Assembly: GCF_030269685.1 (NCBI RefSeq)
Contig: NZ_BSTT01000020.1
Span: 1-64,000, forward strand
Length of the DNA: 64,000 bases
Reading direction: 5' to 3'
Origin: Actinomycetospora sp. NBRC 106378
GTDB taxonomy: Bacteria > Actinomycetota > Actinomycetes > Mycobacteriales > Pseudonocardiaceae
The position numbers and the translations under genes were made by a program. This document shows positions 1 through 64,000 of the stretch, in pieces. The first letter of the stretch is position 1, and the number at the start of each line of letters is the position of its first letter. The notes under the pieces were generated by a model. It was not told the DNA's origin, searched no databases, and saw nothing but the letters and a program-made list of their open reading frames with translations.

Positions 1-102
1 CAGCGGCTGGCCGCCCTGGACACCTGGGTCCACGACTACAACACTCGCCGCGCCCACTCCGCCCTCGGCGGCCAGCCACCAAACACCCGCCTCGCCTGCT
101 AA
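1..102 (+). pseudogene. C-terminal fragment of an IS3/IS481-type transposase
   Basis: The first 33 codons, open from the window edge to a TAA at 100-102, read as the end of a DDE integrase-type transposase. They show the family's usual tail, with WVHDYNTRRAHSALGG followed by a PP..R stretch. The N-terminal part lies outside the window, so I cannot tell whether the whole gene is intact. It marks a mobile element immediately upstream of the two-component system. The exact IS family (IS3 or IS481) cannot be settled from this fragment. Confidence 0.75.
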
Positions 103-123
103 CAACGTGACGGGTCACGACAG

Positions 124-1539
124 CTAGTGGACGCTTCTCGTCCGTGCCTCGTGTCTGCGGGCCACGGCCGGGAACTCGATCGTCACGAGCGCACCACCGG
201 TCGCGCGGTTCTGCGCGTGGGCGCTGCCGCCATGGGCGGCGGCGATGGTCTCCACGATGGCCAGACCCAGCCCCGACCCGCCGTCGGAGCGGGCCCGGGC
301 GCTGTCGGCGCGCCGGAACCGCTCGAAGGCGTGCGGGAGGAACTCCGGCGGGAAGCCCGGCCCGTCGTCGCCCACCGCCAGGGCCACCGACCCGTCGTGG
401 TCCGTCAGGGTCACGGTGACCAGACCGTGGTCGGGGGAGTGGCGCAGGGCGTTGGCGAGCAGGTTGTCCAGCGCCTGCCGGATCCGATCGGGGTCGAGGT
501 CGGCCTCGAGCCGGGGCGGGGACTCCACCACGATGTCGACGTCACGGGCGTCGCCGACCGCGGTGGCGGCGCGGGCGGCGTCCGCGGCGACCCGTGTGAG
601 GTCGGCACGCCGGACCCGCAGCAGGCTGTCCCCGTCCGCCCGGGCGAGGGTGAGCAGGTCCTCGGCGAGGCGGATCAGGCGTTCGGTCTCGGTGGCGGCC
701 GAGGTCACGGCCTCGGCGAGGTCGTCGCGACCCCGGCCGGGCCGTGCCGCGAGTTCGAGCTCCGCCCGCAGTGTGGCCAGGGGCGTGCGGAGCTCGTGGC
801 TGGCGTCCGCGACGAACCCACGTTCCCGTTCGAGGGCCTGCCGTTCCTGGGCGAGGGACTGCCGTTGCCGGTCGAGCAGGGAGTTCAGGGTGACGGCGAG
901 CGCGGCGATCTCGTCGCGGGTGGCCGGCACGGCGAGATGGGTGCCGTCGTCGTGCTCGGCGAGGTCGGCGCTCTGGCGGCGCATCCGCTCCACCGGACGC
1001 AGCGCGGCGCCGGATAGCCACCAGGCGCCCGCACCGGCGAGGACGGCCGCGATCGGGCCGCCGACGAGCAGGCCGACGTCGACGTGCTCGTCGGCGGTGT
1101 CGGCAATGTCGGTCCCGGTGCCGACGACCAGGACCAGCCCGTCGGCGCGGGACAGCCACGCCGCGCGGTAGCGCGTGCTCTCGTCGTGGTCCTCGACGGT
1201 GAAGGCGAGGGAGCCGTCGCCCTCGACGCGTCCGGCGACGAGGTCGTCGAGGGCCCGGCGGTCGAGGACGGGGCGGGTCCCGAGGTCGGGGGAGGCCAGC
1301 ACGACCCGGCCGTCAGTCCCGAGGACCTGGACCGGTTCCTCGTCCCGGAAGGTGCGCAGTGCGGCGAGCCCGCCCGTGCCGTACTGCTCGGTGAGCGTGG
1401 CCGCGCGGCTGGCGAGCCCGACGTCGAGCGTGGCGTGGAGGCTGGTGCGCAACTGCAGGACGAACCCGAGCCCGACGACGGCGATGAGCAGGAAGACGCC
1501 CAGCGTGAAGCCGAGCGTCAGCCGGACCCGCAGCGGCAC
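124..1539 (-). CDS. two-component sensor histidine kinase
   Basis: Membrane histidine kinase of about 471 residues, partner of the response regulator just upstream. An N-terminal membrane segment (GFTLGVFLLIAVVGLGF) precedes an extracytoplasmic sensor stretch of roughly 130 residues. A second membrane segment (VGLLVGGPIAAVLAGAGAWW) leads into a HAMP-like linker. The dimerisation/phosphoacceptor box is DASHELRTPL, and the ATPase domain has N (DNLLANALRHSP), G1 (DDGPGFP) and G2 (GSGLGLAI) boxes. I chose the GTG at 1539 because a strong AGGAGG sits six bases upstream, whereas an earlier ATG at 1644 would overlap the regulator gene. The stimulus is unknown. The pair is a standard OmpR/EnvZ-type system. 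Confidence 0.9.
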   Translation of the reverse strand: MPLRVRLTLGFTLGVFLLIAVVGLGFVLQLRTSLHATLDVGLASRAATLTEQYGTGGLAALRTFRDEEPVQVLGTDGRVVLASPDLGTRPVLDRRALDDLVAGRVEGDGSLAFTVEDHDESTRYRAAWLSRADGLVLVVGTGTDIADTADEHVDVGLLVGGPIAAVLAGAGAWWLSGAALRPVERMRRQSADLAEHDDGTHLAVPATRDEIAALAVTLNSLLDRQRQSLAQERQALERERGFVADASHELRTPLATLRAELELAARPGRGRDDLAEAVTSAATETERLIRLAEDLLTLARADGDSLLRVRRADLTRVAADAARAATAVGDARDVDIVVESPPRLEADLDPDRIRQALDNLLANALRHSPDHGLVTVTLTDHDGSVALAVGDDGPGFPPEFLPHAFERFRRADSARARSDGGSGLGLAIVETIAAAHGGSAHAQNRATGGALVTIEFPAVARRHEARTRSVH

Positions 1540-1558
1540 GCGAGCCTCCTCGGTCTCG

Positions 1559-2263
1559 TCAGGGACCCGCCGTCGGGTCGGCGGGCGTGGACCCGGTCGC
1601 CCGCAGCCGGTAACCGGCGCCGCGCACCGTCTCGAGCATCTCACTGCCGTAGGGCTTGTCGACCTTGCGGCGCAGGTAGGAGACGTACTGGTCGATGATG
1701 TTGGAGACGCCGTCGTACGCGAAGTCCCAGACGTGTTCGAGGATCATCGTCCGCGACAGCACCTGGTCGGGGTGGCGCAGGAACAGCTCGAGCAGCGCGA
1801 ACTCCTTGGTGGAGAGCACGAGCTCGTCGTCGCCGCGCCAGGCGCGGCGGCTGGCGGGATCGAGGGAGAGGACCCCGACACGCAGGACCGTCGGCCGGTC
1901 GACCGCGCCACGCCGGATGAGCGCCCGGACGCGGGCCGCGAGTTCCCCGAAGCTGAACGGCTTGGTGAGGTAGTCGTCGGCCCCGGCGTCGAGGCCGCGG
2001 ATGCGGTCGTCGACGGCGTCGCGGGCGGTGAGCATGAGGATCGGGGCCCACCGGCCCTCCTCCCGCAGTCGGCGACAGACCTCGAATCCGTCGGCACCGG
2101 GGAGCATGACGTCGAGCACGATCGCGTCGTAGGTGAACTCCTCGGCCTGCCAGATGCCGTCCGTGCCGGTGGCGACGACGTCCACGGCGTAGCCGTCCTC
2201 CTCGAGCCCACGGCGGATCAGCGCCGCCATGCGCACCTCGTCCTCCACCACCAGCACCCGCAT
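1559..2263 (-). CDS. OmpR-family response regulator
   Basis: DNA-binding response regulator of 234 residues. The receiver domain starts MRVLVVEDE, with the acidic pocket at E7/D8, the phosphoacceptor Asp at residue 51 (IVLDVMLPG) and the conserved Lys in LTKPFSFGEL. The C-terminal winged helix carries the usual LSTKEFALLELFL and YVSYLRRKVD segments. The ATG at 2263 gives the canonical N-terminus; a longer upstream reading adds unrelated residues. It ends 19 bases before the histidine kinase, so the two are co-transcribed, regulator first. Targets are unknown, but the divergently placed PAP2-DedA-Wzz-esterase operon 98 bases away is a reasonable candidate. Confidence 0.92.
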   Translation of the reverse strand: MRVLVVEDEVRMAALIRRGLEEDGYAVDVVATGTDGIWQAEEFTYDAIVLDVMLPGADGFEVCRRLREEGRWAPILMLTARDAVDDRIRGLDAGADDYLTKPFSFGELAARVRALIRRGAVDRPTVLRVGVLSLDPASRRAWRGDDELVLSTKEFALLELFLRHPDQVLSRTMILEHVWDFAYDGVSNIIDQYVSYLRRKVDKPYGSEMLETVRGAGYRLRATGSTPADPTAGP

Positions 2264-2361
2264 GCCGACGATCCTGGTGAGCGGATCGTGTACGCGACAT
2301 GTGAGATCGGGCGGTTCCGCTCTCATCGGCCTGACACGGTCCGCGGCGCACGCTCACCGGC

Positions 2362-3051
2362 ATGTCGACGTCGTTGCGGCCACGTGCCGCGGATCGAGCC
2401 TCCGGTGACCGGACGCCCCCGGCCCAGGCGCTGCTGGTGGGTGTGATCCTCGCGGTCGGCGCGTTCGAGGTGTTGTGGTTCGGGGTCGTCACGCACGGGG
2501 GCCTCGCGCTGGTCGATCCTCAGGTGGTCGAGTGGGTCGCGGCTCACCGAGAGCCGTGGCTGGTGACCGCGGCGGTCGTGGTGACCGACGTCGGCTCGCC
2601 GGCCGTGATGATCACCGTGGCCGTCCTGGCGCTCGGTTGGTGGGCGTGGCGTCGTGACCGCGCCCGGGCGGTGCTGGGGTTCGCCGGACTCGGCGCGGTC
2701 CTGGTGGTCGACGTGGGTGCGAAGACCCTCGTCGCGCGCCCGCGGCCGCCGCTGGTCTTCCAGGCCGTGGCGGCCCAGGGGTACTCCTTCCCCTCCGGGC
2801 ACGCGGTCGTGAGCGCCGGAGTGGTCCTGCTCCTGCTCTGGCTCGTCCGACCGGTGCTGGCCGCGGTGGCACGGCGGGTCCGGACCTCGGTCGTGGTCGT
2901 CGCCGTGCTCGTCGTCGCCGCGGTCGGGTGCTCGCGGGTGGTGCTCGGGGTGCACTACCCGAGCGACGTGCTGGCCGGGTGGGCGCTGGCTCTCCTCGTG
3001 GTCTCCGCGGTCGGACTGCTCGAGGTCGCGCTGGGCCGGGGTGACGCGTGA
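2362..3051 (+). CDS. PAP2-superfamily membrane phosphatase
   Basis: Integral membrane phosphatase of 229 residues, probably acting on a lipid or isoprenoid (pyro)phosphate at the membrane. All three PAP2 signature blocks are present: KTLVARPRPP, PSGHAVVS and SRVVLGVHYPSDVLAG, with the catalytic histidines in the last two. Five to six hydrophobic helices surround them. It opens a four-gene operon in which each stop overlaps the next start by 4 bp. The substrate cannot be told from sequence; undecaprenyl diphosphate or a phosphatidic-acid-like lipid are the usual options. Confidence 0.85.
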   Translation: MSTSLRPRAADRASGDRTPPAQALLVGVILAVGAFEVLWFGVVTHGGLALVDPQVVEWVAAHREPWLVTAAVVVTDVGSPAVMITVAVLALGWWAWRRDRARAVLGFAGLGAVLVVDVGAKTLVARPRPPLVFQAVAAQGYSFPSGHAVVSAGVVLLLLWLVRPVLAAVARRVRTSVVVVAVLVVAAVGCSRVVLGVHYPSDVLAGWALALLVVSAVGLLEVALGRGDA

Positions 3052-3674
3052 GCCTCGACCTGACGGCCCTGCTGGGCGCGGTCCACGGTCCGTGGGTCTA
3101 CGTCGTCGTCGTGCTGGCCGCCGCGCTGGAGTCGGCCGCCTTCGTCGGACTCCTCGTGCCGGGTGAGACGGTCATGATCCTGGCCGGGGCGGTCGCCGCC
3201 CTCGGCGGCGCGGACGTGGTCGGCGTCGCCATGGCGGCCGTGGCGGGGGCGATCGCCGGAGACCAGACGGGCTACCTGCTCGGCCGGACCATCGGTGACG
3301 CCCGGCGGGAACGTTGGGAACGGTCGCCGGGCTGGGCGCGCGCCGAGGCCCTCGTCGCGCGCCGCGGCGGCCCGGCGGTGTTCCTCGCCCGCTGGGTCGG
3401 GGTGCTGCGGGCCGTCGTGCCTGCGGTGGCCGGAGCGGTCGGCATGCCCCGACGCACGTTCAGCGTCTGGAACGTCGTCGGCGGCGCGTCCTGGGCGACG
3501 ACGGTCGTCCTGGTGGGCTTCCTCGCGGGCAGCGCGGGGCCGACGGTCGTCGGGTGGTTCGGGACCGTCGGCACGGTCCTGATGGTCGCCGTCGCGGTCG
3601 TGCTGGTCGTGGTGCGGATCGTCCGCCGGCGCCGTGCGCGCCCGGCCGGGCCGACCCCGGTGACGACGGCGTGA
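3048..3674 (+). CDS. DedA-family membrane protein
   Basis: DedA/SNARE-associated family protein of 208 residues with a GTG start overlapping the PAP2 stop by 4 bp. Family hallmarks are an ALESAAFVGLLVPGE segment, a GDQTGYLLGR motif, and the FLARWVGVLRAVVPAVAG region that holds the conserved arginine of the F.RF.P..R block. DedA proteins are flippase-like transporters, several of which recycle polyprenyl-phosphate or translocate phospholipids. That fits coupling to a PAP2 lipid phosphatase. The C-terminus is an Arg-rich cytoplasmic tail. Confidence 0.85.
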   Translation: MSLDLTALLGAVHGPWVYVVVVLAAALESAAFVGLLVPGETVMILAGAVAALGGADVVGVAMAAVAGAIAGDQTGYLLGRTIGDARRERWERSPGWARAEALVARRGGPAVFLARWVGVLRAVVPAVAGAVGMPRRTFSVWNVVGGASWATTVVLVGFLAGSAGPTVVGWFGTVGTVLMVAVAVVLVVVRIVRRRRARPAGPTPVTTA

Positions 3675-4315
3675 TCCCGCTCCTGCGCCGCCGGTGGCGG
3701 TCGCTCGTCGTCGGCGCGGTCCTGGGCGCCGCGATCGGGTTCCTCGTCGCACATAGCGCCTCCGCCTCCGCCGACGTGTCGACCTCACGGGTCCTGCTCT
3801 CCATCGGCCCCACGGTCACCCGGAGCTCCTCGGCCAGCGCCAACCAGTACGTGAACCAGCGGCTCGCGACCGACGCGGAGCTCGTGACCAGCGACCTGGT
3901 GCTCCTGCCGGCAGCGCGTGATCTCGGCGTGGCGGTGTCCGACCTGTCCACGCGGGTCGCGGTCACCTCGCCCGACACCGCCTCGGTCATCGCCATCGCG
4001 GTCCACGGAAGCAGCCCGGAGAACGCACGACGTTCCGCGCAGGCGGTCACCGACTCCGTCGTGCGCACCCTCCCCACCCTCGAGACCCCGGATCCCGCCC
4101 AGCCGGCACGCCTGACCGCCCGGGTCGTCGGAGAGCCCTCGCTCCCCACCGGGCGGCCGTCGCCGGTCCCGGCGACCGCGGTCGGCGCCGTGGCGGGCGT
4201 GCTGCTCGTCGCCGTGGCGGCCATGATCGGGACGTCCGGCCGGGTGCGACGACGTCGCACCCGGGTCCGCGCGTGGATGACGGCGGACACCGGCGATGGG
4301 AGCCTCCGGGGGTGA
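3671..4315 (+). CDS. Wzz-like polysaccharide chain-length/co-polymerase protein
   Basis: Predicted 214-residue protein with one membrane helix near the N-terminus (VVGAVLGAAIGFLVAH) and one near the C-terminus (AVGAVAGVLLVAVAAMIG). Between them lies an extracytoplasmic domain with Val-rich strands, an overall plan typical of Wzz/chain-length-determinant proteins. A proline-rich segment (GRPSPVPAT) before the second helix is also typical. No C-terminal tyrosine-kinase domain is attached. The GTG start overlaps the DedA stop. The assignment rests on topology and context, so a generic two-helix envelope protein is the alternative. Confidence 0.6.
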   Translation: MIPLLRRRWRSLVVGAVLGAAIGFLVAHSASASADVSTSRVLLSIGPTVTRSSSASANQYVNQRLATDAELVTSDLVLLPAARDLGVAVSDLSTRVAVTSPDTASVIAIAVHGSSPENARRSAQAVTDSVVRTLPTLETPDPAQPARLTARVVGEPSLPTGRPSPVPATAVGAVAGVLLVAVAAMIGTSGRVRRRRTRVRAWMTADTGDGSLRG

Positions 4316-5274
4316 CGTCGTCCGCCGTCCTCCGCCGTGCCGTCATCCCGGTGCTCCTGGCGGTCGTCGTCCTCGGGGCGAGCGCGTCCGCCGTGGCGCG
4401 GCCGGTGCGGGCCGCCCTGGTCGACGCCGGCCGGCCGCACCCGTCGTCGGGAACGGGGCCCGACCTGCGGTCGGTGTTCACCGCGACCTCCGACGGCGCT
4501 CCGCTCCACGTCTCCTTCTGGTTCCCGACGCCGGGTCCGGGCGCAGCTCCGGTCCTGGTCTGGGTCCACGGCGGCGGGTGGATCGCCGGTTCGGACGTCG
4601 ACCGTCCGGCCGACCTCCGGCGCTACGCGCAGGAGGGCTGGTTGGTGATGAGCGTCGAGTACGAGCTCGCGAGACCGGGCCGACCGACGTGGGACCTCGC
4701 CGGCCCGCAGGTGGCGTGTGCCCTCGGGCGGTTGGCCGCCGAGGCCGCGCCGCTCGGCGGGGACGTCCGGCGACTGGTGCTGGCCGGAGCCTCCGCGGGC
4801 GGCCAGCTGGCGGTGTCGGTCGGCTACCGCGCGGCGACCGGGACCCAGGACTCCTCCTGCGGGCTCCCGGTCCCCGTGCCGAGCGCGGTGGTCGCGGAGT
4901 ACCCGGCCCTCGACCCGGTCGACGGGTACGAACGCGGAGTGCCCCGCGCCGACTCCCGGGCCTTCAAGCGGGCCTACACCGGAGGGACGCCCGCCGAGGT
5001 CCCGGAGCGGTACCGCGCCGTCACCGGGGTCGATGCGCTCAGCCGTGACGCCCCGCCGACCCTGCTCGTCGAGGGGGGAGCGGACCGGCTCGTGCCGAGG
5101 GCGGGGCTGGACCGGTTCGTCGTCGCGGCGCGGGCGCTCGGGGTGCCGGTCGACCACGTCGTCGTGCCCGGGGCCGATCACGCCTTCGACGCGGTGGACG
5201 GGTCGCCGGGTCAGCGTGCCGGTCACGTCCTGCTCTCGGAGTGGGCCCGGGAACGCGTGGCCCTGCCCCTGTGA
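4312..5274 (+). CDS. secreted alpha/beta-hydrolase (esterase/lipase-like)
   Basis: Alpha/beta hydrolase of about 320 residues. The GTG at 4312 overlaps the preceding stop and leads directly into a signal-anchor-like hydrophobic stretch (VIPVLLAVVVLGASASAVA), so it is likely exported. The esterase family HGGGW oxyanion motif occurs in VWVHGGGWIAG. The nucleophile elbow is GASAGGQ, and the Asp/His pair appears in the GGADRLVP and GADHAF segments. These are features of the BD-FAE/carboxylesterase type. As the last gene of the PAP2-DedA-Wzz operon it may trim ester groups (for example acetyl) on an envelope polymer, but that is inference. Confidence 0.82.
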   Translation: MTSSAVLRRAVIPVLLAVVVLGASASAVARPVRAALVDAGRPHPSSGTGPDLRSVFTATSDGAPLHVSFWFPTPGPGAAPVLVWVHGGGWIAGSDVDRPADLRRYAQEGWLVMSVEYELARPGRPTWDLAGPQVACALGRLAAEAAPLGGDVRRLVLAGASAGGQLAVSVGYRAATGTQDSSCGLPVPVPSAVVAEYPALDPVDGYERGVPRADSRAFKRAYTGGTPAEVPERYRAVTGVDALSRDAPPTLLVEGGADRLVPRAGLDRFVVAARALGVPVDHVVVPGADHAFDAVDGSPGQRAGHVLLSEWARERVALPL

Positions 5275-5849
5275 GTCCTCCGAAGGGAGCCTGCTCGGTC
5301 GGCCTGACCACGAAGAAGGCCCTGACCGTACGGGCCGGGACCTTCGTGGAGGGTGCGCCGTCGAGGACTCTCATCCCGGATCCCGTGGGCAGGGTTCACG
5401 TCGGCCGTGGTGCTTCACGAGCGACGTCCGTGCTGATCGGCGCCATGATCGAGAGAAGAAATGATCGTGCGACGTGGGGGCCCGACGGGGACCGCCTCTT
5501 CGACTACGTCCTGACCTACGACCGCCGCGTCGTCACCGTCATGGCGCAGGCGCTGATGGCCCGGGCCGTCGCCCGCCCCGAGGGGTGAGCGCCCCGACGA
5601 CACGAGGTTGCGCGCACCGCGTGGTCGGAGGACAGTCCCCGCTGCGGGGAGTATCGACGATCAGATGGGTGGTCGACTCCGCATCCGCCCACATCGGGAG
5701 CCTGGGCCCTCTCAGAAGGCCACGTCCGCGGCCGAGTTCCGGCCTCTCCCGACGCGCCCGTGGAGCCGTTCGAGTCGTCCCGACCTCGCGCGGCCCGTCC
5801 TCCTGCATCGCAGGGCGCTCGGGATTCTCCACGATCCTGAGGAAGACCC
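5275..5849. other. intergenic stretch with one weak small ORF
   Basis: No convincing gene is visible in these 575 bases. The only candidate is a 47-codon ORF at 5445-5588 on the plus strand, starting ATG and reading MIERRNDRATWGPDG at its N-terminus. It lacks a good ribosome site and I do not recognise it. Promoters for the downstream STAS/acyltransferase operon probably lie in the right half. Confidence 0.4.
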
Positions 5850-6074
5850 ATGCCCCGCTTCGCCGTCTCCGCCTGGGACTACCACGAGCCGCCCGTCCCT
5901 CGTCCTGCCGATGAGGAGTGGATCGACCGGCTCACGGCGCTCCAGGTGCTGGCTCGCCACGGCGATCAGGAGGCCGAGGCCGAGGCTCGGGTCTGGCTCG
6001 CTCGTGATCCGGACGCCCGCACCGTGTGGGACACGGTGGCCGGCGTCTGCGGGAACACCGCCGACGGCCGCTGA
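5850..6074 (+). CDS. small hypothetical protein
   Basis: An acidic 74-residue protein with a good ribosome site (GAGGAAG, eight bases before the ATG). It contains an amphipathic helical core rich in Glu, Ala and Leu (EEWIDRLTALQVLARHGD, then EAEAEARVWLA). No membrane segment or known motif is visible. Codon use matches its neighbours, with high GC at third positions. Its stop overlaps the next possible ATG at 6074 by one base, so it may head the operon running into the STAS and acyltransferase genes. Function unknown. Confidence 0.6.
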   Translation: MPRFAVSAWDYHEPPVPRPADEEWIDRLTALQVLARHGDQEAEAEARVWLARDPDARTVWDTVAGVCGNTADGR

Positions 6075-6259
6075 TGTTGACGGGTGCTCGACAGCTGGTG
6101 GTCGATCTGATGGACCTGGGCCGGGAGGCGGTCGAGGCCGCCGGACACGGGGTCCTGGTCCTGGTCCGTCCACGGCCCCTCCGCGTGACGGGCACCGTGC
6201 ACGGGCTCACCCCACGCCCTGCCGTGCGGTCGGCGTCGGGGGGACGGCGGCGGCGGTGA
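6074..6259 (+). CDS. possible small ORF linking to the STAS gene
   Basis: A 61-codon ORF that starts on the last base of the previous stop and ends in a 4-bp overlap with the STAS gene. The first 35 residues look protein-like (LVVDLMDLGREAVEAAGHG), while the end is a low-complexity Arg-rich tail. The tight coupling on both sides argues that it is translated. Its odd composition argues that it may be a chance ORF or a decayed gene. I do not recognise it. Confidence 0.35.
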   Translation: MLTGARQLVVDLMDLGREAVEAAGHGVLVLVRPRPLRVTGTVHGLTPRPAVRSASGGRRRR

Positions 6260-6558
6260 CGCGGCGGGTGAATCTCGCAGGCACCATCGGTGCCCGGGAG
6301 GTCGGCAACCTCGCGGAGTACTGCACGAGGGTGTACGCGACGGGCGAACGTGCGCTGCTGCTCGAACTGTCGGCGGTCACGAGCTGCGATCGGGACGGTC
6401 TGGAAGGTCTGACCGCGCTGACCGAAGGGTCGAGCGGGCTCACCGTCGACGTCGCCGGAGCGCGATGGGGTCAGTTCCTGGCGTTGATCGGTTCCGCCGA
6501 CGTGGTCGACGTGCGCGCCCTGCACGGTGCCGTCCGTGCTCTGGTCGGGCGCGCGTGA
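6256..6558 (+). CDS. STAS-domain protein (anti-sigma-factor-antagonist-like)
   Basis: Compact 100-residue protein with the alternating strand/helix layout of a STAS domain. A first strand region (RRVNLAGTIGA) is followed by a helix, a hydrophobic strand (ALLLELSAVTSCDRDGLEGL) and a C-terminal VDVRALHGAVRALVG helix. In canonical SpoIIAA/RsbV proteins a phosphorylatable Ser or Thr follows the Asp of the central strand. Here the corresponding loop reads TSCDRDG, so a Ser is present but the context is not standard. It is coupled by 4-bp overlaps upstream and to the acyltransferase downstream. A role in a sigma-factor partner switch is possible. Confidence 0.6.
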   Translation: MTRRVNLAGTIGAREVGNLAEYCTRVYATGERALLLELSAVTSCDRDGLEGLTALTEGSSGLTVDVAGARWGQFLALIGSADVVDVRALHGAVRALVGRA

Positions 6559-7958
6559 CCGGCACGATCCCCGTCGACTCACCGCGGCGGCTCAACGCTC
6601 TCGAAGCGATGATGTGGCGGGCGGAGGCCGACCCACGGCTACGACACCCGGTCGTGATCGTCGACCTTCTCGACGTCGAGCCCGACTGGGACCGGGTGCT
6701 GGAGTCGCATGACCGGGCCACCCGCGTCGTCCCGCGGCTCCGGGACCGCGTCCTCGAGCCGTGGTGGGGGTGGGGTCTGCCGGAGTGGTCCCCCGACCCG
6801 AGCTTCTCCCTCGGATTCCACGTCCGCCGGATGCGGCTCGCCGAACCCGGCGGGCTGTCCTCGCTGCTGGACCTCGCCGCGACGTGGGCAGCGACGCCGT
6901 TCGACCGCGCCCGTCCTCCCTGGGAGGCCCTGCTCGTGACGGGACTGGACGGCGGCGGTGCGGGGTACCTGCTCAAGGTCCATCACAGCCTGGCGGACGG
7001 CGTCGGCCTGGTCCAGATCCTCTCCCTGCTGCACGGCCACGGCCGCGCGGCGGAACCCGGGGTTCCCGTGGGAGAGGCTCCCGCCCGCGGCGGCCGGTCC
7101 CGGTTCGGGCTGACGGCGGCGCGGACGGCGGAGGTGCTCGGGGCGGCGCCGGCCGCGCTGCTCGGCGTCCTCGCCGCGGCGGCGGGCGGCGCGGCCGGAC
7201 ACGTCCGCCACCCGGCGACCGCGGTGCGGGACGGCGCGGCGTTCGTGGCGTCGGCCGCCCGAGCGGCCGTCCCGCACCACGCACAGCCCTCCCCGCTGCT
7301 GCGCCACCGCAGTCTCAACCGGAGGTTCCTGGTCTGGGACGTCGAGCTGGAGGGCCTCAAACGGGCAGGGCGAGCAGCGGGGGGCTCGCTGAACGACGCC
7401 TACGTCGCCGCCGTTCTCGGTGGTATGGCCCGGTACCACCGCAGGATGGGCGTGCCGGTGCCCGAGCGGGTCCCGGTCGGCATGCCGATGAACACGCGGG
7501 TGGCCTCCGATGCGCTGGGCGGCAACCACTGGGCGGGCCTGCGATTCGCGGCCCCGGTCGGCGAGGACGACGCGGCGGCGCGCATCGGCCTGGTCCGCGA
7601 CATCGTCGCGGGGTTGAGGCAGGAGCGGATCACCGATGCGCTCGGTCTGATCGCGCCGCTGCTCGCCGCGCTCCCGCCGGTGGTGCTCGCTCGTGTGCAG
7701 GGTGGGGCGACCCGTGGCAACGACGTGCAGGTGAGCAACATCCCGGGGATGACCCGCCCGGCGTTCGTCGCCGGCGCCCGCATCGAGCGCAGCTACGCCT
7801 TCGGGCCGTTGCCCGGGGGCGCGGTGATGGTGGCCCTGATGTCGGACGCGGACGTCTGCCACGTGGGGGCCACGGTCGATCCCGCCGCGGTCACCGCGCC
7901 CGAGGTGCTCGCGGCGTGCGTGGAGGAGGCGTTCGGCGAGGTGCTCGCGCTCGGCTGA
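6555..7958 (+). CDS. WS/DGAT-family acyltransferase
   Basis: Wax-ester synthase/diacylglycerol acyltransferase-type protein of 467 residues, making storage lipids from acyl-CoA. The catalytic HHxxxDG motif is VHHSLADGVG. The N-terminal block (LNALEAMMWRAE) and the C-terminal SNIPGM and VPVGMPMNTR segments are characteristic of actinobacterial paralogues. The GTG start at 6555 overlaps the STAS stop by 4 bp. The last 140 codons are duplicated almost perfectly 4.3 kb downstream (11832-12253), where they form a headless pseudogene. Substrate range is unknown. Confidence 0.88.
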   Translation: MTGTIPVDSPRRLNALEAMMWRAEADPRLRHPVVIVDLLDVEPDWDRVLESHDRATRVVPRLRDRVLEPWWGWGLPEWSPDPSFSLGFHVRRMRLAEPGGLSSLLDLAATWAATPFDRARPPWEALLVTGLDGGGAGYLLKVHHSLADGVGLVQILSLLHGHGRAAEPGVPVGEAPARGGRSRFGLTAARTAEVLGAAPAALLGVLAAAAGGAAGHVRHPATAVRDGAAFVASAARAAVPHHAQPSPLLRHRSLNRRFLVWDVELEGLKRAGRAAGGSLNDAYVAAVLGGMARYHRRMGVPVPERVPVGMPMNTRVASDALGGNHWAGLRFAAPVGEDDAAARIGLVRDIVAGLRQERITDALGLIAPLLAALPPVVLARVQGGATRGNDVQVSNIPGMTRPAFVAGARIERSYAFGPLPGGAVMVALMSDADVCHVGATVDPAAVTAPEVLAACVEEAFGEVLALG

Positions 7959-8306
7959 CGTGGTTCAGCCCGGTCGTCCGTTCTCGACCGCGAGCGCGTC
8001 GGCCGCGGCGTCGTAGGTCGCTCCTCGGGCGTCGATCGCCGCGACGAGGGTGTCGCTGTCGACCTCGGCCTCACCGACCAGCGTCCCACCGTCGCTCAGA
8101 CTGATGCGGGTGCGCTGCCCGAGCGGTTGCAGACGGGCCCGCCGCGTCTCGGGCCCGTGCACGGTGACGCCGCCGTCGGGGGAGAACGACGGCCGTTCGA
8201 CGTCCGTCTCGCCCGCCCGCCTGATCGCCTGCCGCAGGGCGACGGCCCGGTCCGACGTCGAGGTCGTGGCCGGCTCCGAGCCGACCGCACGACGCTGCGG
8301 ACCGGC
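7537..8306. repeat. 770-bp near-identical duplication, copy 1
   Basis: This block recurs in direct orientation at 11832-12601, offset 4295 bases. The difference I could see is G at 7557 versus A at 11852. Translations of both copies agree otherwise in all compared frames. It covers the 3' 140 codons of the WS/DGAT gene plus almost all of the convergent 118-residue gene. The near identity means recent duplication, gene conversion or an assembly artefact. Confidence 0.9.
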
Positions 8307-8321
8307 CGCACCACTGCTCAC
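7965..8321 (-). CDS. hypothetical protein, third gene of DUF5994 operon
   Basis: A 118-residue soluble protein with a GTG start overlapping the preceding stop by 4 bp. The N-terminal half has an Ala/Arg-rich helix (RAVALRQAIRRAGETDVERP). The second half has short beta-like segments (GVTVHGPE, RISLSDGGTLVGEAEVD) and a terminal helix. No catalytic motif or membrane segment is visible, and I do not recognise the family. A copy identical except for the first few residues lies at 12260-12616. It converges on the acyltransferase with only a few bases between stops. Confidence 0.65.
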   Translation of the reverse strand: MSSGAAGPQRRAVGSEPATTSTSDRAVALRQAIRRAGETDVERPSFSPDGGVTVHGPETRRARLQPLGQRTRISLSDGGTLVGEAEVDSDTLVAAIDARGATYDAAADALAVENGRPG

Positions 8322-8554
8322 GGTCGCCCTGGCCGCGGCGGTGTGAACTCGACGAACTCGTCGGGCGCCGGACCGGGCAATCCCGCGGCCCGGTGCAGTC
8401 CGAGCATGCCGAGCATTTCGCGGCAGTCCTCCACATCGGTACTCAGGGCCGCCACGACACGAACCGCCCGGTGACGAGCGGCGGCCGAGGTCGCGGCGTC
8501 CCGTTCCAGGTCCCGGGCCGGCTCGGTGGGGATGAAGCGGGGCCGGGCGTTCAC
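8318..8554 (-). CDS. small hypothetical protein, second gene of DUF5994 operon
   Basis: A 78-residue protein linked by 4-bp overlaps to the genes on both sides. It contains a long Ala/Arg-rich helix and a conserved-looking block, DVEDCREMLGMLGLH, followed by a proline-rich C-terminal tail. A diverged paralogue occupies the same operon position at 12613-12849, with DVEDCR-type residues kept. Two independent copies with the same length and core suggest a real protein, but I cannot name it. Confidence 0.6.
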   Translation of the reverse strand: MNARPRFIPTEPARDLERDAATSAAARHRAVRVVAALSTDVEDCREMLGMLGLHRAAGLPGPAPDEFVEFTPPRPGRP

Positions 8555-9006
8555 GAGGCACCCGCGCCTGCGAGCACCTCGGACGGAGAGCGTCGCTCGC
8601 CGCCCCGGCCCGCTGCCTCGAGCAGCTCGTCGCCGCGTTCCTCGTCGGTCGCGGCCGGGATGACCATGAGCCCGATGCGCGACCGGCCTCGACCGCGGAC
8701 GACGAGCCAGAGCGTGGAGGCCTCGATCGACCGGAATCCCTCGACCGGGATGCGACCCTCGGGTCCGGCGAGACGCCGGACCCCGACCGCGTCCCGGTCG
8801 GCGAGGCCGAAGGCGACCCGCTCCACCGGCCCCACCCGCGCACCGACGGCGGCGAGCAGCGCGGGGAGTTCGGCGGCGAGGTCCCGCGTCCGCGGCCACC
8901 ACGCACCGTCGACGTAGCCGTTGTCGTTCCCCATCAGGTCCCGGAGCCGCAGTCGCAGCTCGCCCGGGGTGTCCGAGTGGTCGCGCTCATCGTGCGGTCC
9001 CGACAT
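8551..9006 (-). CDS. DUF5994-family protein
   Basis: A 151-residue protein matching what I know of the DUF5994 family of actinobacteria. It has an LRLRLRD start, the diagnostic GYVDGAWWPRTRDLAAELPAL block, and a beta strand region around VERVAFGLAD and IPVEGFRSIEASTLWLVV. It has no signal peptide or membrane helix. No biochemical role has been established for the family to my knowledge. Such genes often sit beside ANTAR or stress regulators in actinobacteria, as here. It is the first gene of the minus-strand operon. In the duplicated operon at 12.6-12.9 kb it is reduced to a 30-codon remnant. Confidence 0.75.
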   Translation of the reverse strand: MSGPHDERDHSDTPGELRLRLRDLMGNDNGYVDGAWWPRTRDLAAELPALLAAVGARVGPVERVAFGLADRDAVGVRRLAGPEGRIPVEGFRSIEASTLWLVVRGRGRSRIGLMVIPAATDEERGDELLEAAGRGGERRSPSEVLAGAGAS

Positions 9007-9083
9007 CGCGGGCGCCCCGTCCCAGGCCGCCGAGCGGCCGGTATGGCAGTTCTGGCGAGGGGGACCGGCGTGGACGCCGGTCG
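9005..9083 (-). promoter_or_regulatory. conserved 79-bp upstream element of the DUF5994 operon, copy 1
   Basis: These 79 bases cover the DUF5994 start codon and its 5' flank. They recur at 12936-13014 with about seven mismatches, although the operon genes between have diverged more. The block contains GGTATGGCAGTTCTGGCGAG and a perfect palindrome, ACCGGCGT-GG-ACGCCGGT, at 9064-9081. Conservation outside coding sequence suggests a promoter/operator or a 5'-leader structure. Confidence 0.55.
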
Positions 9084-9269
9084 GGAACGCCCCGATACGC
9101 CCAGCGTACGTGCTCACGAGGATGTCGCGGCGATCGACCGTGATCCGGACGGACCCGCGGCGCCGGCCGTGCGTCGACGGAGTCTCAGATGGTGTGGTGT
9201 GCAACCGGATCGCGTTATCGTGTTCACCGTGGGCGGCGAGCCCGGACCCGCTCGTCGCCGGTAGGTACT

Positions 9270-9309
9270 GCAGCTCGGTGCCCCGAGGACGTACGCGCAG
9301 CGAGAGGTC
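9270..9309. repeat. 40-nt inverted repeat, left arm
   Basis: This 40-nt segment, ending just before the first GAF-ANTAR start, is the reverse complement of 11794-11833 with one mismatch. The two arms enclose all three GAF-ANTAR genes (about 2.5 kb). The right arm overlaps the stop of the third gene and abuts the duplicated acyltransferase fragment. No recombinase gene lies inside. Confidence 0.85.
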
Positions 9310-9318
9310 CGCCCATCC

Positions 9319-10080
9319 GTGAACTCGATCCCTCCCGGTCGTCGGCACCTGACTTCGGTCGCGCCCATCGATGCCGATCCCGGGACTCCGGTGCCCCTCC
9401 ACCTCGCCGTGCGACGACTGATCCCGACCAGGGGCCCGGAGAGCGTCGACGAGACGTTGGCGCTGATCGTGGCGGGGGCCGTCGCGTCGTTGCCGCTCGT
9501 GACGGGGGCCGGCATCTCGTACCTCGAGCGTGACGGCACCGTCAGCTCGCGGGCCCCGTCCGACGCCGTGGTCGCCGAGCTCGACGCGCTGCAGAACACG
9601 CTCGACCAGGGGCCCTGCCTCGACGCGGTCCGGGGCGGGGACACGGTGACCGCGTCCGACATGAGCACCTCGGGCGTCGACCGGTGGCCGCTGTTCGCCC
9701 CGGTCGCGGCGCAGCGAGGAGTGCTCGTGGCGTGCTCGCTGCCCCTGTTCAACCGCCACGACGCCGTCGTGGGTGCGCTGACCCTCTACGGCGGACACCC
9801 GGAGGTCGTCGGCGAGGACGGCCTGTCCCGGGCGGCGATGTTCGCGTCCTGCGCCTCCCTCGCGCTGCACGGCGCCCATCGCGTGGCCCGGATGACGACG
9901 GCGCTGGCCAACCGGGATGCGATCGGTCAGGCCAAGGGCATCCTGATGGAGCGGTACGGGCTCTCGGACGACGAGGCCTTCGCGCGCCTCGTGGCCTCGA
10001 GCCAGCACGTCAACCTCAAGGTCCACGCCGTCGCGCGGTGGTTGATCGACGACGCACGAGGAGCGGGGTCCCGACCGTGA
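9319..10080 (+). CDS. GAF and ANTAR domain regulator 1
   Basis: RNA-binding antiterminator-type regulator of 253 residues. An N-terminal GAF sensor (about residues 40-180) carries the ALQNTLDQGPCLDAVR and DRWPLFAPVAAQRGV blocks typical of actinobacterial GAF-ANTAR proteins. The C-terminal ANTAR helix bundle is strong: ALANRDAIGQAKGILMER followed by LSDDEAFARLV. It starts with GTG, ten bases from the left inverted-repeat arm. ANTAR proteins bind paired hairpins in nascent RNA; the ligand and targets here are unknown. Confidence 0.88.
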   Translation: MNSIPPGRRHLTSVAPIDADPGTPVPLHLAVRRLIPTRGPESVDETLALIVAGAVASLPLVTGAGISYLERDGTVSSRAPSDAVVAELDALQNTLDQGPCLDAVRGGDTVTASDMSTSGVDRWPLFAPVAAQRGVLVACSLPLFNRHDAVVGALTLYGGHPEVVGEDGLSRAAMFASCASLALHGAHRVARMTTALANRDAIGQAKGILMERYGLSDDEAFARLVASSQHVNLKVHAVARWLIDDARGAGSRP

Positions 10081-10262
10081 GGGCGCGGTGATCGACCGAC
10101 CGGAGGCGGTTCTCGGCCGAGGCCCTCGGCCGGGTCGCTGACCACCCGCGCCGGGGCTAGTGTCGGCGGTCCTCGTCGCAGTGGAACGAACGGGTCCCAC
10201 TGCCCGCCCCGGACCCGACCCGGCGATGCTCCGAGCGGCGCATCCGCGATGGGGGATTCCGG

Positions 10263-11045
10263 ATGGGGGGCGACGGCACCGATCGGCCGCCCGACGACGA
10301 GGCCGCGGACGGCGATCTCCCGCGCGGGTCGGAACCGGTTGCGCTCGGACACCGCCTCGGTCAGGTCTGCGCGGACCTCCTGTCCCGAGTCGCCGTCGAC
10401 GGGGCCGGGATCACGGTGATGGGCAGTCTGGCGGGAGGGCTGCGCGGGGCGAGGGACCAGATCGCCGCCGTCGGGGCTTTGTCGAGCCGACTCGAGGACC
10501 TTCAGCTGACGACGGGGGAGGGCCCGTGCCTCGATGCCTTCGCCCGAGGGGTCCCGGTGCTGACCGCCGATCTCGCCGCGGAGCTCGGTCGTTGGCCCGG
10601 CTTCGCCCCGAGTGCTCTGGCTGCCGGGGCGGCGGCGGTCTTCTCGTTCCCGCTGCAGCTCGGCGTGGTCCGTCTGGGCACGCTCGACCTGTACCGCACC
10701 CGCTCCGGGGGACTGTCGCGATCGCAGCTCGCGAGTGCCCTCGCCGCAGGGGACGCGGTGACGGAGGCCCTGCTCACGGACCCCGACACCGATCCCGGGA
10801 CAGGGGAGGACATCGGCTGGCTGCCCGGCGTCCACGCCGATGTCCACATCGCCTCCGGCATGCTCTCGGCGCGGTCCGGGATGGACGTCGGTACGGCGTT
10901 GCTCCGCCTGCGTGCCCACGCGTTCGCGCACGGCGAGCCGCTGCGCGAGGTGGCTCGCCGGGTCATCGCGCGCACGCTGGACCTCACCGACCCGATTCAC
11001 GACGATCCGCGACCCACCCCGGACCCGGAGGACGACCACCCATGA
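10263..11045 (+). CDS. GAF and ANTAR domain regulator 2
   Basis: Second GAF-ANTAR protein, 260 residues. The GAF part has LTTGEGPCLDAFARGVPV, then ELGRWPGFA and a GTLDLYRTRSG strand. The ANTAR region is degenerate at its first helix (HIASGMLSARSGMD in place of the QAKG-type helix) but keeps the ALLRLRAHAFAHGEPLREVA helix and an acidic Pro-rich tail. Loss of the QAKG signature may weaken RNA binding. It follows regulator 1 after 180 bases and overlaps regulator 3 by 4 bp. Confidence 0.82.
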   Translation: MGGDGTDRPPDDEAADGDLPRGSEPVALGHRLGQVCADLLSRVAVDGAGITVMGSLAGGLRGARDQIAAVGALSSRLEDLQLTTGEGPCLDAFARGVPVLTADLAAELGRWPGFAPSALAAGAAAVFSFPLQLGVVRLGTLDLYRTRSGGLSRSQLASALAAGDAVTEALLTDPDTDPGTGEDIGWLPGVHADVHIASGMLSARSGMDVGTALLRLRAHAFAHGEPLREVARRVIARTLDLTDPIHDDPRPTPDPEDDHP

Positions 11046-11795
11046 GCGAGACCCGTGAGGCGGAGGTGGTCGACACCTTCCTGGCGCTGACCGACACCCT
11101 GGTCCACGACTTTCGACGCGCTGGACATGCTGACGATGCTCGCCGAGCGCTGCATCGCGCTGCTCGACGTCTCCGCCGCGGGCATCATCCTCGTCGACGG
11201 GCAGGGGAGGCTCTCCGTGGCCGCGGCCTCCTCCGAGCGGTCCCGGTTGCTCGAGGTGTTCGCCGTCGCGATCGACGGCGGGCCCTGCGTCGACTGCGTA
11301 CGGACGGGGGAGCAGCAGCTCTGCGACGATCTCACCGCCGCCGACGCCCAGCACCGCTGGCCGCGCTACGCACGCGGTGCCGTCGAGGCGGGATTCCGGG
11401 CGACGCATGCGCTGCCGATGCGACTGCGCGACGACGTGATCGGGGTGCTGACCCTGCTGCACACCCGTCCACACGCCCTCTCCGACATCGACGCCCGTCT
11501 CGGGCAGGCCCTCGCCGACGCGGCCACGATCGGACTGATCCACGAGCGCGCGCTCCGCAGGGCGGAGACCGTCCAGGAGCAACTGCAGGGCGCTCTCAAC
11601 AGCCGGATCGTCATCGAGCAGGCCAAGGGAGTGCTCGCCGCCGAGTCCCACCTCCGCTCCCGCACGGCGGTCGATCCCGAGGAGGCGTTCGCCCTGCTGC
11701 GGCGCCACGCCCGCTCTCACGGGCAGCGCCTCACGGACCTGGCCCGCAGCCTCGTCGAGCGCACGGTGGATCCGTCCGTCGTGCTGGAGGGCTGA
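11042..11795 (+). pseudogene. GAF and ANTAR domain regulator 3, with +1 frameshift
   Basis: The ATG at 11042 opens a good N-terminus (MSETREAEVVDTFLALTD) that runs out of frame at the TTT of 11111-11113. The continuation, DALDMLTMLAERCIALLD onward, is intact in the +1 frame and has full GAF (IDGGPCVDCVRTGE) and ANTAR (RIVIEQAKGVLAAE) regions ending at 11795. Dropping one T restores HDFDALDMLTMLAER, the normal family sequence. Possible causes are an inactivating insertion, a sequencing error, or +1 slippage at UUU-CGA. The 222-codon downstream ORF could also start internally at 11127. Confidence 0.8.
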
Positions 11796-11833
11796 CCTCT
11801 CGCTGCGCGTACGTCCTCGGAGCACCGAGCTGC
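11794..11833. repeat. 40-nt inverted repeat, right arm
   Basis: This arm pairs with 9270-9309 at 39 of 40 positions. It overlaps the TGA of the third GAF-ANTAR gene and runs straight into the truncated acyltransferase copy, so its inner and outer edges coincide with rearrangement joints. Confidence 0.85.
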
Positions 11834-12253
11834 CTGCGATTCGCGGCCCCGATCGGCGAGGACGACGCGGCGGCGCGCATCGGCCTGGTCCGCGACATCG
11901 TCGCGGGGTTGAGGCAGGAGCGGATCACCGATGCGCTCGGTCTGATCGCGCCGCTGCTCGCCGCGCTCCCGCCGGTGGTGCTCGCTCGTGTGCAGGGTGG
12001 GGCGACCCGTGGCAACGACGTGCAGGTGAGCAACATCCCGGGGATGACCCGCCCGGCGTTCGTCGCCGGCGCCCGCATCGAGCGCAGCTACGCCTTCGGG
12101 CCGTTGCCCGGGGGCGCGGTGATGGTGGCCCTGATGTCGGACGCGGACGTCTGCCACGTGGGGGCCACGGTCGATCCCGCCGCGGTCACCGCGCCCGAGG
12201 TGCTCGCGGCGTGCGTGGAGGAGGCGTTCGGCGAGGTGCTCGCGCTCGGCTGA
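11832..12253 (+). pseudogene. truncated 3' copy of the WS/DGAT acyltransferase
   Basis: The last 140 codons of the acyltransferase at 6555-7958 are repeated here without a start, the N-terminal acyl-CoA region or the HHxxxDG motif. It carries one visible change, Val to Ile near the joint. The frame is open backwards into unrelated sequence, but nothing suggests a functional protein. It is a by-product of the 770-bp duplication and marks its left edge. Confidence 0.9.
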
Positions 12254-12601
12254 CGTGGTTCAGCCCGGTCGTCCGTTCTCGACCGCGAGCGCGTCGGCCG
12301 CGGCGTCGTAGGTCGCTCCTCGGGCGTCGATCGCCGCGACGAGGGTGTCGCTGTCGACCTCGGCCTCACCGACCAGCGTCCCACCGTCGCTCAGACTGAT
12401 GCGGGTGCGCTGCCCGAGCGGTTGCAGACGGGCCCGCCGCGTCTCGGGCCCGTGCACGGTGACGCCGCCGTCGGGGGAGAACGACGGCCGTTCGACGTCC
12501 GTCTCGCCCGCCCGCCTGATCGCCTGCCGCAGGGCGACGGCCCGGTCCGACGTCGAGGTCGTGGCCGGCTCCGAGCCGACCGCACGACGCTGCGGACCGG
12601 C
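11832..12601. repeat. 770-bp near-identical duplication, copy 2
   Basis: Direct-orientation copy of 7537-8306. The left edge falls at the inverted-repeat arm. The right edge is inside the 5' end of the convergent gene, where the two operon copies begin to diverge (CCGCACCAC versus GGGTCCACC). Confidence 0.9.
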
Positions 12602-12616
12602 GGGTCCACCGCTCAC
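12260..12616 (-). CDS. hypothetical protein, duplicate of the 7965-8321 gene
   Basis: A 118-residue protein identical to its counterpart at 7965-8321 apart from the first few residues (MSGGPAG here against MSSGAAG there). The GTG start overlaps the preceding stop by 4 bp. Because the coding body lies inside the 770-bp repeat, the identity reflects recent copying, not selection. Function unknown. Confidence 0.6.
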   Translation of the reverse strand: MSGGPAGPQRRAVGSEPATTSTSDRAVALRQAIRRAGETDVERPSFSPDGGVTVHGPETRRARLQPLGQRTRISLSDGGTLVGEAEVDSDTLVAAIDARGATYDAAADALAVENGRPG

Positions 12617-12849
12617 CGCCGGCCCGGGATCGGTGGCTCGAACTGGGTGAGATCGCCGATCGCGGGGCCGGGCAGTCCGGCGGCCGAGTGCAGTCCGAGC
12701 ATGTCGAGCAGGTCACGGCAGTCCTCGACACCCGTACTCCGGGCTGCCACCACCCGGACCGCCAGGCGCCGCGCCGCCGCCGACGCGGCGGCCTCGTCCG
12801 CCGGGTCCCGGGCCGGTTCGGTCGAGGTGAAGCGGGGCCGGGCGCTCAC
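12613..12849 (-). CDS. small hypothetical protein, paralogue of the 8318-8554 gene
   Basis: A 78-residue protein with a GTG start, the same length and core as the 8318-8554 product (GVEDCRDLLDMLGLH against DVEDCREMLGMLGLH). Many substitutions lie outside that core. It falls outside the near-identical block, so this second operon copy is older than the 770-bp event. Probably still translated. Confidence 0.55.
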   Translation of the reverse strand: MSARPRFTSTEPARDPADEAAASAAARRLAVRVVAARSTGVEDCRDLLDMLGLHSAAGLPGPAIGDLTQFEPPIPGRR

Positions 12850-12938
12850 GCCACGCCGCCCCGAGGAAGCACGGCGGTGGGCGGGAATGGTCCGCCGTGC
12901 CGTCGTGCGCCGTGCGAGCTGTCGTCCGGTCCCGTCAT
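12846..12938 (-). pseudogene. remnant of a DUF5994 gene
   Basis: A 30-codon ORF sits where the first copy has the 151-residue DUF5994 gene. It shares the start (MTGPDD against MSGPHD) and the final few residues with the 4-bp overlap to the next gene. The whole GYVDGAWWP core is missing, consistent with an internal deletion or replacement. The junction kept the frame, so the downstream genes can still be translationally coupled. Confidence 0.6.
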
Positions 12939-13014
12939 GGCGGGTGCCCCGTCCCAGGCCGTCGAGCGGCCGGTATGGCAGTTCTGGCGAGGAGGACCGG
13001 CGTGAACACCGGTC
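12936..13014 (-). promoter_or_regulatory. conserved 79-bp upstream element, copy 2
   Basis: This block matches 9005-9083 at about 72 of 79 positions, including GGTATGGCAGTTCTGGCGAG and the palindrome (ACCGGCGT-GA-ACACCGGT here, one arm mismatch). It lies immediately 5' of the eroded DUF5994 start, in the same relation as copy 1. Confidence 0.55.
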
Positions 13015-13527
13015 GATGACGCCTCGGCGTGCTCAGGGTACGCCCTCCCGGAGGTGAGGACGCCGACCGTGGGCACCGGCCGGGCGGCGGCGTCCTCCGC
13101 CACCGACCGGGCTCGGGGCGGGCGGTGCCCCGTGGTCGATGCCCACCCGATCCGGGACGCGTTGCCGGCGAGGCTGGTCGGTGCGCCGACGGCGCGCGCG
13201 GAGGACGATTCGGCCTGCGACGGCGGTTGCTGCGGCCGTCTGCTTCGCAACCGGTCGCTCCGGGAGCCGTCGACACTCTCGGCGTTGATCCGGGCTGCGT
13301 CGTCCGGTCCTCTCTCCGGCATCGACGAGTCGTGCCCGAGGACGCACCTCCCGTCCGGGCCCATCACGCCCCGAAGGTCGACGGCGGGCTCGCGCGGACG
13401 CCCGGCGTGTTCCTCATCGCGCCGACCGGACCGAGCGACCCGATCCCGGTGCGTGAGGCCGTCGCCCGGACGACGGTCACGCGGCGCGGCACGGCGGGCG
13501 ATCCGCCGTCGGACGTCGGAGAGCTCG
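13015..13527. other. 513-bp stretch with no identifiable gene
   Basis: ORFs occur in several frames, but none has a ribosome site, a recognisable domain or a protein-like residue mix. This stretch separates the rearranged DUF5994/GAF-ANTAR region from the molybdoenzyme gene and may contain decayed sequence. I see no repeats or RNA gene in it. Confidence 0.5.
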
Positions 13528-15123
13528 TCAGCGCGCCGTGATGTCCACGGTGTGCCAGCCGGTGGCGCCGTCGGGGATGGTCAGGCTGAAGGCCTCGGGT
13601 TGGGTGGCGCCGGTGGCGTCGGTCGCGCGGACCTGCAGGGAGTGCGGCCCGGGGCCGAGGTCGAGCACGGTGCGCCACATCCGCCAGGTGTCGATGGAGA
13701 CGTCGGCGGCGAGGTCGGCGGTCTGCCACGGGCCACCGTCCGCGCGGACCTCGACGCGGGCGATGCCGCGGTGCTGGGCCCAGGCGGTGCCGGCCACCGT
13801 GACGCGCCCGGCGGGGAAGGTCGCGCCGTCGCGTGGCACGTCGATGCGGGACTGGGTCTTCACCGGTGCCTGGGCGGCCCAGCCCCGTTGCTGCCAGTAG
13901 GACTGGAAGGCGTCGAACGTGGTGAGCTCGATGTCGGTGATCCACTTGCATCCGGAGACGAACCCGTAGAGCCCGGGGACGACCATGCGGACCGGGAAAC
14001 CGTGTTCCACCGGGAGGGGCTGTCCGTTCATCCCCAGGGCGAGCATCGCGTTCCGGCCGTCGGTGCAGGCAGCCACCGGGGTGCCGGTGGTGAAGCCGTC
14101 GACGCTGGTGGAGGCGATCTGGTCGGCGCCGGGTCGGACGCCGGCCTCGGCGAGCAGGTCGCGCAGCGGGACGCCGAGGAAGACCGCGTTCGAGATCAGG
14201 TTTCCGCCGATGTCGTTGGAGACGCAGCACATGGTGATCGGCGCTTCGAGCTGAGCTCGGGCCCGCAGCTGGTCGTAGTTCAGCGTGACCTCCCGATCGA
14301 CCATCCCGTGGATGCGCAGCTGGTAGGAGGAGGCGGAGACCTGGGGGACCTGCAGGGCGGTGTCGATGCGGTAGAAGTCCGCGTTCGGGGTGATCCAGGT
14401 CGGCGTGCCCACGGCGGCGAAGTCCGCGTCGGGCGGCGGGGCAGCCGGCTGTCCGGCCGGGGACGGCAGCGGACCGACGGCGTTCCGCGAGGCCTCGGCC
14501 CCACCGGTGGCCGTGAGGATGCGTCCGAGCAGCCCGGTGACGGCCGCTCCCGCGAGTGCCGCGCCGAGTCCGAGGGCGAGCCGGCGCCGGGGATTCCGTG
14601 CGTGACCGGCCTCGCCTCCCGGCGCAGCGCCCGTCCCTCCGCGCGGGGCCAGGGCCAGGCGGTGGAGTCCCACGAACGTGGCGACACCACCGACGAGCGC
14701 CACGAGCGGGGCGATCAGGTAGGCCTCGGTGAAGGTGGGGGAGGCGACGGCCGAGGACATCCCGACGAGCCCCAGGACGACGACGAGCACGGTTCCCGGG
14801 AGGACGTTGCGCCGCGAGAGGAGCCCACCGACGACGGCCACCGCGGCGATCACGACGGCCATGCTCGCGAGCAGCACCTGCTTGTCGTGGACGCCGAAGG
14901 TGCTGGTCGCGAACTCCTTCATGGCCTCCGGGGTCAGCCGGATGAACTGGTTGCCCACGGCGAGGAACGGTGACGAGGGCGGAGCGGTGAGCGCGGCGAC
15001 GAGGTCACCGAGCCCGAGCGCCACCCCCACCGCGAGTACGCCGATCGCTCCGGCGACCGCAGGCGAGATCGCGGTCCGAGCGGCGGTCGCGGTTCCCGTC
15101 GGAGGATCGGTGTCGGTCGTCAT
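13528..15123 (-). CDS. membrane-anchored sulfite-oxidase-like molybdoenzyme
   Basis: A 531-residue oxidoreductase of the sulfite oxidase/MsrP molybdopterin family. Residues 1 to about 190 carry four or five membrane helices and an Arg-rich loop (RNPRRRLALGLGAALAG) before another helix, so the catalytic part is probably outside the membrane. The Moco domain runs from about residue 240 to 420, with the cofactor-binding cysteine in APITMCCVSNDIGG, then GVPLRDLLAEAGV and GFPVRMVVPGLYG. A C-terminal immunoglobulin-like dimerisation domain (about 440-531, DIDVPRDGATF onward) completes the family plan. The substrate is unknown. Confidence 0.88.
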   Translation of the reverse strand: MTTDTDPPTGTATAARTAISPAVAGAIGVLAVGVALGLGDLVAALTAPPSSPFLAVGNQFIRLTPEAMKEFATSTFGVHDKQVLLASMAVVIAAVAVVGGLLSRRNVLPGTVLVVVLGLVGMSSAVASPTFTEAYLIAPLVALVGGVATFVGLHRLALAPRGGTGAAPGGEAGHARNPRRRLALGLGAALAGAAVTGLLGRILTATGGAEASRNAVGPLPSPAGQPAAPPPDADFAAVGTPTWITPNADFYRIDTALQVPQVSASSYQLRIHGMVDREVTLNYDQLRARAQLEAPITMCCVSNDIGGNLISNAVFLGVPLRDLLAEAGVRPGADQIASTSVDGFTTGTPVAACTDGRNAMLALGMNGQPLPVEHGFPVRMVVPGLYGFVSGCKWITDIELTTFDAFQSYWQQRGWAAQAPVKTQSRIDVPRDGATFPAGRVTVAGTAWAQHRGIARVEVRADGGPWQTADLAADVSIDTWRMWRTVLDLGPGPHSLQVRATDATGATQPEAFSLTIPDGATGWHTVDITAR

Positions 15124-15309
15124 GACGCTGCTTCGTCGGCCGGACGGCTCGAGTTCGATTCCAGCAGAGGGCGAGCCGCCGGCCGGTCGCTCTCCTCGGG
15201 CGTCGCGCGGTGCCGCCTCACGTGATCATTGGTGCTGGTGCGACGCTGCACGGCACGCCCCGTCGCTTCCGGCCGGCGTCGCTGTCGTACTGGCCCGAGG
15301 GGAACTGCG

Positions 15310-15591
15310 GTGTTGGTGCTCGTGCGGTACCGGTTCGACCAGGTCGGGTCGTGGTCGGCCTCCCTCATCGCCGACGGCGGCGTCGTCGCCCGCACCGCGA
15401 CCTGCGCCACCGGGCGGGAGGCGGCGACCCGGGTCGCGGCCCTGCTCATCGAGCTGGCCAGGGCGTGGGCGCGACCGGTGACGGTCGTTCACGACCTCGA
15501 AGGCGATCGCAGGGCATTCGTGGTCGTGGCCCGCGTGGAAGGCTTCCTCGACGTGATCTGCGAGCAGATCGAACCTCCGTGGAGCGCGTGA
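15310..15591 (+). CDS. small hypothetical protein
   Basis: A 93-residue protein starting GTG. It shows alternating strands and helices (LVRYRFDQVGSWSASLI, TRVAALLIELARAWARP, RAFVVVARVEGFLDVICEQIE) without membrane segments. The even hydrophobic pattern and actinobacterial codon bias argue for a real gene. I do not recognise the family. It lies 44 bases upstream of a small membrane-protein gene on the same strand. Confidence 0.55.
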   Translation: MLVLVRYRFDQVGSWSASLIADGGVVARTATCATGREAATRVAALLIELARAWARPVTVVHDLEGDRRAFVVVARVEGFLDVICEQIEPPWSA

Positions 15592-15635
15592 CGTTGCACT
15601 CAACAGACCCCGTCCCCGTCAGAAAGAGGTCAGCG

Positions 15636-16040
15636 ATGGAGCTGCATCTGCGCTCGCTGGCTGTCCTCGCCGCGCTCGTGCTCGGCGCTCTGGTCGGCGG
15701 CTGGGGAATCGCCGCGAGCGTTCGACCGGAACTGTGGCGCAGGCGTGCTGTGCGGTGGTGTGTCGGATGGACCCTCGAGCCGGTCGGCCGGACATTCGGA
15801 GTCGCGGTCGCCACGTTCGGGGTCGGCATCGTCGTCTCGGGCATCGCCGGCGCTCTGCTGCCTCCCGGGGAGGCGATCCCGCCGCTCGCCCGGCTCATCG
15901 AGCTGACCGGACTCGGGATCCTCGTCCTCAGCGGCGGGGCGCTCATGGCCACCCATCCGGCGCCGATCGCCGAGACCGAAACATCTCGGCCTCCCAGCCC
16001 GGTCGGCGACCTCGATCCACGCTTCGATCTCGAACGGTGA
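15636..16040 (+). CDS. small membrane protein
   Basis: A 134-residue protein with a ribosome site (AGAGG) seven bases before the ATG. Three hydrophobic helices are visible: LAVLAALVLGALVGGWGIAA, FGVAVATFGVGIVVSGIAGA, and LIELTGLGILVLSGGALM. A polar C-terminal tail of about 30 residues follows. The arrangement resembles small DUF-type membrane proteins of unknown function. No signature residues are recognised. Confidence 0.6.
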   Translation: MELHLRSLAVLAALVLGALVGGWGIAASVRPELWRRRAVRWCVGWTLEPVGRTFGVAVATFGVGIVVSGIAGALLPPGEAIPPLARLIELTGLGILVLSGGALMATHPAPIAETETSRPPSPVGDLDPRFDLER

Positions 16041-16408
16041 GACCTGCGCTCCACCGTCGGTCGAGTCCGTGGAGGTGAGCGACGCGGCTCCCATCGGCAC
16101 TTCTCCTCAATGGGGTGCCGACCCGGTCCGCTGCCCGCCGGAATCCACCGGCGCCCACCTCCGGAAATGAACATGCGGGATTGGTACCGACGTTCCCAGG
16201 GGGACGCCCTGTCGTCGTCGGCTCGTGTCGGCGCGTGTCGGCGAGGATCCGGTCAGACCCGTCCTGACCGGTCCGACCCAGCCGTTCGCGCAGCACGCTC
16301 CCCATCGGCTGCACGACATGGCCAGCGGCCTCCGACCCCCGAGCCGGACCACCGCGGGTCCGGTCAGGACGCGGGCAGCGGACAGCGCGTCCCGAACACT
16401 CGCTGCGG
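16041..16408. other. intergenic stretch without identifiable gene
   Basis: No ORF here looks coding: those present have low-complexity Arg/Ser/Pro translations and no ribosome site. A promoter for the genes on either side may be present, but I cannot locate one. Confidence 0.4.
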
Positions 16409-16651
16409 TCAGTCGACTTTCGAGCCGACGGCCCGCGCGGCGCGATCGACGATGAGATCGATGTCGACGTCGCGGCCCGTCGTGACGGCGTCATGGAGCA
16501 TCTCGACGGCGAGTTCGGCGGCCGCCACGTCGACCAGCCAGGTCGAAGGCAGGCGCCCCGGCTCGAACCAGTCCTCGACGTGAGGATCGTCGACGGCAGC
16601 GAGCACGACCAGACCCGAGCATCCGATCGGTCCCGAAGCCCACAACTGCAT
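16409..16651 (-). CDS. hypothetical protein, possibly N-terminally truncated
   Basis: An 80-codon reading frame with a convincing globular composition (GLVVLAAVDDPHVEDWFE, then DVAAAELAVEMLHDAVTTG). It ends at TGA and lies 177 bases from the IS3 left end. No start is compelling; ATG at 16651 is the nearest. Upstream residues in the same frame turn into noise, so the original 5' end may have been lost when mobile elements inserted. Family not recognised. Confidence 0.45.
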   Translation of the reverse strand: MQLWASGPIGCSGLVVLAAVDDPHVEDWFEPGRLPSTWLVDVAAAELAVEMLHDAVTTGRDVDIDLIVDRAARAVGSKVD

Positions 16652-16842
16652 CGCGACAGTCTGCGCGGGGAGGATCGAGGGCCAGCGCTGGGCGCGGGCA
16701 GGTGCGGAGAACGGACCGTCCGGTTGTCGCGGTCGCCGCCCCGTTCGCGAGCGTGGGCCGCCGTGGTAAGCGCGGCTCTGGCTCCGGCTCCGGGCCGGCA
16801 TCCACGCCCACGTCCACGGTCTCGGGCTGAAGCGCCCCGACT

Positions 16843-17826
16843 TCAGCGGAGGCTGGGTTCTCCCGAGAGTGGATCTTCTCGGGTTGCTTGGTGAGCGTAG
16901 TAGTTCTGTTCGTACTCGGTTGGCGGGATGTGGCCGAGTCCGGAGTGCAGGCGACTGGTGTTGAACCAGTGCGCCCAGGACGCGGTGACCAGTTCGAGGT
17001 CGGCGACGGTGCGCAGTGGGCCGTCTCGGGTGACGCATTCGGTCTTTTAGAGCCCGATCAGCGACTCGGCCATCGCGTTGTCGTAGGAGTCGCCGATCGA
17101 GCCGATGGAGGCCAGCGCTCCGGCCTCGAGCAGCCGCTCGCTTTAGCGGATCGCGGTGTACTGCGATCCAGCATCGGAGTGGTGGATCAGCCCGTCGAGC
17201 CGCCCGTCAGTGGCCTGACCTGCGCGTTCTCGGATCCAGAGCGCCATCTCTAGGGCGTCGAGGGGCAGCTCGGTAGGCATACGGGCGGCGCAGCGCCAGC
17301 CGACGATGCGCCGGGAGTAGACATCGGAGACGAACGCGGTGAACACCATCCCCGACCACGTCGGCAGGTAGGTCATGTCCACCACCCACAGCTGGTTCGG
17401 GCGCTGCGCGGTGAAGTCCCGATCGACCAGATCCGGGGCTCGCTGCGACTGTCGATCCGTGTGGGTGGTGATCACCGACTGGCCGCGGCGGACCCCGCGC
17501 AGTCCGAGGAGACGCATGAGCCGCTCCACCGTGCAGAGTGCCACCGAGTGCCCGGACAGGCCGGTGATGCCGTCGCGGCGCAGCTGAGCGCACATCTTGC
17601 GGGCTCCGTAGACCCCGCGGCCCTTGTCACGGTCGAAGAAGGTGGCCTCGATCGTCTCGGCCAGCGCCGCGTCCGACAGCGCTCGTCGCGAGGATGGGCG
17701 TTGCTTGTGGGCGTAGTAGCCCGACGGGGCGACCGCGATGCCCTCGCTGGTGAGGACACGGCAGATCGGCTCGACCCCGAAGCGGTGCTTGTGCTGATCG
17801 ATGTAGTCGACGATCAGCGGACATGG
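16843..17826 (-). pseudogene. IS3 orfB transposase with two in-frame stops
   Basis: The reading frame from about 17826 down to the TGA at 16843 encodes an IS3 OrfB: LIVDYIDQHKHRFGVEPIC, a helix-turn-helix region, and the DDE core (LWVVDMTYLP, HHSDAGSQYTAIR). It ends with the usual HSGLGHIPPTEYEQ tail. It is interrupted by TAA at 17143-17145 and again at 17047-17049. Both stops sit where relatives have Tyr (TAIRYSERL and GLYKTEC), so each looks like TAC to TAA. The catalytic Glu region lies beyond the first stop, so the transposase is dead. Confidence 0.85.
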
Positions 17827-18149
17827 CGGTCGAGCTCCGCCGCTGCGAAAAACGCCGACGCGGTCTTCAGGATCTCGTTCGCGCGGCGGAGCTCGGCGTT
17901 CTCCCGTCGCAGCCGCTTGAGCTCCTCAGACTCCGCTGTCGTGGTCCCCGGTGCGAGACCGTCGTCTACATCGGCCTGCTTGCACCAGTTCCGCAATGTG
18001 TCGGGCTGGATGCCCAGCTGCGGCCCGATCCACTTGCACGCCGCGTTGACCGACAGGCCCGGCTCCTGCTGCCGCGCTTCGCGAACCATCCGCTTCGCGC
18101 GTTCCCGCATCTCGTCGCTGAACTTCCTCGGCGCCGGCACGACCCCCAC
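17814..18149 (-). CDS. IS3 orfA (helix-turn-helix transposase subunit)
   Basis: A 111-residue OrfA. The N-terminal helix-turn-helix spans APRKFSDEMRERAKRMV to ACKWIGPQLGI, and a leucine-zipper-like helix follows (EELKRLRRENAELRRANEIL). It overlaps the orfB frame by a few bases, matching programmed -1 frameshifting in IS3 elements. This ORF looks intact, but with orfB broken it cannot support transposition alone. Confidence 0.85.
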   Translation of the reverse strand: MGVVPAPRKFSDEMRERAKRMVREARQQEPGLSVNAACKWIGPQLGIQPDTLRNWCKQADVDDGLAPGTTTAESEELKRLRRENAELRRANEILKTASAFFAAAELDRHVR

Positions 18150-18193
18150 CTTCCCGTGGGATCAGAGCCTCCACCACACCCGGGGCGCTTCAC

Positions 18194-18301
18194 GACCGCC
18201 TCGTCCACCACGCCGAGGTCGTCTCCCTCGAGGGCGACAGCTACCGGCTCAAGGACCGCGACCTCGGCCGCGTCCCCGCCGCCAACCAGACCGACGACTG
18301 A
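18194..18301 (+). pseudogene. 3' remnant of an IS21 istB gene
   Basis: Thirty-five codons and a stop read as the C-terminus of an IstB ATPase: RLVHHAEVVSLEGDSYRL, then KDRDLGRVPAA. The rest of the gene is absent; the IS3 right end abuts it directly. Downstream to 18373 the sequence (two AGGGGTCCA motifs, ending CGCCGTTGACA) looks like an IS21 terminal region. It sits just ahead of the TlpA-like gene. Confidence 0.75.
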
Positions 18302-18373
18302 ACAAGATCAGCAACCGTGAAGGGGTCCATTTTCAACCGTCACCAAGGGGTCCAGATTCAGGCGCCGTTGACA
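18302..18373 (+). mobile_element. terminal region of an IS21-family element
   Basis: The 72 bases after the istB remnant contain two spaced AGGGGTCCA motifs and end in GGCGCCGTTGACA, which is how actinobacterial IS21 ends usually look (outer TGTCAACGGC on the complementary strand). The matching left end is not in the window. Confidence 0.6.
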
Positions 18374-18415
18374 GTCAGGCGTACGGTCGCGTGCAACCGA
18401 TCGTTGGAGGTCGTG

Positions 18416-18916
18416 ATGCGGCTCGTCCGCGCCCTGGTCCTGTCCGTCGCGGCTCTCGCCCTGGTAGCCGGATGCTCCTCCTCGCCGGGAGCCGTCTCGA
18501 GTTCCCCGGCCCCGTCCGGGGCCGATTCGTTGAGCTTCTCCTCGACGACGCTCAGCGGTGCGCCGTTCGACGGGAAGAGTCTCGCGGGGAAGCCGGTCGT
18601 GATGTGGTTCTGGGCGCCCTGGTGCCCGACCTGCAATGCCGAGGCCCCCGGGGTCGCCAGGATCGCGTCGCAACATCCCGGCGTGACCTTCATCGGCGTC
18701 GCCGCGCTCGACCAGGTGCCCGCGATGAAGGCTTTCCAGGCGAAGTACGGGCTGACCTTCACCCAGCTCGCCGACACCGACACCTCCGTCTGGCGCCACT
18801 TCGGGGTGACTCAACAACCCGCGTATGCCTTCATCGCTCCGAGCGGCGCTGTGCAGGTGGTCAAGAACGGGCTCTCCGAAGAAGACCTCACGCAGCGCCT
18901 GAGCAACCTCACCTAG
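18416..18916 (+). CDS. TlpA-like thioredoxin-fold lipoprotein
   Basis: Exported thioredoxin-like lipoprotein of 166 residues. The signal peptide ends in a lipobox (LALVAGCSSS), with the lipid-modified Cys at about residue 21. The redox domain has WAPWCPTC as its CxxC active site, the helix AMKAFQAKYGL, and a cis-Pro segment in TQQPAYAFI. I chose the ATG at 18416 because it has a GGAGG ribosome site and begins the signal peptide. The CcdA-like gene follows 11 bases later, the classic pairing of an extracytoplasmic thioredoxin with its electron supplier. Confidence 0.88.
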   Translation: MRLVRALVLSVAALALVAGCSSSPGAVSSSPAPSGADSLSFSSTTLSGAPFDGKSLAGKPVVMWFWAPWCPTCNAEAPGVARIASQHPGVTFIGVAALDQVPAMKAFQAKYGLTFTQLADTDTSVWRHFGVTQQPAYAFIAPSGAVQVVKNGLSEEDLTQRLSNLT

Positions 18917-18927
18917 GGCCTCAACCG

Positions 18928-19809
18928 GTGGATCCCTCCCTGCTCGGGTTCGCCGCGGCGGCCGGGCTGGTCGCTGCGCTCAATCCCTGCGGTTTCGCGA
19001 TGCTGCCCGGCTACCTCGCGTTGGTGCTCGTCGGCGAGGACCGCAGCACCCGACCGAACGAACGCCCTCGTGGCACGGTGGTGGGTCGGGCGTTGGCCGC
19101 GACGGTGCTCATGGCGCTCGGGTTCTTGCTCGTGTTCGGTGTGTTCGGCCTGGTGGTGGCGCCGCTCGCGGCCTCGCTGCAGCAGTACTTCCCTTTCGCC
19201 ACCGTGGTGATCGGGGTGGTGATGGTGCTGCTCGGACTCTGGCTGCTCGCAGGGCGCGAACTCACGGGAATGTTGCCCAGACCCACCCGTGGCGCCCCCA
19301 CCGGCGGGCTGGGCTCGATGGTCGGCTACGGCGCCGCCTACGCGTTGGCGTCCCTGTCCTGCACCGTGGGCCCTTTCCTCGCGGTCACCAGCGCGAGCTT
19401 CGGCACCGGCTCGCTGCTCGGCGGGGTGGCTGCCTACCTCGCCTACGGCGTCGGGATGGCGGTGGTCGTCGGGGTCCTGGCAGTGGCGGTGGCGCTCGCC
19501 GGCGCGGGTGCGGCCGCCCGGTTCCGCCGGGTGCTGCCCTACGTGAACCGGGCCTCGGGGGTGCTGCTCGTGGCGGTGGGGCTCTACGTCGGTTACTACG
19601 GCGTGTACGAATTGCGGCTCTTCCTCGGCGGCGGCAGTGCCGACGACCCGGTGGTCGGATTCGTCGTCGTCATCCAGGAGACCGTGTCGGGATGGATCGA
19701 CGGACTGGGGCTCTGGCCCGTTGCAGCGATACTCGCCGTGCTCGTCGTCATCGGGGTACTGGTGGGTCGCCGCCGACGAGCGGCAGTCGGCTCGACGCCG
19801 CACGACTGA
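18928..19809 (+). CDS. CcdA/DsbD-like membrane electron transporter
   Basis: Polytopic membrane protein of 293 residues, starting GTG. It has the two CcdA cysteine motifs, ALNPCGFAMLPGYL in helix 1 and SLSCTVGPFL in helix 4, and six or more hydrophobic helices. A seventh helix region near the C-terminus ends in an Arg-rich tail. It would carry reducing equivalents from cytoplasmic thioredoxin to the neighbouring TlpA-like lipoprotein. It converges on tatB, with about 100 bases between stops. Confidence 0.88.
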   Translation: MDPSLLGFAAAAGLVAALNPCGFAMLPGYLALVLVGEDRSTRPNERPRGTVVGRALAATVLMALGFLLVFGVFGLVVAPLAASLQQYFPFATVVIGVVMVLLGLWLLAGRELTGMLPRPTRGAPTGGLGSMVGYGAAYALASLSCTVGPFLAVTSASFGTGSLLGGVAAYLAYGVGMAVVVGVLAVAVALAGAGAAARFRRVLPYVNRASGVLLVAVGLYVGYYGVYELRLFLGGGSADDPVVGFVVVIQETVSGWIDGLGLWPVAAILAVLVVIGVLVGRRRRAAVGSTPHD

Positions 19810-19907
19810 GGGTCGAGGCTGCTCGGCCACGGCGGAGACCATGACGGAACCGGGGCGCTCCCACAGGCATGCCCGATCACACTCTGACCGACCTGCCCCG
19901 TTCTTCC

Positions 19908-20252
19908 CTAAGCGACTGCTCCACCGCTCGTGTTCTGCGGGTCACCGGAACTGTCCGCAGGCGTCGCCGCCGCGGCAGTTCGGGCGGGAGGAGCGGCGAG
20001 GAGATCGCGGGCGGCGCGGCGCGGGTCGGCGGCACGCAGTTCGGCCAGAGGTGCGCGCAGTTCCTCGAGCGGCTCACGCAGGTGCTGGAGCTCCGGGGTG
20101 TTCAGCTGGTCCTTCGCGCTGTCCAGCCAGGTCTTCGCCTGGGTCATCGCGGCGCTGACGGCTCGTATGGCCCCAGGTAGGCGCTCGGGCCCGAGCACGA
20201 ACAGGGCGACGAGCGCGAGGACGACCAGCTCGCCGCCACTCATTCCGAACAT
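19908..20252 (-). CDS. tatB: Sec-independent translocase subunit TatB
   Basis: A 114-residue TatB. It starts MFGMSGGELVVLALVALF, followed by the TatB-type hinge LGPERLPG and a long amphipathic helix (AIRAVSAAMTQAKTWLDSAKD). A Pro/Ala/Ser-rich tail makes up the rest. The Glu in the membrane helix and the GPERLP hinge favour TatB over TatA. It is the last gene of the ferritin-like/tatA/tatC/tatB operon, 25 bases after tatC. Confidence 0.85.
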   Translation of the reverse strand: MFGMSGGELVVLALVALFVLGPERLPGAIRAVSAAMTQAKTWLDSAKDQLNTPELQHLREPLEELRAPLAELRAADPRRAARDLLAAPPARTAAAATPADSSGDPQNTSGGAVA

Positions 20253-20277
20253 CGCTTCTCCTTCGGACGGTGTGCGG

Positions 20278-21186
20278 TCAGGGGAGTTCGGAGGCCCGGA
20301 CCGGCTCAGGGGTGGTCAGCGCCGCGCGTGCGGCGGAGCGGGCGAGCCGACGGTCGTGGACCCGGCAGACCTGGATCGCGATCTCGACGAGCACGCAGAG
20401 CGTGAGCGCGAGCGCCGACATGGAGACCGGGTCGCCGCCCGGCGTCGCGATCCCGGCGAAGGCGAAGAGGCCGACGATGATCCCGCGGCGCCAGCGGGCG
20501 AGGCGTGCGTAGGAGAGCACCGACACCCGGTTGAGCGCCACGACGACGAGTGGGGTGAGGAAGCTCGTCCCGAACACGACGACGAGTGAGAGCACAAGGG
20601 AGAAGTACGCGTCACCGCCCAGGGCAGTGACCTGGACCTCGGAGCCGACGGTGAGGAGGAAGCTCAGAGCCTCGGCCACCACCAGATAGGCCAGAACGGC
20701 ACCCAGGACGAACAACAGGCTGCCGGTGCCGATGAACCAGCGGGCGGTCCGCCGCTCGACGGGCCGGAGCCCCGGGACGACGAAGCCCCAGAGCTGGGTG
20801 AGCCAGATCGGTGCGGCGACCACGGCGCCGGCCGTCGCGGCGACCTTGAGTCGCAGCAGGAACTGGTCGAAGGGACCGATCGCGAGCAGGCGGCAGCCCT
20901 GCCCGCCGGGACCCAGGTCGAGCCGGGCGCCGACGGGCAACGAGCAGTACGGGCCGGTGAGCAGCGCCCCAAGGCTGGGAAGCACGCCCACCGCGTGGTC
21001 GTACCACCAGAAGCCGACGATCGTGCCGAGAGCGATCGCGAGCAACGCGACCGCGAGCCGACGCCGAAGCTCGAACACGTGCTCCGCGAGGCTCATGGTG
21101 CTCGACCGGTCACGCCGGCGCGGCCGCCACCACCGGGACGGGGGCCCCTCGGCTCGAGGGAGGTCCCGGTCCACGGTGTCGGTCAC
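20278..21186 (-). CDS. tatC: Sec-independent translocase subunit TatC
   Basis: TatC of 302 residues with six membrane helices. The conserved N-terminal block is MSLAEHVFELRRRLAVALL. Further family features are FDQFLLRLKVA, WLTQLWGFVVPGLRPVERR and the FGTSFLTPLVVVAL region. A roughly 30-residue hydrophilic extension precedes the core, and a short loop carrying two cysteines (GPYCSLPVG and GGQGCRLL) lies in the first extracytoplasmic region. Together with TatA and TatB it makes a full Tat translocase. Confidence 0.9.
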   Translation of the reverse strand: MTDTVDRDLPRAEGPPSRWWRPRRRDRSSTMSLAEHVFELRRRLAVALLAIALGTIVGFWWYDHAVGVLPSLGALLTGPYCSLPVGARLDLGPGGQGCRLLAIGPFDQFLLRLKVAATAGAVVAAPIWLTQLWGFVVPGLRPVERRTARWFIGTGSLLFVLGAVLAYLVVAEALSFLLTVGSEVQVTALGGDAYFSLVLSLVVVFGTSFLTPLVVVALNRVSVLSYARLARWRRGIIVGLFAFAGIATPGGDPVSMSALALTLCVLVEIAIQVCRVHDRRLARSAARAALTTPEPVRASELP

Positions 21187-21190
21187 GATG

Positions 21191-21451
21191 TCAGGCCGCC
21201 GGCTCGTTCGCGGGGCGACCGGACGTGGGCGCCGGGGCCGATGCGGCCGTCGGGCCCGATGCGACCGCGGGTGTCTCGTCTACCCGCTTCTCCTGCGCAC
21301 GCTCCTCGGCAAGCGCGGTGGTCTCGGCCTTGAAGATGCGCATGGACTGGCCGAGTCCGCGCGCGGCCGCCGGCAGGCGCTGTGCGCCGAACAGCAGCAG
21401 GACCACGAGGAGGATCAGCAGCCAGTGGGTGGGGCTCAGTGCTCCGGTCAC
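21191..21451 (-). CDS. tatA: Sec-independent translocase subunit TatA
   Basis: TatA of 86 residues: a short N-terminus, one membrane helix ([19 protein letters not shown]) and the amphipathic helix [18 protein letters not shown] with the conserved Gly and Phe. An Ala/Pro/Thr-rich acidic tail follows. tatC starts five bases after the stop. The gene directly upstream encodes a Tat-type ferritin-like protein that could be the system's dedicated cargo. Confidence 0.88.
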
Positions 21452-21547
21452 GCGAATGTCCTCTCCACGGGCGAGCGGCGCTCGCCGGACGGGCCCGGCG
21501 CCCGCGGCCCCGGAACGGGGTCACGGGCACCGGTGGGGGTGGGCGAC

Positions 21548-22501
21548 TCAGCCGTTGGCGGCGCTCTCGCGGATCTCGCCGTTGGTGCCATTCGGGAAGA
21601 AGCCACCGGAGGTGGCCTTCTTCGGCGTCAGATAGACGACGTTGAGGACCTGACCGGCGGAGCGGCTGAACGCGATGCTGTTCTTGTCCGCCGGCACGAT
21701 GTTTGCCTTGCCGTCGGGGTTGACCACGCCCTGGTCGAGGTCCGAGGATCCGTCGAGGCTGTCGCGGGCGTCGGAGATCTTGTTGGCGGCCTTCTCGAGG
21801 TCGATGCCCTTCGCGACGATCGAGGTGCGGATGTTCGCGGCGTGGTAGGCCTCGACGGCGAGGATGCCGGCGGCGGCCTCGAGGTAGGTCTTGTTCGACA
21901 CCAGAGGAGCGGCACCCTTGTAAGCCGTGACGCCCACGTCCTCGAACACGAACGCCGCGAGCAGGAAGTTCTCCTCGTTGGCGTAGGCGTCGAACGGCTT
22001 GGCGTCGGTGGCGAGCCCCGCCGCCTTCGCGGCGGCCTGGAACGCCGCGTCGATGTCGATCGCCGGACGGGCGACCGCCGCCCCGCCGAGCGCGGTGCGC
22101 AGGAACTCGACATGGTGACGCTCGTCGAAGGTGATCTCGCAGGCGTAGTCCCGGATCGCCTTGGTCTTGAAGTCGACCTTGCGGCCACCCTTGACCGGAC
22201 CGCGGTCGCCCTTGCCGCCAGTCAGGTTGTCGGGCAGCCCCTCGCCCAGGTAGGCGCGCGAGTAGAACTCGGCCTCGAGGTACTCGAGGTTGAGAGCGAA
22301 GTTGAGGATGGCCGCGTCGCTGGGCCCCCCGCCGCTGCCCTGGTCATCGTTGGCGAAGGCTCCGCTGGCGCCGAGCACGCCGGCGCCGGCGACACCCAGG
22401 CCCGCCACGCCCGCGGCCGCGAAGAATTTCCGACGGTCGAGCCCGTTCTCGGCACTGCGACTGATCGCCTGCGTCACGAACTTGTTTCCGAACACGCGCA
22501 T
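21548..22501 (-). CDS. Tat-exported ferritin-like domain protein
   Basis: A 317-residue protein with a twin-arginine signal (GLDRRKFFAAAGVAGLG) about 20 residues from the ATG at 22501 and an Ala-rich hydrophobic stretch. The mature part begins near GAFANDDQG. The ferritin-like domain (PF13668-type) has helices with ferritin-type Glu/His residues: NLEYLEAEFYSRAYLG, CEITFDERHHVEFLR, and AVEAYHAANIRTS. It is probably an extracytoplasmic metal- or oxidative-stress-related protein. Its location 96 bases before tatA suggests it is moved by that translocase. No bound metal or enzyme activity can be inferred. Confidence 0.85.
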   Translation of the reverse strand: MRVFGNKFVTQAISRSAENGLDRRKFFAAAGVAGLGVAGAGVLGASGAFANDDQGSGGGPSDAAILNFALNLEYLEAEFYSRAYLGEGLPDNLTGGKGDRGPVKGGRKVDFKTKAIRDYACEITFDERHHVEFLRTALGGAAVARPAIDIDAAFQAAAKAAGLATDAKPFDAYANEENFLLAAFVFEDVGVTAYKGAAPLVSNKTYLEAAAGILAVEAYHAANIRTSIVAKGIDLEKAANKISDARDSLDGSSDLDQGVVNPDGKANIVPADKNSIAFSRSAGQVLNVVYLTPKKATSGGFFPNGTNGEIRESAANG

Positions 22502-22665
22502 GTCCCTCTCGCCAGGGAGGACGACGAAGGCCACTTCCCCCGGCCCACCCCGTCCACGGAACTGCTGTCGGCGGCCACAACCGACGCAGGTGCCTTGGAG
22601 AAACGCGTCGATTTCGCTCGTCAGGACGAACGGTTGCGCCCAACTGCCGAGCGGTGCCTTTCGTT

Positions 22666-23025
22666 TCAGGCCGCGTGCCGGTTCGTCGATTCCACGATCT
22701 CTCGGCGCAGACGCGCAATCGGGGCCTCGGAGGGAGCCGTGTCAGCGTCGTCGAAACGCACCACTGGCGACGCGGACCTCGGGCGCCGGCGGCGTCGGAC
22801 GAGCGACCATCCTACGGTGATCGCGACGAGGATTCCGGAGGTCGGCAGCGGCGCGCCGATGAGCGGCACGGCCAATGCTGCTCCCGCTGCCATCGACACG
22901 AGCAGCCCCAACCACAGTGGCAGCCGCGCCAAGGCCGCCGCCCGTGGGGCGCGATGGCGACCGCCGCGAACGCGCGATCGGCCGACGGATGACGGGGCCA
23001 CGAGCAGACCAACGACCGCCGTCAT
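22666..23025 (-). CDS. small membrane protein
   Basis: A 119-residue protein with a basic N-terminus and a paired hydrophobic region (LPLWLGLLVSMAAGAALA, then LPTSGILVAITVGWSL). A charged cytoplasmic tail with an Arg/Glu-rich helix (APIARLRREIVESTNRH) follows. It sits upstream of the ferritin-like gene in the same direction, with a 164-base gap. The start is uncertain; other in-frame starts lie downstream. Family not recognised. Confidence 0.5.
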   Translation of the reverse strand: MTAVVGLLVAPSSVGRSRVRGGRHRAPRAAALARLPLWLGLLVSMAAGAALAVPLIGAPLPTSGILVAITVGWSLVRRRRRPRSASPVVRFDDADTAPSEAPIARLRREIVESTNRHAA

Positions 23026-23084
23026 CGATGGACACGGTCACCGGCCCCGACCAAGATCATTGTATGCCCGCTTCAGGCGTCCGG

Positions 23085-23405
23085 TTCAGACGTCCCCCGA
23101 TCCACCTCACCGGCAACCTCACCGCTGACCCCGAGCGGCCGCGCCGCCACCCGCTCCACCGTCGCGGCCGACTCTCGCTAGCTCATCGAGGGCGAGTGGG
23201 TCGACGGCGAGCCCAGCTTCCACCTCTCAGCGCCTTGGAAGAGCGGGGCGAGCACGTCGCCGAGTCCCTGGCCACGGGTGCTCGCGTGGTGGTCCCGGGG
23301 GCGATCAACGCCCGGTCGTGGGCGCCGACCGAGGGCGGGCGCTCGGGGGAGACCTTGACTCGTCCCGAGGCGACGACCGCCGAGACCGTCGCTGCGAGCC
23401 TGTAG
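23085..23405 (+). pseudogene. decayed single-stranded DNA-binding protein gene (ssb)
   Basis: Two frames together recover an Ssb: IHLTGNLTADPE (the usual N-terminal strand), then in another frame GEWVDGEPSFHLSAPWK, then GEHVAESLATGARVVVPGAINARSW in the first frame again. The normal family reads VTGNLTADPE, FHLC.W and ARVVVTGTLRQRSW, so this copy is frameshifted at least twice and has lost most of its first half. It sits close to two tRNA genes and the decayed island, perhaps the relic of a plasmid or integrative element. Confidence 0.7.
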
Positions 23406-23670
23406 TGGGCGACGGTGACCGTCACCAAGAGCGAGCGGTCGGCTGTCGGTTCGAGGCGTCGGCGGCGACCAGGAAGCATCGCTCTGATCGAGACCCACCG
23501 GGTCGGCTGACTGGGAGTGAGCGAAGACGTCCAGCGATCGAGACCCCGATAGGAGTCAGCCACTCAACCGACGATGATCTTCGGCGGCGAACCTCTTGAG
23601 GAGTTTCCGCTCCCTCAAGCGACCAGTGATCACGTCGCGAACGATGACGTAAACCGCTGACCAGCAAAGA
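23406..23670. other. intergenic stretch before the tRNA genes
   Basis: No gene is visible in these 265 bases. Local GC is lower than the surroundings. This could hold a transcription terminator region of the tRNA operon, but no clear hairpin is seen. Confidence 0.4.
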
Positions 23671-23746
23671 TGGTGCGCCGTCAGGGACTCGAACCCCGAA
23701 CCCAGTGATTAAGAGTCACTTGCTCTGCCCATTGAGCTAACGGCGC
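23671..23746 (-). tRNA. tRNA-Lys (anticodon CTT)
   Basis: The minus strand folds as a full cloverleaf: acceptor GCGCCGT paired with ACGGCGC, and the anticodon stem AGTGA/TCACT around a CTCTTAA loop that gives anticodon CTT. The T-arm is GGGTTCGAGTCCC, and CCA is encoded at 23671-23673. Confidence 0.95.
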
Positions 23747-23807
23747 GTGACCAGAAGACTAACAGTGCTGATCTTCCGGTCCGACAGCGGGGTACCACTG
23801 TCGTCCG

Positions 23808-23881
23808 GGTGAGTGACGGGACTTGAACCCGCGACACCTGGGATCACAACCCAGTGCTCTGCCAACTGAGCTACACCCACC
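23808..23881 (-). tRNA. tRNA-His (anticodon GTG)
   Basis: Cloverleaf on the minus strand with acceptor GTGGGTG pairing to CACTCAC (one G-U). The anticodon stem CTGGG/CCCAG encloses TTGTGAT, giving anticodon GTG. An extra G at -1 (23881) faces discriminator C73, as expected of bacterial tRNA-His. CCA is not encoded. It lies 61 bases upstream of tRNA-Lys, probably co-transcribed. Confidence 0.95.
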
Positions 23882-23955
23882 ATTGGCTGTCCCCGGCGTC
23901 CCGGCGACGTAGGTGAGACTACTAGCCGCCGTCGAGCCGGTTGCCACCGGGGCAT

Positions 23956-24016
23956 GATCGTCAGGATGTAGCGGATCCGTACGCCAGGGCCTCGGCCCCG
24001 CTACATCCTGACGATC
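23956..24016. repeat. 19-bp inverted repeat, hairpin of the GTAGCG/CCGCTAC family
   Basis: Arms GATCGTCAGGATGTAGCGG (23956-23974) and its exact complement (23998-24016) enclose a 23-nt spacer. It lies between oligoribonuclease and tRNA-His, both on the minus strand, and could terminate the former. Its inner 37 nt resemble 30021-30057, so it belongs to a dispersed element and is more than a private terminator. Confidence 0.8.
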
Positions 24017-24081
24017 TCCGTCGACGGCCGGCAGCCGACGTGGCGCGCCCCTGAGGTCGGGAGCCGAGGGCGGACCCGTCG

Positions 24082-24690
24082 TCAGGAACGGTCGGCGTCG
24101 ACCACGTCGGCCGCGGCCGCGCGGGCCTCGTCGGTGGTCGGGCCCGGGAGGGGCACGAACGCCGTGCGGCGGTAGTACTCGAGCTCGCGGATCGACTCCC
24201 GGGCGTCGGCCAGCGCGCGGTGGGCGAGGCCCTTCTCCGGCTGCGCGTAGTAGATCCGCGGGTACCAGCGTCGGCACAGCTCCTTGATCGAGCTGACGTC
24301 GATCATGCGGTAGTGCAGGTAGGAGTCCAGCTCCGGCATGTCGCGGGCGATGAAGCCCCGGTCGGTGGCGATCGAGTTGCCGCACAGCGGCGCGGACCGG
24401 GCGTCGGGGACGTGCTCGCGGATGTAGTCGAGGACCAGCTTCTCGGCCTCCTCGAGCGTCACCGACGACGCCCGGACCTCCTCGGTCAGCCCCGAGCGCG
24501 CATGCATCTCGACGACGACCGGGGGCATGCCGTCGAGGTCGTCGTCCGAGGCGTGGATGACGACGTCGACACCGTCACCGAGGGGGACGAGCTCCTGGTC
24601 GGTCACGAGCGCCGCGATCTCGATCAGCTTGTCCTTGCCGAGATCGAGCCCGGTCATCTCGCAATCGATCCACACCAGCCGTCCGTTCAC
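24082..24690 (-). CDS. orn: oligoribonuclease
   Basis: Orn, the 3'-to-5' exonuclease that finishes RNA breakdown by removing 2-5-nt oligonucleotides. It has 202 residues. The DEDDh residues are in place: [10 protein letters not shown] (Exo I), [19 protein letters not shown] (Exo II), and the His and Asp of [11 protein letters not shown] (Exo III). The linker [12 protein letters not shown] is also typical. The C-terminus carries the usual acidic actinobacterial tail. In this class orn is often essential and also clears c-di-GMP products (pGpG). Confidence 0.95.
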
Positions 24691-24765
24691 GCCGACGACC
24701 CTACTGATCTCGGTGGATCACGGCGCGCGGACCGGGATCGACGATGTGGCGTTCCTGCCGCTGGA

Positions 24766-24791
24766 TGACAGCAACGACGCTTTCCTGCCAC
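24766..24791. repeat. CGTCGTTGCTGTC palindromic repeat, half copy
   Basis: The 26 nt TGACAGCAACGACGCTTTCC plus TGCCAC are identical to the right arm at 44662-44687. Here the left arm is eroded. The copy lies directly between the acyl-CoA dehydrogenase stop and the orn start. Confidence 0.75.
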
Positions 24792-25883
24792 TCAGGAACC
24801 GGAGAACGCCGCCAACTGCGCCGCGCGGACGTCGTCGTTCTGCGCCTGCACGAGGTGGAACATCGCCTCGCGCGACCACCGCTGCTCGTGCGACGACGAG
24901 TACATCGCCGACCCGCCCCGGGCGGCCACGAGGCCCGCGGCCGCGCGGACGGTGAGCTCCGCGATCCGGCCCCGCAGTTCGAGGCGCTCGGACACGTGGC
25001 GGTCCCTGTCGGGGGAGAAGCGCAGCTCGTAGGCCCGCTCCCGCAGCGGCCACGCCCGCGACGCCAGGGCCTGCGCCTCGTCGACGGCGGCCGGGCGGTC
25101 CCGGTCGTGCCCGGTGCGCAGCGTCTCGTCGATGACCCGCCGGAGCAGCCCGAGGGTCGCGGGCTTGGTGTCGACCACGGTGCCGGCGTCGCGCCGGCGC
25201 CACTCCTGGACCGGCACGATCCCCGCCACCTCGTCGGCGGCCACCGGCATGTCGTCGAGCCGCAGCCCCACCGTGTGGGTCCCGCCCATCACGGCCAGTG
25301 AGTACGGCTCGGACGCCGTCAGCCCCTGCCGCTCGTGCGCGGGCAGGAGTGCGAAGACCACCTCGTCGGCTTCGGTGACCGCGGCGATCAGCACGAGGTC
25401 GACCAGCCCCCACCCGGTGCACCACTCGGCCCGGCCGCTGAACCGCCACCCGGACCGGCCGTCGGGAACCGCGGTGATCGCGGGCGGTCCCGGCCGCCGC
25501 AGGTGGGCCACCGCGATCCCGCCGAGCTCGTCCCCGCGGCAGAGCGCCTCGCGGTACTGCCCGGCCGCCGGGTACCCGGAGTCGAGGGCCAGCTTCTGCG
25601 AGGTGCGGTGCTGGGTGAGCACGAACCACGTCGCGGCGTCCGCCCCCGCGAGGATCTCCTCGACCTCGGCTAGCGTGCGCTCGTCGCGGCCCATCCCCCC
25701 GTGCTCGGTCGGCGCCGCCACCGAGTACAGGCCCTGCGCGGCGAGCCAGCGCAACAGGCAGCGCTGGACGCCGATCGCCGGGTCGTCACTGTCCGCGGCG
25801 TTCTCGAGCAGCATCTCGGCGGCTCCGCGCGCGAGCGTGAGCGGATCGGCGCCGATCGTCAGGTCCGGGGGGTGGACACTCAT
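24792..25883 (-). CDS. acyl-CoA dehydrogenase family protein
   Basis: Flavin-dependent acyl-CoA dehydrogenase-like protein of 363 residues. The N-terminal helical domain has GMGRDERTLAEVEEILAGAD, where ACADs contact the acyl chain. The middle beta domain shows GWRFSGRAEWCTGWG and FALLPAHERQGL. The last third is a helical bundle with a GSAMYSSSHEQRWSREAMFH region near the C-terminus. The usual catalytic Glu cannot be placed with confidence, so it may be an ACAD-like monooxygenase or hydroxylase. It is a few bases from the palindromic repeat downstream. Confidence 0.8.
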   Translation of the reverse strand: MSVHPPDLTIGADPLTLARGAAEMLLENAADSDDPAIGVQRCLLRWLAAQGLYSVAAPTEHGGMGRDERTLAEVEEILAGADAATWFVLTQHRTSQKLALDSGYPAAGQYREALCRGDELGGIAVAHLRRPGPPAITAVPDGRSGWRFSGRAEWCTGWGLVDLVLIAAVTEADEVVFALLPAHERQGLTASEPYSLAVMGGTHTVGLRLDDMPVAADEVAGIVPVQEWRRRDAGTVVDTKPATLGLLRRVIDETLRTGHDRDRPAAVDEAQALASRAWPLRERAYELRFSPDRDRHVSERLELRGRIAELTVRAAAGLVAARGGSAMYSSSHEQRWSREAMFHLVQAQNDDVRAAQLAAFSGS

Positions 25884-25951
25884 GACCTCAGGTTCTCCTG
25901 CGGGGAGGGGGAGTCGAGAACCGTTGTATCAGGGGGAGGGCTACGACATGG

Positions 25952-27577
25952 TTACGACGACTGGCCCAGTTCCTTCTTGACGACCTTGCCGGTCTGGTTG
26001 CGGGGCAGCTCGTCGAGGAACTCGACGTCGCGCGGGGACGCGAAGCGGGCGAGGTGGTTCTTGACGTGGTCGCGGACCTCGTCGGCGGTGATCGACGCAC
26101 CGTTCTCGAGCACCAGGTAGGCCGCCAGGCGCTGGCCGTACTCGTCGTCGTCGACGCCGATGACGGCGGCCTCCTTGACGCCGTCCATGTCGCCCAGCAG
26201 GCCCTCGACCTCGCCGGCGTGGATGTTCTCGCCGCCGGAGACGATCATGTCGTCGGCGCGGCCGGAGATGAACAGCAGCCCGTCGTCGTCGTAGTGCCCC
26301 AGGTCGCCGGTGCCGAGCATGCCGTCGACGACCTCGGTCTCGCCGCGACCGCCGGTGTAGCCGGTGAAGAGCATGTCGTTCCCGACGAAGATCCGACCGG
26401 TCTCGCCCGCAGGGAGCTCCTGGTCGTCGTCGCCGAGGATCTTGACGTCGGTGCCGGCCGGCGGCCGACCCGCCGTCCCGGGCTCCTGGCGCAGCTCCTC
26501 GGGCTTCGCGATCGAGGCCCACGAGACCTCGGTGGAGCCGTAGAGCATGTAGAGCTTCTCGCCGAAGGTGTCGAGGAACTCGGTGACCTTGTGCGGCGGC
26601 ATCGCCGAGCCGGTCGCGGTCACGGTCTTGAGCGCCGAGGTGTCGTAGCGGGCGATCACGTCGTCGCCCAGCTCGAGGATGCGCTGCAGCATCACGGGCA
26701 CGGCGAACATGGACGTGCAGCGGTGGATCGCGAGCTGGCGCAGCGCGTCCTCCGGGTCGAACTTGCGGCGCAGCACCAGCGTGGAGCCCATGAGCGAGCC
26801 GATCTGGAACGCCGCGAAGCCCCACGTGTGGAACAGCGGCGCGGACACGAGCGCGGGCTCCCGGGCGGTCAGCGGGATGCGCGACAGGATCGCGTTGACC
26901 GGGCCGATGCCGTTGGGGGAGGGGCGCTCGGCGCCCTTCGGGGTCCCCGTGGTGCCCGAGGTCAGCACGATCGTCTTGCCCGTCGGCGGCTTCGTCGGCA
27001 GTTCCTTCGAGCCGTCGACCGCGATGAGGCCCTCGAGGGTGTCGTCGCCCCAGCAGCCCGAGCCCTCGTCCTGCCAGGCGCCGATGCGGGTGATGCTCTC
27101 CGGCACCTCGTCGAGCCGGTCGGCGAGGTCGGAGTCGACGACGATGCTCGTCAGCTCCTGCTCCTCGGCGACGGCCTTCATCTGGCCGGCCGACAGGCCG
27201 GTGTTCATGAGGACGACGTCGGCGCCGATCTTGGACGTCGCGATGATCGTCTCGATCGGTCCGCGGTGGTTGCGGCAGAGCACCGCGACCTTGCTGCCGG
27301 GGCCGACGCCGCGGTCGGCCAGGGCGCGCGCGAGCCGGTTGGTGCGCTCGTGGAGCTCGCCGTAGGTGAGCGTGCCGCGGTCGTCGATGAGGGCGACCTG
27401 CTTCGGGTGCCGCCACGCGCCGATGGTGTAGGCGGTGGTCGGCGTGAAGCCGTAGCGGTAGAGCGCGACCGGGAACTTCACCACCCGATGGGGCGCGATC
27501 GGGGCGACGACCCCGGCTCCGATCAGGAGGCGGACCCCCGTCGCGAGCTCGGTCGGGGTTCCGAACGGCGTCCTCAC
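25952..27577 (-). CDS. AMP-forming acyl-CoA synthetase
   Basis: A 541-residue adenylate-forming ligase activating a carboxylic or fatty acid to its CoA thioester. Core motifs are the P-loop TSGTTGTPKGAER, the motif II region YMLYGSTEVSW, and YTGGRGETEVVDGMLGTGDLG. The C-terminal hinge is SGRADDMIVSGGENIH and the closing lysine region is RNQTGKVVKKEL. An N-terminal hydrophobic stretch suggests membrane association. The GTG start overlaps the reductase stop by 4 bp, so ligase and reductase are coupled. Confidence 0.92.
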   Translation of the reverse strand: MRTPFGTPTELATGVRLLIGAGVVAPIAPHRVVKFPVALYRYGFTPTTAYTIGAWRHPKQVALIDDRGTLTYGELHERTNRLARALADRGVGPGSKVAVLCRNHRGPIETIIATSKIGADVVLMNTGLSAGQMKAVAEEQELTSIVVDSDLADRLDEVPESITRIGAWQDEGSGCWGDDTLEGLIAVDGSKELPTKPPTGKTIVLTSGTTGTPKGAERPSPNGIGPVNAILSRIPLTAREPALVSAPLFHTWGFAAFQIGSLMGSTLVLRRKFDPEDALRQLAIHRCTSMFAVPVMLQRILELGDDVIARYDTSALKTVTATGSAMPPHKVTEFLDTFGEKLYMLYGSTEVSWASIAKPEELRQEPGTAGRPPAGTDVKILGDDDQELPAGETGRIFVGNDMLFTGYTGGRGETEVVDGMLGTGDLGHYDDDGLLFISGRADDMIVSGGENIHAGEVEGLLGDMDGVKEAAVIGVDDDEYGQRLAAYLVLENGASITADEVRDHVKNHLARFASPRDVEFLDELPRNQTGKVVKKELGQSS

Positions 27578-29589
27578 CAGTGCACTCCAGGGAGAAGTCG
27601 GGCAAAGGCCTGGGCCCCGCGCGAGAGGGGACCGGCCTGCAGGGCACGGTCCTCGCCGGGGGTCAACGCATCACTACCCTCGCGGGCCGCCCGTGATTCC
27701 GGGAACACGCGATAGGCGACGTGCATGACGACGTCCACGATCCGCGGGGTCAGCGCGGCCGAGACCGCGCCGAGCGTGCCGAGCGCGGTGCCGACGTGCT
27801 TGGGGCGGTCGATCAGGGCGCGGACGACCATGTCGGCCGCCTCGCCCGGGCTCAGGGTCGGGAACGCGTCGTAGATCTTCGTGGGCGCGATCATGTCGGT
27901 GCGCACCAGCGGCATGTGGACGGTCGTGAACGTGACGCCGTCCCCGATCACCTCGGTGGCGACGATCCGGGCCCAGGCGTCCAACGCCGCCTTGGACGCC
28001 ACGTAGGCCGAGAACCGGGGCGGCCCGGTCTGGACGCCGATCGACGAGATGTCGACGATGTGGCCGAAGCGCCGCTCGATCATGTGCGGCAGCAGGGCCA
28101 TCGTCAGGCGGATCGCGCCGAAGTAGTTGATCGCCATCGTGCGCTCGAAGTCGTGGAACCGGTCGAGCTCGAGCTTCACCGACCGGCGGATCGAGCGGCC
28201 GGCGTTGTTCACCAGCATGTCGATGCCGGTGTCCGGGCCCGCGTGGTCGGCGAGCATCGACTTCACCGTGGCGTCGACGGACTCGGCGTCGGTGATGTCG
28301 CAGGTGTAGGTGTGGGCCTGGCCGCCCTCGCGCTCGATCTCGAGGCGGACCTCGTCGAGCTCCTCCTGCCGTCGGGCGACGAGCAGCGGCACGCCGCCGT
28401 TGCGCGCGACGCGGATGGCGGTCTCCCGGCCGATCCCGCTCGACGCGCCGGTGATGACGACCCGCCGTCCGAGCAGCGGCGGCCCGGGTCGCGGACGGCG
28501 CGCCCGGTTCGGGTCGAGGTGCTCGCGCCAGTAGCGCACCAGCGCCGGGGCATAGTCGGCGAACTCCGGGGGCGTGAAGCCGTCGAGGGCCTGGACGGTC
28601 TCCTCGGCGGCGTAGACGCACGGGAACGTCAGGTGCGGCAGCACCTCCGGCGGCACGTCGAACTCCGCGAGTGCGATGTCGCGGGTCGATCCGCCCGCCC
28701 CCGTCTCGGCCGCCGCGCCCGCGGCCCGCGTCAGCGCCTTCCCGACGGCGGGTGGGAGCACCGGGACGAGCTTCGGTGCGCCCAGCGGCCCGGCGAGCCC
28801 GTTGTAGATCTCGGAGAGCGGCTGGGGCCGCGGGTTGACGAGGTGGAACGCGCGACCGTCGAGGCCGGTCGTGTGCACGAGCCGGACCATGGCGTCGGCG
28901 ACGTAGTCGACCGGCACGATGTTCGTGGCACCCAGCTCGGGGGCGGGCACCCGCAGGAACCCGGGCAGCCGGCCGAGGGCGCTGATCGCGCCCATGAGGT
29001 AGTACGGGCCGTCGATCTTGTCCATCTCGCCGGTGCGCGAGTCGCCGACCACGATCGCGGGCCGGTACACCCGCCACGGGATCGTCGACTCCTCGCGGAC
29101 GATCTTCTCCGCCGCGAACTTCGTCGCGTGGTACGGGTTGCCGAACTCCTGGCCGAGGTCGAAGTCGTCCTCGGTGAACACGCCCTCGTGCTCCCCGGCG
29201 ACCGCGACGCTCGAGACGTGGTGGAAGCACCGCGCGCCGATCTCGGCGGCGAGCGCCACGACGTTGCGCGTGCCGTCGACGTTCGCGGAGCGGTTGGCCT
29301 GCTCGTCCGCGGTGACGTCGTAGATCGCGCCGAGGTGCAGCACCTCGTCGACCTGGCCGGCGAGGTCGTTCACGGCGTCGTCGTCGAGCCCGAGCCGCTC
29401 CTTGGTCAGGTCACCGGTGACGGGGACGAGTCGGTCGGCGCCGTCGAGGTCCCGGGTCCGGCGCTTGAGCTTCTGCACCGAGCCCGACCGGACCAGTGCG
29501 TACACCGCCTCGCAGTCCTCGCGCTCCAGCAGACGGGCGAGCACGGCGCGCCCGAGGAACCCGGTACCGCCGGTAACGAGATAGCGCAT
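27574..29589 (-). CDS. two-domain SDR: acyl-CoA/thioester reductase plus short-chain dehydrogenase
   Basis: A 671-residue fusion. Residues 1 to about 330 form an extended-SDR reductase (NAD-binding TGGTGFLGRAVLARL, then FHHVSSVAVAGEHEGVFTE and NPYHATKFAAEKIV with YxxxK), as in fatty acyl-CoA reductases. Residues about 380-630 form a classical SDR (ITGASSGIGRETAIR, NNAGRS, and YVASKAALDAW). This layout matches the PRK07201-type family found in mycobacteria and relatives. I set the start at the ATG opening MRYLVTGG. It precedes the ligase with a GTGA overlap. Likely role: acyl-CoA to aldehyde or alcohol. Confidence 0.85.
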   Translation of the reverse strand: MRYLVTGGTGFLGRAVLARLLEREDCEAVYALVRSGSVQKLKRRTRDLDGADRLVPVTGDLTKERLGLDDDAVNDLAGQVDEVLHLGAIYDVTADEQANRSANVDGTRNVVALAAEIGARCFHHVSSVAVAGEHEGVFTEDDFDLGQEFGNPYHATKFAAEKIVREESTIPWRVYRPAIVVGDSRTGEMDKIDGPYYLMGAISALGRLPGFLRVPAPELGATNIVPVDYVADAMVRLVHTTGLDGRAFHLVNPRPQPLSEIYNGLAGPLGAPKLVPVLPPAVGKALTRAAGAAAETGAGGSTRDIALAEFDVPPEVLPHLTFPCVYAAEETVQALDGFTPPEFADYAPALVRYWREHLDPNRARRPRPGPPLLGRRVVITGASSGIGRETAIRVARNGGVPLLVARRQEELDEVRLEIEREGGQAHTYTCDITDAESVDATVKSMLADHAGPDTGIDMLVNNAGRSIRRSVKLELDRFHDFERTMAINYFGAIRLTMALLPHMIERRFGHIVDISSIGVQTGPPRFSAYVASKAALDAWARIVATEVIGDGVTFTTVHMPLVRTDMIAPTKIYDAFPTLSPGEAADMVVRALIDRPKHVGTALGTLGAVSAALTPRIVDVVMHVAYRVFPESRAAREGSDALTPGEDRALQAGPLSRGAQAFARLLPGVHW

Positions 29590-29715
29590 GGCGGAGGATC
29601 GTGGCACGAGACACTCTCGCGCGCTACAGGGAGTGAACCGGTCGTCGCCCGCGGGACACCGTCGAGCGGCTCGCCGGCCGGTCCGGAGCAACCCCGTGCA
29701 CGATCCGTCCGGCCC

Positions 29716-29910
29716 TCAGCGGTCCCCGTCGGCCATCTTCTCGACGTGGTCCTCGGCGTCCGCGTCCTTCGCGACCGCCTCGACCCGCTCCGTGGTCTGG
29801 TCGTCGCTGCTGCGCTCCGGGTCGAGTCCGGTGAGCTCCTCCTCGGTGCCCTCGTACTCGTTCACGTACTGCTGCTCGAGGTCCGCGGCGCGCTGCGAGG
29901 GGTCGGTCAT
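29716..29910 (-). CDS. small acidic hypothetical protein
   Basis: A 64-residue, strongly acidic and hydrophilic protein without cysteines or membrane segments (starting MTDPSQRAADLEQQY; late segment AVAKDADAEDHVEKMADGD). It resembles disordered small proteins common in actinobacteria. It lies between two clearly coding genes and uses the same codon bias. Function unknown. Confidence 0.55.
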   Translation of the reverse strand: MTDPSQRAADLEQQYVNEYEGTEEELTGLDPERSSDDQTTERVEAVAKDADAEDHVEKMADGDR

Positions 29911-30020
29911 GGGTGCGGATTGTGGTTCCCGACGACGGGTGGCGCAGGTCGGGTGATCGGGTTGCTGTCGGTGGCCGAGCCGGGTCCCCCGCCGCCGCCC
30001 GTCCTCGGCCCTGTGGAGAC

Positions 30021-30057
30021 GTAGCGAATCCGGACGGTCAGGCCTCGGAGCCGCTAC
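30021..30057. repeat. GTAGCG/CCGCTAC hairpin element, second copy
   Basis: These 37 nt match 23968-24004 at about 29 positions and share GTAGCG at the left and CCTCGG plus CCGCTAC at the right. It lies between divergent genes, where a terminator is not expected, so the element is mobile or structural. Confidence 0.6.
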
Positions 30058-30141
30058 CTCTCGGAGCCGGCCTCACCCGTCGTCGGCGAAAGCACCCGTC
30101 GGGGCTCGCAGCGGAACCGCCGGACGGGGTAGGCAGGCACC

Positions 30142-31140
30142 GTGGTCGACCTCGCCAACCTCCCGCCCGAGCAGGTCCGGGCCCTGCGCCGGGCGCCCGA
30201 CGCCGGGTTCCGCACGCCGATGCTCGCGTCGCTGTCGAAGCCGACCGACCCGCCGCCGCCCCGGGAGGGCTGGTCGTTCGAGCGGAAGCTCGACGGGGTG
30301 CGGGTGATCGCCACGCGGGAGCGCGGGGAACGGCCGCGGCTGTGGAGCCGGAACCGGAAGTCGGCCGACGCGAGCTACCCGGAGGTGGTGGACGCGCTCG
30401 ACGCGGCGGGCCCGGACCGGTTCGTGCTGGACGGGGAGATCGTCGCGGCGGACGGGCGGTTCGGGTCGCTGCAGGCGCGGATGCACCTGTCGGACCCGCG
30501 GCGGGCCCGGGCGACGGGGGTGGCGGTCGAGTGCCACCTGTTCGACCTGCTCGTGCTCGACGACCTCGACGTGACCCGCCTCCCGCTCGCGACCCGACGC
30601 GCGCTGCTGGAGACGGTGGTGCGGCCGGACCCACCGGTGGTCACGGTCTCGGAACAGCTCGACGGTGACCCCCTCGAGCTCCGCGACGCCGCCTGCGCGG
30701 ACGGGTGGGAGGGGCTCATCGCGAAGCGCCTCGACGCCCCGTACACCACCGGGCGCAGCCACGACTGGCGCAAGCTCAAGTGCGTCCGCGACCAGGAGTT
30801 CGTCATCGGCGGGTGGACCGACCCGGCGGGTTCGCGCAGCGTCCTCGGCGCCCTGCTCGTCGGGTATCACCGCGACGGGGTGCTGCGGTACGCCGGGAAG
30901 GTCGGGACCGGGTTCGACGACGCGACGTTGAAGCTGCTGCGCGCCCGGCTCGACCCGCTGGCCTCCGACGTCGACCCCTTCTCCGACGCGCCCCGCGAGC
31001 GCGGTCGGCACTGGGTGCGCCCGGAGCTGGTGTGCCAGGTCGGGTTCGGCGAGTGGACCTCCGACGGCCGCCTGCGTCACCCCCGCTACCAGGGGCTGCG
31101 CGACGACAAGGACGCGCGCGAGGTGGTGCGGGAGACGTAG
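30142..31140 (+). CDS. single-domain ATP-dependent DNA ligase
   Basis: ATP-dependent DNA ligase of 332 residues, like the ligase module of LigD or LigC. Nucleotidyltransferase motif I is ERKLDGVRVIA with the adenylated Lys. Other motifs are the SRNRK region (Ia), DGEIVA (III), HLFDLLVLD (IIIa), EGLIAKR (IV), and DWRKLKC (V). An OB-fold tail follows, ending in the basic segment VGFGEWTSDGRLRHPRYQGLR. No Ku or polymerase gene adjoins it. The GTG at 30142 is the first good start. Confidence 0.88.
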   Translation: MVDLANLPPEQVRALRRAPDAGFRTPMLASLSKPTDPPPPREGWSFERKLDGVRVIATRERGERPRLWSRNRKSADASYPEVVDALDAAGPDRFVLDGEIVAADGRFGSLQARMHLSDPRRARATGVAVECHLFDLLVLDDLDVTRLPLATRRALLETVVRPDPPVVTVSEQLDGDPLELRDAACADGWEGLIAKRLDAPYTTGRSHDWRKLKCVRDQEFVIGGWTDPAGSRSVLGALLVGYHRDGVLRYAGKVGTGFDDATLKLLRARLDPLASDVDPFSDAPRERGRHWVRPELVCQVGFGEWTSDGRLRHPRYQGLRDDKDAREVVRET

Positions 31141-31159
31141 AGGCGAGGTGCGCTGCGCG

Positions 31160-31205
31160 CAGGTGAGCACTATTCCGTGCCGGAGCACGGAATAGTGCTC
31201 ACCTG
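31160..31205. terminator. perfect 21-bp hairpin between convergent genes
   Basis: Arms CAGGTGAGCACTATTCCGTGC (31160-31180) and its exact complement (31185-31205) flank a 4-nt CGGA loop. It sits 19 bases after the ligase stop and 14 before the DUF1206 stop on the other strand, so it can terminate both. There is no T-run on the far side. Confidence 0.75.
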
Positions 31206-31219
31206 GGCGGAGCCCACCT

Positions 31220-32095
31220 CTAGGGGTGGCGCGCGTACGCGTCCATCACGCAGTAGACGAAGTAGGCGGCGAAGCCCAGCCCCGCGATCACGAAGACGGC
31301 CGCGCCGAGGGTGTGGGCGGCCATCGTGCGCAGGGCCACGTCGACGCCGCCGATGGCGTCGGGGTCGTCGTTGATCGCGGCACCCGTCGTCAGGATGCCG
31401 ACGACGCCGAAGGTGACGGCGCGCGTCAGGTTCCCGACCGAGCCGGTGATCATCGTCAGCCGCCACCGGTAGCCGTGGAGCTTCGCCGCGACGAAGTCGC
31501 CCATGAACGTGGCACGGACCCCGGTGTAGGTCATGGAGAAGAACATCCCGACCGCGATGAGCCCGGCGATGCCCACCGCCCACCGGCCGCCCGGGTAGGT
31601 GAACACCTCCCGGACGGTCTCCTGGAAGGCGTTGCGGCGGCCCTGCAGGCGGGTCGCGAACTCGGCCGCGAGGTAGGCGACGGACAGCACGCCGAGCGCC
31701 TTGGCCGCGGCGCCGAGCCGTTTCCGCCACCGCTCCTCGGGGCTCGCCCAGCAGAAGCCGACGGCGGCCGCGCGGAGCTGCCAGAACGCGAACGCGACCA
31801 GGGCGACCGCGGCGGCCGCGAGCAGCCAGCGGCCGAAGAACCCGCCGCCGGCGGCGACCAGCGCCACCGCGCCGCGCGGGTCGGCGTGGCCGCCGTCCTC
31901 GCCGTGCGCCGACCGCGGCCCGAGGGCGGCGATGCGGATGGCGAGCACGGCGATCCCGAGGTGGACCAGGCCGTAGGCGACGAGGCCGACGCGGCCGATC
32001 GCCTCGATCCAGGCGGGCGCGTCGCGCGCGTCCTCGGAGCCCGATCGATCGAGCACGGTCCCGTCGCCCACGCAGGAGGAGGGCACGATGCTCAT
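31220..32095 (-). CDS. DUF1206 membrane protein
   Basis: A 291-residue integral membrane protein of the DUF1206 family, with three internal repeats of two helices each: GLVAYGLVHLGIAVLAIRI, then GVLSVAYLAAEFATRLQGR with AVGIAGLIAVGMFFSMTYTG, then AVTFGVVGILTTGAA with FVIAGLGFAAYFVYCVMDAY. It ends in the typical DAYARHP. The ATG overlaps the glycosyltransferase stop by 4 bp, so it is co-translated with it. The family's role is unknown. Confidence 0.85.
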   Translation of the reverse strand: MSIVPSSCVGDGTVLDRSGSEDARDAPAWIEAIGRVGLVAYGLVHLGIAVLAIRIAALGPRSAHGEDGGHADPRGAVALVAAGGGFFGRWLLAAAAVALVAFAFWQLRAAAVGFCWASPEERWRKRLGAAAKALGVLSVAYLAAEFATRLQGRRNAFQETVREVFTYPGGRWAVGIAGLIAVGMFFSMTYTGVRATFMGDFVAAKLHGYRWRLTMITGSVGNLTRAVTFGVVGILTTGAAINDDPDAIGGVDVALRTMAAHTLGAAVFVIAGLGFAAYFVYCVMDAYARHP

Positions 32096-33120
32096 GACGT
32101 CAGTGGTACCCCTGGATCTCCGGGCTGTCCCTGTGACATCGCTGTGAGCTGTGGCATGACCACCCGAAGGGCGTCGTCCACCCCGACGGCGAGCAGGGCC
32201 GGGTCGGGGTCGTCGGCGAAGCGCTCGCCCCGGCGGACGGTCGGATCGGTGAGGGTCACGTGCCGCCGGTCGCCCGGAGGCGGGCCCCACTGCTCGGGTC
32301 CGACCGGTCCGAAGAGGGTCACCGAGGGCGTGCCGTAGGCGGTCGCCACGTGCGCGATGCCCGTGTCCCCGGCGATCACGAGGCGGGCGTGCGCCGCCAG
32401 CCGGCACAGCTCGCCGATCGACGTCCGCCCCGCGAGGTCCCGGCCCGGGACGGCACCGGTCAGGTCCCGTTCCCCGGGGCCGCCGGTCACGACGACGTCG
32501 TGCCCGGCGTCGGCCACCGCCCGCGCCACCGCGGCGAACCGCTCCACCGGCCACCGCTTCGCGCCGAAGGCCGCACCGGGGTGGATCACGACGGCTCCGT
32601 TCCCGACGGCAGGTGGGGGCGGTTCGGGCAGGCGGAGGTCGTCCGCGGCGGCGGCCGCCTGGTCGGGGGTGACCAGTCCGCACGCGGCGAGCAGGTCGCA
32701 CCAGCGGCGGCGCTCGGGACGGGTCGGGTCGTCGGTCCAGGGCGGCCCGTCCCAGCCGGGCGCGGCGTGACCGATCCGGACGGCCGGTCGGTCCCCGGCG
32801 AGGGCGTCCAGCCGGGCGTGGCTCTGCGGGCCCTGCCCGTGCAGGTTCACGAGCGTGAGTGGCGCGCCGCCGACGTCCGGCGTCAGCCGTGGGCCACCGC
32901 TGACGTCCGGTGTTGGCCGTGGGCCACCGCTGACGTCCGGCGCCGACCCGCGGCCGGGATCGTCGGCACCGTCGGGAAGCACCGGGAACCCCGGCACGTC
33001 CCGCACCCACGCCGGCCCGTGCAGCACGAACCGCCGTCCGGGCAGGGCGCGGCGCAGCAGCCGCAGGGCGGGCACGGCGACGAGCAGGTCGCCGAGCCCG
33101 AGGTCCCGCAGGACGTGCAC
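32092..33120 (-). CDS. GT9-family (ADP-heptose-type) glycosyltransferase
   Basis: Glycosyltransferase family 9 protein of 342 residues. It has the N-terminal LGLGDLLVAVPALRLL strand-loop. The C-terminal ADP-sugar-binding region includes VIHPGAAFGAKRWP, HDVVVTGGPGERDL, VIAGDTGIAHVATAYGTPSV and LFGPVGPEQWGPPPG. These match heptosyltransferases. Residues about 59-83 are a tandem PDVSGGPR-type repeat absent from relatives (see 32871-32945). The GTG at 33120 lies two bases past the sigma-factor stop, so it is in the rsbW-sigF transcription unit. Confidence 0.85.
   Translation of the reverse strand: MHVLRDLGLGDLLVAVPALRLLRRALPGRRFVLHGPAWVRDVPGFPVLPDGADDPGRGSAPDVSGGPRPTPDVSGGPRLTPDVGGAPLTLVNLHGQGPQSHARLDALAGDRPAVRIGHAAPGWDGPPWTDDPTRPERRRWCDLLAACGLVTPDQAAAAADDLRLPEPPPPAVGNGAVVIHPGAAFGAKRWPVERFAAVARAVADAGHDVVVTGGPGERDLTGAVPGRDLAGRTSIGELCRLAAHARLVIAGDTGIAHVATAYGTPSVTLFGPVGPEQWGPPPGDRRHVTLTDPTVRRGERFADDPDPALLAVGVDDALRVVMPQLTAMSQGQPGDPGVPLTS
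32871..32945. repeat. 30-bp tandem repeat inside a glycosyltransferase gene
   Basis: Two and a half copies of a 30-nt unit (GACGTCCGGYGTYRGCCGTG plus GGCCACCGCT) lie in frame and encode TPDVSGGPR-type decapeptides. The unit has the look of an intergenic GC-rich repeat that has entered the coding sequence. Confidence 0.75.
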
Positions 33121-33122
33121 CG

Positions 33123-33950
33123 TCAGCGGGCGTTCTCCCCGAGACCGTCGCGCAGCTGCATGAGCGTGCGGGCGAGCAGCCGGGACACGTGCATCTGCGA
33201 GATGCCGACCTCGGCCGCGATCTGCGACTGCGTCATGTTCTTGAAGAACCGCAGCATGATGATCGTGCGCTCGCGCTGGGGGAGCGCGGCGAGCAGCGGT
33301 GCGAGCGACTGCTGGTACTCGACCTTCTCCAGGGCCGCGTCGGCCTCGCCGAGCAGGTCGGAGACGGTGCCCGAGTCGGGGTCGTCGACGAGCATCTCGT
33401 CCAGCGAGCCCGAGCGGTACGCGTTGGACGCCTCGAGCGCCTCGAGGACGTCCTCCTTCGGCAGGCTGAGGTGCTCGGCGAGCTCCGCGGCCGTCGGCGC
33501 GCGACCCAGCGTCTGGGACATCTGGCCCATCGCCGAGGACAACGTGACGTTGAGGTCCTTGAGCCGGCGCGGGACGCGCATCGACCAGGCCTGGTCGCGG
33601 AAGTGCCGGCGGACCTCGCCGGTGATCGTCGGCACCGCGTAGGACAGGAAGTCGGTGCCGCGCTCCGGGTCGTACCGGTCGACGGCGTTGATGAGCCCGA
33701 GCGTGGCGACCTGCTCGAGGTCCTCCTCGGGCTCGCCGCGACGCGAGAACCGTCGGGCGATGTGCTGGGCGACCGGCAGATGACCACGCACCAGCTCGTC
33801 GCGCAGCCGCAGCCGTTGCGGCGACCCGGGCGGCAGCGAGGCGTGCTCGGCCAGCTTGGGCATCAGGTGGTCGTACTCGCCGCGGGAGCCCTTGCGCTCC
33901 CGCCGTTCGGGCTGGGCGGCCGGCGCGGTCCCGGTGTCGCTCGCCGTCAC
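33123..33950 (-). CDS. RNA polymerase sigma factor, SigB/SigF subfamily (module 1)
   Basis: A 275-residue sigma-70 factor of the stress/development class. Region 2 has RRGEPEEDLEQVATLGLINAVDRYDPERGTD in two blocks around the -10 recognition helix. Region 3 has TAAELAEHLSLPKEDV. Region 4 is MTQSQIAAEVGISQMHVSRLL, the -35-binding helix-turn-helix. The N-terminal part contains EYDHLMPKLAEH. It overlaps its anti-sigma gene by 4 bp. Confidence 0.92.
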   Translation of the reverse strand: MTASDTGTAPAAQPERRERKGSRGEYDHLMPKLAEHASLPPGSPQRLRLRDELVRGHLPVAQHIARRFSRRGEPEEDLEQVATLGLINAVDRYDPERGTDFLSYAVPTITGEVRRHFRDQAWSMRVPRRLKDLNVTLSSAMGQMSQTLGRAPTAAELAEHLSLPKEDVLEALEASNAYRSGSLDEMLVDDPDSGTVSDLLGEADAALEKVEYQQSLAPLLAALPQRERTIIMLRFFKNMTQSQIAAEVGISQMHVSRLLARTLMQLRDGLGENAR

Positions 33951-34387
33951 GAAAGCACGGTCCCGAGGCGCCGGACCGAGAGCCGCAGGGTGAGCCGGAA
34001 GGGGTCGCCGTTCCGGTCACCGGTCGCCGAGAGCATGCGGACATCGTCGGCCAGCGTCGTGAGGACGCGCCATCCGAAGGAGTCCGTCGGCAGCCGCTCC
34101 GGGCCGAACGTCGAGACCGTGGCGGTCACCGTCATGCGCTCCTCGTCGAGGATGAACGTGCAGGTCAACTTCGTGTCGGGCCGGGCCAGGGAGACCAGGC
34201 TCGAGCAGGCCTCGTCGACGGCCATCCGGAGGTCCGCCACAGCATCGAGCGTGAACTCGGCGCGCGCAGCCAGATCGGCCGCCACCGTGCGCATCGTCAC
34301 GACCGCCCGCGGCGTCGCCGGGACCCGGACCTCGACGTCCTCGGGAGGCTCCTCGAGATCGGGCGGAATCGCATCGGGCCGTGCCAC
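33947..34387 (-). CDS. RsbW-like anti-sigma factor (module 1)
   Basis: ATP-binding (HATPase_c_2) protein of 146 residues that would hold SigF inactive. It shows LAARAEFTLDAVADLRMAVDEACSS, where the RsbW N-box lies, and a LPTDSFGWRVLTTLADDV C-terminal box. Two GTG codons compete: the one at 34387 has GAGGAG six bases upstream, while the one at 34393 directly abuts it, so I used 34387. It is transcribed from the SigF-type promoter at 34504-34528. Confidence 0.85.
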   Translation of the reverse strand: MARPDAIPPDLEEPPEDVEVRVPATPRAVVTMRTVAADLAARAEFTLDAVADLRMAVDEACSSLVSLARPDTKLTCTFILDEERMTVTATVSTFGPERLPTDSFGWRVLTTLADDVRMLSATGDRNGDPFRLTLRLSVRRLGTVLS

Positions 34388-34503
34388 GAGCACCTCCTCG
34401 TCCTGACCACCACGTCGGTCCCCGGTGCTCCGCGGGGGCCCGGCGGGACCGCGTGGGCCCCGCGGCGCGGGCCGCACCCCCCGCCATCCCGGTCGCGGGT
34501 CGT

Positions 34504-34528
34504 GTACCCGAGGCCTCCTCCCACAAAC
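34504..34528 (-). promoter_or_regulatory. SigB/SigF-type promoter for the rsbW-sigF operon
   Basis: On the minus strand GTTT, a 15-nt spacer and GGGTAC match the actinobacterial stress-sigma consensus (GTTT-N15-GGGTA). The start codon is 117 bases downstream. It implies positive autoregulation of this sigma module. Confidence 0.7.
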
Positions 34529-34575
34529 CGGGCGACACCGTGCACGGTCCGGTCGGGCGTGGTCTGCTCCCCGCC

Positions 34576-35106
34576 GTGCGCGAGCCCGTGACCGCCCCGA
34601 GGGCCGTCCTGTTCGACCGCGACGGCACCCTCGTGCACGACGTGCCCTACAACGGCGACCCCGACCTCGTCGCCCCCGTCGACACCGCCCGCGCCGCCCT
34701 CGACCGGCTGCGCGCCGCCGGGCTCGGCACGGGGGTGGTGAGCAACCAGTCCGGGATCGCCCGCGGCGTGCTCACCACCGCGCAGGTCGACGCGGTCAAC
34801 GCCCGGGTCGAGGAGCTGCTCGGCCCGATCGGCGTCTGGGCCTGGTGCCCGCACGGTCCCGACGACGGATGCGCCTGCCGCAAGCCCGCCCCCGGGCTGG
34901 TCCTCGACGCTGCCCGTCGGCTCGGGGTGGCGCCCGGGGAGTGCGCGGTCGTCGGGGACATCGGCGCCGACGTCGGGGCGGCGGCCGCGGCCGGGGCGCG
35001 CTCGGTGCTCGTCCCGACGCCCGTCACCCGGCGGGAGGAGATCGACGCGGCCCCGCTCGTGGCCCGCGACCTGCTGCACGCCCTCGACCTGCTCGGGTGC
35101 CCCTGA
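34576..35106 (+). CDS. gmhB: HAD phosphatase, heptose-1,7-bisphosphate 7-phosphatase-like (GmhB)
   Basis: Histidinol/heptose-bisphosphate phosphatase-type HAD protein of 176 residues. The nucleophile motif I is VLFDRDGTLVHD, motif II is SNQSGIARG, motif III has CRKPAPGLVLDAA, and motif IV is VVGDIGADVGAAAAAG. The zinc-binding loop CPHGPDDGCACRK, typical of GmhB and HisB-N, is present. GmhB makes heptose 1-phosphate before nucleotidyl activation. It overlaps the following GT9 gene (TGATG). The start is not certain; GTG 34588 is an alternative. Confidence 0.8.
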   Translation: MREPVTAPRAVLFDRDGTLVHDVPYNGDPDLVAPVDTARAALDRLRAAGLGTGVVSNQSGIARGVLTTAQVDAVNARVEELLGPIGVWAWCPHGPDDGCACRKPAPGLVLDAARRLGVAPGECAVVGDIGADVGAAAAAGARSVLVPTPVTRREEIDAAPLVARDLLHALDLLGCP

Positions 35107-36152
35107 TGCGGGTGCTGGCGGTCCGTCTGGACTCCGACGGGGACGTCCTGCTGACCGGGCCCGCCGTCCGGGCGATCGCGGCGCGCGCGGACTCCGTCGT
35201 CGCCGTCGTCGGGCCCAAGGGGCGCCAGGCGGCCGCCATGCTGCCCGGGGTCGACGAGGTCGTGGTGTGGCACTGCAGCTGGGTGGACGCTGACGCCCCG
35301 CCCGTGACGGCCCGGGAGATCGCCACGACGGTGGAGCGCCTCGCCGCCCTCGGCGCCGACGAGGCGGTCGTCTTCACCTCCTTCCACCAGTCCCCGTTGC
35401 CGACCGCGCTCGTGCTGCGGATGGCCGGCGTCACGCGGATCACGGCCGCGTCCGTCGACTTCCCCGGCGACCTGCTCGACGTCCGCCTGCGCCCGGGCGA
35501 CCCGGCCCTCGACCCGACGACCGACCTCGACGACGACCTCCCGGAACCCGAACGCGCGCTCGCCGTCGCCGCCCGCGCCGGGTTCCCCCCGCCCGACGAC
35601 CGGCGGTTGCGGGTCCGCGAGCCGGGCGCGTCCCCGGTGACCGGCCGTTACGTCGTGCTGCACCCGGGCGCGTCCGTGCCCGCGCGCGCGTGGCCCGCCC
35701 ACCGGTGCGCGGCGGCGGTCACGGCCCTCGCGGCGGCCGGGTGGCGCGTCGTGGTCACCGGCTCGCCGGCCGAGATCGCGCTCACCGCCGCGGTCGCGGG
35801 CACCGACGGGACCGACCTCGGCGGGGCGACGAGCTTCACCGAGCTCGCGGCCGTGCTGCGGGACGCGGCGGCCGTCGTGGTCGGCAACACCGGGCCCGCC
35901 CATCTCGCGGCCGCCGTGGGCACGCCGGTGGTGTCGCTGTTCGCCCCCGTGGTGCCGGCGTGGCGCTGGGCGCCCTACGGCGTCCCCCACGTGCTGCTGG
36001 GCGACCAGGACGCCCCGTGTCGCGGCACGCGGGCCCGGATCTGCCCGGTCCCGGGCCATCCCTGCCTCGGTTCGGTCGGGCCCGATGAGGTGGTGCGGGC
36101 GGTGTCGTCGCTGGTCAGGGGTAGTTGCCCTGCCGATGGTCACGCGGAGTAG
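35106..36152 (+). CDS. GT9-family glycosyltransferase (heptosyltransferase-like)
   Basis: A 348-residue GT9 enzyme. It begins MRVLAVRLDSDGDVLLTGPAVRAI, and the C-terminal half shows YVVLHPGASVPARAWP, GWRVVVTGSPAE and VVGNTGPAHLAAAVGTPVVSLFAP. This is the heptosyltransferase nucleotide-sugar-binding signature. The HCSWVD region and CRGTRARICPVPGHPCLG tail contain several cysteines. Linked to GmhB, so the donor is probably ADP-heptose, although acceptor and linkage are unknown. Confidence 0.85.
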   Translation: MRVLAVRLDSDGDVLLTGPAVRAIAARADSVVAVVGPKGRQAAAMLPGVDEVVVWHCSWVDADAPPVTAREIATTVERLAALGADEAVVFTSFHQSPLPTALVLRMAGVTRITAASVDFPGDLLDVRLRPGDPALDPTTDLDDDLPEPERALAVAARAGFPPPDDRRLRVREPGASPVTGRYVVLHPGASVPARAWPAHRCAAAVTALAAAGWRVVVTGSPAEIALTAAVAGTDGTDLGGATSFTELAAVLRDAAAVVVGNTGPAHLAAAVGTPVVSLFAPVVPAWRWAPYGVPHVLLGDQDAPCRGTRARICPVPGHPCLGSVGPDEVVRAVSSLVRGSCPADGHAE

Positions 36153-36203
36153 TAGTTTCCCGGCACGCGTTTACCACGTCGAAGCCGAAGGGATTCCTCG
36201 CCG

Positions 36204-37250
36204 GTGACCTCCCGCCCCGCCACGTTGCCGTCCCTGACGGTGCTGCACTGGCACGTGCACGGCTCGTGGTCCACCGCCTTCGTCCAGGGACGGCACCGCT
36301 ACCTGCTGCCGACCCTGCCCGAACGCGGCCCCTGGGGCGGAGGCCGTCCGGCCGCCTGGACCTGGCCCGATGCTGCCGAGGAGTGCTCACCGGCCGATCT
36401 CGCCGCCCGCGCGGACGAGATCGACGCCGTGGTGCTGCAGCGCCCCGAGGAGATCGACCTGGTGGAGCGCTGGACCGGACGCCGGCCCGGCGTCGATCTC
36501 CCGGCGGTGTGGCTCGAGCACAACACCCCGCGCGGCGACGCCCCGGCCACCCGGCATCCGGTTGCGGAGCGTGACGACATCCCGGTCGTGCACGTGACGC
36601 ACTTCAACGCCCTCATGTGGGACTGCGGCCGCGCCCCGGTCCGGGTCGTCGAGCACGGCGTGCTCGACCCGGGCCACCGGTACACCGGCGAGCTCGACCG
36701 CGCCGCCGTCGTCGTGAACGAGCCGGTGCGCCGCAACCGCGTCACCGGCACCGACCTGCTCGCCGGGTTCGCCGACACCATCGGCCTCGACGTGTTCGGC
36801 ATCGGTACCGAGCGGCTGCCCGAGGCCGTCGACCACCCGGACGTGCGGGTGGTGGGCGACCTCCCGCAGCATCGGATGCACGCCGAGCTGGCGAGCCGCC
36901 GGGTCTACCTGCACCCGATCCGCTGGACCTCCCTCGGCCTCGCGCTCATCGAATCGATGATGCTGGGGCTGCCCGTCGTCGGACTGGCCACCGCCGAGGC
37001 CGCCGTGTCCGTCCCGTCCGACGCCGGTGTCGTGGCGACCGACCTCTCCGTCCTGCACGACGCCCTGCGCACCTACCGCGCCGACCCCGATCTCGCCCGG
37101 GCCCACGGCACCCGGGCCCGCGAGATCGCCACCCGCCGGTTCGCCGTGAGCCGGTTCCTCGACGACTGGGACGACGTGCTCGCCGAGACCGTCGCCGACC
37201 GGTCCTGCACGTCAGCCCGCAGCGGATTCGACGCCGCGCTCCCGCTGTAA
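36204..37250 (+). CDS. glycosyltransferase (GT4-like)
   Basis: A 348-residue protein with GTG start, of the GT-B fold. It shows HWHVHGSWSTAFVQGRHRYL at the N-terminus and EVTHF-type and RVVEHGVLDPGH segments in the middle. The C-terminal donor half contains VGDLPQHRMHAELASRRVYL and LALIESMMLGLPVVGL. The E-x7-E box of GT4 enzymes corresponds to ALIESMMLG. The HGVLDPGHRYTGE loop is also typical. Donor and acceptor unknown. Confidence 0.78.
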   Translation: MTSRPATLPSLTVLHWHVHGSWSTAFVQGRHRYLLPTLPERGPWGGGRPAAWTWPDAAEECSPADLAARADEIDAVVLQRPEEIDLVERWTGRRPGVDLPAVWLEHNTPRGDAPATRHPVAERDDIPVVHVTHFNALMWDCGRAPVRVVEHGVLDPGHRYTGELDRAAVVVNEPVRRNRVTGTDLLAGFADTIGLDVFGIGTERLPEAVDHPDVRVVGDLPQHRMHAELASRRVYLHPIRWTSLGLALIESMMLGLPVVGLATAEAAVSVPSDAGVVATDLSVLHDALRTYRADPDLARAHGTRAREIATRRFAVSRFLDDWDDVLAETVADRSCTSARSGFDAALPL

Positions 37251-37433
37251 CGCCCGGTCGGGCCAGTGCCGGCCCGGCCCCGACCCGCACGACCGTCACA
37301 CGGACGCCGACCTGAGCCCACGGTCGCCGTCCGGAACCCCCTCGATCGTCGTGCGCTCCTGCGCGCCCCTGCGTCCCGCCCGTGACCGGGCGGCGTGGTC
37401 CGGCGTGCGCGCGCACCCCAGGAGGACACCGCC

Positions 37434-38738
37434 ATGCGCATCGCCATGGTCTCCGAGCACGCGAGCCCGCTCGCCGTGCGCACCGACGGAGCCGGCCACG
37501 GCCGGCTCGGCAGCGTCGACGCCGGCGGGCAGAACGTCCACGTGCACGCCCTGGCCGAGGCGCTCGCCCGCGTCGGTCACGAGGTCGTCGTGCACACCCG
37601 GCGCACGGATCCGCACACCCCGGACCAGGTCCGCCTGCCCTCCGGCGTCGTGGTCGACCACGTGCCCGCCGGTCCGGCGGTCGAGCTCGGCAAGGACGAT
37701 CTGCTCGAGCACATGGACGCCTTCGGGGCGGTCCTCCGACGGCGCTGGTCGGCACCCTGGGGCGAGCGCGGCGACGGGGGAGCGGGCGGGCGGCCCGACG
37801 TCGCGCACGCGCACTTCTGGATGTCCGGCCTCGCCGCCCTCGACGCCGGACGCGCCCTGGGCGTCCCGGTCGTGCAGACCTTCCACGCCCTCGGCTCGGT
37901 GAAGCGCCGACACCAGGGCGCCGCCGACACCAGCCCCCCGTCCCGGGTCGCGCTGGAGTCCGACCTCGGCGCCCAGGTCGACCGCGTCGTCGCCACCTGC
38001 GCCGACGAGGTCCGCGAGCTCGTGGCGCTCGGCGTGCCCGTCACGAACGTCGACGTCGTCCCCTGCGGCGTCGACGTCCGCCGCTTCGCCGTTCCGGACG
38101 ACGGGTCCCGCCGGCCCGGGCCGCCGCGCGTGCTCACCGTCTCCCGGCTCGTGCCCCGCAAGGGCGTGGACACCGCGATCCGCGCCCTCGCCCGGGTCCC
38201 GGGCCCCGCGGAGCTCGTCGTGGCCGGCGGCCCGGAGGGCACCGAGCTGGCGGGTGACCCCGAGGTCGCGCGGCTGCGGGCGCTCGCCGCCGACGAGGGG
38301 GTCGCCCACCGCGTCCGTTTCGTCGGCCGGGTCGGACCTGCCGCGGTCCCGGAGCTGATGGGCGACGCGGACATCGTCGTCCAGCTGCCCGCCTACGAAC
38401 CGTTCGGCCTCGTGCCACTCGAGGCGATGGCCAGTGGGCGTCCCGTGGTGGCCGCGGAGGTCGGCGGCCTCGCCGACACCGTCGTCGACGGCGTCACCGG
38501 GCTGCACGTCCCGCCCGGCGACCCCGACGCCGCGGGCCGGGCCATCGCCTCCCTGCTCGCCGACCCCGCGGCCCGGACCCGCCTCGGGCGGGCCGGCCGC
38601 GCCCGGGTGATGGAGCACTACGCCTGGGACCGCGTGGCCGCCGCGACCGTGGCCGTCTACCGCGACGTGCTCGACGGCCCCGCGCGCGCAGCCGCTGCCG
38701 AGCCCGCCGTCGCCGACCTGACGGGAGTGCGCTCGTGA
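37434..38738 (+). CDS. GT4 glycosyltransferase
   Basis: Glycosyltransferase family 4 protein of 434 residues starting MRIAMVSEHASPLA. AGGAGG sits ten bases before the ATG, deciding the start. Hallmarks are VDAGGQNVHVHALAEALA (acceptor loop), VVPCGVDVRRF, VLTVSRLVPRKGVDTAIRAL and PAYEPFGLVPLEAMASG (E-x7-E). The overall look is of the D-inositol-3-phosphate glycosyltransferase or sucrose-synthase-like clade. It is the first gene of the coupled run to gmhA and hldE. Confidence 0.88.
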   Translation: MRIAMVSEHASPLAVRTDGAGHGRLGSVDAGGQNVHVHALAEALARVGHEVVVHTRRTDPHTPDQVRLPSGVVVDHVPAGPAVELGKDDLLEHMDAFGAVLRRRWSAPWGERGDGGAGGRPDVAHAHFWMSGLAALDAGRALGVPVVQTFHALGSVKRRHQGAADTSPPSRVALESDLGAQVDRVVATCADEVRELVALGVPVTNVDVVPCGVDVRRFAVPDDGSRRPGPPRVLTVSRLVPRKGVDTAIRALARVPGPAELVVAGGPEGTELAGDPEVARLRALAADEGVAHRVRFVGRVGPAAVPELMGDADIVVQLPAYEPFGLVPLEAMASGRPVVAAEVGGLADTVVDGVTGLHVPPGDPDAAGRAIASLLADPAARTRLGRAGRARVMEHYAWDRVAAATVAVYRDVLDGPARAAAAEPAVADLTGVRS

Positions 38739-39358
38739 GCACCGTCCCCGCCACCCCGACCACACGCACCGGCGCCGGTCCGGACCCGCAGCTCGTCGTC
38801 GGCCGTCACCTCGACGGCCTCGCGACGACGCTGGCGGCGATCCGGTCCCACGCCCCGGTCCTCGCGGCCTGGGGCACCGAGCTCGCCGCGCGGCTCTCGG
38901 CCGGACGACGACTGCTCGCCGCCGGCAACGGGGGCAGCGCCGCCGAGGCCCAGCACCTCACCGCCGAGCTCGTCGGCCGCTACCGCGGCGAACGCGAACC
39001 ACTCTCGGCGCTCGCCCTGCACGCCGACACCTCGACGATCACCGCGCTCGGCAACGACTACGGCTTCGTCGAGATCTACGCCCGGCAGGTCCGCGCGCAC
39101 GGTCGCCCCGGCGACGTGCTGATCCTGCTCTCCACCAGCGGCCGCAGCGAGAACCTCCTCGCGGCCGCCGAGGTGGCGCGCGCGCTCGGCGTCACCGTCT
39201 GGTCGATCACCGGACCCGCCCCGAACCCGCTGGCGCAGGCCAGCGACGAGGCGATCTGCCTGCCCGGCGTCACGCCGTCGGTGCAGGAGGCGCACCTCGT
39301 CGCGGTGCACCTGCTCTGCGAGATGGTCGACTCCGCGCTGGGGAGGTCGGTGGCATGA
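38735..39358 (+). CDS. gmhA: sedoheptulose-7-phosphate isomerase (GmhA)
   Basis: SIS-domain isomerase of 207 residues that converts sedoheptulose 7-phosphate to heptose 7-phosphate, the first step of ADP-heptose synthesis. It contains LLAAGNGGSAAEAQHLTAELVGR, TITALGNDYGF, and LLSTSGRSENLLAAAEVA. A C-terminal helix EAHLVAVHLLCEMVD carries catalytic-like His. It overlaps both neighbours by 4 bp. Confidence 0.9.
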   Translation: MSTVPATPTTRTGAGPDPQLVVGRHLDGLATTLAAIRSHAPVLAAWGTELAARLSAGRRLLAAGNGGSAAEAQHLTAELVGRYRGEREPLSALALHADTSTITALGNDYGFVEIYARQVRAHGRPGDVLILLSTSGRSENLLAAAEVARALGVTVWSITGPAPNPLAQASDEAICLPGVTPSVQEAHLVAVHLLCEMVDSALGRSVA

Positions 39359-41076
39359 GCCTGCGGCCCCTGGTCGTCATCGGTGACGCCCTGCTCGACG
39401 TGGACGTCGACGGGTCGGCGACCCGTCTGTGCCCCGACGCCCCCGTCCCGGTCCTCGACGCCGACGCCGAGCGGCCCCGCCCGGGGGGCGCCGCCCTCGC
39501 CGCGCTGCTCGCAGCGCTCTCCTCCGGCCGACCGGTCCGGCTGGTCGCGCCCCTGGGTGACGACGACGGGTCGGCCCGCCTCCGCGAGCTGCTCGCGGGC
39601 ACGGTCGAGGTCGTCGGGCTCCCGACGACGGGCGAGGTGCCGCGCAAGACGCGCATGCTCGCCGGCGACCGGCCGCTGCTGCGCCTCGACACCGGTGGCC
39701 TCGGTACCGGGCCGTGGGACCTCGACCCGGTCTCCGACGCCCTGGCCGACGCCGGCGCGGTGCTGGTCGCCGACTACGGCCGCGGGGTCACCGCCGACCC
39801 GGCCCTGCGCGACCTGCTGACCGCGACCGCCCGGCGGCTGCCGCTCGTGTGGGACCCGCACCCCAAGGGCGCCGACCCGGTGCCCGGCGCCGTGCTCGTG
39901 TCGCCCAACCTGGCCGAGGCCGGGGCCGCGGGAGCCCCCGACTGGCTCCCGGCGGCGTCCCGCGCGGCCGCCGACCTGCGCGTGCGGTGGGACGTCGAGG
40001 CCGTCGTGGTGACGGCGGGGTCGCACGGGGCGCTGCTCCGCTCGGCGGCCGGCAACGCCGTCGTCCCCGCCACCCCCGTGACCGGCGGCGACCCGTGCGG
40101 TGCCGGTGACCGGTTCGCCGCGGCCGCCGCCCTCGCGCTCGCCGCCGGTGCCGCCCCCGACGAGGCGGTGTCGGCGGCCGTCGGCGCGGCCGGCGCGTTC
40201 GTCGCCGGTGGGGGAGCGGGCGCCGTCCGCCGCACCGAGGGCACGTGGTCCCACCCCGGGGTCGGTCGCCCGCCCCTCCCGACCGAAGGGTCCCGTCGCT
40301 CGAATAGATGGGCCGACGGCGCCCCTCGCTCGTCGACCTCCGCCGACCCCGATCCGACCGAAGGGCACCGTCGGTCGGATAGATGGGCCGAGGGCGCCCT
40401 TCACCAGTACGGGGTGCGGCCCGGCGACGCCGACGCGGCCGTCGCCCTGGCCGAGGCGACCCGCCGTCGGGAAGGACGCGTCGTCGCCACCGGCGGCTGC
40501 TTCGACCTCCTGCACGCCGGGCACGCGCGCACCCTCGCGGCGGCGCGGGCGCTCGGCGACGTACTGATCGTCTGCCTCAACTCCGACGACTCGGTGGGTC
40601 GGCTCAAGGGCCCGGAGCGCCCGATCGTGGGCCAGGCGGACCGCGCCGAACTGCTCGCGGCCCTCGCCTGCGTCGACGCCGTCGCGGTGTTCGACGAGGA
40701 CGACCCGCAGGCCCTCATCGCCCGCCTGCGACCCGACGTCTGGGTCAAGGGCGGCGACTACGCGGCGGACGACCTCCCCGAGGCGCCCCTGGTCCGTTCC
40801 TGGGGCGGCGAGGTCGTCGCCGTCCCCTACCACGCCGGCCGCTCGTCGACCCGGCTGCTCGCCGCCGCCAACCGGACGGTCGAGCTCCGCTCCGCCCCGT
40901 CTCCCGCCGAACCGGTCGAGCTCCGCTCCGCTCCGTCTCCCGCCGATCCGGTCGAGCTCCGCTCCGCTCCGTCTCCCGCCGATCCGGTCGAGCTCCGCTC
41001 CGCTCCGTCTCCCGCCGATCCGGTCGAGCTCCGCTCCGCTCCGTCTCCCGCGACCCCTGGAGGAACCCCCGCATGA
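39355..41076 (+). CDS. hldE: bifunctional HldE-like heptose kinase/nucleotidyltransferase, repeat-bearing
   Basis: A 573-residue protein with an N-terminal PfkB-type sugar kinase (residues 1 to about 300). It starts VIGDALLDVDVDG and keeps the catalytic DPCGAGDRFAAA. The C-terminal cytidylyltransferase domain (about 355-500) has GGCFDLLHAGHARTL and LKGPERPIVGQADR. The kinase loop reads PGGAALAALL, not the usual PGGAANVA, so substrate binding may differ. The linker contains two in-frame 48-nt repeat copies (40279-40326, 40354-40401). The last 65 residues include five VELRSAPSPADP repeats. Confidence 0.85.
   Translation: MSLRPLVVIGDALLDVDVDGSATRLCPDAPVPVLDADAERPRPGGAALAALLAALSSGRPVRLVAPLGDDDGSARLRELLAGTVEVVGLPTTGEVPRKTRMLAGDRPLLRLDTGGLGTGPWDLDPVSDALADAGAVLVADYGRGVTADPALRDLLTATARRLPLVWDPHPKGADPVPGAVLVSPNLAEAGAAGAPDWLPAASRAAADLRVRWDVEAVVVTAGSHGALLRSAAGNAVVPATPVTGGDPCGAGDRFAAAAALALAAGAAPDEAVSAAVGAAGAFVAGGGAGAVRRTEGTWSHPGVGRPPLPTEGSRRSNRWADGAPRSSTSADPDPTEGHRRSDRWAEGALHQYGVRPGDADAAVALAEATRRREGRVVATGGCFDLLHAGHARTLAAARALGDVLIVCLNSDDSVGRLKGPERPIVGQADRAELLAALACVDAVAVFDEDDPQALIARLRPDVWVKGGDYAADDLPEAPLVRSWGGEVVAVPYHAGRSSTRLLAAANRTVELRSAPSPAEPVELRSAPSPADPVELRSAPSPADPVELRSAPSPADPVELRSAPSPATPGGTPA
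40279..40401. repeat. two in-frame copies of a 48-bp element in the hldE linker
   Basis: Copies at 40279-40326 and 40354-40401, spaced 75 nt (25 codons) apart, match at 42 of 48 positions. They encode PTEG-RRS-RWA-GA. The element begins CCGACCGAAGGG and contains ATAGATGGGCCGA. The second copy nearly folds back on itself (GAAGGGC with GCCCTTC). Confidence 0.8.
40879..41056. repeat. 36-bp tandem repeats at the 3' end of hldE
   Basis: Five copies of a 36-nt unit beginning GTCGAGCTCCGCTCCGCTCC encode the 12-mer VELRSAPSPADP, first copy with AEP, last with ATP. Internal copies are nearly identical, so the array is recent or actively homogenised. Related single units occur at 43788-43822 and 60583-60650. 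Confidence 0.9.
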
Positions 41077-41759
41077 CGAACCCCGGCACCGTCCTCATCA
41101 CGGGCGGCTCGTCCGGCCTCGGCGCCGCCGTGGCCGACGCCGTCGCACAGGCCGGCGGCACCCCCGTCGTCCTCGACCTCAAGGCCCCCGACGCCGGGTA
41201 CGCCTTCGTCGAGGTCGACCTCGCCGACCCGACCGCCGCCCAGTCCGCGGTGACCCGCGCGATCGACGAGCACGGGGGGCTCGACGGCGTCGTCACCGCC
41301 GCCGGCATCGACCGGTGCGGCCGCATCGTCGACGTCGAGTGGGCGGAGTGGGAGCGGGTCGTCGCGGTCAACCTGCTCGGCACCGCGGCCGTGGTCCGCG
41401 CCGCCCTGCCCAGCCTGGAGGAGCGCCACGGCACCGTCGTCACCGTGTCCTCGACCCTCGGGATCAAGGCCGTCTCCGACGCCAGCGCCTACTGCGCCTC
41501 CAAGTTCGGCGTCGTCGGCTTCACCCGCGCGATCGCCGCGGAGTGGGCGGGCAAGGTCGGCGTCACCCTGCTCGTGCCCGGCGGGATGTGGACCCACTTC
41601 TTCGACGACCGCCCCGAGCAGTACAAGCCCGGCCCCGACGCGCAGCTCAACGACCCGGCCCAGACGGCGGAGGCGGTGCTGTTCGCGCTGACCCGCCCGC
41701 CGGGCAGCGAGGTGCGCGAGCTGCTCGTGGCCGCGTCCGGGGAGTCGTCCTACCCGTGA
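41073..41759 (+). CDS. short-chain dehydrogenase/reductase
   Basis: A 228-residue classical SDR. The NAD(P)-binding ITGGSSGLGAAVADAVA is at the N-terminus. DVDLADP follows, then TAAGIDRCG (where NNAG usually lies). The active-site segment runs from VTVSSTLGIKAVSDASAY to CASKFGVVG, with Ser, Tyr and Lys all present. The ATG overlaps the hldE stop. Within the heptose cluster it may oxidise or epimerise a sugar intermediate. Confidence 0.85.
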   Translation: MTNPGTVLITGGSSGLGAAVADAVAQAGGTPVVLDLKAPDAGYAFVEVDLADPTAAQSAVTRAIDEHGGLDGVVTAAGIDRCGRIVDVEWAEWERVVAVNLLGTAAVVRAALPSLEERHGTVVTVSSTLGIKAVSDASAYCASKFGVVGFTRAIAAEWAGKVGVTLLVPGGMWTHFFDDRPEQYKPGPDAQLNDPAQTAEAVLFALTRPPGSEVRELLVAASGESSYP

Positions 41760-42124
41760 TCCGAACCGTCATCGTCCACCGCGGCCCGCGCGCTGGCGAC
41801 GTCCTCGTGCAGGGCGAGCACGCGGTCCAGACCCGTGATCCGCAGCGGTCGGCGCACCGTCCGGGCGCGCGAGGCGAGCAGCAGCGGGACCCCGCGGCGG
41901 CGCAGGTCCTCGGTGACCTCGAGCAGCAGCGTCATGCCGGCCGAGGCCAGCAGGGCGACCTGCTCGAGGTCCAGCACCACGGCGCGCGCCCCGGCGGCGG
42001 CCTCGTCGACCCCGGCGCGCACGGCCGCGGTCGCGGCGGCGTCCACGTCACCGACGATGGCGACCACGACGACGCCGTCGGTCGCATCACGCAGCGCGAC
42101 CTCGACGGTGCCCGGGTCGTGCAC
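41750..42124 (-). CDS. STAS-domain anti-sigma-factor antagonist
   Basis: A 124-residue STAS protein. It has VVVAIVGDVDAAATAAVRAGV, ARAVVLDLEQVALLASAGMTLLLE with the Ser of the DLEQV...SAG loop where RsbV/SpoIIAA phosphorylation occurs, and the RRGVPLLLASRARTV strand. It is on the opposite strand, 3'-overlapping the SDR. It could act on either of the window's two SigF modules. Confidence 0.8.
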   Translation of the reverse strand: MHDPGTVEVALRDATDGVVVVAIVGDVDAAATAAVRAGVDEAAAGARAVVLDLEQVALLASAGMTLLLEVTEDLRRRGVPLLLASRARTVRRPLRITGLDRVLALHEDVASARAAVDDDGSDHG

Positions 42125-42306
42125 TGCGCCTCCTGTGGCACGGACGAGTTCCGGGCAGCCGGCAACCGGCGGGGGACTCGCGGAGTTCGTCGGGGGTCAC
42201 CAGGGGCAGGCTGCTCGACCCCACGGCTGCGTCGGCCGAACCCTAGCGAGGACTCCCGGTACCGGCCACGCGTCCAGGCCCCCACCCTGTCCGAGCGGAG
42301 GGCCCC

Positions 42307-43779
42307 GTGTCGCTGACGCCACTCGATCGCGCCCCACTGGCGGCCGACCTGCCCCGTCGGCTGGCCGAGGCGGCGCCGCGCGTCGTCGTCGTGGGCGACG
42401 CCGTGCTCGACTGCTGGATGACCGGCCCCAGCCGTCGGCTCTCCCGCGAGGCCCCCGTCCCCGTCGTCGAGATCGACCGCACGCGCTGCGCTCCGGGCGG
42501 CGCCGCCAACACCGCGGTCAACCTCGCGGCCCTCGGCGCGCGGGTCGCGCTGGTCTCGGTCGTGGGTGACGACGACGACGGGCGCACGTTGCGCCGCCTG
42601 CTCGCCGAGGCGGGGGTGGACACCTCCGGCGTGGTCGTCGCCCCCGGGCGGCCCACGGCCGCGAAGCGTCGGATCGTCGCCGACGACGCGATGGTCGCCC
42701 GGTACGACACCGTGCCCCCGGCCGACGCGGTCGCCGGGCTGACCGCCGCCCTCGACACGGCCCTGGCCGTGCGGCCCGACGCCACCGTGGTGTGCGACTA
42801 CGCCGCGGGCGCGCTCGACGACGACGCCGTCGCCGCGGTCGCGGCCCGCCGCGACCGGCTCGGGCTGCTCGTCGTCGACGCCCACGCCGTCGCGCGCTGG
42901 GAGCCGACCGCACCCGACGTCGTGACCCCGAACGCCGGGGAGGCGGCCACCCTGCTCGGGCGCCCCCTGCGCGGACCGGACCGGGCGGCGGCCGCCGAGG
43001 CCGCCGCCGGCGAGCTGCGACGGCGGTCCGGAGCGGCCGCCGTCGTGGCGACCCTCGACCGCGACGGGGCCGTGCTGCTCGCCGACGACCTCCCCGCCCA
43101 CCGGACGTGGGCGCGGCCCGCGCCGGAGAGCCGGGCGTGCGGCGCGGGCGACTCCTTCACCGCGGCCCTCACGCTCGCGCTCGCCGCCGGGACACCCGCG
43201 CCGACCGCGGTGGAGCTCGCCCAGGCCGCGGCCGACGTCGTCGTCGGGCGGGCCCGCACCGCCGTGTGCTCGACGGCGGACCTCGTCGCACGCGTCGGGG
43301 CGTCCGGTGGATCGCTGTCGACCCCGGAACAGGTCGCCGCGTTCGTCGCCGAGCACCGGGCCGAGGGTCGGCGGATCGTGTTCACCAACGGCTGCTTCGA
43401 CGTGGTGCACCGCGGCCACGTGGCCTACCTCAACCAGGCGAAGCGGCTCGGCGACGTCCTCGTCGTCGCGCTCAACGCCGACGAGAGCGTGGCCCGGCTC
43501 AAGGGTCCGGAACGTCCGCTGAACCCGCTCGCCGACCGCGCGGCCGTGATCGGGGCGCTCTCCTGCGTCGACCACGTCGTCGGGTTCGCGGCGGACACGC
43601 CGGTCGAGCTGCTGGAGGCACTGCGCCCGGACGTGTACGCCAAGGGCGGCGACTACACGCCGGACATGCTGCCGGAGACCCCGACGGTCACCGCCTACGG
43701 CGGCCACGTCGCGATCCTGGACTACCTGCCGGACCGGTCGACGTCGCTCATCGTGGAACGGATCCGGTCCCGTGGCTGA
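42307..43779 (+). CDS. hldE: canonical bifunctional HldE (heptose kinase/ADP-heptose synthase)
   Basis: A 490-residue enzyme closer to the textbook HldE/RfaE. Kinase domain residues include VGDAVLDCWMTGPSRRLSRE, PVPVVEIDRTRCAPGGAANT and ACGAGDSFTAALTLALA. The nucleotidyltransferase part has FTNGCFDVVHRGHVAYL, LKGPERPLNPLADRA and GGDYTPDMLPET. It makes heptose 1,7-bisphosphate and ADP-heptose. It is the second such enzyme within 3 kb. Its stop overlaps the start of the GT2 gene. Confidence 0.9.
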   Translation: MSLTPLDRAPLAADLPRRLAEAAPRVVVVGDAVLDCWMTGPSRRLSREAPVPVVEIDRTRCAPGGAANTAVNLAALGARVALVSVVGDDDDGRTLRRLLAEAGVDTSGVVVAPGRPTAAKRRIVADDAMVARYDTVPPADAVAGLTAALDTALAVRPDATVVCDYAAGALDDDAVAAVAARRDRLGLLVVDAHAVARWEPTAPDVVTPNAGEAATLLGRPLRGPDRAAAAEAAAGELRRRSGAAAVVATLDRDGAVLLADDLPAHRTWARPAPESRACGAGDSFTAALTLALAAGTPAPTAVELAQAAADVVVGRARTAVCSTADLVARVGASGGSLSTPEQVAAFVAEHRAEGRRIVFTNGCFDVVHRGHVAYLNQAKRLGDVLVVALNADESVARLKGPERPLNPLADRAAVIGALSCVDHVVGFAADTPVELLEALRPDVYAKGGDYTPDMLPETPTVTAYGGHVAILDYLPDRSTSLIVERIRSRG

Positions 43780-44632
43780 CCCGACGAGCGAGCTCCCCTC
43801 CGCTCCGTCTCCGGAGCTGGACGTCCTGATCCCGACCAGGGACCGCCCGGTCGAGTTCGCGACGACGTTGGCCGGGCTGGCCGCCCAGTCCGGTCCCTCG
43901 TTCCGGCTGGTCGTCTCCGACCAGTCCGACGACGAGCCGTCGTTCGACACGCCGGCCGCGGCGACCCTGGTCCGGGCGCTGCGGTTCCGGGGCGTCGAGG
44001 TGGAGCTGCTGCGGCACCTGCCCCGGCGGGGGATCACCGAGCAGCGGGCGTTCCTGCTGTCGCGGTCCACGGCGCCCGCCGTGCTGTTCCTCGACGACGA
44101 CGTGTGGCTCGAGCCGGGCGTGCTCGCCCGGCTGCACACCGCCCTGCAGACGTTGGGGTGCGGGATGGTGGCCGCCGCGATGCAGGGGCTCTCCCACCTC
44201 GACGACGACCGCCCGCACGAGCGCGTCACCTACGAGCGGTGGGAGCCCGGCCCCGAGCGGATCGAGAAGGAGTCGGCCGCGTGGCAGCGCTGGCGGCTCG
44301 GCAACGCGGCGAACGGGATGCACCTGGCGTTCGCCGAGGGCCTGGACGCGCCCGGCGCGGCCGTGCCCGACCCGTCGTCGTGGTCGGCGTACCGCATCGC
44401 GTGGGCAGCGGGCTGCGTCCTGTTCGACCGGGCCGCGCTGCTCGACGCCGGTGGCTTCGACTTCTGGCGCGAGGTCCCCGAGGACGCGCACGGCGAGGAC
44501 GTGCTGGCGCAGCAGCGGGTCATGGCCCGCTCCGGCGCGGCGGGCATCCTGCCCAGCGGGGCGTATCACCAGGAGTCCGCGACGACCCTGCCCGACCGGG
44601 GCTCGTCGGCGGTGGATCTCCTCCCCCTCTGA
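43772..44632 (+). CDS. GT2-family glycosyltransferase
   Basis: A 286-residue GT-A glycosyltransferase. It starts with a short repeat-like peptide (SELPSAPSPELD), then DVLIPTRDRPVEF, the DQSDDEPSF strand, and the metal-binding VLFLDDDVWLEPG (DxD). Later come WAAGCVLFDRAALLDAGGFDFW and EDAHGEDVLAQQR, acceptor-side features. The start overlaps the hldE stop. Donor unknown. Confidence 0.85.
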   Translation: MADPTSELPSAPSPELDVLIPTRDRPVEFATTLAGLAAQSGPSFRLVVSDQSDDEPSFDTPAAATLVRALRFRGVEVELLRHLPRRGITEQRAFLLSRSTAPAVLFLDDDVWLEPGVLARLHTALQTLGCGMVAAAMQGLSHLDDDRPHERVTYERWEPGPERIEKESAAWQRWRLGNAANGMHLAFAEGLDAPGAAVPDPSSWSAYRIAWAAGCVLFDRAALLDAGGFDFWREVPEDAHGEDVLAQQRVMARSGAAGILPSGAYHQESATTLPDRGSSAVDLLPL

Positions 44633-44633
44633 C

Positions 44634-44687
44634 GTGGCAGGACGTCGTTGCTGTCACCCGGTGACAGCAACGACGCTTTCCTGCCAC
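44634..44687. repeat. CGTCGTTGCTGTC palindromic repeat, full copy
   Basis: A 54-nt near-perfect palindrome between the GT2 and malQ stops: left arm GTGGCAGGACGTCGTTGCTG... and right arm TGACAGCAACGACGCTTTCC plus TGCCAC. It can act as a bidirectional terminator for these converging genes, although it lacks a T-run. It is shared with other loci. Confidence 0.85.
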
Positions 44688-44694
44688 GGGGGGA

Positions 44695-46731
44695 CTACCG
44701 CCCCCGCAGCGCCTCCACCGTCGTCTGCACCCGCGGGTCGCGCAGCAGCTCGTCGAGTTCCAGGGGCAGCGGGATCCGCCAGTTCGGGTAGGCGTCGGTG
44801 GTGCCGGGCAGGTTCGGCTGGCGCACCTCGTCGAGCACGTCGGTGAACGACGCCAGCACGATCCGCGACCCGGCGCCCGCGAGCAGCCGGTGCATCGCGG
44901 CGACGATCGCGCCCTCCGAGCGGTCGTCGCCGAGCACGCCCTGCGAGACGAGCAGCGCGATCAGCTCCTCGCGCTCCCGGGCGGCCTGCTCCCGGGCCGC
45001 GTCGACGTCGGTCAGCAGCCCGGCCTCGTCGCGGATGCGCACGTGCTCGTCGCGCAGGAACCCGACGGCGGTCGGCAGGTCGTGGGTGGAGATCGTCCCG
45101 AGCGTCATCTCCTCCCACTGCGACGGCGGGAGCAGGTCACCGTCGGCGTCGCGCTGGAACCACAGCACCGCGCAGCCGAGCATGCCGTTCTCGGCCAGCC
45201 CCTCGGTGACCTCCGGCTCGACCGTCCCCAGGTCCTCCCCGACGACGACGGCGCCGGCGCGGGAGGCCTCGATCGCGAGGACCGCGAGCATCGCCTCGGC
45301 GTCGTAGTGGACGTAGGTGCCCTCGGTGGCGGGGCGGCCCGGCGGGATCCACCAGAGCCGCCAGAGCCCGGCGACGTGGTCGATCCGGACGCCGTCGGCG
45401 TGGCGCAGCACGGCGCCGAGCATGTCCCGCAGCGGGCCGTACCCCGCCTCCGCGAGCCGGTCGGGGCGCCACGGGGGCAGCGACCAGTCCTGGCCGCGCT
45501 GGTTGAAGTCGTCCGGCGGGGCGCCCACGTGGACGCCGGGTGCCAGGGCGTCCTGCAGCGCCCACGCGTCGGCGCCGTCGGGCGCGCAGCCGACGGCGAG
45601 GTCGGCGATGAGCCCCACCGGCATCCCGAACGTCGCCGCGTGCGCCTCGGCGAGCTGGTGGTCCAGCAGGTACTGGCACCAGCCGTGGAAGGAGATGCGG
45701 TCGGCCAGCTCCGCGCGGGCCGCCTCGATGCCCGGGCCGTCGGGGGAGCGGACGCCCTCGGGCCAGGTGCGCCACTCCGGGCCGTACCGCTCGGCGAGCG
45801 CGTACCAGGTGGCGACGTCGCGCAGGGCGGCCGGGAGCGCGGCGACGACGGCGCGGTGCTCGGCGGCGAGGGCAGCGTCGGGGTCGTCCGCGTCCCCCAC
45901 GGACGCGCCCGGCACCGGCGGCAGATCGTGCTCCAGGCCCGGCGTCGCGCCGACCGACACCGCGAACGGCCGCAGCAGGGAGAGCGCTGCGCGCTTCGCG
46001 GACCAGACGGCGTCGTAGTCGATGAGGTCGGTCGGGTCCGACTCGCGCAGGACGTCCGAGTCCGGCGCCAGCCGGTCCACCGCGTGCCGCACGTGCGCGG
46101 GCGCCGCCCGGTAGGCGGGCGTGGCGCTGACCCGCAACGACACCGGGTGCAGGTAGCGCCGTGACGACGGCGAGTACGGCGACGCCTCGACGGTCGGCTC
46201 GAGCCGCAGCGCGTGCAGTGGGTTGCAGAGCACCGCGCCCGCGCCCTGCCCGGCGGCCGCGGTCAGCAGGTCGCGCAGGTCGACGAGGTCCCCGCAGCCC
46301 CAGGAGCCGGGCGAGTGGAGGGAGTAGAGCTGCACCATCCAGCCCCACGTGCGGGGCACCTCGGCGAGGCGCGGCGGTGGTGCCAGCACCGTGGCCTCCT
46401 CGTGCCCGCAGACCACGCGGTGGTAGCCCACGGGGAGGTCGGCGAGCGTCGACACCCGGCTCGTCGTCCCGTCCTCGAGGGTCAGCTCGCCCGGCTCGGG
46501 GAGTTCGACGGGCGCCCCGACGACGAGCGTGGGCGGCAGGGCGCCCTGCCGCCGGTTCGCGAGCGCGTCGCGGACCGCCTCGTCGGTGGAGGCGTCCACG
46601 TCGAGCGCGGCGAGGACGTCGATCACCACCCCGGCGTCGACGTCCACGTCGCGGTCGCCCGCGTCGCGGTAGCGGGTGGCGACGCCGTACGCGGCGGCGA
46701 GGTCGGCGAGTTCAGCGCTGACGCCGGGCAC
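44695..46731 (-). CDS. malQ: 4-alpha-glucanotransferase (amylomaltase)
   Basis: GH77 amylomaltase of 678 residues, moving alpha-1,4-glucan segments in glycogen/maltose metabolism. Family regions are the LHSPGSWGCGDLVDLRDLL segment, EASPYSPSSRRYLHPVSLR, DGVRIDHVAGLWRLW with the catalytic Asp, GAVVVGEDLGTVEPEV with the acid Glu, and STHDLPTAVGFLRDEH. The first 100 or so residues form the extra actinobacterial N-terminal domain. Its stop faces the palindromic repeat; another copy lies upstream of its start. Confidence 0.93.
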   Translation of the reverse strand: MPGVSAELADLAAAYGVATRYRDAGDRDVDVDAGVVIDVLAALDVDASTDEAVRDALANRRQGALPPTLVVGAPVELPEPGELTLEDGTTSRVSTLADLPVGYHRVVCGHEEATVLAPPPRLAEVPRTWGWMVQLYSLHSPGSWGCGDLVDLRDLLTAAAGQGAGAVLCNPLHALRLEPTVEASPYSPSSRRYLHPVSLRVSATPAYRAAPAHVRHAVDRLAPDSDVLRESDPTDLIDYDAVWSAKRAALSLLRPFAVSVGATPGLEHDLPPVPGASVGDADDPDAALAAEHRAVVAALPAALRDVATWYALAERYGPEWRTWPEGVRSPDGPGIEAARAELADRISFHGWCQYLLDHQLAEAHAATFGMPVGLIADLAVGCAPDGADAWALQDALAPGVHVGAPPDDFNQRGQDWSLPPWRPDRLAEAGYGPLRDMLGAVLRHADGVRIDHVAGLWRLWWIPPGRPATEGTYVHYDAEAMLAVLAIEASRAGAVVVGEDLGTVEPEVTEGLAENGMLGCAVLWFQRDADGDLLPPSQWEEMTLGTISTHDLPTAVGFLRDEHVRIRDEAGLLTDVDAAREQAAREREELIALLVSQGVLGDDRSEGAIVAAMHRLLAGAGSRIVLASFTDVLDEVRQPNLPGTTDAYPNWRIPLPLELDELLRDPRVQTTVEALRGR

Positions 46732-46824
46732 CGGGCTCCTCTCGGGGGTGGGACGACGAGGCTCCCAGTCCTACCCGCTGGCAGGCGTGAGGACCCGCCG
46801 AACCGGAGGTCTCCGGCCCCGTGA

Positions 46825-46873
46825 CAGGAAAGCGTCGTTGCCGTCACCCGGTGACGGCAACGACGCTTTCCTG
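46825..46873. repeat. CGTCGTTGCTGTC palindromic repeat, perfect copy
   Basis: A 49-nt perfect palindrome (24-nt arms about a central C; arm CAGGAAAGCGTCGTTGCCGT plus CACC). It lies between the malQ start and the stop of the next minus-strand gene. Confidence 0.85.
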
Positions 46874-46886
46874 GCGTGGGGAGGGC

Positions 46887-47318
46887 TCAGCTCGTCCGCG
46901 GGTGCGGCACGCGGGCGGTGAGCGGCCGACGGTTGGCGACCAGGCGGTCGGCCACGTCGGAGGCGGAGGTCCGCGGCCGGCGCACGGTGGCGAGGGCCTC
47001 GATCTGGGACCGGGTCAGGGGGACCGTCCCGTCGAGTGCGGTTCCGGCCTCGGTCGCGGACCAGCCGCGCTCGAGGAGGAGGTGGACGAGGGCCAGGGCC
47101 GACCCGCGGTCGCGCCGGGCGCGGGTCGCGAGGGAGCCGAGGTCACCGGGGAGGACCCGGGGGAGGACGGCGGTGTCGGGGACATCGGGGACGACAGCGG
47201 GGAGGCTGGAGTCATCGGCGGCGGGCCGGGTGGAGATGGGATCGAGGAGCACGGTCACCTTCCGTTCGACGGCAGGAACGTCATCGCTAGCAGGATCGGC
47301 ACCCTGTGTGACAGGCAA
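46887..47318 (-). CDS. hypothetical protein
   Basis: A 143-residue soluble protein. The N-terminal half is Pro/Asp/Val-rich and probably disordered (VLPRVLPGDLGSLATRARRD). The C-terminal half is helical: ALALVHLLLERGWSATEAG, then LTRSQIEALATVRRPRTS and DVADRLVANRRP. It shows no cysteine or membrane segment. It lies 12 bases after the RecQ-like gene and in the same direction, so it is probably co-transcribed. Family not recognised. Confidence 0.6.
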   Translation of the reverse strand: MPVTQGADPASDDVPAVERKVTVLLDPISTRPAADDSSLPAVVPDVPDTAVLPRVLPGDLGSLATRARRDRGSALALVHLLLERGWSATEAGTALDGTVPLTRSQIEALATVRRPRTSASDVADRLVANRRPLTARVPHPRTS

Positions 47319-47330
47319 ACGCTTCGGCCG

Positions 47331-49010
47331 TCACACGGAGGTCAACAGGCCACGCTCCCGGAGCACCGGGATCGACAGGGTGCGATAACCGGCATCGTCG
47401 AAGAGGACGACGACGCTGTCGTCCGCGACGGTCTGCACGACCCCGCGCCCCCACTCGTCGTGGCGGACGGCCTCTCCGGGGGTGGGCTCACCGTGGGACG
47501 CGCCGGACCGCCCGCCGGGATCGCCGACGTCGCCGGCGTCACAGTGGTCGCAGTTGCCGCACGCCGCGTCCCGGGCCTCGCCGAGCACCTCGAGGAGCGT
47601 GCGCCGCCGACACCCCGTCCCCTCCGCGTAGCGCCGCACCAGCTCGACCTTCGAGCGCTGCCGCTCCCGGCTGCGGGTCACGAGTTCGGCGGCGGCCCGG
47701 GCCACCTCGATGGCGGGCGCCTCGTTGATCCCCGCGAGCAGTCGTCGGCCCGGGGCCTGCACGACGCTCCCGCCGACCACCAGCGCCGGGATCGCTCGCG
47801 ACAGCGCGGCCTTGGACAGCCCGGCCGCGTCGGCCAGCTCGGCCTGCGCGACCCCGTCGTCGTGCAGGCGGATCGCCTCGACGACCGTGGCGAGGGCCGC
47901 CGCGCGGGCGTCGCGGCCGGAGGCGAAGAGCTTCGGCCGGGCGAGGTCCTGCGGGCGGTGGAACATCACCGCGTGCGCGGAGCCGCCGTCGCGCGCGGCC
48001 CGGCCGATCTCCTGGTGGTAGGCGTCGATGGAGGTCGGGACGTCGCCGTGGACGATCCAGCGGACCCCCGGCTTGTCGATGCCCATGCCGAAGGCGCTGG
48101 TGGCGACGACGACGGAGAGGTCGTCGGCCATGAAGGCGTCCTGCACGGCCTGACGTTCCCGCTTGCGCAGCCCGCCGTGGTAGGCGCCGGCCGTGACGCC
48201 CGCGTCCTTCAGCCGGTCGGCGAGCAGCGTGGTGTGGCCACGGGTGGTGACGTAGACGATGCCCGGGCCGGAGGCGGCGAGCACCGCGTCGACCACCTGC
48301 CGCCACTTGGCCTCCTCGTCGTGCACCAGGTGCACGGCGAGATGCGTCTGCGGCCGGTCGACGTCGCGGACGACGACGCAGGCGTCCGGGATCCCGAGGA
48401 GGTCGAGGATCTCCTCGCGGGCCGGCACCGAGGCGGTGGCGGTGAGCGCGAGGATGCGGGGCGAGCCGAGCGCCCGCGCGGCCGGCGCGAGGGCGAGGTA
48501 GTCGGGCCGGAAGTCCGGTCCCCAGTCGCTCACGCAGTGCGCCTCGTCGACCGCGAGCAGGGTCGGGGCCGCGCCCGCGAGCTCTCGCAGGACGTCGGGC
48601 CGCGCCAGTTGCTCGGGCGAGGTCACGAGGACGGACATCTCGCCCGCGACGAAGGCGGCGAGCGCACCGCGTCCGTCCTCGGAGTTGAGGGCACCCGCGG
48701 CGACACCGGCGTCGGTCAGGTGGGCGACCTGGTCGCGGTGCAGCGACAGGGTCGGCGACACGACGATCGTGCGTCCGCCGAGCAGGTCGCCGGTGATGGC
48801 GTAGATCGCGGTCTTGCCCGCGGCCGGGGGGAGCACGGCGAGCGTGTCGGTCGTCAGCGCGGCGAGGATCGCGTCGCGCTGTCCGTCGCCGAGCTCGGCG
48901 CCCGCACCGAGGAACCGTGCCACGGCCTCGTCGAGGTGGGCCGCCTCGGGCGGGAGGGGGCCGCAGGGGCCCTCGATCCGCGGGTCGTCGGCCGGCGCAG
49001 CTGCGGTCAC
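47331..49010 (-). CDS. recQ: RecQ-family ATP-dependent DNA helicase
   Basis: A 559-residue superfamily 2 helicase. It has Walker A AVLPPAAGKTAIYAITG, where Ala-Ala-Gly-Lys-Thr replaces the usual TGGGKS. Motif II is AVDEAHCVSDWGPDFRPDY, with the RecQ aromatic loop following. Further motifs are LALTATA (III), AFGMGIDKPGVRWIVH (V), and QEIGRAARDGGSA (VI). The RecQ zinc cluster appears as GCRRRTLLEVLGEARD and CGNCDHC. No HRDC domain is evident. The P-loop variant is unusual among RecQ proteins. Confidence 0.88.
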   Translation of the reverse strand: MTAAAPADDPRIEGPCGPLPPEAAHLDEAVARFLGAGAELGDGQRDAILAALTTDTLAVLPPAAGKTAIYAITGDLLGGRTIVVSPTLSLHRDQVAHLTDAGVAAGALNSEDGRGALAAFVAGEMSVLVTSPEQLARPDVLRELAGAAPTLLAVDEAHCVSDWGPDFRPDYLALAPAARALGSPRILALTATASVPAREEILDLLGIPDACVVVRDVDRPQTHLAVHLVHDEEAKWRQVVDAVLAASGPGIVYVTTRGHTTLLADRLKDAGVTAGAYHGGLRKRERQAVQDAFMADDLSVVVATSAFGMGIDKPGVRWIVHGDVPTSIDAYHQEIGRAARDGGSAHAVMFHRPQDLARPKLFASGRDARAAALATVVEAIRLHDDGVAQAELADAAGLSKAALSRAIPALVVGGSVVQAPGRRLLAGINEAPAIEVARAAAELVTRSRERQRSKVELVRRYAEGTGCRRRTLLEVLGEARDAACGNCDHCDAGDVGDPGGRSGASHGEPTPGEAVRHDEWGRGVVQTVADDSVVVLFDDAGYRTLSIPVLRERGLLTSV

Positions 49011-49084
49011 GGCGCGGGGGTGGGCACCGATCCGTCCCTCGAAACACCGGTTGCAGGGGCCTTACCAGCGGGTACGCCGGGCCG

Positions 49085-50134
49085 GTGACGCTGACGAGGG
49101 TCGACCCCCACGGGCCCGGACTCGGTCGCCGCCGCCGGGGGAAGGGCTTCAGCTACTTCGACCTGTCCTCGGCCGAGGCGGTGACCGACGCGGAGACGCT
49201 GGACCGCATCACCGCACTGGTCATCCCGCCCGCCTGGCGTGACGTGTGGATCTGCTCGCGCGCGGACGGGCACATCCAGGCCGTCGGGACCGACGCCGCC
49301 GGCCGGCGCCAGTACCGCTACCACGCGGAGTGGACCGAGCAGCAGTCCCGCGAGAAGTTCGAGCGGGTCGCCCGGCTGGGGGCGCAGATGCCCGAGGTCC
49401 GCACACAGCTCCAGGAGCGCCTCGAGGCCGACGGGCTCGGCCGCGACCGTGTGCTGGCCGGGGCCGTGTGGCTGCTCGACCTCGGGGTCTTCCGGGTCGG
49501 CGGCGAGGAGTACGCCGAGGGCGACAAGTACTCCGAGGCCTCCTTCGGGCTGGCCACGCTGCGCCGCGAACACGCCAGCGCCCGCCAGGACGGGTCGGTG
49601 CAGTTCCGCTACGTCGCGAAGGCCGGCGTGCCGCGCACGCTGACGATCGCCGACCCCGCCACCCACCGCCTGGTCACCTCCCTCAAGCGCCGGCGCGGGG
49701 GAGGGGACGACCTGCTCGCGTGGTCGGCGACCCGGCAGCGCAAGCGGGTGTGGCACGACGTGACCGCCGACGACGTCAACGACGCCGTGCACGAGCTGGT
49801 CGGCGACGAGTTCACCGCGAAGGACCTGCGCACCTGGAACGCCGGGGTGGTCGCCGCCGTCGCGCTGGCCACCCAGGTCGGGCCGGACGGCGCGCCCCCC
49901 GGCGCCGAGCGCAAGCGCAAGGCCGCCGTCACCCACACCATGAAGACCGTCGCCGGGCAGCTCGGCAACACCCCGGCGGTCTGCCGGCGTTCCTACGTCG
50001 ACCCCGTGCTCGTCGAGCACTTCGAGGCCGGCCGCACCGTGCTCGACGCGATCCGCGAGGCCGACCCGACCGATCTCGCGATGCGGGAGCAGGTGGAGGC
50101 CGCGGTCCTCGAGCTGGTCACCGACCGCGGCTGA
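49085..50134 (+). CDS. eukaryotic-type DNA topoisomerase IB
   Basis: A 349-residue poxvirus-like type IB topoisomerase, which relaxes DNA through a 3'-phosphotyrosine bond. Motifs are IPPAWRDVWICSRADGHIQA, GRRQYRYHAEW, GLATLRREHAS, and FRYVAKAG. The catalytic C-terminal segment includes FTAKDLRTWNAGVVAAV (Arg) and ending AVCRRSYVDPVLVEHFE, which contains the active-site Tyr. It starts at GTG 49085, divergent from recQ. Confidence 0.9.
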   Translation: MTLTRVDPHGPGLGRRRRGKGFSYFDLSSAEAVTDAETLDRITALVIPPAWRDVWICSRADGHIQAVGTDAAGRRQYRYHAEWTEQQSREKFERVARLGAQMPEVRTQLQERLEADGLGRDRVLAGAVWLLDLGVFRVGGEEYAEGDKYSEASFGLATLRREHASARQDGSVQFRYVAKAGVPRTLTIADPATHRLVTSLKRRRGGGDDLLAWSATRQRKRVWHDVTADDVNDAVHELVGDEFTAKDLRTWNAGVVAAVALATQVGPDGAPPGAERKRKAAVTHTMKTVAGQLGNTPAVCRRSYVDPVLVEHFEAGRTVLDAIREADPTDLAMREQVEAAVLELVTDRG

Positions 50135-50150
50135 CCCGTCCGCCTCGGCG

Positions 50151-50915
50151 TCAGGCGCCGACCGACTCCGGGGTCATCTCCGACCAGATGGTCACGCCGT
50201 CGGGGTGGCGCCGCAGGCCCCACTCCCGGGACACGGCCGCCACCATCGCGAGGCCGCGGCCCCGCGGGGAGGAGGTCGGCGGTGCGGTCCAGGTGTCGGC
50301 GGCCGGGATGCGGTACCCGACCCCGTAGTCCCGGACGGTCACGCGCAGCGTGGCGGCCCGGCTCTCGATCTCCACGACGGAGGCGCTGGTGGCGTGCTCC
50401 ACGGAGTTGGTGACCAGCTCCGTCACGACGATCTCGGCGGCCTCGCGGACCGAGTCGGACACGCCCCACCGGGTGCAGGTCTCGCGCACGTTCTGCCGGG
50501 CGCGGCCGGGGGCGTGCGGGTCGACGGTGAAGCGCCACCAGTCGCGCAGCAGCTCCGGCCGGTCGTCGAGGTGGGCGAGCGCCTCCGCGACGTCGTCGAA
50601 GACGGGGACGCGGTGCGTGGTCCCGGAGCCGGTCAGCAGGGCCGCGAGCGAGGGATCGGGCGCGACGATCGCCAGGCAGGCGGAGGGCCACCCACCGGTG
50701 CGGGCGAGTGCCTCCGTGAAGACGTGCACCACGGACGCGTGCCGGGGCCGGAGCTCCGCCGTCTCGAGGACGACCCGCTGGTGGCGGACGAGCAGATCGG
50801 CCAGGTGCGCCACGAACTGCTCACGGTCGCCCCGGTCCAGGTCGCCCCGGACCGTCGCGACGACCGCGCCGCCCGACGACGGGACGGCGCGGGTCTGCCA
50901 CGCGAGCTGCTGCAC
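50151..50915 (-). CDS. STAS-like plus HATPase anti-sigma/sensor protein
   Basis: A 254-residue protein in two parts. The first (about 1-120) has a STAS/MEDS-type pattern (VVATVRGDLDRGDREQFVAHLA, VVLETAELRPRHASVV). The second (about 135-250) is an RsbW-like ATP-binding domain with VREAAEIVVTELVTNSVEHA (N-box), VRDYGVGYR (G1), and SPRGRGLAMVAAVSREWG (G2). It probably regulates a sigma factor by partner switching. A GGGTAT lies 22 bases upstream on its strand, but without a clear -35 partner. Confidence 0.78.
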   Translation of the reverse strand: MQQLAWQTRAVPSSGGAVVATVRGDLDRGDREQFVAHLADLLVRHQRVVLETAELRPRHASVVHVFTEALARTGGWPSACLAIVAPDPSLAALLTGSGTTHRVPVFDDVAEALAHLDDRPELLRDWWRFTVDPHAPGRARQNVRETCTRWGVSDSVREAAEIVVTELVTNSVEHATSASVVEIESRAATLRVTVRDYGVGYRIPAADTWTAPPTSSPRGRGLAMVAAVSREWGLRRHPDGVTIWSEMTPESVGA

Positions 50916-51057
50916 GATTCACCTCGCGGCCGTGATACCCCCGCCCGGCGCGGCGCAAGCGCCACCGTCGGCGACGATGTCCGATCCGGTCGGGCGGTCC
51001 CGGAACGGGCGGCCGGGACGGGTGGTCGCAGCGCGGCGGGAGCGCGGCCGGGCCATG

Positions 51058-51606
51058 ATGGACGCCATGAGCAGCGACGCCGCCGAGGGCGCCGAGGGCG
51101 CCGAGGACCGTTCCGGCAACCCGTCCGCCCTGGCCGCCGCGGCCGCCAGCGGAGCGGGCGACGGCGCGGGCACCGCGGAGCTGGTGGAGTCACCCGGCGC
51201 GGTCATGCGGGTGGCCGGGATGGTGGGCAAGCTCATCGAGGAGGTGCGCTCGGCGCCGCTGGACGAGGCCGGCCGGGCCCGGCTCGCCGACATCCACGCC
51301 CGGTCGATCAGCGAGCTCGGGCAGGGTCTGGCGCCGGAGCTGCGGGAGGAGCTGGCGCGGATCTCGCTGCCGCTGGGCACCGACGAGGTGCCGTCCCAGG
51401 CCGAGCTGCGGATCGCGCAGGCCCAGCTGCTCGGGTGGCTCGAGGGGCTCTTCCACGGCATCCAGAGCGCCGTGCTGGCCCAGCAGATGTCTGCCCGCGG
51501 ACAGCTCGAGCAGATGCGTTCGGGGCGACCGGGTCGGTCCGGCGCCGCCCTGCCGGGAGGGGCCGGTCCCGCCGAGGGCGGGCAGTTCGGCGGGCAGTAC
51601 CTGTGA
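51058..51606 (+). CDS. bpa: bacterial proteasome activator Bpa (DUF2587)
   Basis: Ring-forming ATP-independent activator of the 20S proteasome, about 182 residues. The conserved helical core covers ESPGAVMRVAGMVGKLIEEV, ARLADIHARSISELG, and LRIAQAQLLGWLEGLFHGIQ. A Gly/Arg-rich linker precedes the GGQYL terminus, the C-terminal docking motif for the proteasome. ATGs at 51055, 51058 and 51067 compete; I used 51058. It marks an actinomycete with a Pup-proteasome pathway, although the protease itself is elsewhere. Confidence 0.9.
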   Translation: MDAMSSDAAEGAEGAEDRSGNPSALAAAAASGAGDGAGTAELVESPGAVMRVAGMVGKLIEEVRSAPLDEAGRARLADIHARSISELGQGLAPELREELARISLPLGTDEVPSQAELRIAQAQLLGWLEGLFHGIQSAVLAQQMSARGQLEQMRSGRPGRSGAALPGGAGPAEGGQFGGQYL

Positions 51607-51634
51607 CCACCCGCCGTGGTCGCCCGGCGGGGGC

Positions 51635-51937
51635 TCAGCCCTCGAGGACGACCTCGCCGGCGCGCGGACGACGCAGTGCCGAGCGGCGCTCGTCCTCGGT
51701 CAGGCCGCCCCAGACGCCGTAGGGCTCCTTGGTCGCCAGGGCGTGGCGACGGCAGGGCTCGAGCACGGGGCAGCTCATGCAGACCTTCTTGGCCTGGCTG
51801 GCGCGCTGCTCGCGCCGCGGACCACGCTCGCCGTCCGGGTGGAAGAAGAAGCTGGAGTCCATGCCGCGGCAGGACCCGTGCAGCTGCCAGTCCCATTCGT
51901 CGATGATCGGGCCGGGCAGCAGACGCACATCAGCCAC
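51635..51937 (-). CDS. whiB3: WhiB-family iron-sulfur regulator (WhiB3-like)
   Basis: A 100-residue WhiB protein. The four cluster cysteines lie in HGSCRGMDSS, KKVCMSCPVLEPCRR, and the WhiB turn is YGVWGGLTEDER. The N-terminal ...LLPGP-IDEWDWQLHGSC and the FFHPDGERG segment match the WhiB3 subgroup closely, as I recall it. It links redox state to gene expression with a sigma factor partner. A good SD (GGAGG) lies before the ATG. The SigF-like promoter at 52010-52035 would drive it. Confidence 0.88.
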   Translation of the reverse strand: MADVRLLPGPIIDEWDWQLHGSCRGMDSSFFFHPDGERGPRREQRASQAKKVCMSCPVLEPCRRHALATKEPYGVWGGLTEDERRSALRRPRAGEVVLEG

Positions 51938-52009
51938 GGGAACCTCCAGGCCTGTCCGAACGGGCGTCGGTGGTCACGTGGTGACCGGCCCGACGGGATC
52001 GTGGCCGGT

Positions 52010-52035
52010 ATAACCGTCCACCGTCGATCACAAAC
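52010..52035 (-). promoter_or_regulatory. SigF-like promoter of whiB3
   Basis: The minus strand reads GTTT, 16 nt, GGTTAT, one mismatch from GTTT-N15/16-GGGTAT. The WhiB3 start codon is 73 bases downstream. Confidence 0.5.
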
Positions 52036-52126
52036 CAGATCGCCTCACCCGGTCGGACGCGGTTCCCCCCTGGTCGTGTCGTGCGTCCGGTGGGCACCGT
52101 GCGACCGAACTGCGACCCTGCGTCGC

Positions 52127-52151
52127 GGGTAGTGTCCGCACCGGTGGGTAT
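52127..52151 (+). promoter_or_regulatory. candidate SigF-like promoter of the sigma module
   Basis: GGGT, 15 nt, GGGTAT on the plus strand resembles the stress-sigma consensus at the -10 but only loosely at the -35. It lies 72 bases upstream of the STAS gene. Confidence 0.4.
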
Positions 52152-52222
52152 CGTGCGGCCACCTGAGGAGTCCGTGGTCCAGGACGGCACGGACCGCCAG
52201 AGCAGTTTCGAGGAGTCGGTGC

Positions 52223-52624
52223 ATGACTGACAGCGCAGGGAACGGGGGGCGGGAGGCCGTGGCCACCGAGGAGGAGTACTCCACCGAGGAGCCGATGGGA
52301 GTCGACGTCCAGCGCTCGGGTGAGACGTCGGTCATCCGCCTCACCGGCGAGATCGACATGCTCACCACGCCGGCGCTGCGGGCCAAGGTGACCGAGGAGC
52401 TCGCCGCCGGGCTGTCGGTGCTGGTACTCGACATGCTCGCCGTGGAGTTCCTGGGGTCCAGCGGGCTGGCGCTGCTGGTCGAGGCCCTCGACGAGTCGCG
52501 CAACCGTGGGGTCGCGCTCCGGCTGGTGGCCGACAGCCGCCCCGTGAGCCGTCCGCTGCAGGCCACCGGGCTGACGGATCTGTTCGAGATCCACACCACC
52601 GTCGAGGACGCCCTCGCGGCCTGA
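52223..52624 (+). CDS. STAS anti-sigma-factor antagonist (module 2)
   Basis: A 133-residue RsbV-type protein. The STAS core begins VIRLTGEIDMLTTPALRAKV. LSVLVLDMLAVEFLGSSGLALLVEA contains the phosphorylatable serine in GSSG, and the rest is VALRLVADSRPVSRPL with an ATGLTDLFEIH end. The 30-residue acidic N-terminal extension is typical of actinobacterial copies. A downstream anti-sigma and SigF follow in the same direction, making a complete partner-switch set. Confidence 0.85.
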   Translation: MTDSAGNGGREAVATEEEYSTEEPMGVDVQRSGETSVIRLTGEIDMLTTPALRAKVTEELAAGLSVLVLDMLAVEFLGSSGLALLVEALDESRNRGVALRLVADSRPVSRPLQATGLTDLFEIHTTVEDALAA

Positions 52625-52802
52625 CCGCGGACCGCATCACGCCGGTCGGTCGTCGGTGCGCGTCGTGCGAGGACACGCCGCGCGAACCGATGGTGACCAG
52701 CGGCGTGTGCGCCGATACGGTGACGCGGCGGGGCGGGCCCCGTCGCCCACTTCCCCGGACGTCGCGAGACGTCCCCCGAACCGCGAACGGAGACCAGCAG
52801 TC

Positions 52803-53276
52803 GTGCAGATGCCCGATTCGCAGCAGCGCGTTCCCGAGGTTCCCGCCGCGGGCGTGGCGACCGAGGTCGACGGCCTGCCCGACGTGTCGAGTCTCGCGGA
52901 GGTGCCGAGCCCCGTCGAGGTGCGCGTGCACGCCGACCCGGCCCTGATCCCCTCGGTCCGCGCGGTGGCCGCGGACCTCGCGGCCCGGGCCGACTTCGAC
53001 CTCGACGCGGTGTCCGACCTGCGGATGGCGGTCGACGAGGCCTGCTCGGCGCTCGTGCCGCTCGCGAGCCCGGGCGGTCAGCTGCGGTGCGGGTTCACGG
53101 TGATCGACGGGCGGGTCGCGGTGGTCGCCCGCGTGCCGGTCGACCGGCCCACCTCGCTGCGTCAGGACACCTTCGGCTGGCGGGTGCTCGACACGCTCAC
53201 CGACGTCGCCGAGGTGCTGGACCGCGACCCGTCGTGGATCGGCATCCGACTGCTCAAGGACCGGACGACGACGTGA
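52803..53276 (+). CDS. RsbW-like anti-sigma factor (module 2)
   Basis: A 157-residue ATP-binding protein. It shares SVRAVAADLAARADFDLDAV, DLRMAVDEACSAL and TFGWRVLDTLTDV with the module 1 protein, so the two are paralogues. The GTG at 52803 has GGAG about 12 bases upstream; the in-frame ATG at 52809 is an alternative. It overlaps its sigma gene by 4 bp (GTGA). Confidence 0.83.
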   Translation: MQMPDSQQRVPEVPAAGVATEVDGLPDVSSLAEVPSPVEVRVHADPALIPSVRAVAADLAARADFDLDAVSDLRMAVDEACSALVPLASPGGQLRCGFTVIDGRVAVVARVPVDRPTSLRQDTFGWRVLDTLTDVAEVLDRDPSWIGIRLLKDRTTT

Positions 53277-54064
53277 GCGTCCCCGCCGAGCAGGAGAAGC
53301 GGGACGACTCCTATTCCCATCTCGCCCCCCTGCTCGCGGAGCACGCCGGCCTCCCGGTCGGTGACAAGCGCCGGGAGGCGCTCCGCGACCGGCTGGTCCA
53401 GGGCTACCTGCCGCTCGCGCGTCACATCGCGCGCCGGTTCGCCCAGCGCGGCGAGCCGCAGGAGGACCTCGAGCAGGTCGCCACGGTCGGCCTGATCCAC
53501 GCCGTCGACCGGTTCTCGCCGGAGCGCGGGTCGGACTTCCTGTCCTACGCGGTGCCCACGATCACCGGCGAGGTCCGTCGTTACTTCCGCGACAAGGCGT
53601 GGTCCACGCGTGTCCCGCGGCGGCTCAAGGACCTGCGCCTGGCCATCGGCTCCGCGATGCCCGCGCTCTCCCAGGAGCTCGGGCGCGCCCCGACGGCGGG
53701 CGAGCTGGCCGAGCGGCTCTCCAAGCCGCGCGAGGAGATCCTCGAGGCGCTCGAGGCGGCCAACGCATACCGCTCCAGCTCGCTCGACGACATGCTCGTC
53801 GACGACCCGTCGTCGGGACGCCTCGCCGACGTGCTCGGCACCGACGACGACGAGCTCACCCAGGTCGAGCACCGCGAGACCGTGCAGCCCGCGCTGCGCC
53901 GGCTGCCCGAGCGGGAGCGGACGATCGTCATGCTGCGGTTCTTCGGCGGCATGACCCAGACGCAGATCGCCGAGCGGGTCGGCGTCTCGCAGATGCACGT
54001 CTCGCGGCTGCTCACCCGCACCCTCGCGACGCTGCGCCAGGAGCTCTCCGAGGGCGGGAGCTAG
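53273..54064 (+). CDS. RNA polymerase sigma factor, SigB/SigF subfamily (module 2)
   Basis: A 263-residue paralogue of the 33123-33950 sigma factor. It shows LPLARHIARRFAQRGEPQED, ITGEVRRYFRDKAWSTRVPRR, TAGELAERLSKPREEI and MTQTQIAERVGVSQMHVSRLL. It differs in the N-terminus and the ALEAANAYRSSSLDDML region, though both share the DDML segment. The stop TAG shares its CTAG with the selB stop on the other strand. Confidence 0.92.
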   Translation: MSVPAEQEKRDDSYSHLAPLLAEHAGLPVGDKRREALRDRLVQGYLPLARHIARRFAQRGEPQEDLEQVATVGLIHAVDRFSPERGSDFLSYAVPTITGEVRRYFRDKAWSTRVPRRLKDLRLAIGSAMPALSQELGRAPTAGELAERLSKPREEILEALEAANAYRSSSLDDMLVDDPSSGRLADVLGTDDDELTQVEHRETVQPALRRLPERERTIVMLRFFGGMTQTQIAERVGVSQMHVSRLLTRTLATLRQELSEGGS

Positions 54065-55860
54065 CTCCGCACCGTGTGGCCCTCGCCCTCGTGGCGGGTC
54101 CGCCCGGTGCGGGCGAGCAGCTCGAGCAGGGGCACGGCCACCCGGCGGGTCGTGCCCAGCGCCTGCCGCGCGGTGGACACGGTGAACGGCTGCTCGAGGG
54201 TCGCGAGTACCTCGACCGCGCGGTCGGGGGCGTCCGGCCGCAGGTAGATGCCGTCGGCGACCCGCAGCAGCTCCCCGGCCTTCACGACCGCGCCGAGCTG
54301 CCTCGCCCCGAGCCCGAGCTCGCCGAGCCGGTGCGCCTCGGGAGCGAGGAACGGGGCCTCCGCCAGATCGGCGACCACCGTCGCGACGGCCTCCCGCACC
54401 GCCGTCGGCAGCCCACCGTCGCCCGGGCGCAGGATGCGGCCGCCCTCCTCGACGAGGTCCGGGCAGCGGGCGAGCACCAGCGCCACGAGGCGCTGGTCGG
54501 GCAGGTCGAGGCCCCGCTGCGCCGCTCGGGTCGGCAGACCCGGCTCCAGCGGGTCGGCCGCCGCGTGCGCCGCCACGAGCTCCGGCAGCCGGGCGGCCAG
54601 CGTCGCGAGGTGCTCCGGGTCGACGTACCAGCCCGCCGCGGCGGGGGTTCCCGACGGCGGGTCGGCGAGGCCCAGCCCCGCGAGGTCGGCGGCGCGGAGG
54701 ACCCGTCGTCGGGAGAGCTCGACGGCGGTGTCCGGGGTGCCGTCGCTCGTCGCAAGCTCGCCGGCCCGGGCGCGCGCGGCGCCGCGGCGGCGCAGCTCGG
54801 GCGGGCGGACGTCGAGCACGGTCACCCCGCCGAGCACCGCGTGGGCACCCGGGTCGCGCAGCAGGGCGCGGTCCCCGGGGCGCAGGGGGAGCGGCTCGCG
54901 CAGGGTGAGGCGCACGGTCCGCGAGGAGTCGGAGGCGTCCGGGGCGTCGTCGCGCGAGAGCGGCCGCACCCGGGCGGCCACGGCAGCGGAGCCCGCGTGC
55001 ACCATGACCTGCGACGGCAGCTTCCCGACGGCGTCCGTCCCCCGCGGCGGGTGCACGCGCACGTCGATCACGCCCGCCGCGAGCCACCGGCCCGGCGAGA
55101 GCAGCGCGTCGCCGCGCGAGACGTCCTCGAGCGGGACCCCGCGCAGGTTCACCGCCACCCGCGCGACCGCCGCCGCGGCGTCCACCGGCGCCCCGAGCGA
55201 CTGCAGCCCGCGCACCGCGACCGTCCGTCCCCCGAGCTCCAGCTCGTCGCCGACGGCGATGCTGCCCGCCCCGAGGGTGCCGGTCACGACGGTGCCCGCG
55301 CCCCGGATCGTGAAGGCGCGGTCGGCCCAGAGGCGGACGTCGGCGTCGGGCTCCGGGTCGGGGAGCCGCCCCGCGAGCGCGACGAGCTCGGCCCGCAGGT
55401 CGTCGAGGCCCTCGCCGGTGGCCCCGGAGACGCACACCGCGGGCAGCCGGCCGAGACTCGACTCCGCCAGGTGCTCCAGGGCCTCGTCGCGGGCCAGCTC
55501 GGGGTCCATGAGGTCCGACCGCGTCACCACGAGGACGCCGTCGGACACCCCGAGCGCGTGCAGCGCGTCGAGGTGCTCGCCCGACTGCGGCATCCAGCCG
55601 GCGTCCGCTGCGACCACGAACATCGTCGCGGGCACCGGCCCGACCCCGGCCAGCATCTGTGTCACGAACCGCTCGTGGCCCGGGACGTCGACGAACGCGA
55701 CCTGGCCCACGTCGGGCAGCGTCGTCCAGGCGAACCCGAGGTCGATCGTCATGCCCCGCCGACGTTCCTCGGCCCACCGGTCGGGCTCCATGCCGGTCAG
55801 CGCGCGGATGAGCGTCGACTTGCCGTGGTCCACGTGCCCGGCGGTCGCGAGCACCTTCAC
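54061..55860 (-). CDS. selB: selenocysteine-specific elongation factor SelB
   Basis: SelB of 599 residues, delivering Sec-tRNA to UGA codons at a SECIS hairpin. The GTPase domain has G1 ATAGHVDHGKST, the switch GMTIDLGFAW, G3 DVPGHERFVTQM, and VVTRSDLMD in place of NKxD-like G4. Domain II/III follow (GAGTVVTGTLGAGSIAVGD). Winged-helix domains from about residue 420 to 599 bind the SECIS RNA. The GTG start overlaps the selA stop by 4 bp. Confidence 0.93.
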   Translation of the reverse strand: MKVLATAGHVDHGKSTLIRALTGMEPDRWAEERRRGMTIDLGFAWTTLPDVGQVAFVDVPGHERFVTQMLAGVGPVPATMFVVAADAGWMPQSGEHLDALHALGVSDGVLVVTRSDLMDPELARDEALEHLAESSLGRLPAVCVSGATGEGLDDLRAELVALAGRLPDPEPDADVRLWADRAFTIRGAGTVVTGTLGAGSIAVGDELELGGRTVAVRGLQSLGAPVDAAAAVARVAVNLRGVPLEDVSRGDALLSPGRWLAAGVIDVRVHPPRGTDAVGKLPSQVMVHAGSAAVAARVRPLSRDDAPDASDSSRTVRLTLREPLPLRPGDRALLRDPGAHAVLGGVTVLDVRPPELRRRGAARARAGELATSDGTPDTAVELSRRRVLRAADLAGLGLADPPSGTPAAAGWYVDPEHLATLAARLPELVAAHAAADPLEPGLPTRAAQRGLDLPDQRLVALVLARCPDLVEEGGRILRPGDGGLPTAVREAVATVVADLAEAPFLAPEAHRLGELGLGARQLGAVVKAGELLRVADGIYLRPDAPDRAVEVLATLEQPFTVSTARQALGTTRRVAVPLLELLARTGRTRHEGEGHTVRS

Positions 55861-57230
55861 GACGACGACCCCTCCCCGCCGTGGCCCCCGGCCTCCTGGC
55901 AGGACAGCGTCGTTGCTGTCGTCGGGTGAGGGGAACGACGTCCTGCCACGGAGGGAGCCACCGCCTGCACCGCCGCGACGAGCCGCGCGTCGTCGTCCGG
56001 CAGCACCGAGCGCAGGTCGAGCAGGCACCGACCCTGCTCCACCCGCCCGACGACGGGGTCGTCCCCGGCCCGCAGCGCCTCGGCGTACGCCGCCGGGAGC
56101 GCGACCGCGGCGCTGGGCAGGTCCACGCCCGGCGCGCCGCCGCCGCCGACCTGCGCGGCGCAGTCGACGACCGCCCCGCCGACCGCCGCGGCCACTGCCG
56201 TCGCCCGGTCGCGCAGCGCGGACACGTCCGCCTCGAGCATCGCGCGCACCGGCGGGACGGGGCCGCGCAGCGTCGCCTCCAACGCCGCCAGCGTCAGCTT
56301 GTCCACCCGCAGCGCCCGGGCGAGCGGGTGCCGCCGCAGCCGGTGCACCAGCTCGGCGTCCCCGAGCAGCAGACCCGCCTGCGGCCCGCCGAGCAGCTTG
56401 TCCCCGCTCGCCGTCACGAGCGGGACGCCGGCGCGCAGCTCGGTCGCGGCGTCCGGCTCGCCGGGCAGCAGCGGGTGCGGCGCGAGCAGCCCCGACCCGA
56501 TGTCGGCCACCACCGGCACGCCGAGCCCGGTCAGCTCCCCGGCCGGCACGCTGGACGTGAACCCCTGCACCACGAAGTTCGACGGGTGCACCTTGAGGAT
56601 CATCCCGGTCTGCGGGCCGACCGCCGCCGCGTAGTCGTCGACCCGGACCCGGTTCGTCGTCCCGACCTCCCGCAGCCGTGCTCCCGTCGACTCCAGCAGC
56701 TCCGGCAGCCGGAACCCGTCGCCGATCTCGACCATCTCGCCCCGGGCGATCACGATCTCCCGGCCCGCAGCCAGCGCGGTCGCCGCGAGGATCAGCGCGG
56801 CCGCACCGTTGTTGGTCACGTGGACCCCGCCCGCGTCGGGCACGGCGTCCGCCAGCGCCGCCATCGCGCCCGCGCCCCGGCGGCCCCGGCCCCCGGTCGC
56901 CAGGTCGAGCTCGACGTCCGTCGTCCCGGCCGCCGTCACCAGCGCCTCCCGGGCGGCTCCCGAGAGCGGCGCCCGCCCCAGGTTGGTGTGCAGCACGACG
57001 CCGGTCGCGTTCAGCACCGGGCGCAGGCTCGCCGCGCTGCGCGGGAGGTCCGCGACGACGGCGTCGACCACGTCCTCCGGTGCGATCTCCCCGGCCCGCG
57101 CCTGCTGCTGCACGCCGAGCACGACGTCCTTCACCCGGGCCTTCCCGACGACCGCGACCGCGGTCGCCACGCGCGGGTCGGCGAGGACGGCGTCGGTGCG
57201 GGGGATCCGTCGCCGGGGGTCGGTGGTCAC
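55857..57230 (-). CDS. selA: selenocysteine synthase SelA
   Basis: PLP enzyme of 457 residues that converts Ser-tRNA(Sec) to Sec-tRNA(Sec) with selenophosphate. The active-site block is VTASGDKLLGGPQAG, with the PLP-binding Lys. Flanking family segments are VLNATGVVLHTNLGRAPLS, VEIGDGFRLPELL and VKVHPSNF-like ILKVHPSNFVVQGFT. The final 20 or so residues, including HPTTATTLSCQEAGG, come from the palindromic repeat at 55897-55949 and are not family sequence. GTG start 57230 overlaps the permease stop. Confidence 0.93.
   Translation of the reverse strand: MTTDPRRRIPRTDAVLADPRVATAVAVVGKARVKDVVLGVQQQARAGEIAPEDVVDAVVADLPRSAASLRPVLNATGVVLHTNLGRAPLSGAAREALVTAAGTTDVELDLATGGRGRRGAGAMAALADAVPDAGGVHVTNNGAAALILAATALAAGREIVIARGEMVEIGDGFRLPELLESTGARLREVGTTNRVRVDDYAAAVGPQTGMILKVHPSNFVVQGFTSSVPAGELTGLGVPVVADIGSGLLAPHPLLPGEPDAATELRAGVPLVTASGDKLLGGPQAGLLLGDAELVHRLRRHPLARALRVDKLTLAALEATLRGPVPPVRAMLEADVSALRDRATAVAAAVGGAVVDCAAQVGGGGAPGVDLPSAAVALPAAYAEALRAGDDPVVGRVEQGRCLLDLRSVLPDDDARLVAAVQAVAPSVAGRRSPHPTTATTLSCQEAGGHGGEGSSS
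55897..55949. repeat. CGTCGTTGCTGTC palindromic repeat inside the 3' end of selA
   Basis: A diverged 53-nt copy (TGGCAGGACAGCGTCGTTGC... and GGAACGACGTCCTGCCA) lies wholly inside selA's coding sequence, near the stop and just before selB's start. It shares the outer TGGCAGGA/TCCTGCCA arms with the 44.6-kb copy. Confidence 0.7.
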
Positions 57231-58270
57231 GCCGTCCAGGATCCACCCACCGCCACCACGACGGAGCACACCACCCCGATCAGCACCGTCCCGACCGTCA
57301 CCGTCGCGAGCACCCGCACCGGGAACACCCGGCGCACCATGAGCAGCGACGGCAGGCTGATCGCCGACAGCGTCACGAGCAGCGCGGCGGCGATCACCGG
57401 CGACACCCCGGCCGCGAGGAGCGCGGCGACCGCGGCGATCTCGGCGCCGGTCGGGATCGGCAGCAGCGTCCCGGCCACCGCGAGCAGCACGACGATCGCG
57501 ACGACCACCGCGCCGTGCGTCCCGGCGAGCCCCGCGCCGAGCGGGAACAGCACGCCCCGCAGCGCTCCGAGCACCACGACCAGCACCAGGTACTCCGGCA
57601 GCAGCCGCAGCGACAGCCCACCCAGCGCGACGAGGAACCGGACCGGCAGCGGGCGTCCGTCGTCGAGGGAGTCGGTCCCGACGGCGAGGCCGGTCGGGTC
57701 GGGGGCGTCGCCCGACCGCCGTGCGGCCAGCGCGCCCACCCCGACGACGGCGAGCCCGGCCGCCAGGCGCAGCACCGTCCACGGCCACGGCAGCACGAAC
57801 GCGCAGAACACCAGCACGACGGGGTTGAGGGCGGGGCTCGCCAGCCAGAACGCGAGCGCCGCGCGGACGTCGGCGGCGCGCTGGCGCAGCCCGACCGCCA
57901 CCGGCGCCGAGCAGCAGCTGCACATCATCCCCGGCACCGCGAGCGCGCTGCCGACGACCGCCCCGCGCCGCCCGACCATCCGGGCGGTCCAGTCCGCCGG
58001 CAACACCGTGCGGACGGCGGCGGCGAGCACGAGCCCGGTGACGAGGGCCGGCCAGATCGCGAGGAAGTAGGTGCCGGCGAACTCCAGGCCCGATCGCAGC
58101 GACACCCCGTCGGAGGGCAGGATCGACCTCCCGAGCGAGCCGGAGCCGGCCACCGACGGGACCTTCACCCAGTACGGCTGCCACTTCGCCCAGATCAGCA
58201 GCACCACCGCGAGCAGCGCCACGCCCGCAACCGGGATCCATGTGCGGCGGGGAGCCGTCGTCGTGGTCAC
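57227..58270 (-). CDS. permease of the YraQ/ArsP-type family
   Basis: A 347-residue integral membrane protein with eight to ten helices. A signature cysteine motif, GMMCSCCSAPVAVGLR, marks the YraQ/ArsP-like permease family. The partner region is ASPALNPVVLVFCAFVLP. The second half has IPTGAEIAAVAALLAAGVSP, repeating the loop. Its stop overlaps the selA start by 4 bp. This placement makes a role in selenium movement (for example selenite or selenide) plausible, but related permeases handle arsenite or organoarsenicals, so the substrate is open. Confidence 0.8.
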   Translation of the reverse strand: MTTTTAPRRTWIPVAGVALLAVVLLIWAKWQPYWVKVPSVAGSGSLGRSILPSDGVSLRSGLEFAGTYFLAIWPALVTGLVLAAAVRTVLPADWTARMVGRRGAVVGSALAVPGMMCSCCSAPVAVGLRQRAADVRAALAFWLASPALNPVVLVFCAFVLPWPWTVLRLAAGLAVVGVGALAARRSGDAPDPTGLAVGTDSLDDGRPLPVRFLVALGGLSLRLLPEYLVLVVVLGALRGVLFPLGAGLAGTHGAVVVAIVVLLAVAGTLLPIPTGAEIAAVAALLAAGVSPVIAAALLVTLSAISLPSLLMVRRVFPVRVLATVTVGTVLIGVVCSVVVAVGGSWTA

Positions 58271-58335
58271 GACGGTCGAGTCTGCGCGCCGTGCATGTCG
58301 TCCGCAGGACGGCTCCGTGTCCGCCCCGCAACACG

Positions 58336-58383
58336 ACGAACGGGCCGTCCGTCACGGTTCATCGTGACGAGCGGCCCGTTCGT
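58336..58383. terminator. hairpin after the NrfD-like gene
   Basis: Arms ACGAACGGGCCG-TCC-GTCACG and CGTGAC-GAG-CGGCCCGTTCGT form an 18-bp stem with a 3-nt bulge and a GTTCAT loop. It lies between the NrfD-like stop (58397) and the permease start, so it may attenuate read-through from fdh into selAB. Confidence 0.65.
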
Positions 58384-58396
58384 GGGTGGGGAAGGG

Positions 58397-59500
58397 TCAG
58401 CTGCCCGCCGCGGGGACGTAGTGCCGGTCGGGAGGCGTGGTCCCCGGCTGCACGGCCTCTTCCCGACGGCGGATGCGCTCGCGCTGGGGCACGACGATGT
58501 GCGCCGGGTCGTTGGCCGAGGCGATCCCGGCGTCGAACACCCCGAAGCGGGTGAGGGCGGAGCCCGCCATGAGCGCGAGCCCGGAGAGGGCTGCTGCCCA
58601 CCGCTTCCTCCGCCCGACGACGGCACCCACGGCACCGACCGCGAGGCACGCCTTCGACGCCGTCATCAGCGTCTTCGCCCGGCCCTTGTCGTAGACGTCG
58701 GCGAGCAGGCCGAGGTCGCGGGTCATCTTCTCCTCGGTGACCAGCTCCACCAGCGCGCCCGCGACGGCCAGCCGCGCGGCCGGCTCGTTGTCGCGGACCG
58801 AGGCCGCCACCAGCCCGAAGCCGCCGCCCGCCGCCGCCGCACTGCCCGCGAAGAGCACCGGCAGGTGGCGGTGGGCCTCGTGCCAAGTGGGGACGGCGGT
58901 GTTCGAGATCAGGACCGCGGTGTAGGTGGCGAGCGCGGGCCCGACGACGGCCGCACCGATCCCGGCCGCGTCCCCGGCGACGCGGAGGGCCGTGGCGCCG
59001 CGGCGTCCACGGAGGTACGGCGCGAGGAACTCGGCTCCCGCCGCCGCCGTCGCGAACGCCGCGAAGGGGGAGAGGATCCAGGAGCCGACCGACAGCGGCG
59101 AGGTCGGCTTGAACACCCGCAGCATGTGCAGGAACCGGCTCGGGCGGTGCAGGTCGTGGATGAGGAACACGGTGCCGCCCATGGCGCCGCCCATGGCCAC
59201 GTAGCGGCCGGCCGCCCGCAACGTCGGCCGGTCGGTGGCGTTCGCCATCGCCGCCAGCACCGACGACGAGCCCGCGAGCCCGCCGAGGAACAGGTACAGC
59301 GGGACGTCCGGGTTCTTCCACACCGGTGCCTTGATGATGGGGCGCCCGTAGTAGCTGCGGAACTCCGCCTCGGGCACCTGCAGCTGCTCGCCCCGGCCCC
59401 GACGGGTGCGCCCGCTGCGGGGCTTCACGGCGTCGTGGTCGATGCGCAGCCGCTCCGGCATCTCCGTCGGGTTGGAGTCCTCGGTCGGCCTGCCGGTCAT
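58397..59500 (-). CDS. NrfD-like membrane subunit of formate dehydrogenase
   Basis: A 367-residue polytopic membrane protein. About eight helices fit the NrfD/PsrC quinone-reducing subunit. It has RSYYGRPIIKAPVWKNPDVPLYLFLGGL at the N-terminus in two stretches, AGRYVAMGGAMGGTVFLIHD, then SPLSVGSWILSPFAAF and ATYTAVLISNTAVPTW, which are NrfD features. The C-terminal DRHYVPAAGS is polar. It would pass electrons from the Fe-S subunit to the quinone pool. ATG overlaps the Fe-S gene stop. Confidence 0.85.
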   Translation of the reverse strand: MTGRPTEDSNPTEMPERLRIDHDAVKPRSGRTRRGRGEQLQVPEAEFRSYYGRPIIKAPVWKNPDVPLYLFLGGLAGSSSVLAAMANATDRPTLRAAGRYVAMGGAMGGTVFLIHDLHRPSRFLHMLRVFKPTSPLSVGSWILSPFAAFATAAAGAEFLAPYLRGRRGATALRVAGDAAGIGAAVVGPALATYTAVLISNTAVPTWHEAHRHLPVLFAGSAAAAGGGFGLVAASVRDNEPAARLAVAGALVELVTEEKMTRDLGLLADVYDKGRAKTLMTASKACLAVGAVGAVVGRRKRWAAALSGLALMAGSALTRFGVFDAGIASANDPAHIVVPQRERIRRREEAVQPGTTPPDRHYVPAAGS

Positions 59501-60576
59501 CGCCGGCCCCCCGTCCAGAACGCCGCCACCGCGGCGGCACCCAGAGCGACGGCGGTCAGCGCCGCGTTCCGCCACATCTCGGGCAGGTCGCGGGTGGTGA
59601 CGATCGGGTCCGGCGGCAGGCCGTAGACCTCCGGCTCGTCGAGCAGGAGGAAGAACGCCCCGTCCCCACCGACGCCGTCGTTCTCGTCGCGGCCGTAGAG
59701 CCGGGCCTCGTTCACGCCGCGGTCGTGCAGCTCGGCGAGCCGGGCGTCCGCGGCGGCCTGCAGCTCGTCGAGGTCGCCGAACTGGATCGACTTCGTCGGG
59801 CACGCCTTCGCGCAGGCGGGCTCCAGTCCGCTGCCGAGGCGGTCGTAGCACAGCGTGCACTTGTGGGCGCCGCCGTCGGATCCGCGGACGTCGATGACGC
59901 CGTAGGGGCAGGACGGGACGCAGTAGCCGCAGCCGTTGCAGATGTCGTCCTGCACCACGACGGTGCCGAACTCGGTGCGGAACAGCGCGCCGGTCGGGCA
60001 GTTGTCCAGGCATCCGGCGTGCGTGCAGTGCTTGCAGACGTCGGAGGCCATGAGCCAGCGGACGTCCCGCTCGTCGTCGGGGGTCTGCTGACCGTGCGCC
60101 CCCGCGTCGGGGAGCAGGGACAGCAGGTCGACCGTGCCGCCCCCGGGCGCCGGCGTGGTCTCGCGGGTGGAGGGCAGCGCGCCGCCGCCGAGCGCGGGCA
60201 GGCCCGACGGGATGTGCCCCGTCGTGACGTCGTCGGTGGACGCGCCACCGTGCTTCGTCGTCGCCGACCCATGCGGACGGACGTCCTCGATGAACGCCAC
60301 GTGCCGCCACGTGGAGGCGCCGAGGTCACCGGTGTTGTCGTAGGACATCCCGGTGAGGCGGTAGAGGTCGGACGCGTCGGTCCCGTCGTCGGGGACGAGG
60401 TTCCACTCCTTGCACGCCACCTCGCAGGCCTTGCAGCCGATGCAGACCGACGTGTCGGTGAAGAACCCGACCCGCTTCGGGTGCGACGGATCGAACCCCG
60501 CGTCCGCGGCCGGGTCGGGGAGCTCGCCGTACAGCGAGTTCGCCGTCCCCGAGAACGCGTCGAAGACGTTGGTCAT
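59497..60576 (-). CDS. formate dehydrogenase iron-sulfur subunit
   Basis: A 359-residue Fe-S electron-transfer subunit. Four cysteine clusters are visible: DTSVCIGCKACEVACKEW, CKHCTHAGCLDNCPTGAL, CNGCGYCVPSCPYGVI, and CTLCYDR with ACAKACPTKSI. The middle insertion (about residues 95-165) is Gly/Thr/Pro-rich. A C-terminal hydrophobic anchor (AALTAVALGAAAVAAFW) attaches it to the membrane near the NrfD subunit. It follows fdhA after a 66-bp repeat-bearing spacer. Confidence 0.88.
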   Translation of the reverse strand: MTNVFDAFSGTANSLYGELPDPAADAGFDPSHPKRVGFFTDTSVCIGCKACEVACKEWNLVPDDGTDASDLYRLTGMSYDNTGDLGASTWRHVAFIEDVRPHGSATTKHGGASTDDVTTGHIPSGLPALGGGALPSTRETTPAPGGGTVDLLSLLPDAGAHGQQTPDDERDVRWLMASDVCKHCTHAGCLDNCPTGALFRTEFGTVVVQDDICNGCGYCVPSCPYGVIDVRGSDGGAHKCTLCYDRLGSGLEPACAKACPTKSIQFGDLDELQAAADARLAELHDRGVNEARLYGRDENDGVGGDGAFFLLLDEPEVYGLPPDPIVTTRDLPEMWRNAALTAVALGAAAVAAFWTGGRR

Positions 60577-60642
60577 GGTCGAGCTCCGCTGCGCTTCGTC
60601 TCCGTCGTCATGGCCGAGCTCCCCTTCGGTGCGTCTCCGTGG
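60577..60642. repeat. spacer made of GAGCTCCGCT/CGTCTCCG repeat units
   Basis: The 66 bases between fdhA and the Fe-S gene consist largely of two GAGCTCC...CGTCTCCG units on the plus strand, related to the 36-bp array at the end of the first hldE gene. No ribosome site is obvious. Confidence 0.55.
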
Positions 60643-63600
60643 TCACTCGATCCCTCCCGGCTCGACCCCCGCGCGACGGCGGTAGCCGGCGACGTACTCG
60701 AGGAGCTCGGGGCCGCGTGGTCGACGTCCCGGCTGGATGTCGCAGGTCGCGACCTTCGACTCCTGGATGTGGACGTTGGAATCCATCACGACGCCGAGCA
60801 GGTCGTTCGCCGGATCGCCGGTGATGATGCCCTGGGAGCCCCAGTGGTAGGGGAGCCCGATCTGGTGCACCTCACGGTCCCCGATCCGCAGCGGTTTCAT
60901 GCGCTCGGTCACCATCACCCGCGCCTCGATCGCCGTCCGCGCCGAGATCAGCGTCGCCCACCCCATGTGCTCGAGGCCCCGCTCCGCGGCGAGCGCGGGG
61001 GAGATCTCGCAGAAGAACTCCGGCTGGAGTTCCGAGAGGTAGGGCAGCGTGCGACTCATCCCGCCCGCGGTGTGGTGCTCGGTGAGCCGGTAGGTGAGGA
61101 AGACGTAGGGGAAGACCTCGCTCTGCGACGGGTTCAGCCGGTTCCAGGCGCGGTCCATCTCCTCGTGCGCGGGGTTGTCCTGCTGGTCGTGCAGCAGGTT
61201 GCGCACCGGGGACTCGACCGGCTCGTAGTGCGTCGGCAGCGGGCCGTCGGTCAGCCCCGTCGGCGCGTAGAGCCACGCCTTCCCGTCCGCCTGCATGATG
61301 AAGGCGTCGGTGCCGGCGAGGGCGTCGGGACCGGTGGCGCCGGGGTCCGGCTTGTAGTCCGGCGGCTTGGTGACCTCGAAGTCGGGCACGTCGTGCCCGA
61401 CCCAGCGGCCCTGCGCCTCGTCCCACCACACGAGCGCCTTGCGGTCGCTCCACGGCCGGCCCTCGGCGTCGGCCGAGGCCCGGTTGTAGAGCACCCGGCG
61501 GTTCGCCGGCCAGGCCCAGCCCCACTCGGCGGCGATCCAGTCCTGCTCCTCGCCGGGCTTGCGGCGGTCGGCCTGGTTGACGCCGTCCTTGTAGATGCCG
61601 GTGTAGATCCAGCAGCCCGCCGTGGTCGAGCCGTCGGCGGTCAGCTCGGTGTACGACGACAGCGGCATCCCGTCGGCGTCGGCCCCGTTGATCTCCGCGA
61701 GCACCGTCTCGACGTCGGGCTCGTCGTGCATCCCGGAGGTCGGGTAGCCCCACGTCAGGTTGAGCAGCGGCTGGTCCCGCTCCTCCGTGGACCCGGCGAG
61801 CTTCTCCCGGATGCGCTTTCCGAGGTGGTAGTAGAAGTGCAGCTCGGAACGGGCGTCGCCCGGCGGATGCACCGCCTCGCGTCGCCACTGGACCAGACGC
61901 TGGGTCTGGGTGAAGCTGCCCGCCTTCTCGGTGTGGTTGGCGCAGGGCAGGAAGAAGACCTCGGTCCCGATGTCCTCGGTGCGCAGCTCGCCGGTCTCGA
62001 TCTCCGGAGCGTCGTACCAGAACGTGGCCGACTCGATCATCTGCATGTCGCGGACGACGAGCCATTCCAGGTTCGCGAGGCCGAGGCGCTGCATCTTGCC
62101 GTTGGCGTGCCCGACCGCCGGGTTCTCGCCGACGAGGAAGTACCCGAAGGACTTCTTGTCGATCTGGTCCCGGACGATCGAGTAGCTGCCGTGGTCGCCG
62201 GTGATCCGTGGCATCCAGTCGAACGCGAAGTCGTTCTCCGCGGTCGCCGCGTCGCCCCACCACGCCTTGAGCAGGGACACCGTGTAGGCGTCCATGTTGC
62301 CCCAGAAGCCGGTCTTGGCGGCGTCCGCGTCGAGGTAGTCGCGCAGCGTCTCGTGGTGCGCGCTCGGCATGGGCAGGTAGCCGGGCAGCAGGTCGAACAG
62401 CGTGGGGATGTCCGTCGAGCCCTGGATCGAGGCGTGCCCGCGCAGGGCCAGGATGCCGCCGCCGGGACGGCCCATGTTCCCGAGCAGGGTCTGCAGGATC
62501 GCCGCCGCGCGGATGTACTGCACGCCCACGGTGTGGTGGGTCCAGCCGACCGAGTAGACCCACGCGGTCGTCCGGTCCCGGCCGGAGTTCTCGGTGATCG
62601 CCTTCGCGACCTCGAGGAACGACCCCACCGACATGCCGCACACCTGCGACACCGCCTCCGGGGTGTAGCGGCTGTAGTGCCGCTTGAGCACCTGGTAGAC
62701 GCACTGCGGGTGGGTCAGGGTCTGGTCGCGCCGCGGCTCGTGGTGCCCGATCGGCGCGTCCTGCCCGTTCGGGTGCTCGGGCATCTGGGACTCCCACGCG
62801 TCCCGCTTGCCGGCCGCCGGCGCCCGGTAGGCGTCCTCGAGACCCCAGCTGACCGGCGAGTACTCACCGGTGTCCGGGTCGTACCCGGAGAAGATGCCGC
62901 CGGCCTCCGGGTCGGAGGCGTCCACGAAGGAGTCGTCGACGATGTCGGCGGCGTTCGTGAACGTCTGCACGTACTCGCGGAAGTCGAGCTCGTTCTCCAG
63001 GACGTAGTTGATCAGCCCGCCCAGGAACGCGATGTCCGCGCCGCCCCGGAACGGCACGTGGTGGTCGGCCACCGCGGTGGTGCGGGTGAAGCGCGGGTCG
63101 ACGTGGATGACCTTCGCGCCGCGGCGCTTGGCCTCCATCACCCACTGGAAGCCCACGGGGTGGGCCTCCGCCATGTTGGACCCCTCGATGACGATGCAGT
63201 CCGAGTACACGAGGTCCTGGAGGAAGTTGCTGGCGCCTCCACGCCCGAAGCTGGTCCCCAGACCGGGGACGGTGGCGCTGTGTCAAATACGCGCCTGGTT
63301 CTCCACCTGGATCGCGCCGAGCGCCATGAACAGCTTCTTGATGAGGTAGTTCTCCTCGTTGTCCAGCGTCGCGCCGCCGAGGCTCGAGAAGCCCCGGGTG
63401 CGCCGCAGGACACGCCCCTGGGCGTCGGTGTCCTCCCACCCACGACGGCGGGCGTCGATCACCCGGTCGGCGATCATGTCGACCGCCGTGTCGAGGTCGA
63501 GGTCCTCCCACTCGGTGCCGTAGGGCCGCCGGTACCGCACGGTCGTCACGCGGGAGGGGCTGGTCACCAGCGACGTCGACGCCGAACCCTTCGGGCACAG

Positions 63601-63852
63601 GCGCCCGCGGGAGACGGGGGAGTCGGGGTCGCCCTCGATCTGGGTGACCCGGCCGTCGCGCACGTAGACGTTCTGGCCGCAGCCCACGGCGCAGTACGGG
63701 CAGATCGACTTGACGACCTCGTCGGCCGTGTCGGTCCGCGGCGTGAGCGCCTTCGTCCGCGGCGACTGCACGGCGGTGCCGCGGGCGAGCGGGTCAGGAC
63801 CGGTCGCCTGGCGGAACATCGGCCATTCGCCGAGCCAGGTACGGACGCCCAT
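60643..63852 (-). CDS. fdhA: selenocysteine-containing formate dehydrogenase catalytic subunit
   Basis: A single gene of 1069 residues with in-frame TGA at 63283-63285 read as selenocysteine at residue 190. Before it lie the Fe-S motif CPYCAVGCGQ...RLCPKG and ATLDNEENYLIKKLF; QARI-U-HSATVPGLGTSFG surrounds the Sec as in FdhF and FdnG. Afterwards come SDCIVIEGSNMAEAHPVGF, FNMGRPGGGI-like GNMGRPGGGILALRG and the molybdopterin domain ending in the VHIQESKVATCDIQPGRRP region. The ATG has GGAGG eight bases upstream. No Tat signal is seen in the first 30 residues, unlike FdnG. Expressing it as two ORFs would be wrong. Confidence 0.94.
63240..63285 (-). promoter_or_regulatory. UGA plus SECIS-like hairpin in fdhA
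   Basis: Reading the minus strand, the UGA at 63285-63283 is followed 12 nt later by the hairpin GTCCCC-GGTCT-GGGGAC (63254-63270). The GGUCU apical loop is the same as in the E. coli fdhF/fdnG SECIS element that SelB binds. Position and loop together strongly support Sec recoding. Confidence 0.88.
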
Positions 63853-63914
63853 GGGGTGGACCTCCCCGTGCTGTGGTGGACCCGGGTTCCGACGCTGGGA
63901 CCTGGGGGAACGTG

Positions 63915-64000
63915 TGGCGGAGGCGGACGGGAATCGAACCCGCCTGGCCGAGATACCCGGCCACGTCGGTGTTGAAGACCGCGGGGCCCACCAGGAACCC
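63915..64000 (-). tRNA. selC: tRNA-Sec (anticodon TCA), 5' end cut by window
   Basis: The minus strand shows the anticodon TCA (63973-63975) in a GGTCTTCAACACC loop, a long variable arm with a 6-bp stem (TGGCCG...CGGCCA), and T-arm GGCGGGTTCGATTCCCGTC. The acceptor 3' strand CGCCTCCG is followed by encoded CCA (63915-63917). The 5' acceptor strand and part of the D arm are past position 64000. It lies about 60 bases upstream of fdhA on the same strand. Confidence 0.93.

Follow-up and report, generated by a model that had tools for sequence, protein, structure and literature searches.

The window, the whole stretch of 64,000 nucleotides from Actinomycetospora sp. NBRC 106378 that was analysed, contains between positions 54061 and 64000 a linked selenocysteine locus. 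All genes named in the original prediction were located there on the minus strand by tRNA, open reading frame and profile evidence. In the direction of transcription, these are selC, fdhA, fdhB, fdhC, a permease, selA and selB, with the following features:

63915..64000, minus strand: selC, tRNA-Sec with anticodon UCA (TCA) (Rfam RF01852, ARAGORN)
60643..63852, minus strand: fdhA, formate dehydrogenase alpha subunit of about 1070 codons with predicted selenocysteine at residue 190 (NF041513)
63283..63285, minus strand: in-frame UGA, putative selenocysteine codon at residue 190 of fdhA, in the context ENQARI-U-HSATV
63241..63285, minus strand: bacterial SECIS consisting of the UGA and the hairpin GUCCCC-GGUCU-GGGGAC (stem 63270-63265 / 63259-63254)
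59497..60576, minus strand: fdhB, iron-sulfur subunit (Fer4_11; TIGR01582 177.6 bits, below the cut-off of 334.7)
58397..59500, minus strand: fdhC, NrfD-type membrane subunit (PF03916 44.5 bits, cut-off 25.8)
58336..58383, minus strand: strong hairpin with 21-nt arms of 90% complementarity (z=-3.45)
57227..58270, minus strand: permease of the ArsP_1 family, 347 amino acids (PF03773 67.6 bits)
55857..57230, minus strand: selA, selenocysteine synthase (TIGR00474 403.9 bits, cut-off 267.9)
54061..55860, minus strand: selB, selenocysteine-specific elongation factor, 599 amino acids (TIGR00475 267.1 bits, cut-off 242.25; PF09107 winged helix)

Organization of the cluster

The 5' end of selC extends by 10 bases beyond the edge of the window, and the complete gene (63915-64010 of contig C20) scores 70.3 bits against RF01852, compared to 54.9 bits for its truncated form. 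When scored with TGA read as U, fdhA matches NF041513 with 1888.7 bits (cut-off 1400) over residues 6-1060, a region that spans the UGA. The 4-bp overlaps that had been predicted for most joints are found at three of the six (fdhB/fdhC, permease/selA and selA/selB) but not at the others, where gaps of about 62-66 nt separate selC from fdhA, 66 nt fdhA from fdhB and 126 nt fdhC from the permease. The region between fdhA and fdhB (60577-60645) harbours a sequence of about 36 nt (GGAGACG...GGAGCTCG.CCATGA) in two similar copies, the second of which constitutes a mini-ORF of 12 codons ending at the start of fdhB. At the distal end of the cluster, the palindromic CTAG at 54061-54064 provides the stops of both selB and a convergent gene coding for a sigma factor of the SigB/SigF type (53087-54064, plus strand). 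Elsewhere in the window, at 17725-17856, an Rfam ALIL pseudoknot (68.4 bits) was detected, a frameshift element typical of insertion sequences of the IS3 type.

The gap between fdhC and the permease holds a 21-nt inverted repeat, whose hairpin is terminator-like without containing a U-tract. Strong hairpins are located at the same position in five relatives, some of them differing in sequence, and in another Actinomycetospora genome (G098, L031:8100-8210), where the permease is cleanly absent and selA occupies its place, the hairpin directly precedes selA. Since permease and selA of the window both begin with GTGACCAC, the shared start suggests a deletion between the two starts as origin of the latter arrangement. 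The location of the hairpin and its retention in relatives indicate that the cluster is probably divided into two transcription units, one comprising fdhABC, potentially together with selC, and the other permease-selA-selB. A scan for sigma-70 promoters and U-tract terminators returned no match, and the hairpin could serve as a processing site instead of a terminator.

The in-frame UGA codon of fdhA

If read conventionally, fdhA stops at residue 189 at its single in-frame UGA, which is what would be expected for a gene broken by a genuine stop or by a sequencing error. The features of the following hairpin were compared in an alignment of the 45 bases starting from the UGA across genomes of the family. 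In all 28 distinct UGA sequences the six-pair helix is intact (168/168 cells paired), with C-G, U-A, U-G and G-U found at pair 18-30 as compensatory change, whereas it is broken in seven homologues carrying cysteine (26 of 42 cells kept). Similarly, the loop nucleotide U24 is invariant in UGA genes and lost in the cysteine homologues. The covariation score, to which a single pair changing on both sides contributes, was matched in none of 500 shuffles and was destroyed by sliding. Folding of the single sequence (MFE z=-0.22) was uninformative, leaving the decision to the comparative test. The covariance model R1 recovers the SECIS of the window within the genome at E=2.7e-10. Its loop GGUCU is placed 18 nt after the UGA codon, a spacing that is identical in fdhF of E. 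coli.

The distribution of the decoding machinery conforms to the same assignment. In a survey of 150 genomes of the family, selA was found above cut-off in 103 and a UGA-containing formate dehydrogenase in 82, all of which carry selA, while five of seven genomes with a cysteine-containing enzyme do not. The genome studied here contains the complete decoding set of SelA, SelB, tRNA-Sec and SelD, each of which, like FdhA, exceeds its curated profile threshold, with a bacterial SECIS directly 3' of the UGA. In light of the conservation of this element among the aligned UGA genes and the co-occurrence with selA, together with the presence of the cognate selA, selB, selC and selD, we have rejected a broken fdhA, for which we see next to no chance. 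The conservation, covariation and co-occurrence instead allow us to assign the UGA, from sequence, as selenocysteine codon with high confidence.

As noted in the original prediction, selD is absent from the window. The concern that it could be lacking altogether was dispelled by a gene on contig C3 (C3:486403-487314, 384.5 bits), which is unlinked to the locus. In contrast, the proposal that fdhA might be the only client of the machinery did not hold, as two further alpha subunits with in-frame UGA are encoded on contigs C17 and C21. The former (C17:106404-109610) belongs to the same family, with 67% identity over residues 10-1063, and its SECIS was detected by model R1 at E=6e-11, whereas the latter is of the cytoplasmic FDH3 type with the UGA in the context DSCNRT-U-HAPSV, where a stop is found at the same place in the genomes G069 and G035. 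The three proteins match FDH1, FDH2 and FDH3 of A. chiangmaiensis. In the genome, FDH1 and FDH2 were found and FDH3 was missed by R1, a model that is specific for formate dehydrogenases and whose reach does not extend to further selenoproteins. A nitrate-reductase-like protein at C1:839546, which scored on the formate dehydrogenase profile, is judging by its sequence probably an assimilatory nitrate reductase.

Relation to known systems and proposed pathway

The described cluster is not new. In a 2020 publication, the FDH1 cluster of A. chiangmaiensis DSM 45062 is described with the order FdhA-B-C-permease-SelA-SelB, an unlinked SelD and the additional enzymes FDH2 and FDH3, and the same work reports the detection of FdhA1, FdhB1, FdhC1, SelA, SelB and SelD by proteomics and a selenite-dependent removal of formate (PMC7176365). 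For the genus, these data provide part of the answer sought from mass spectrometry in the original prediction. The locus of the window is a further instance of this known and common type of cluster, sharing its gene order and unlinked selD, with FDH2 and FDH3 present in both genomes. It differs in species and in its permease, which is of full length (347 amino acids), whereas the permease of A. chiangmaiensis (G075, L032:12778-13659) carries an in-frame deletion of about 54 codons. The closest named relatives containing the permease are five genomes of Actinomycetospora.

Compared to FdnGHI and FdhF of E. coli, the active-site UGA and the spacing to the SECIS loop are shared, whereas the protein of the window belongs to the actinobacterial NF041513 family, its machinery is linked to the client and the membrane subunit is of the NrfD type in place of a cytochrome b. 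With respect to the features of an FDH-N heterotrimer, the adjacent beta subunit scores below the cut-off of TIGR01582 and the adjacent gamma subunit is NrfD and not FdnI. Since FdhB falls below this threshold and FdhC matches the general NrfD family, the electron acceptor of FDH1 is uncertain.

Collectively, we have little doubt that the locus represents the selenocysteine cluster FDH1 in a species of Actinomycetospora and that it would operate by the following mechanism. SelA, using selenophosphate provided by the unlinked SelD, would convert Ser-tRNA-Sec, the product of selC, into Sec-tRNA-Sec, which SelB would deliver to the ribosome to decode the UGA at codon 190 of fdhA via the hairpin located directly behind. 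FdhA would thereby acquire a selenocysteine as ligand of its molybdenum cofactor and, together with FdhB and FdhC, is predicted to form a membrane-anchored formate dehydrogenase of the respiratory type. The same machinery would serve the two other UGA-containing enzymes of the genome. For Actinomycetospora sp. NBRC 106378 itself, we infer both enzyme activity and actual insertion of selenocysteine. Beyond the window, 5-14 kb from selC, is a ribulose-monophosphate set encoding hxlA, hxlB, rpe, fructose-bisphosphate aldolase, glpX and transketolase (L012:5605-14358, corresponding to C20 69605-78358), and given its proximity the enzyme may serve formaldehyde or C1 metabolism.

The permease and its possible relation to selenium

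The new part of our analysis concerns the linkage of the permease, which may be a missing selenium transporter. The protein exceeds the gathering score of PF03773 (ArsP_1; 67.6 versus 32.3 bits) and contains the C(S/T)C motif within the sequence MMCSCCSAP (C117, C119, C120). The 32 homologues that were aligned are all assigned to ArsP_1 by Pfam, and the C-x-C-C motif (C117, C119, C120), K29, P32, Y33, N149, P150 and E277 are invariant among them. Characterised ArsP proteins transport organoarsenicals and carry the C(S/T)C motif (PMC4435449). Family profile and motif are thus shared with the permease of the window, which differs by its gene context of selenium instead of arsenic, the extra adjacent cysteine (CSCC) and a KWxPY motif. 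The criterion of an arsenic operon context does not apply to it, its neighbours being selA and fdhC. An assignment as SaoE (NF040736, 40.7 bits, cut-off 325) or as Cu/Zn efflux protein SO_0444 (NF033936, 33.2 bits, cut-off 300) was rejected, both being efflux transporters and distant members of the same superfamily, latter with known selenocysteine-containing forms (PMC13188914). Equally rejected by its profile (TIGR04112) was an identity as YedE, a predicted selenium transporter (PMC5322559). YedE resembles the permease as membrane protein that is linked to selD and other selenium genes and nearly confined to selenium users, although it belongs to a different protein family, and a search of the genome with its profile gave no match. 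A comparison with solved structures and a fold search yielded neither a sequence relative nor a fold match at E <= 0.001, which says nothing on the substrate. A plasmid search with the permease returned weak or partial homologues, with no selenium context noted.

In Actinomycetospora, the permease overlaps selA in the arrangement permease-selA-selB. In genus g312, which belongs to another family, selD is divergent from permease-selC-selA-selB in five of five genomes. The genome G578 shows the arrangement permease-selB, and G069 and G035 show UGA-FDH3-permease. In the Chloroflexi MAG Baikal-deep-G117 (L050:6429-14683), a homologue, although split into two frames, is found within a selenoneine/ergothioneine cluster with senB, senA, a LysR-type regulator, egtB, selD and egtD (scores versus cut-offs: SenA 484.6/420, SenB 371.2/300, SelD 354.3/125). 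Homologues thus adjoin selenium genes in four lineages besides Actinomycetospora, from two phyla. A maximum-likelihood tree joins the permeases of Actinomycetospora and g312 (100/99) and implies that, in the rows tested, selenium linkage changed at least three times, which may reflect one gain and two losses. At the level of the order, 22 of 22 genomes with the permease contain SelD, compared to a background of 258 in all 369 genomes (p=2.9e-4, or p=0.024 when counted by genus), and within the family 15 of 15 contain selA (p=0.0025), with both sets overlapping and the p-values ignoring relatedness. Across the phylum, co-occurrence with SelD is not significant (7/10 versus 244/396, p=0.42). The three exceptions are from family f19, and two of them stem from genomes that are less than 85% complete.

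These observations favour a transporter of selenium, acting as efflux valve or in the uptake of reduced or organic selenium species, that is co-expressed with selA-selB, and the absence of the known candidate YedE from the genome points in the same direction. They are opposed by the insignificant phylum-wide test, the disrupted Chloroflexi copy, the partial homologue YraQ of E. coli, which has no known link to selenium, the dispensability of the permease in the Actinomycetospora genome lacking it and the fact that selenium genes are missing next to most homologues, among them those of several genera such as the Mycobacterium-like g47. Due to the loss in one species and these homologues without selenium neighbours, we regard a role in selenium handling as about evenly balanced. 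The absence in one species and the shortened form in A. chiangmaiensis also indicate that the permease is not essential for selenocysteine decoding. Both alleles would suit a functionally unconnected passenger of the selAB operon, which we consider improbable in light of the linkage to selenium genes in the four other lineages. Somewhat doubtful, though deserving consideration, is an export of arsenic, of a different metalloid or of a metal that reacts with thiols, in analogy to the characterised ArsP proteins, with the selenium neighbours reflecting shared redox stress. The family assignment with its motif, the weak matches to the Cu/Zn and SaoE efflux models and a DtxR-type metal repressor adjoining one distant homologue are consistent with such export, whereas the confinement to genomes with SelD within the order argues against it, as does the lack of recognisable arsenic-resistance genes near those copies that were read, an inspection done by eye with profiles applied to part of the neighbours.

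Returning to selenium, there is in our view an equal chance for and against the permease at 57227-58270 being a member of an unrecognised selenium permease family, a dedicated transporter of selenium users without YedE. As mechanism we prefer the export of reduced or organic selenium species, with uptake as the alternative, since the characterised ArsP proteins, which share the C(S/T)C motif, move organoarsenicals (PMC4435449). We infer that its task would be the removal of reduced selenium in excess or, alternatively, selenium uptake. According to a 2026 review, prokaryotes have no known transport system that is both specific for selenium and of high affinity (PMC13188914). The linkage to selenocysteine decoding, selenocysteine-containing formate dehydrogenases and selenoneine genes in separate lineages makes the permease a concrete and testable candidate, for which Actinomycetospora supplies natural intact, deleted and absent alleles.

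A separate observation concerns homologues in the Actinomycetota MAG G503 (77% complete, selD not found), where an in-frame UGA replaces the first cysteine of the CxCC motif (SVPFSM-U-TGCAAP; L115:2228-2230 and L116:3713-3715). With 99% identity over 1145 bases, these copies possibly represent a single gene. On L115, a downstream thioredoxin-like gene carries WASW-U-GC, with its UGA at 3325, and the reading frames would possibly encode a selenocysteine-containing permease beside a TlpA selenoprotein of the UGC type.
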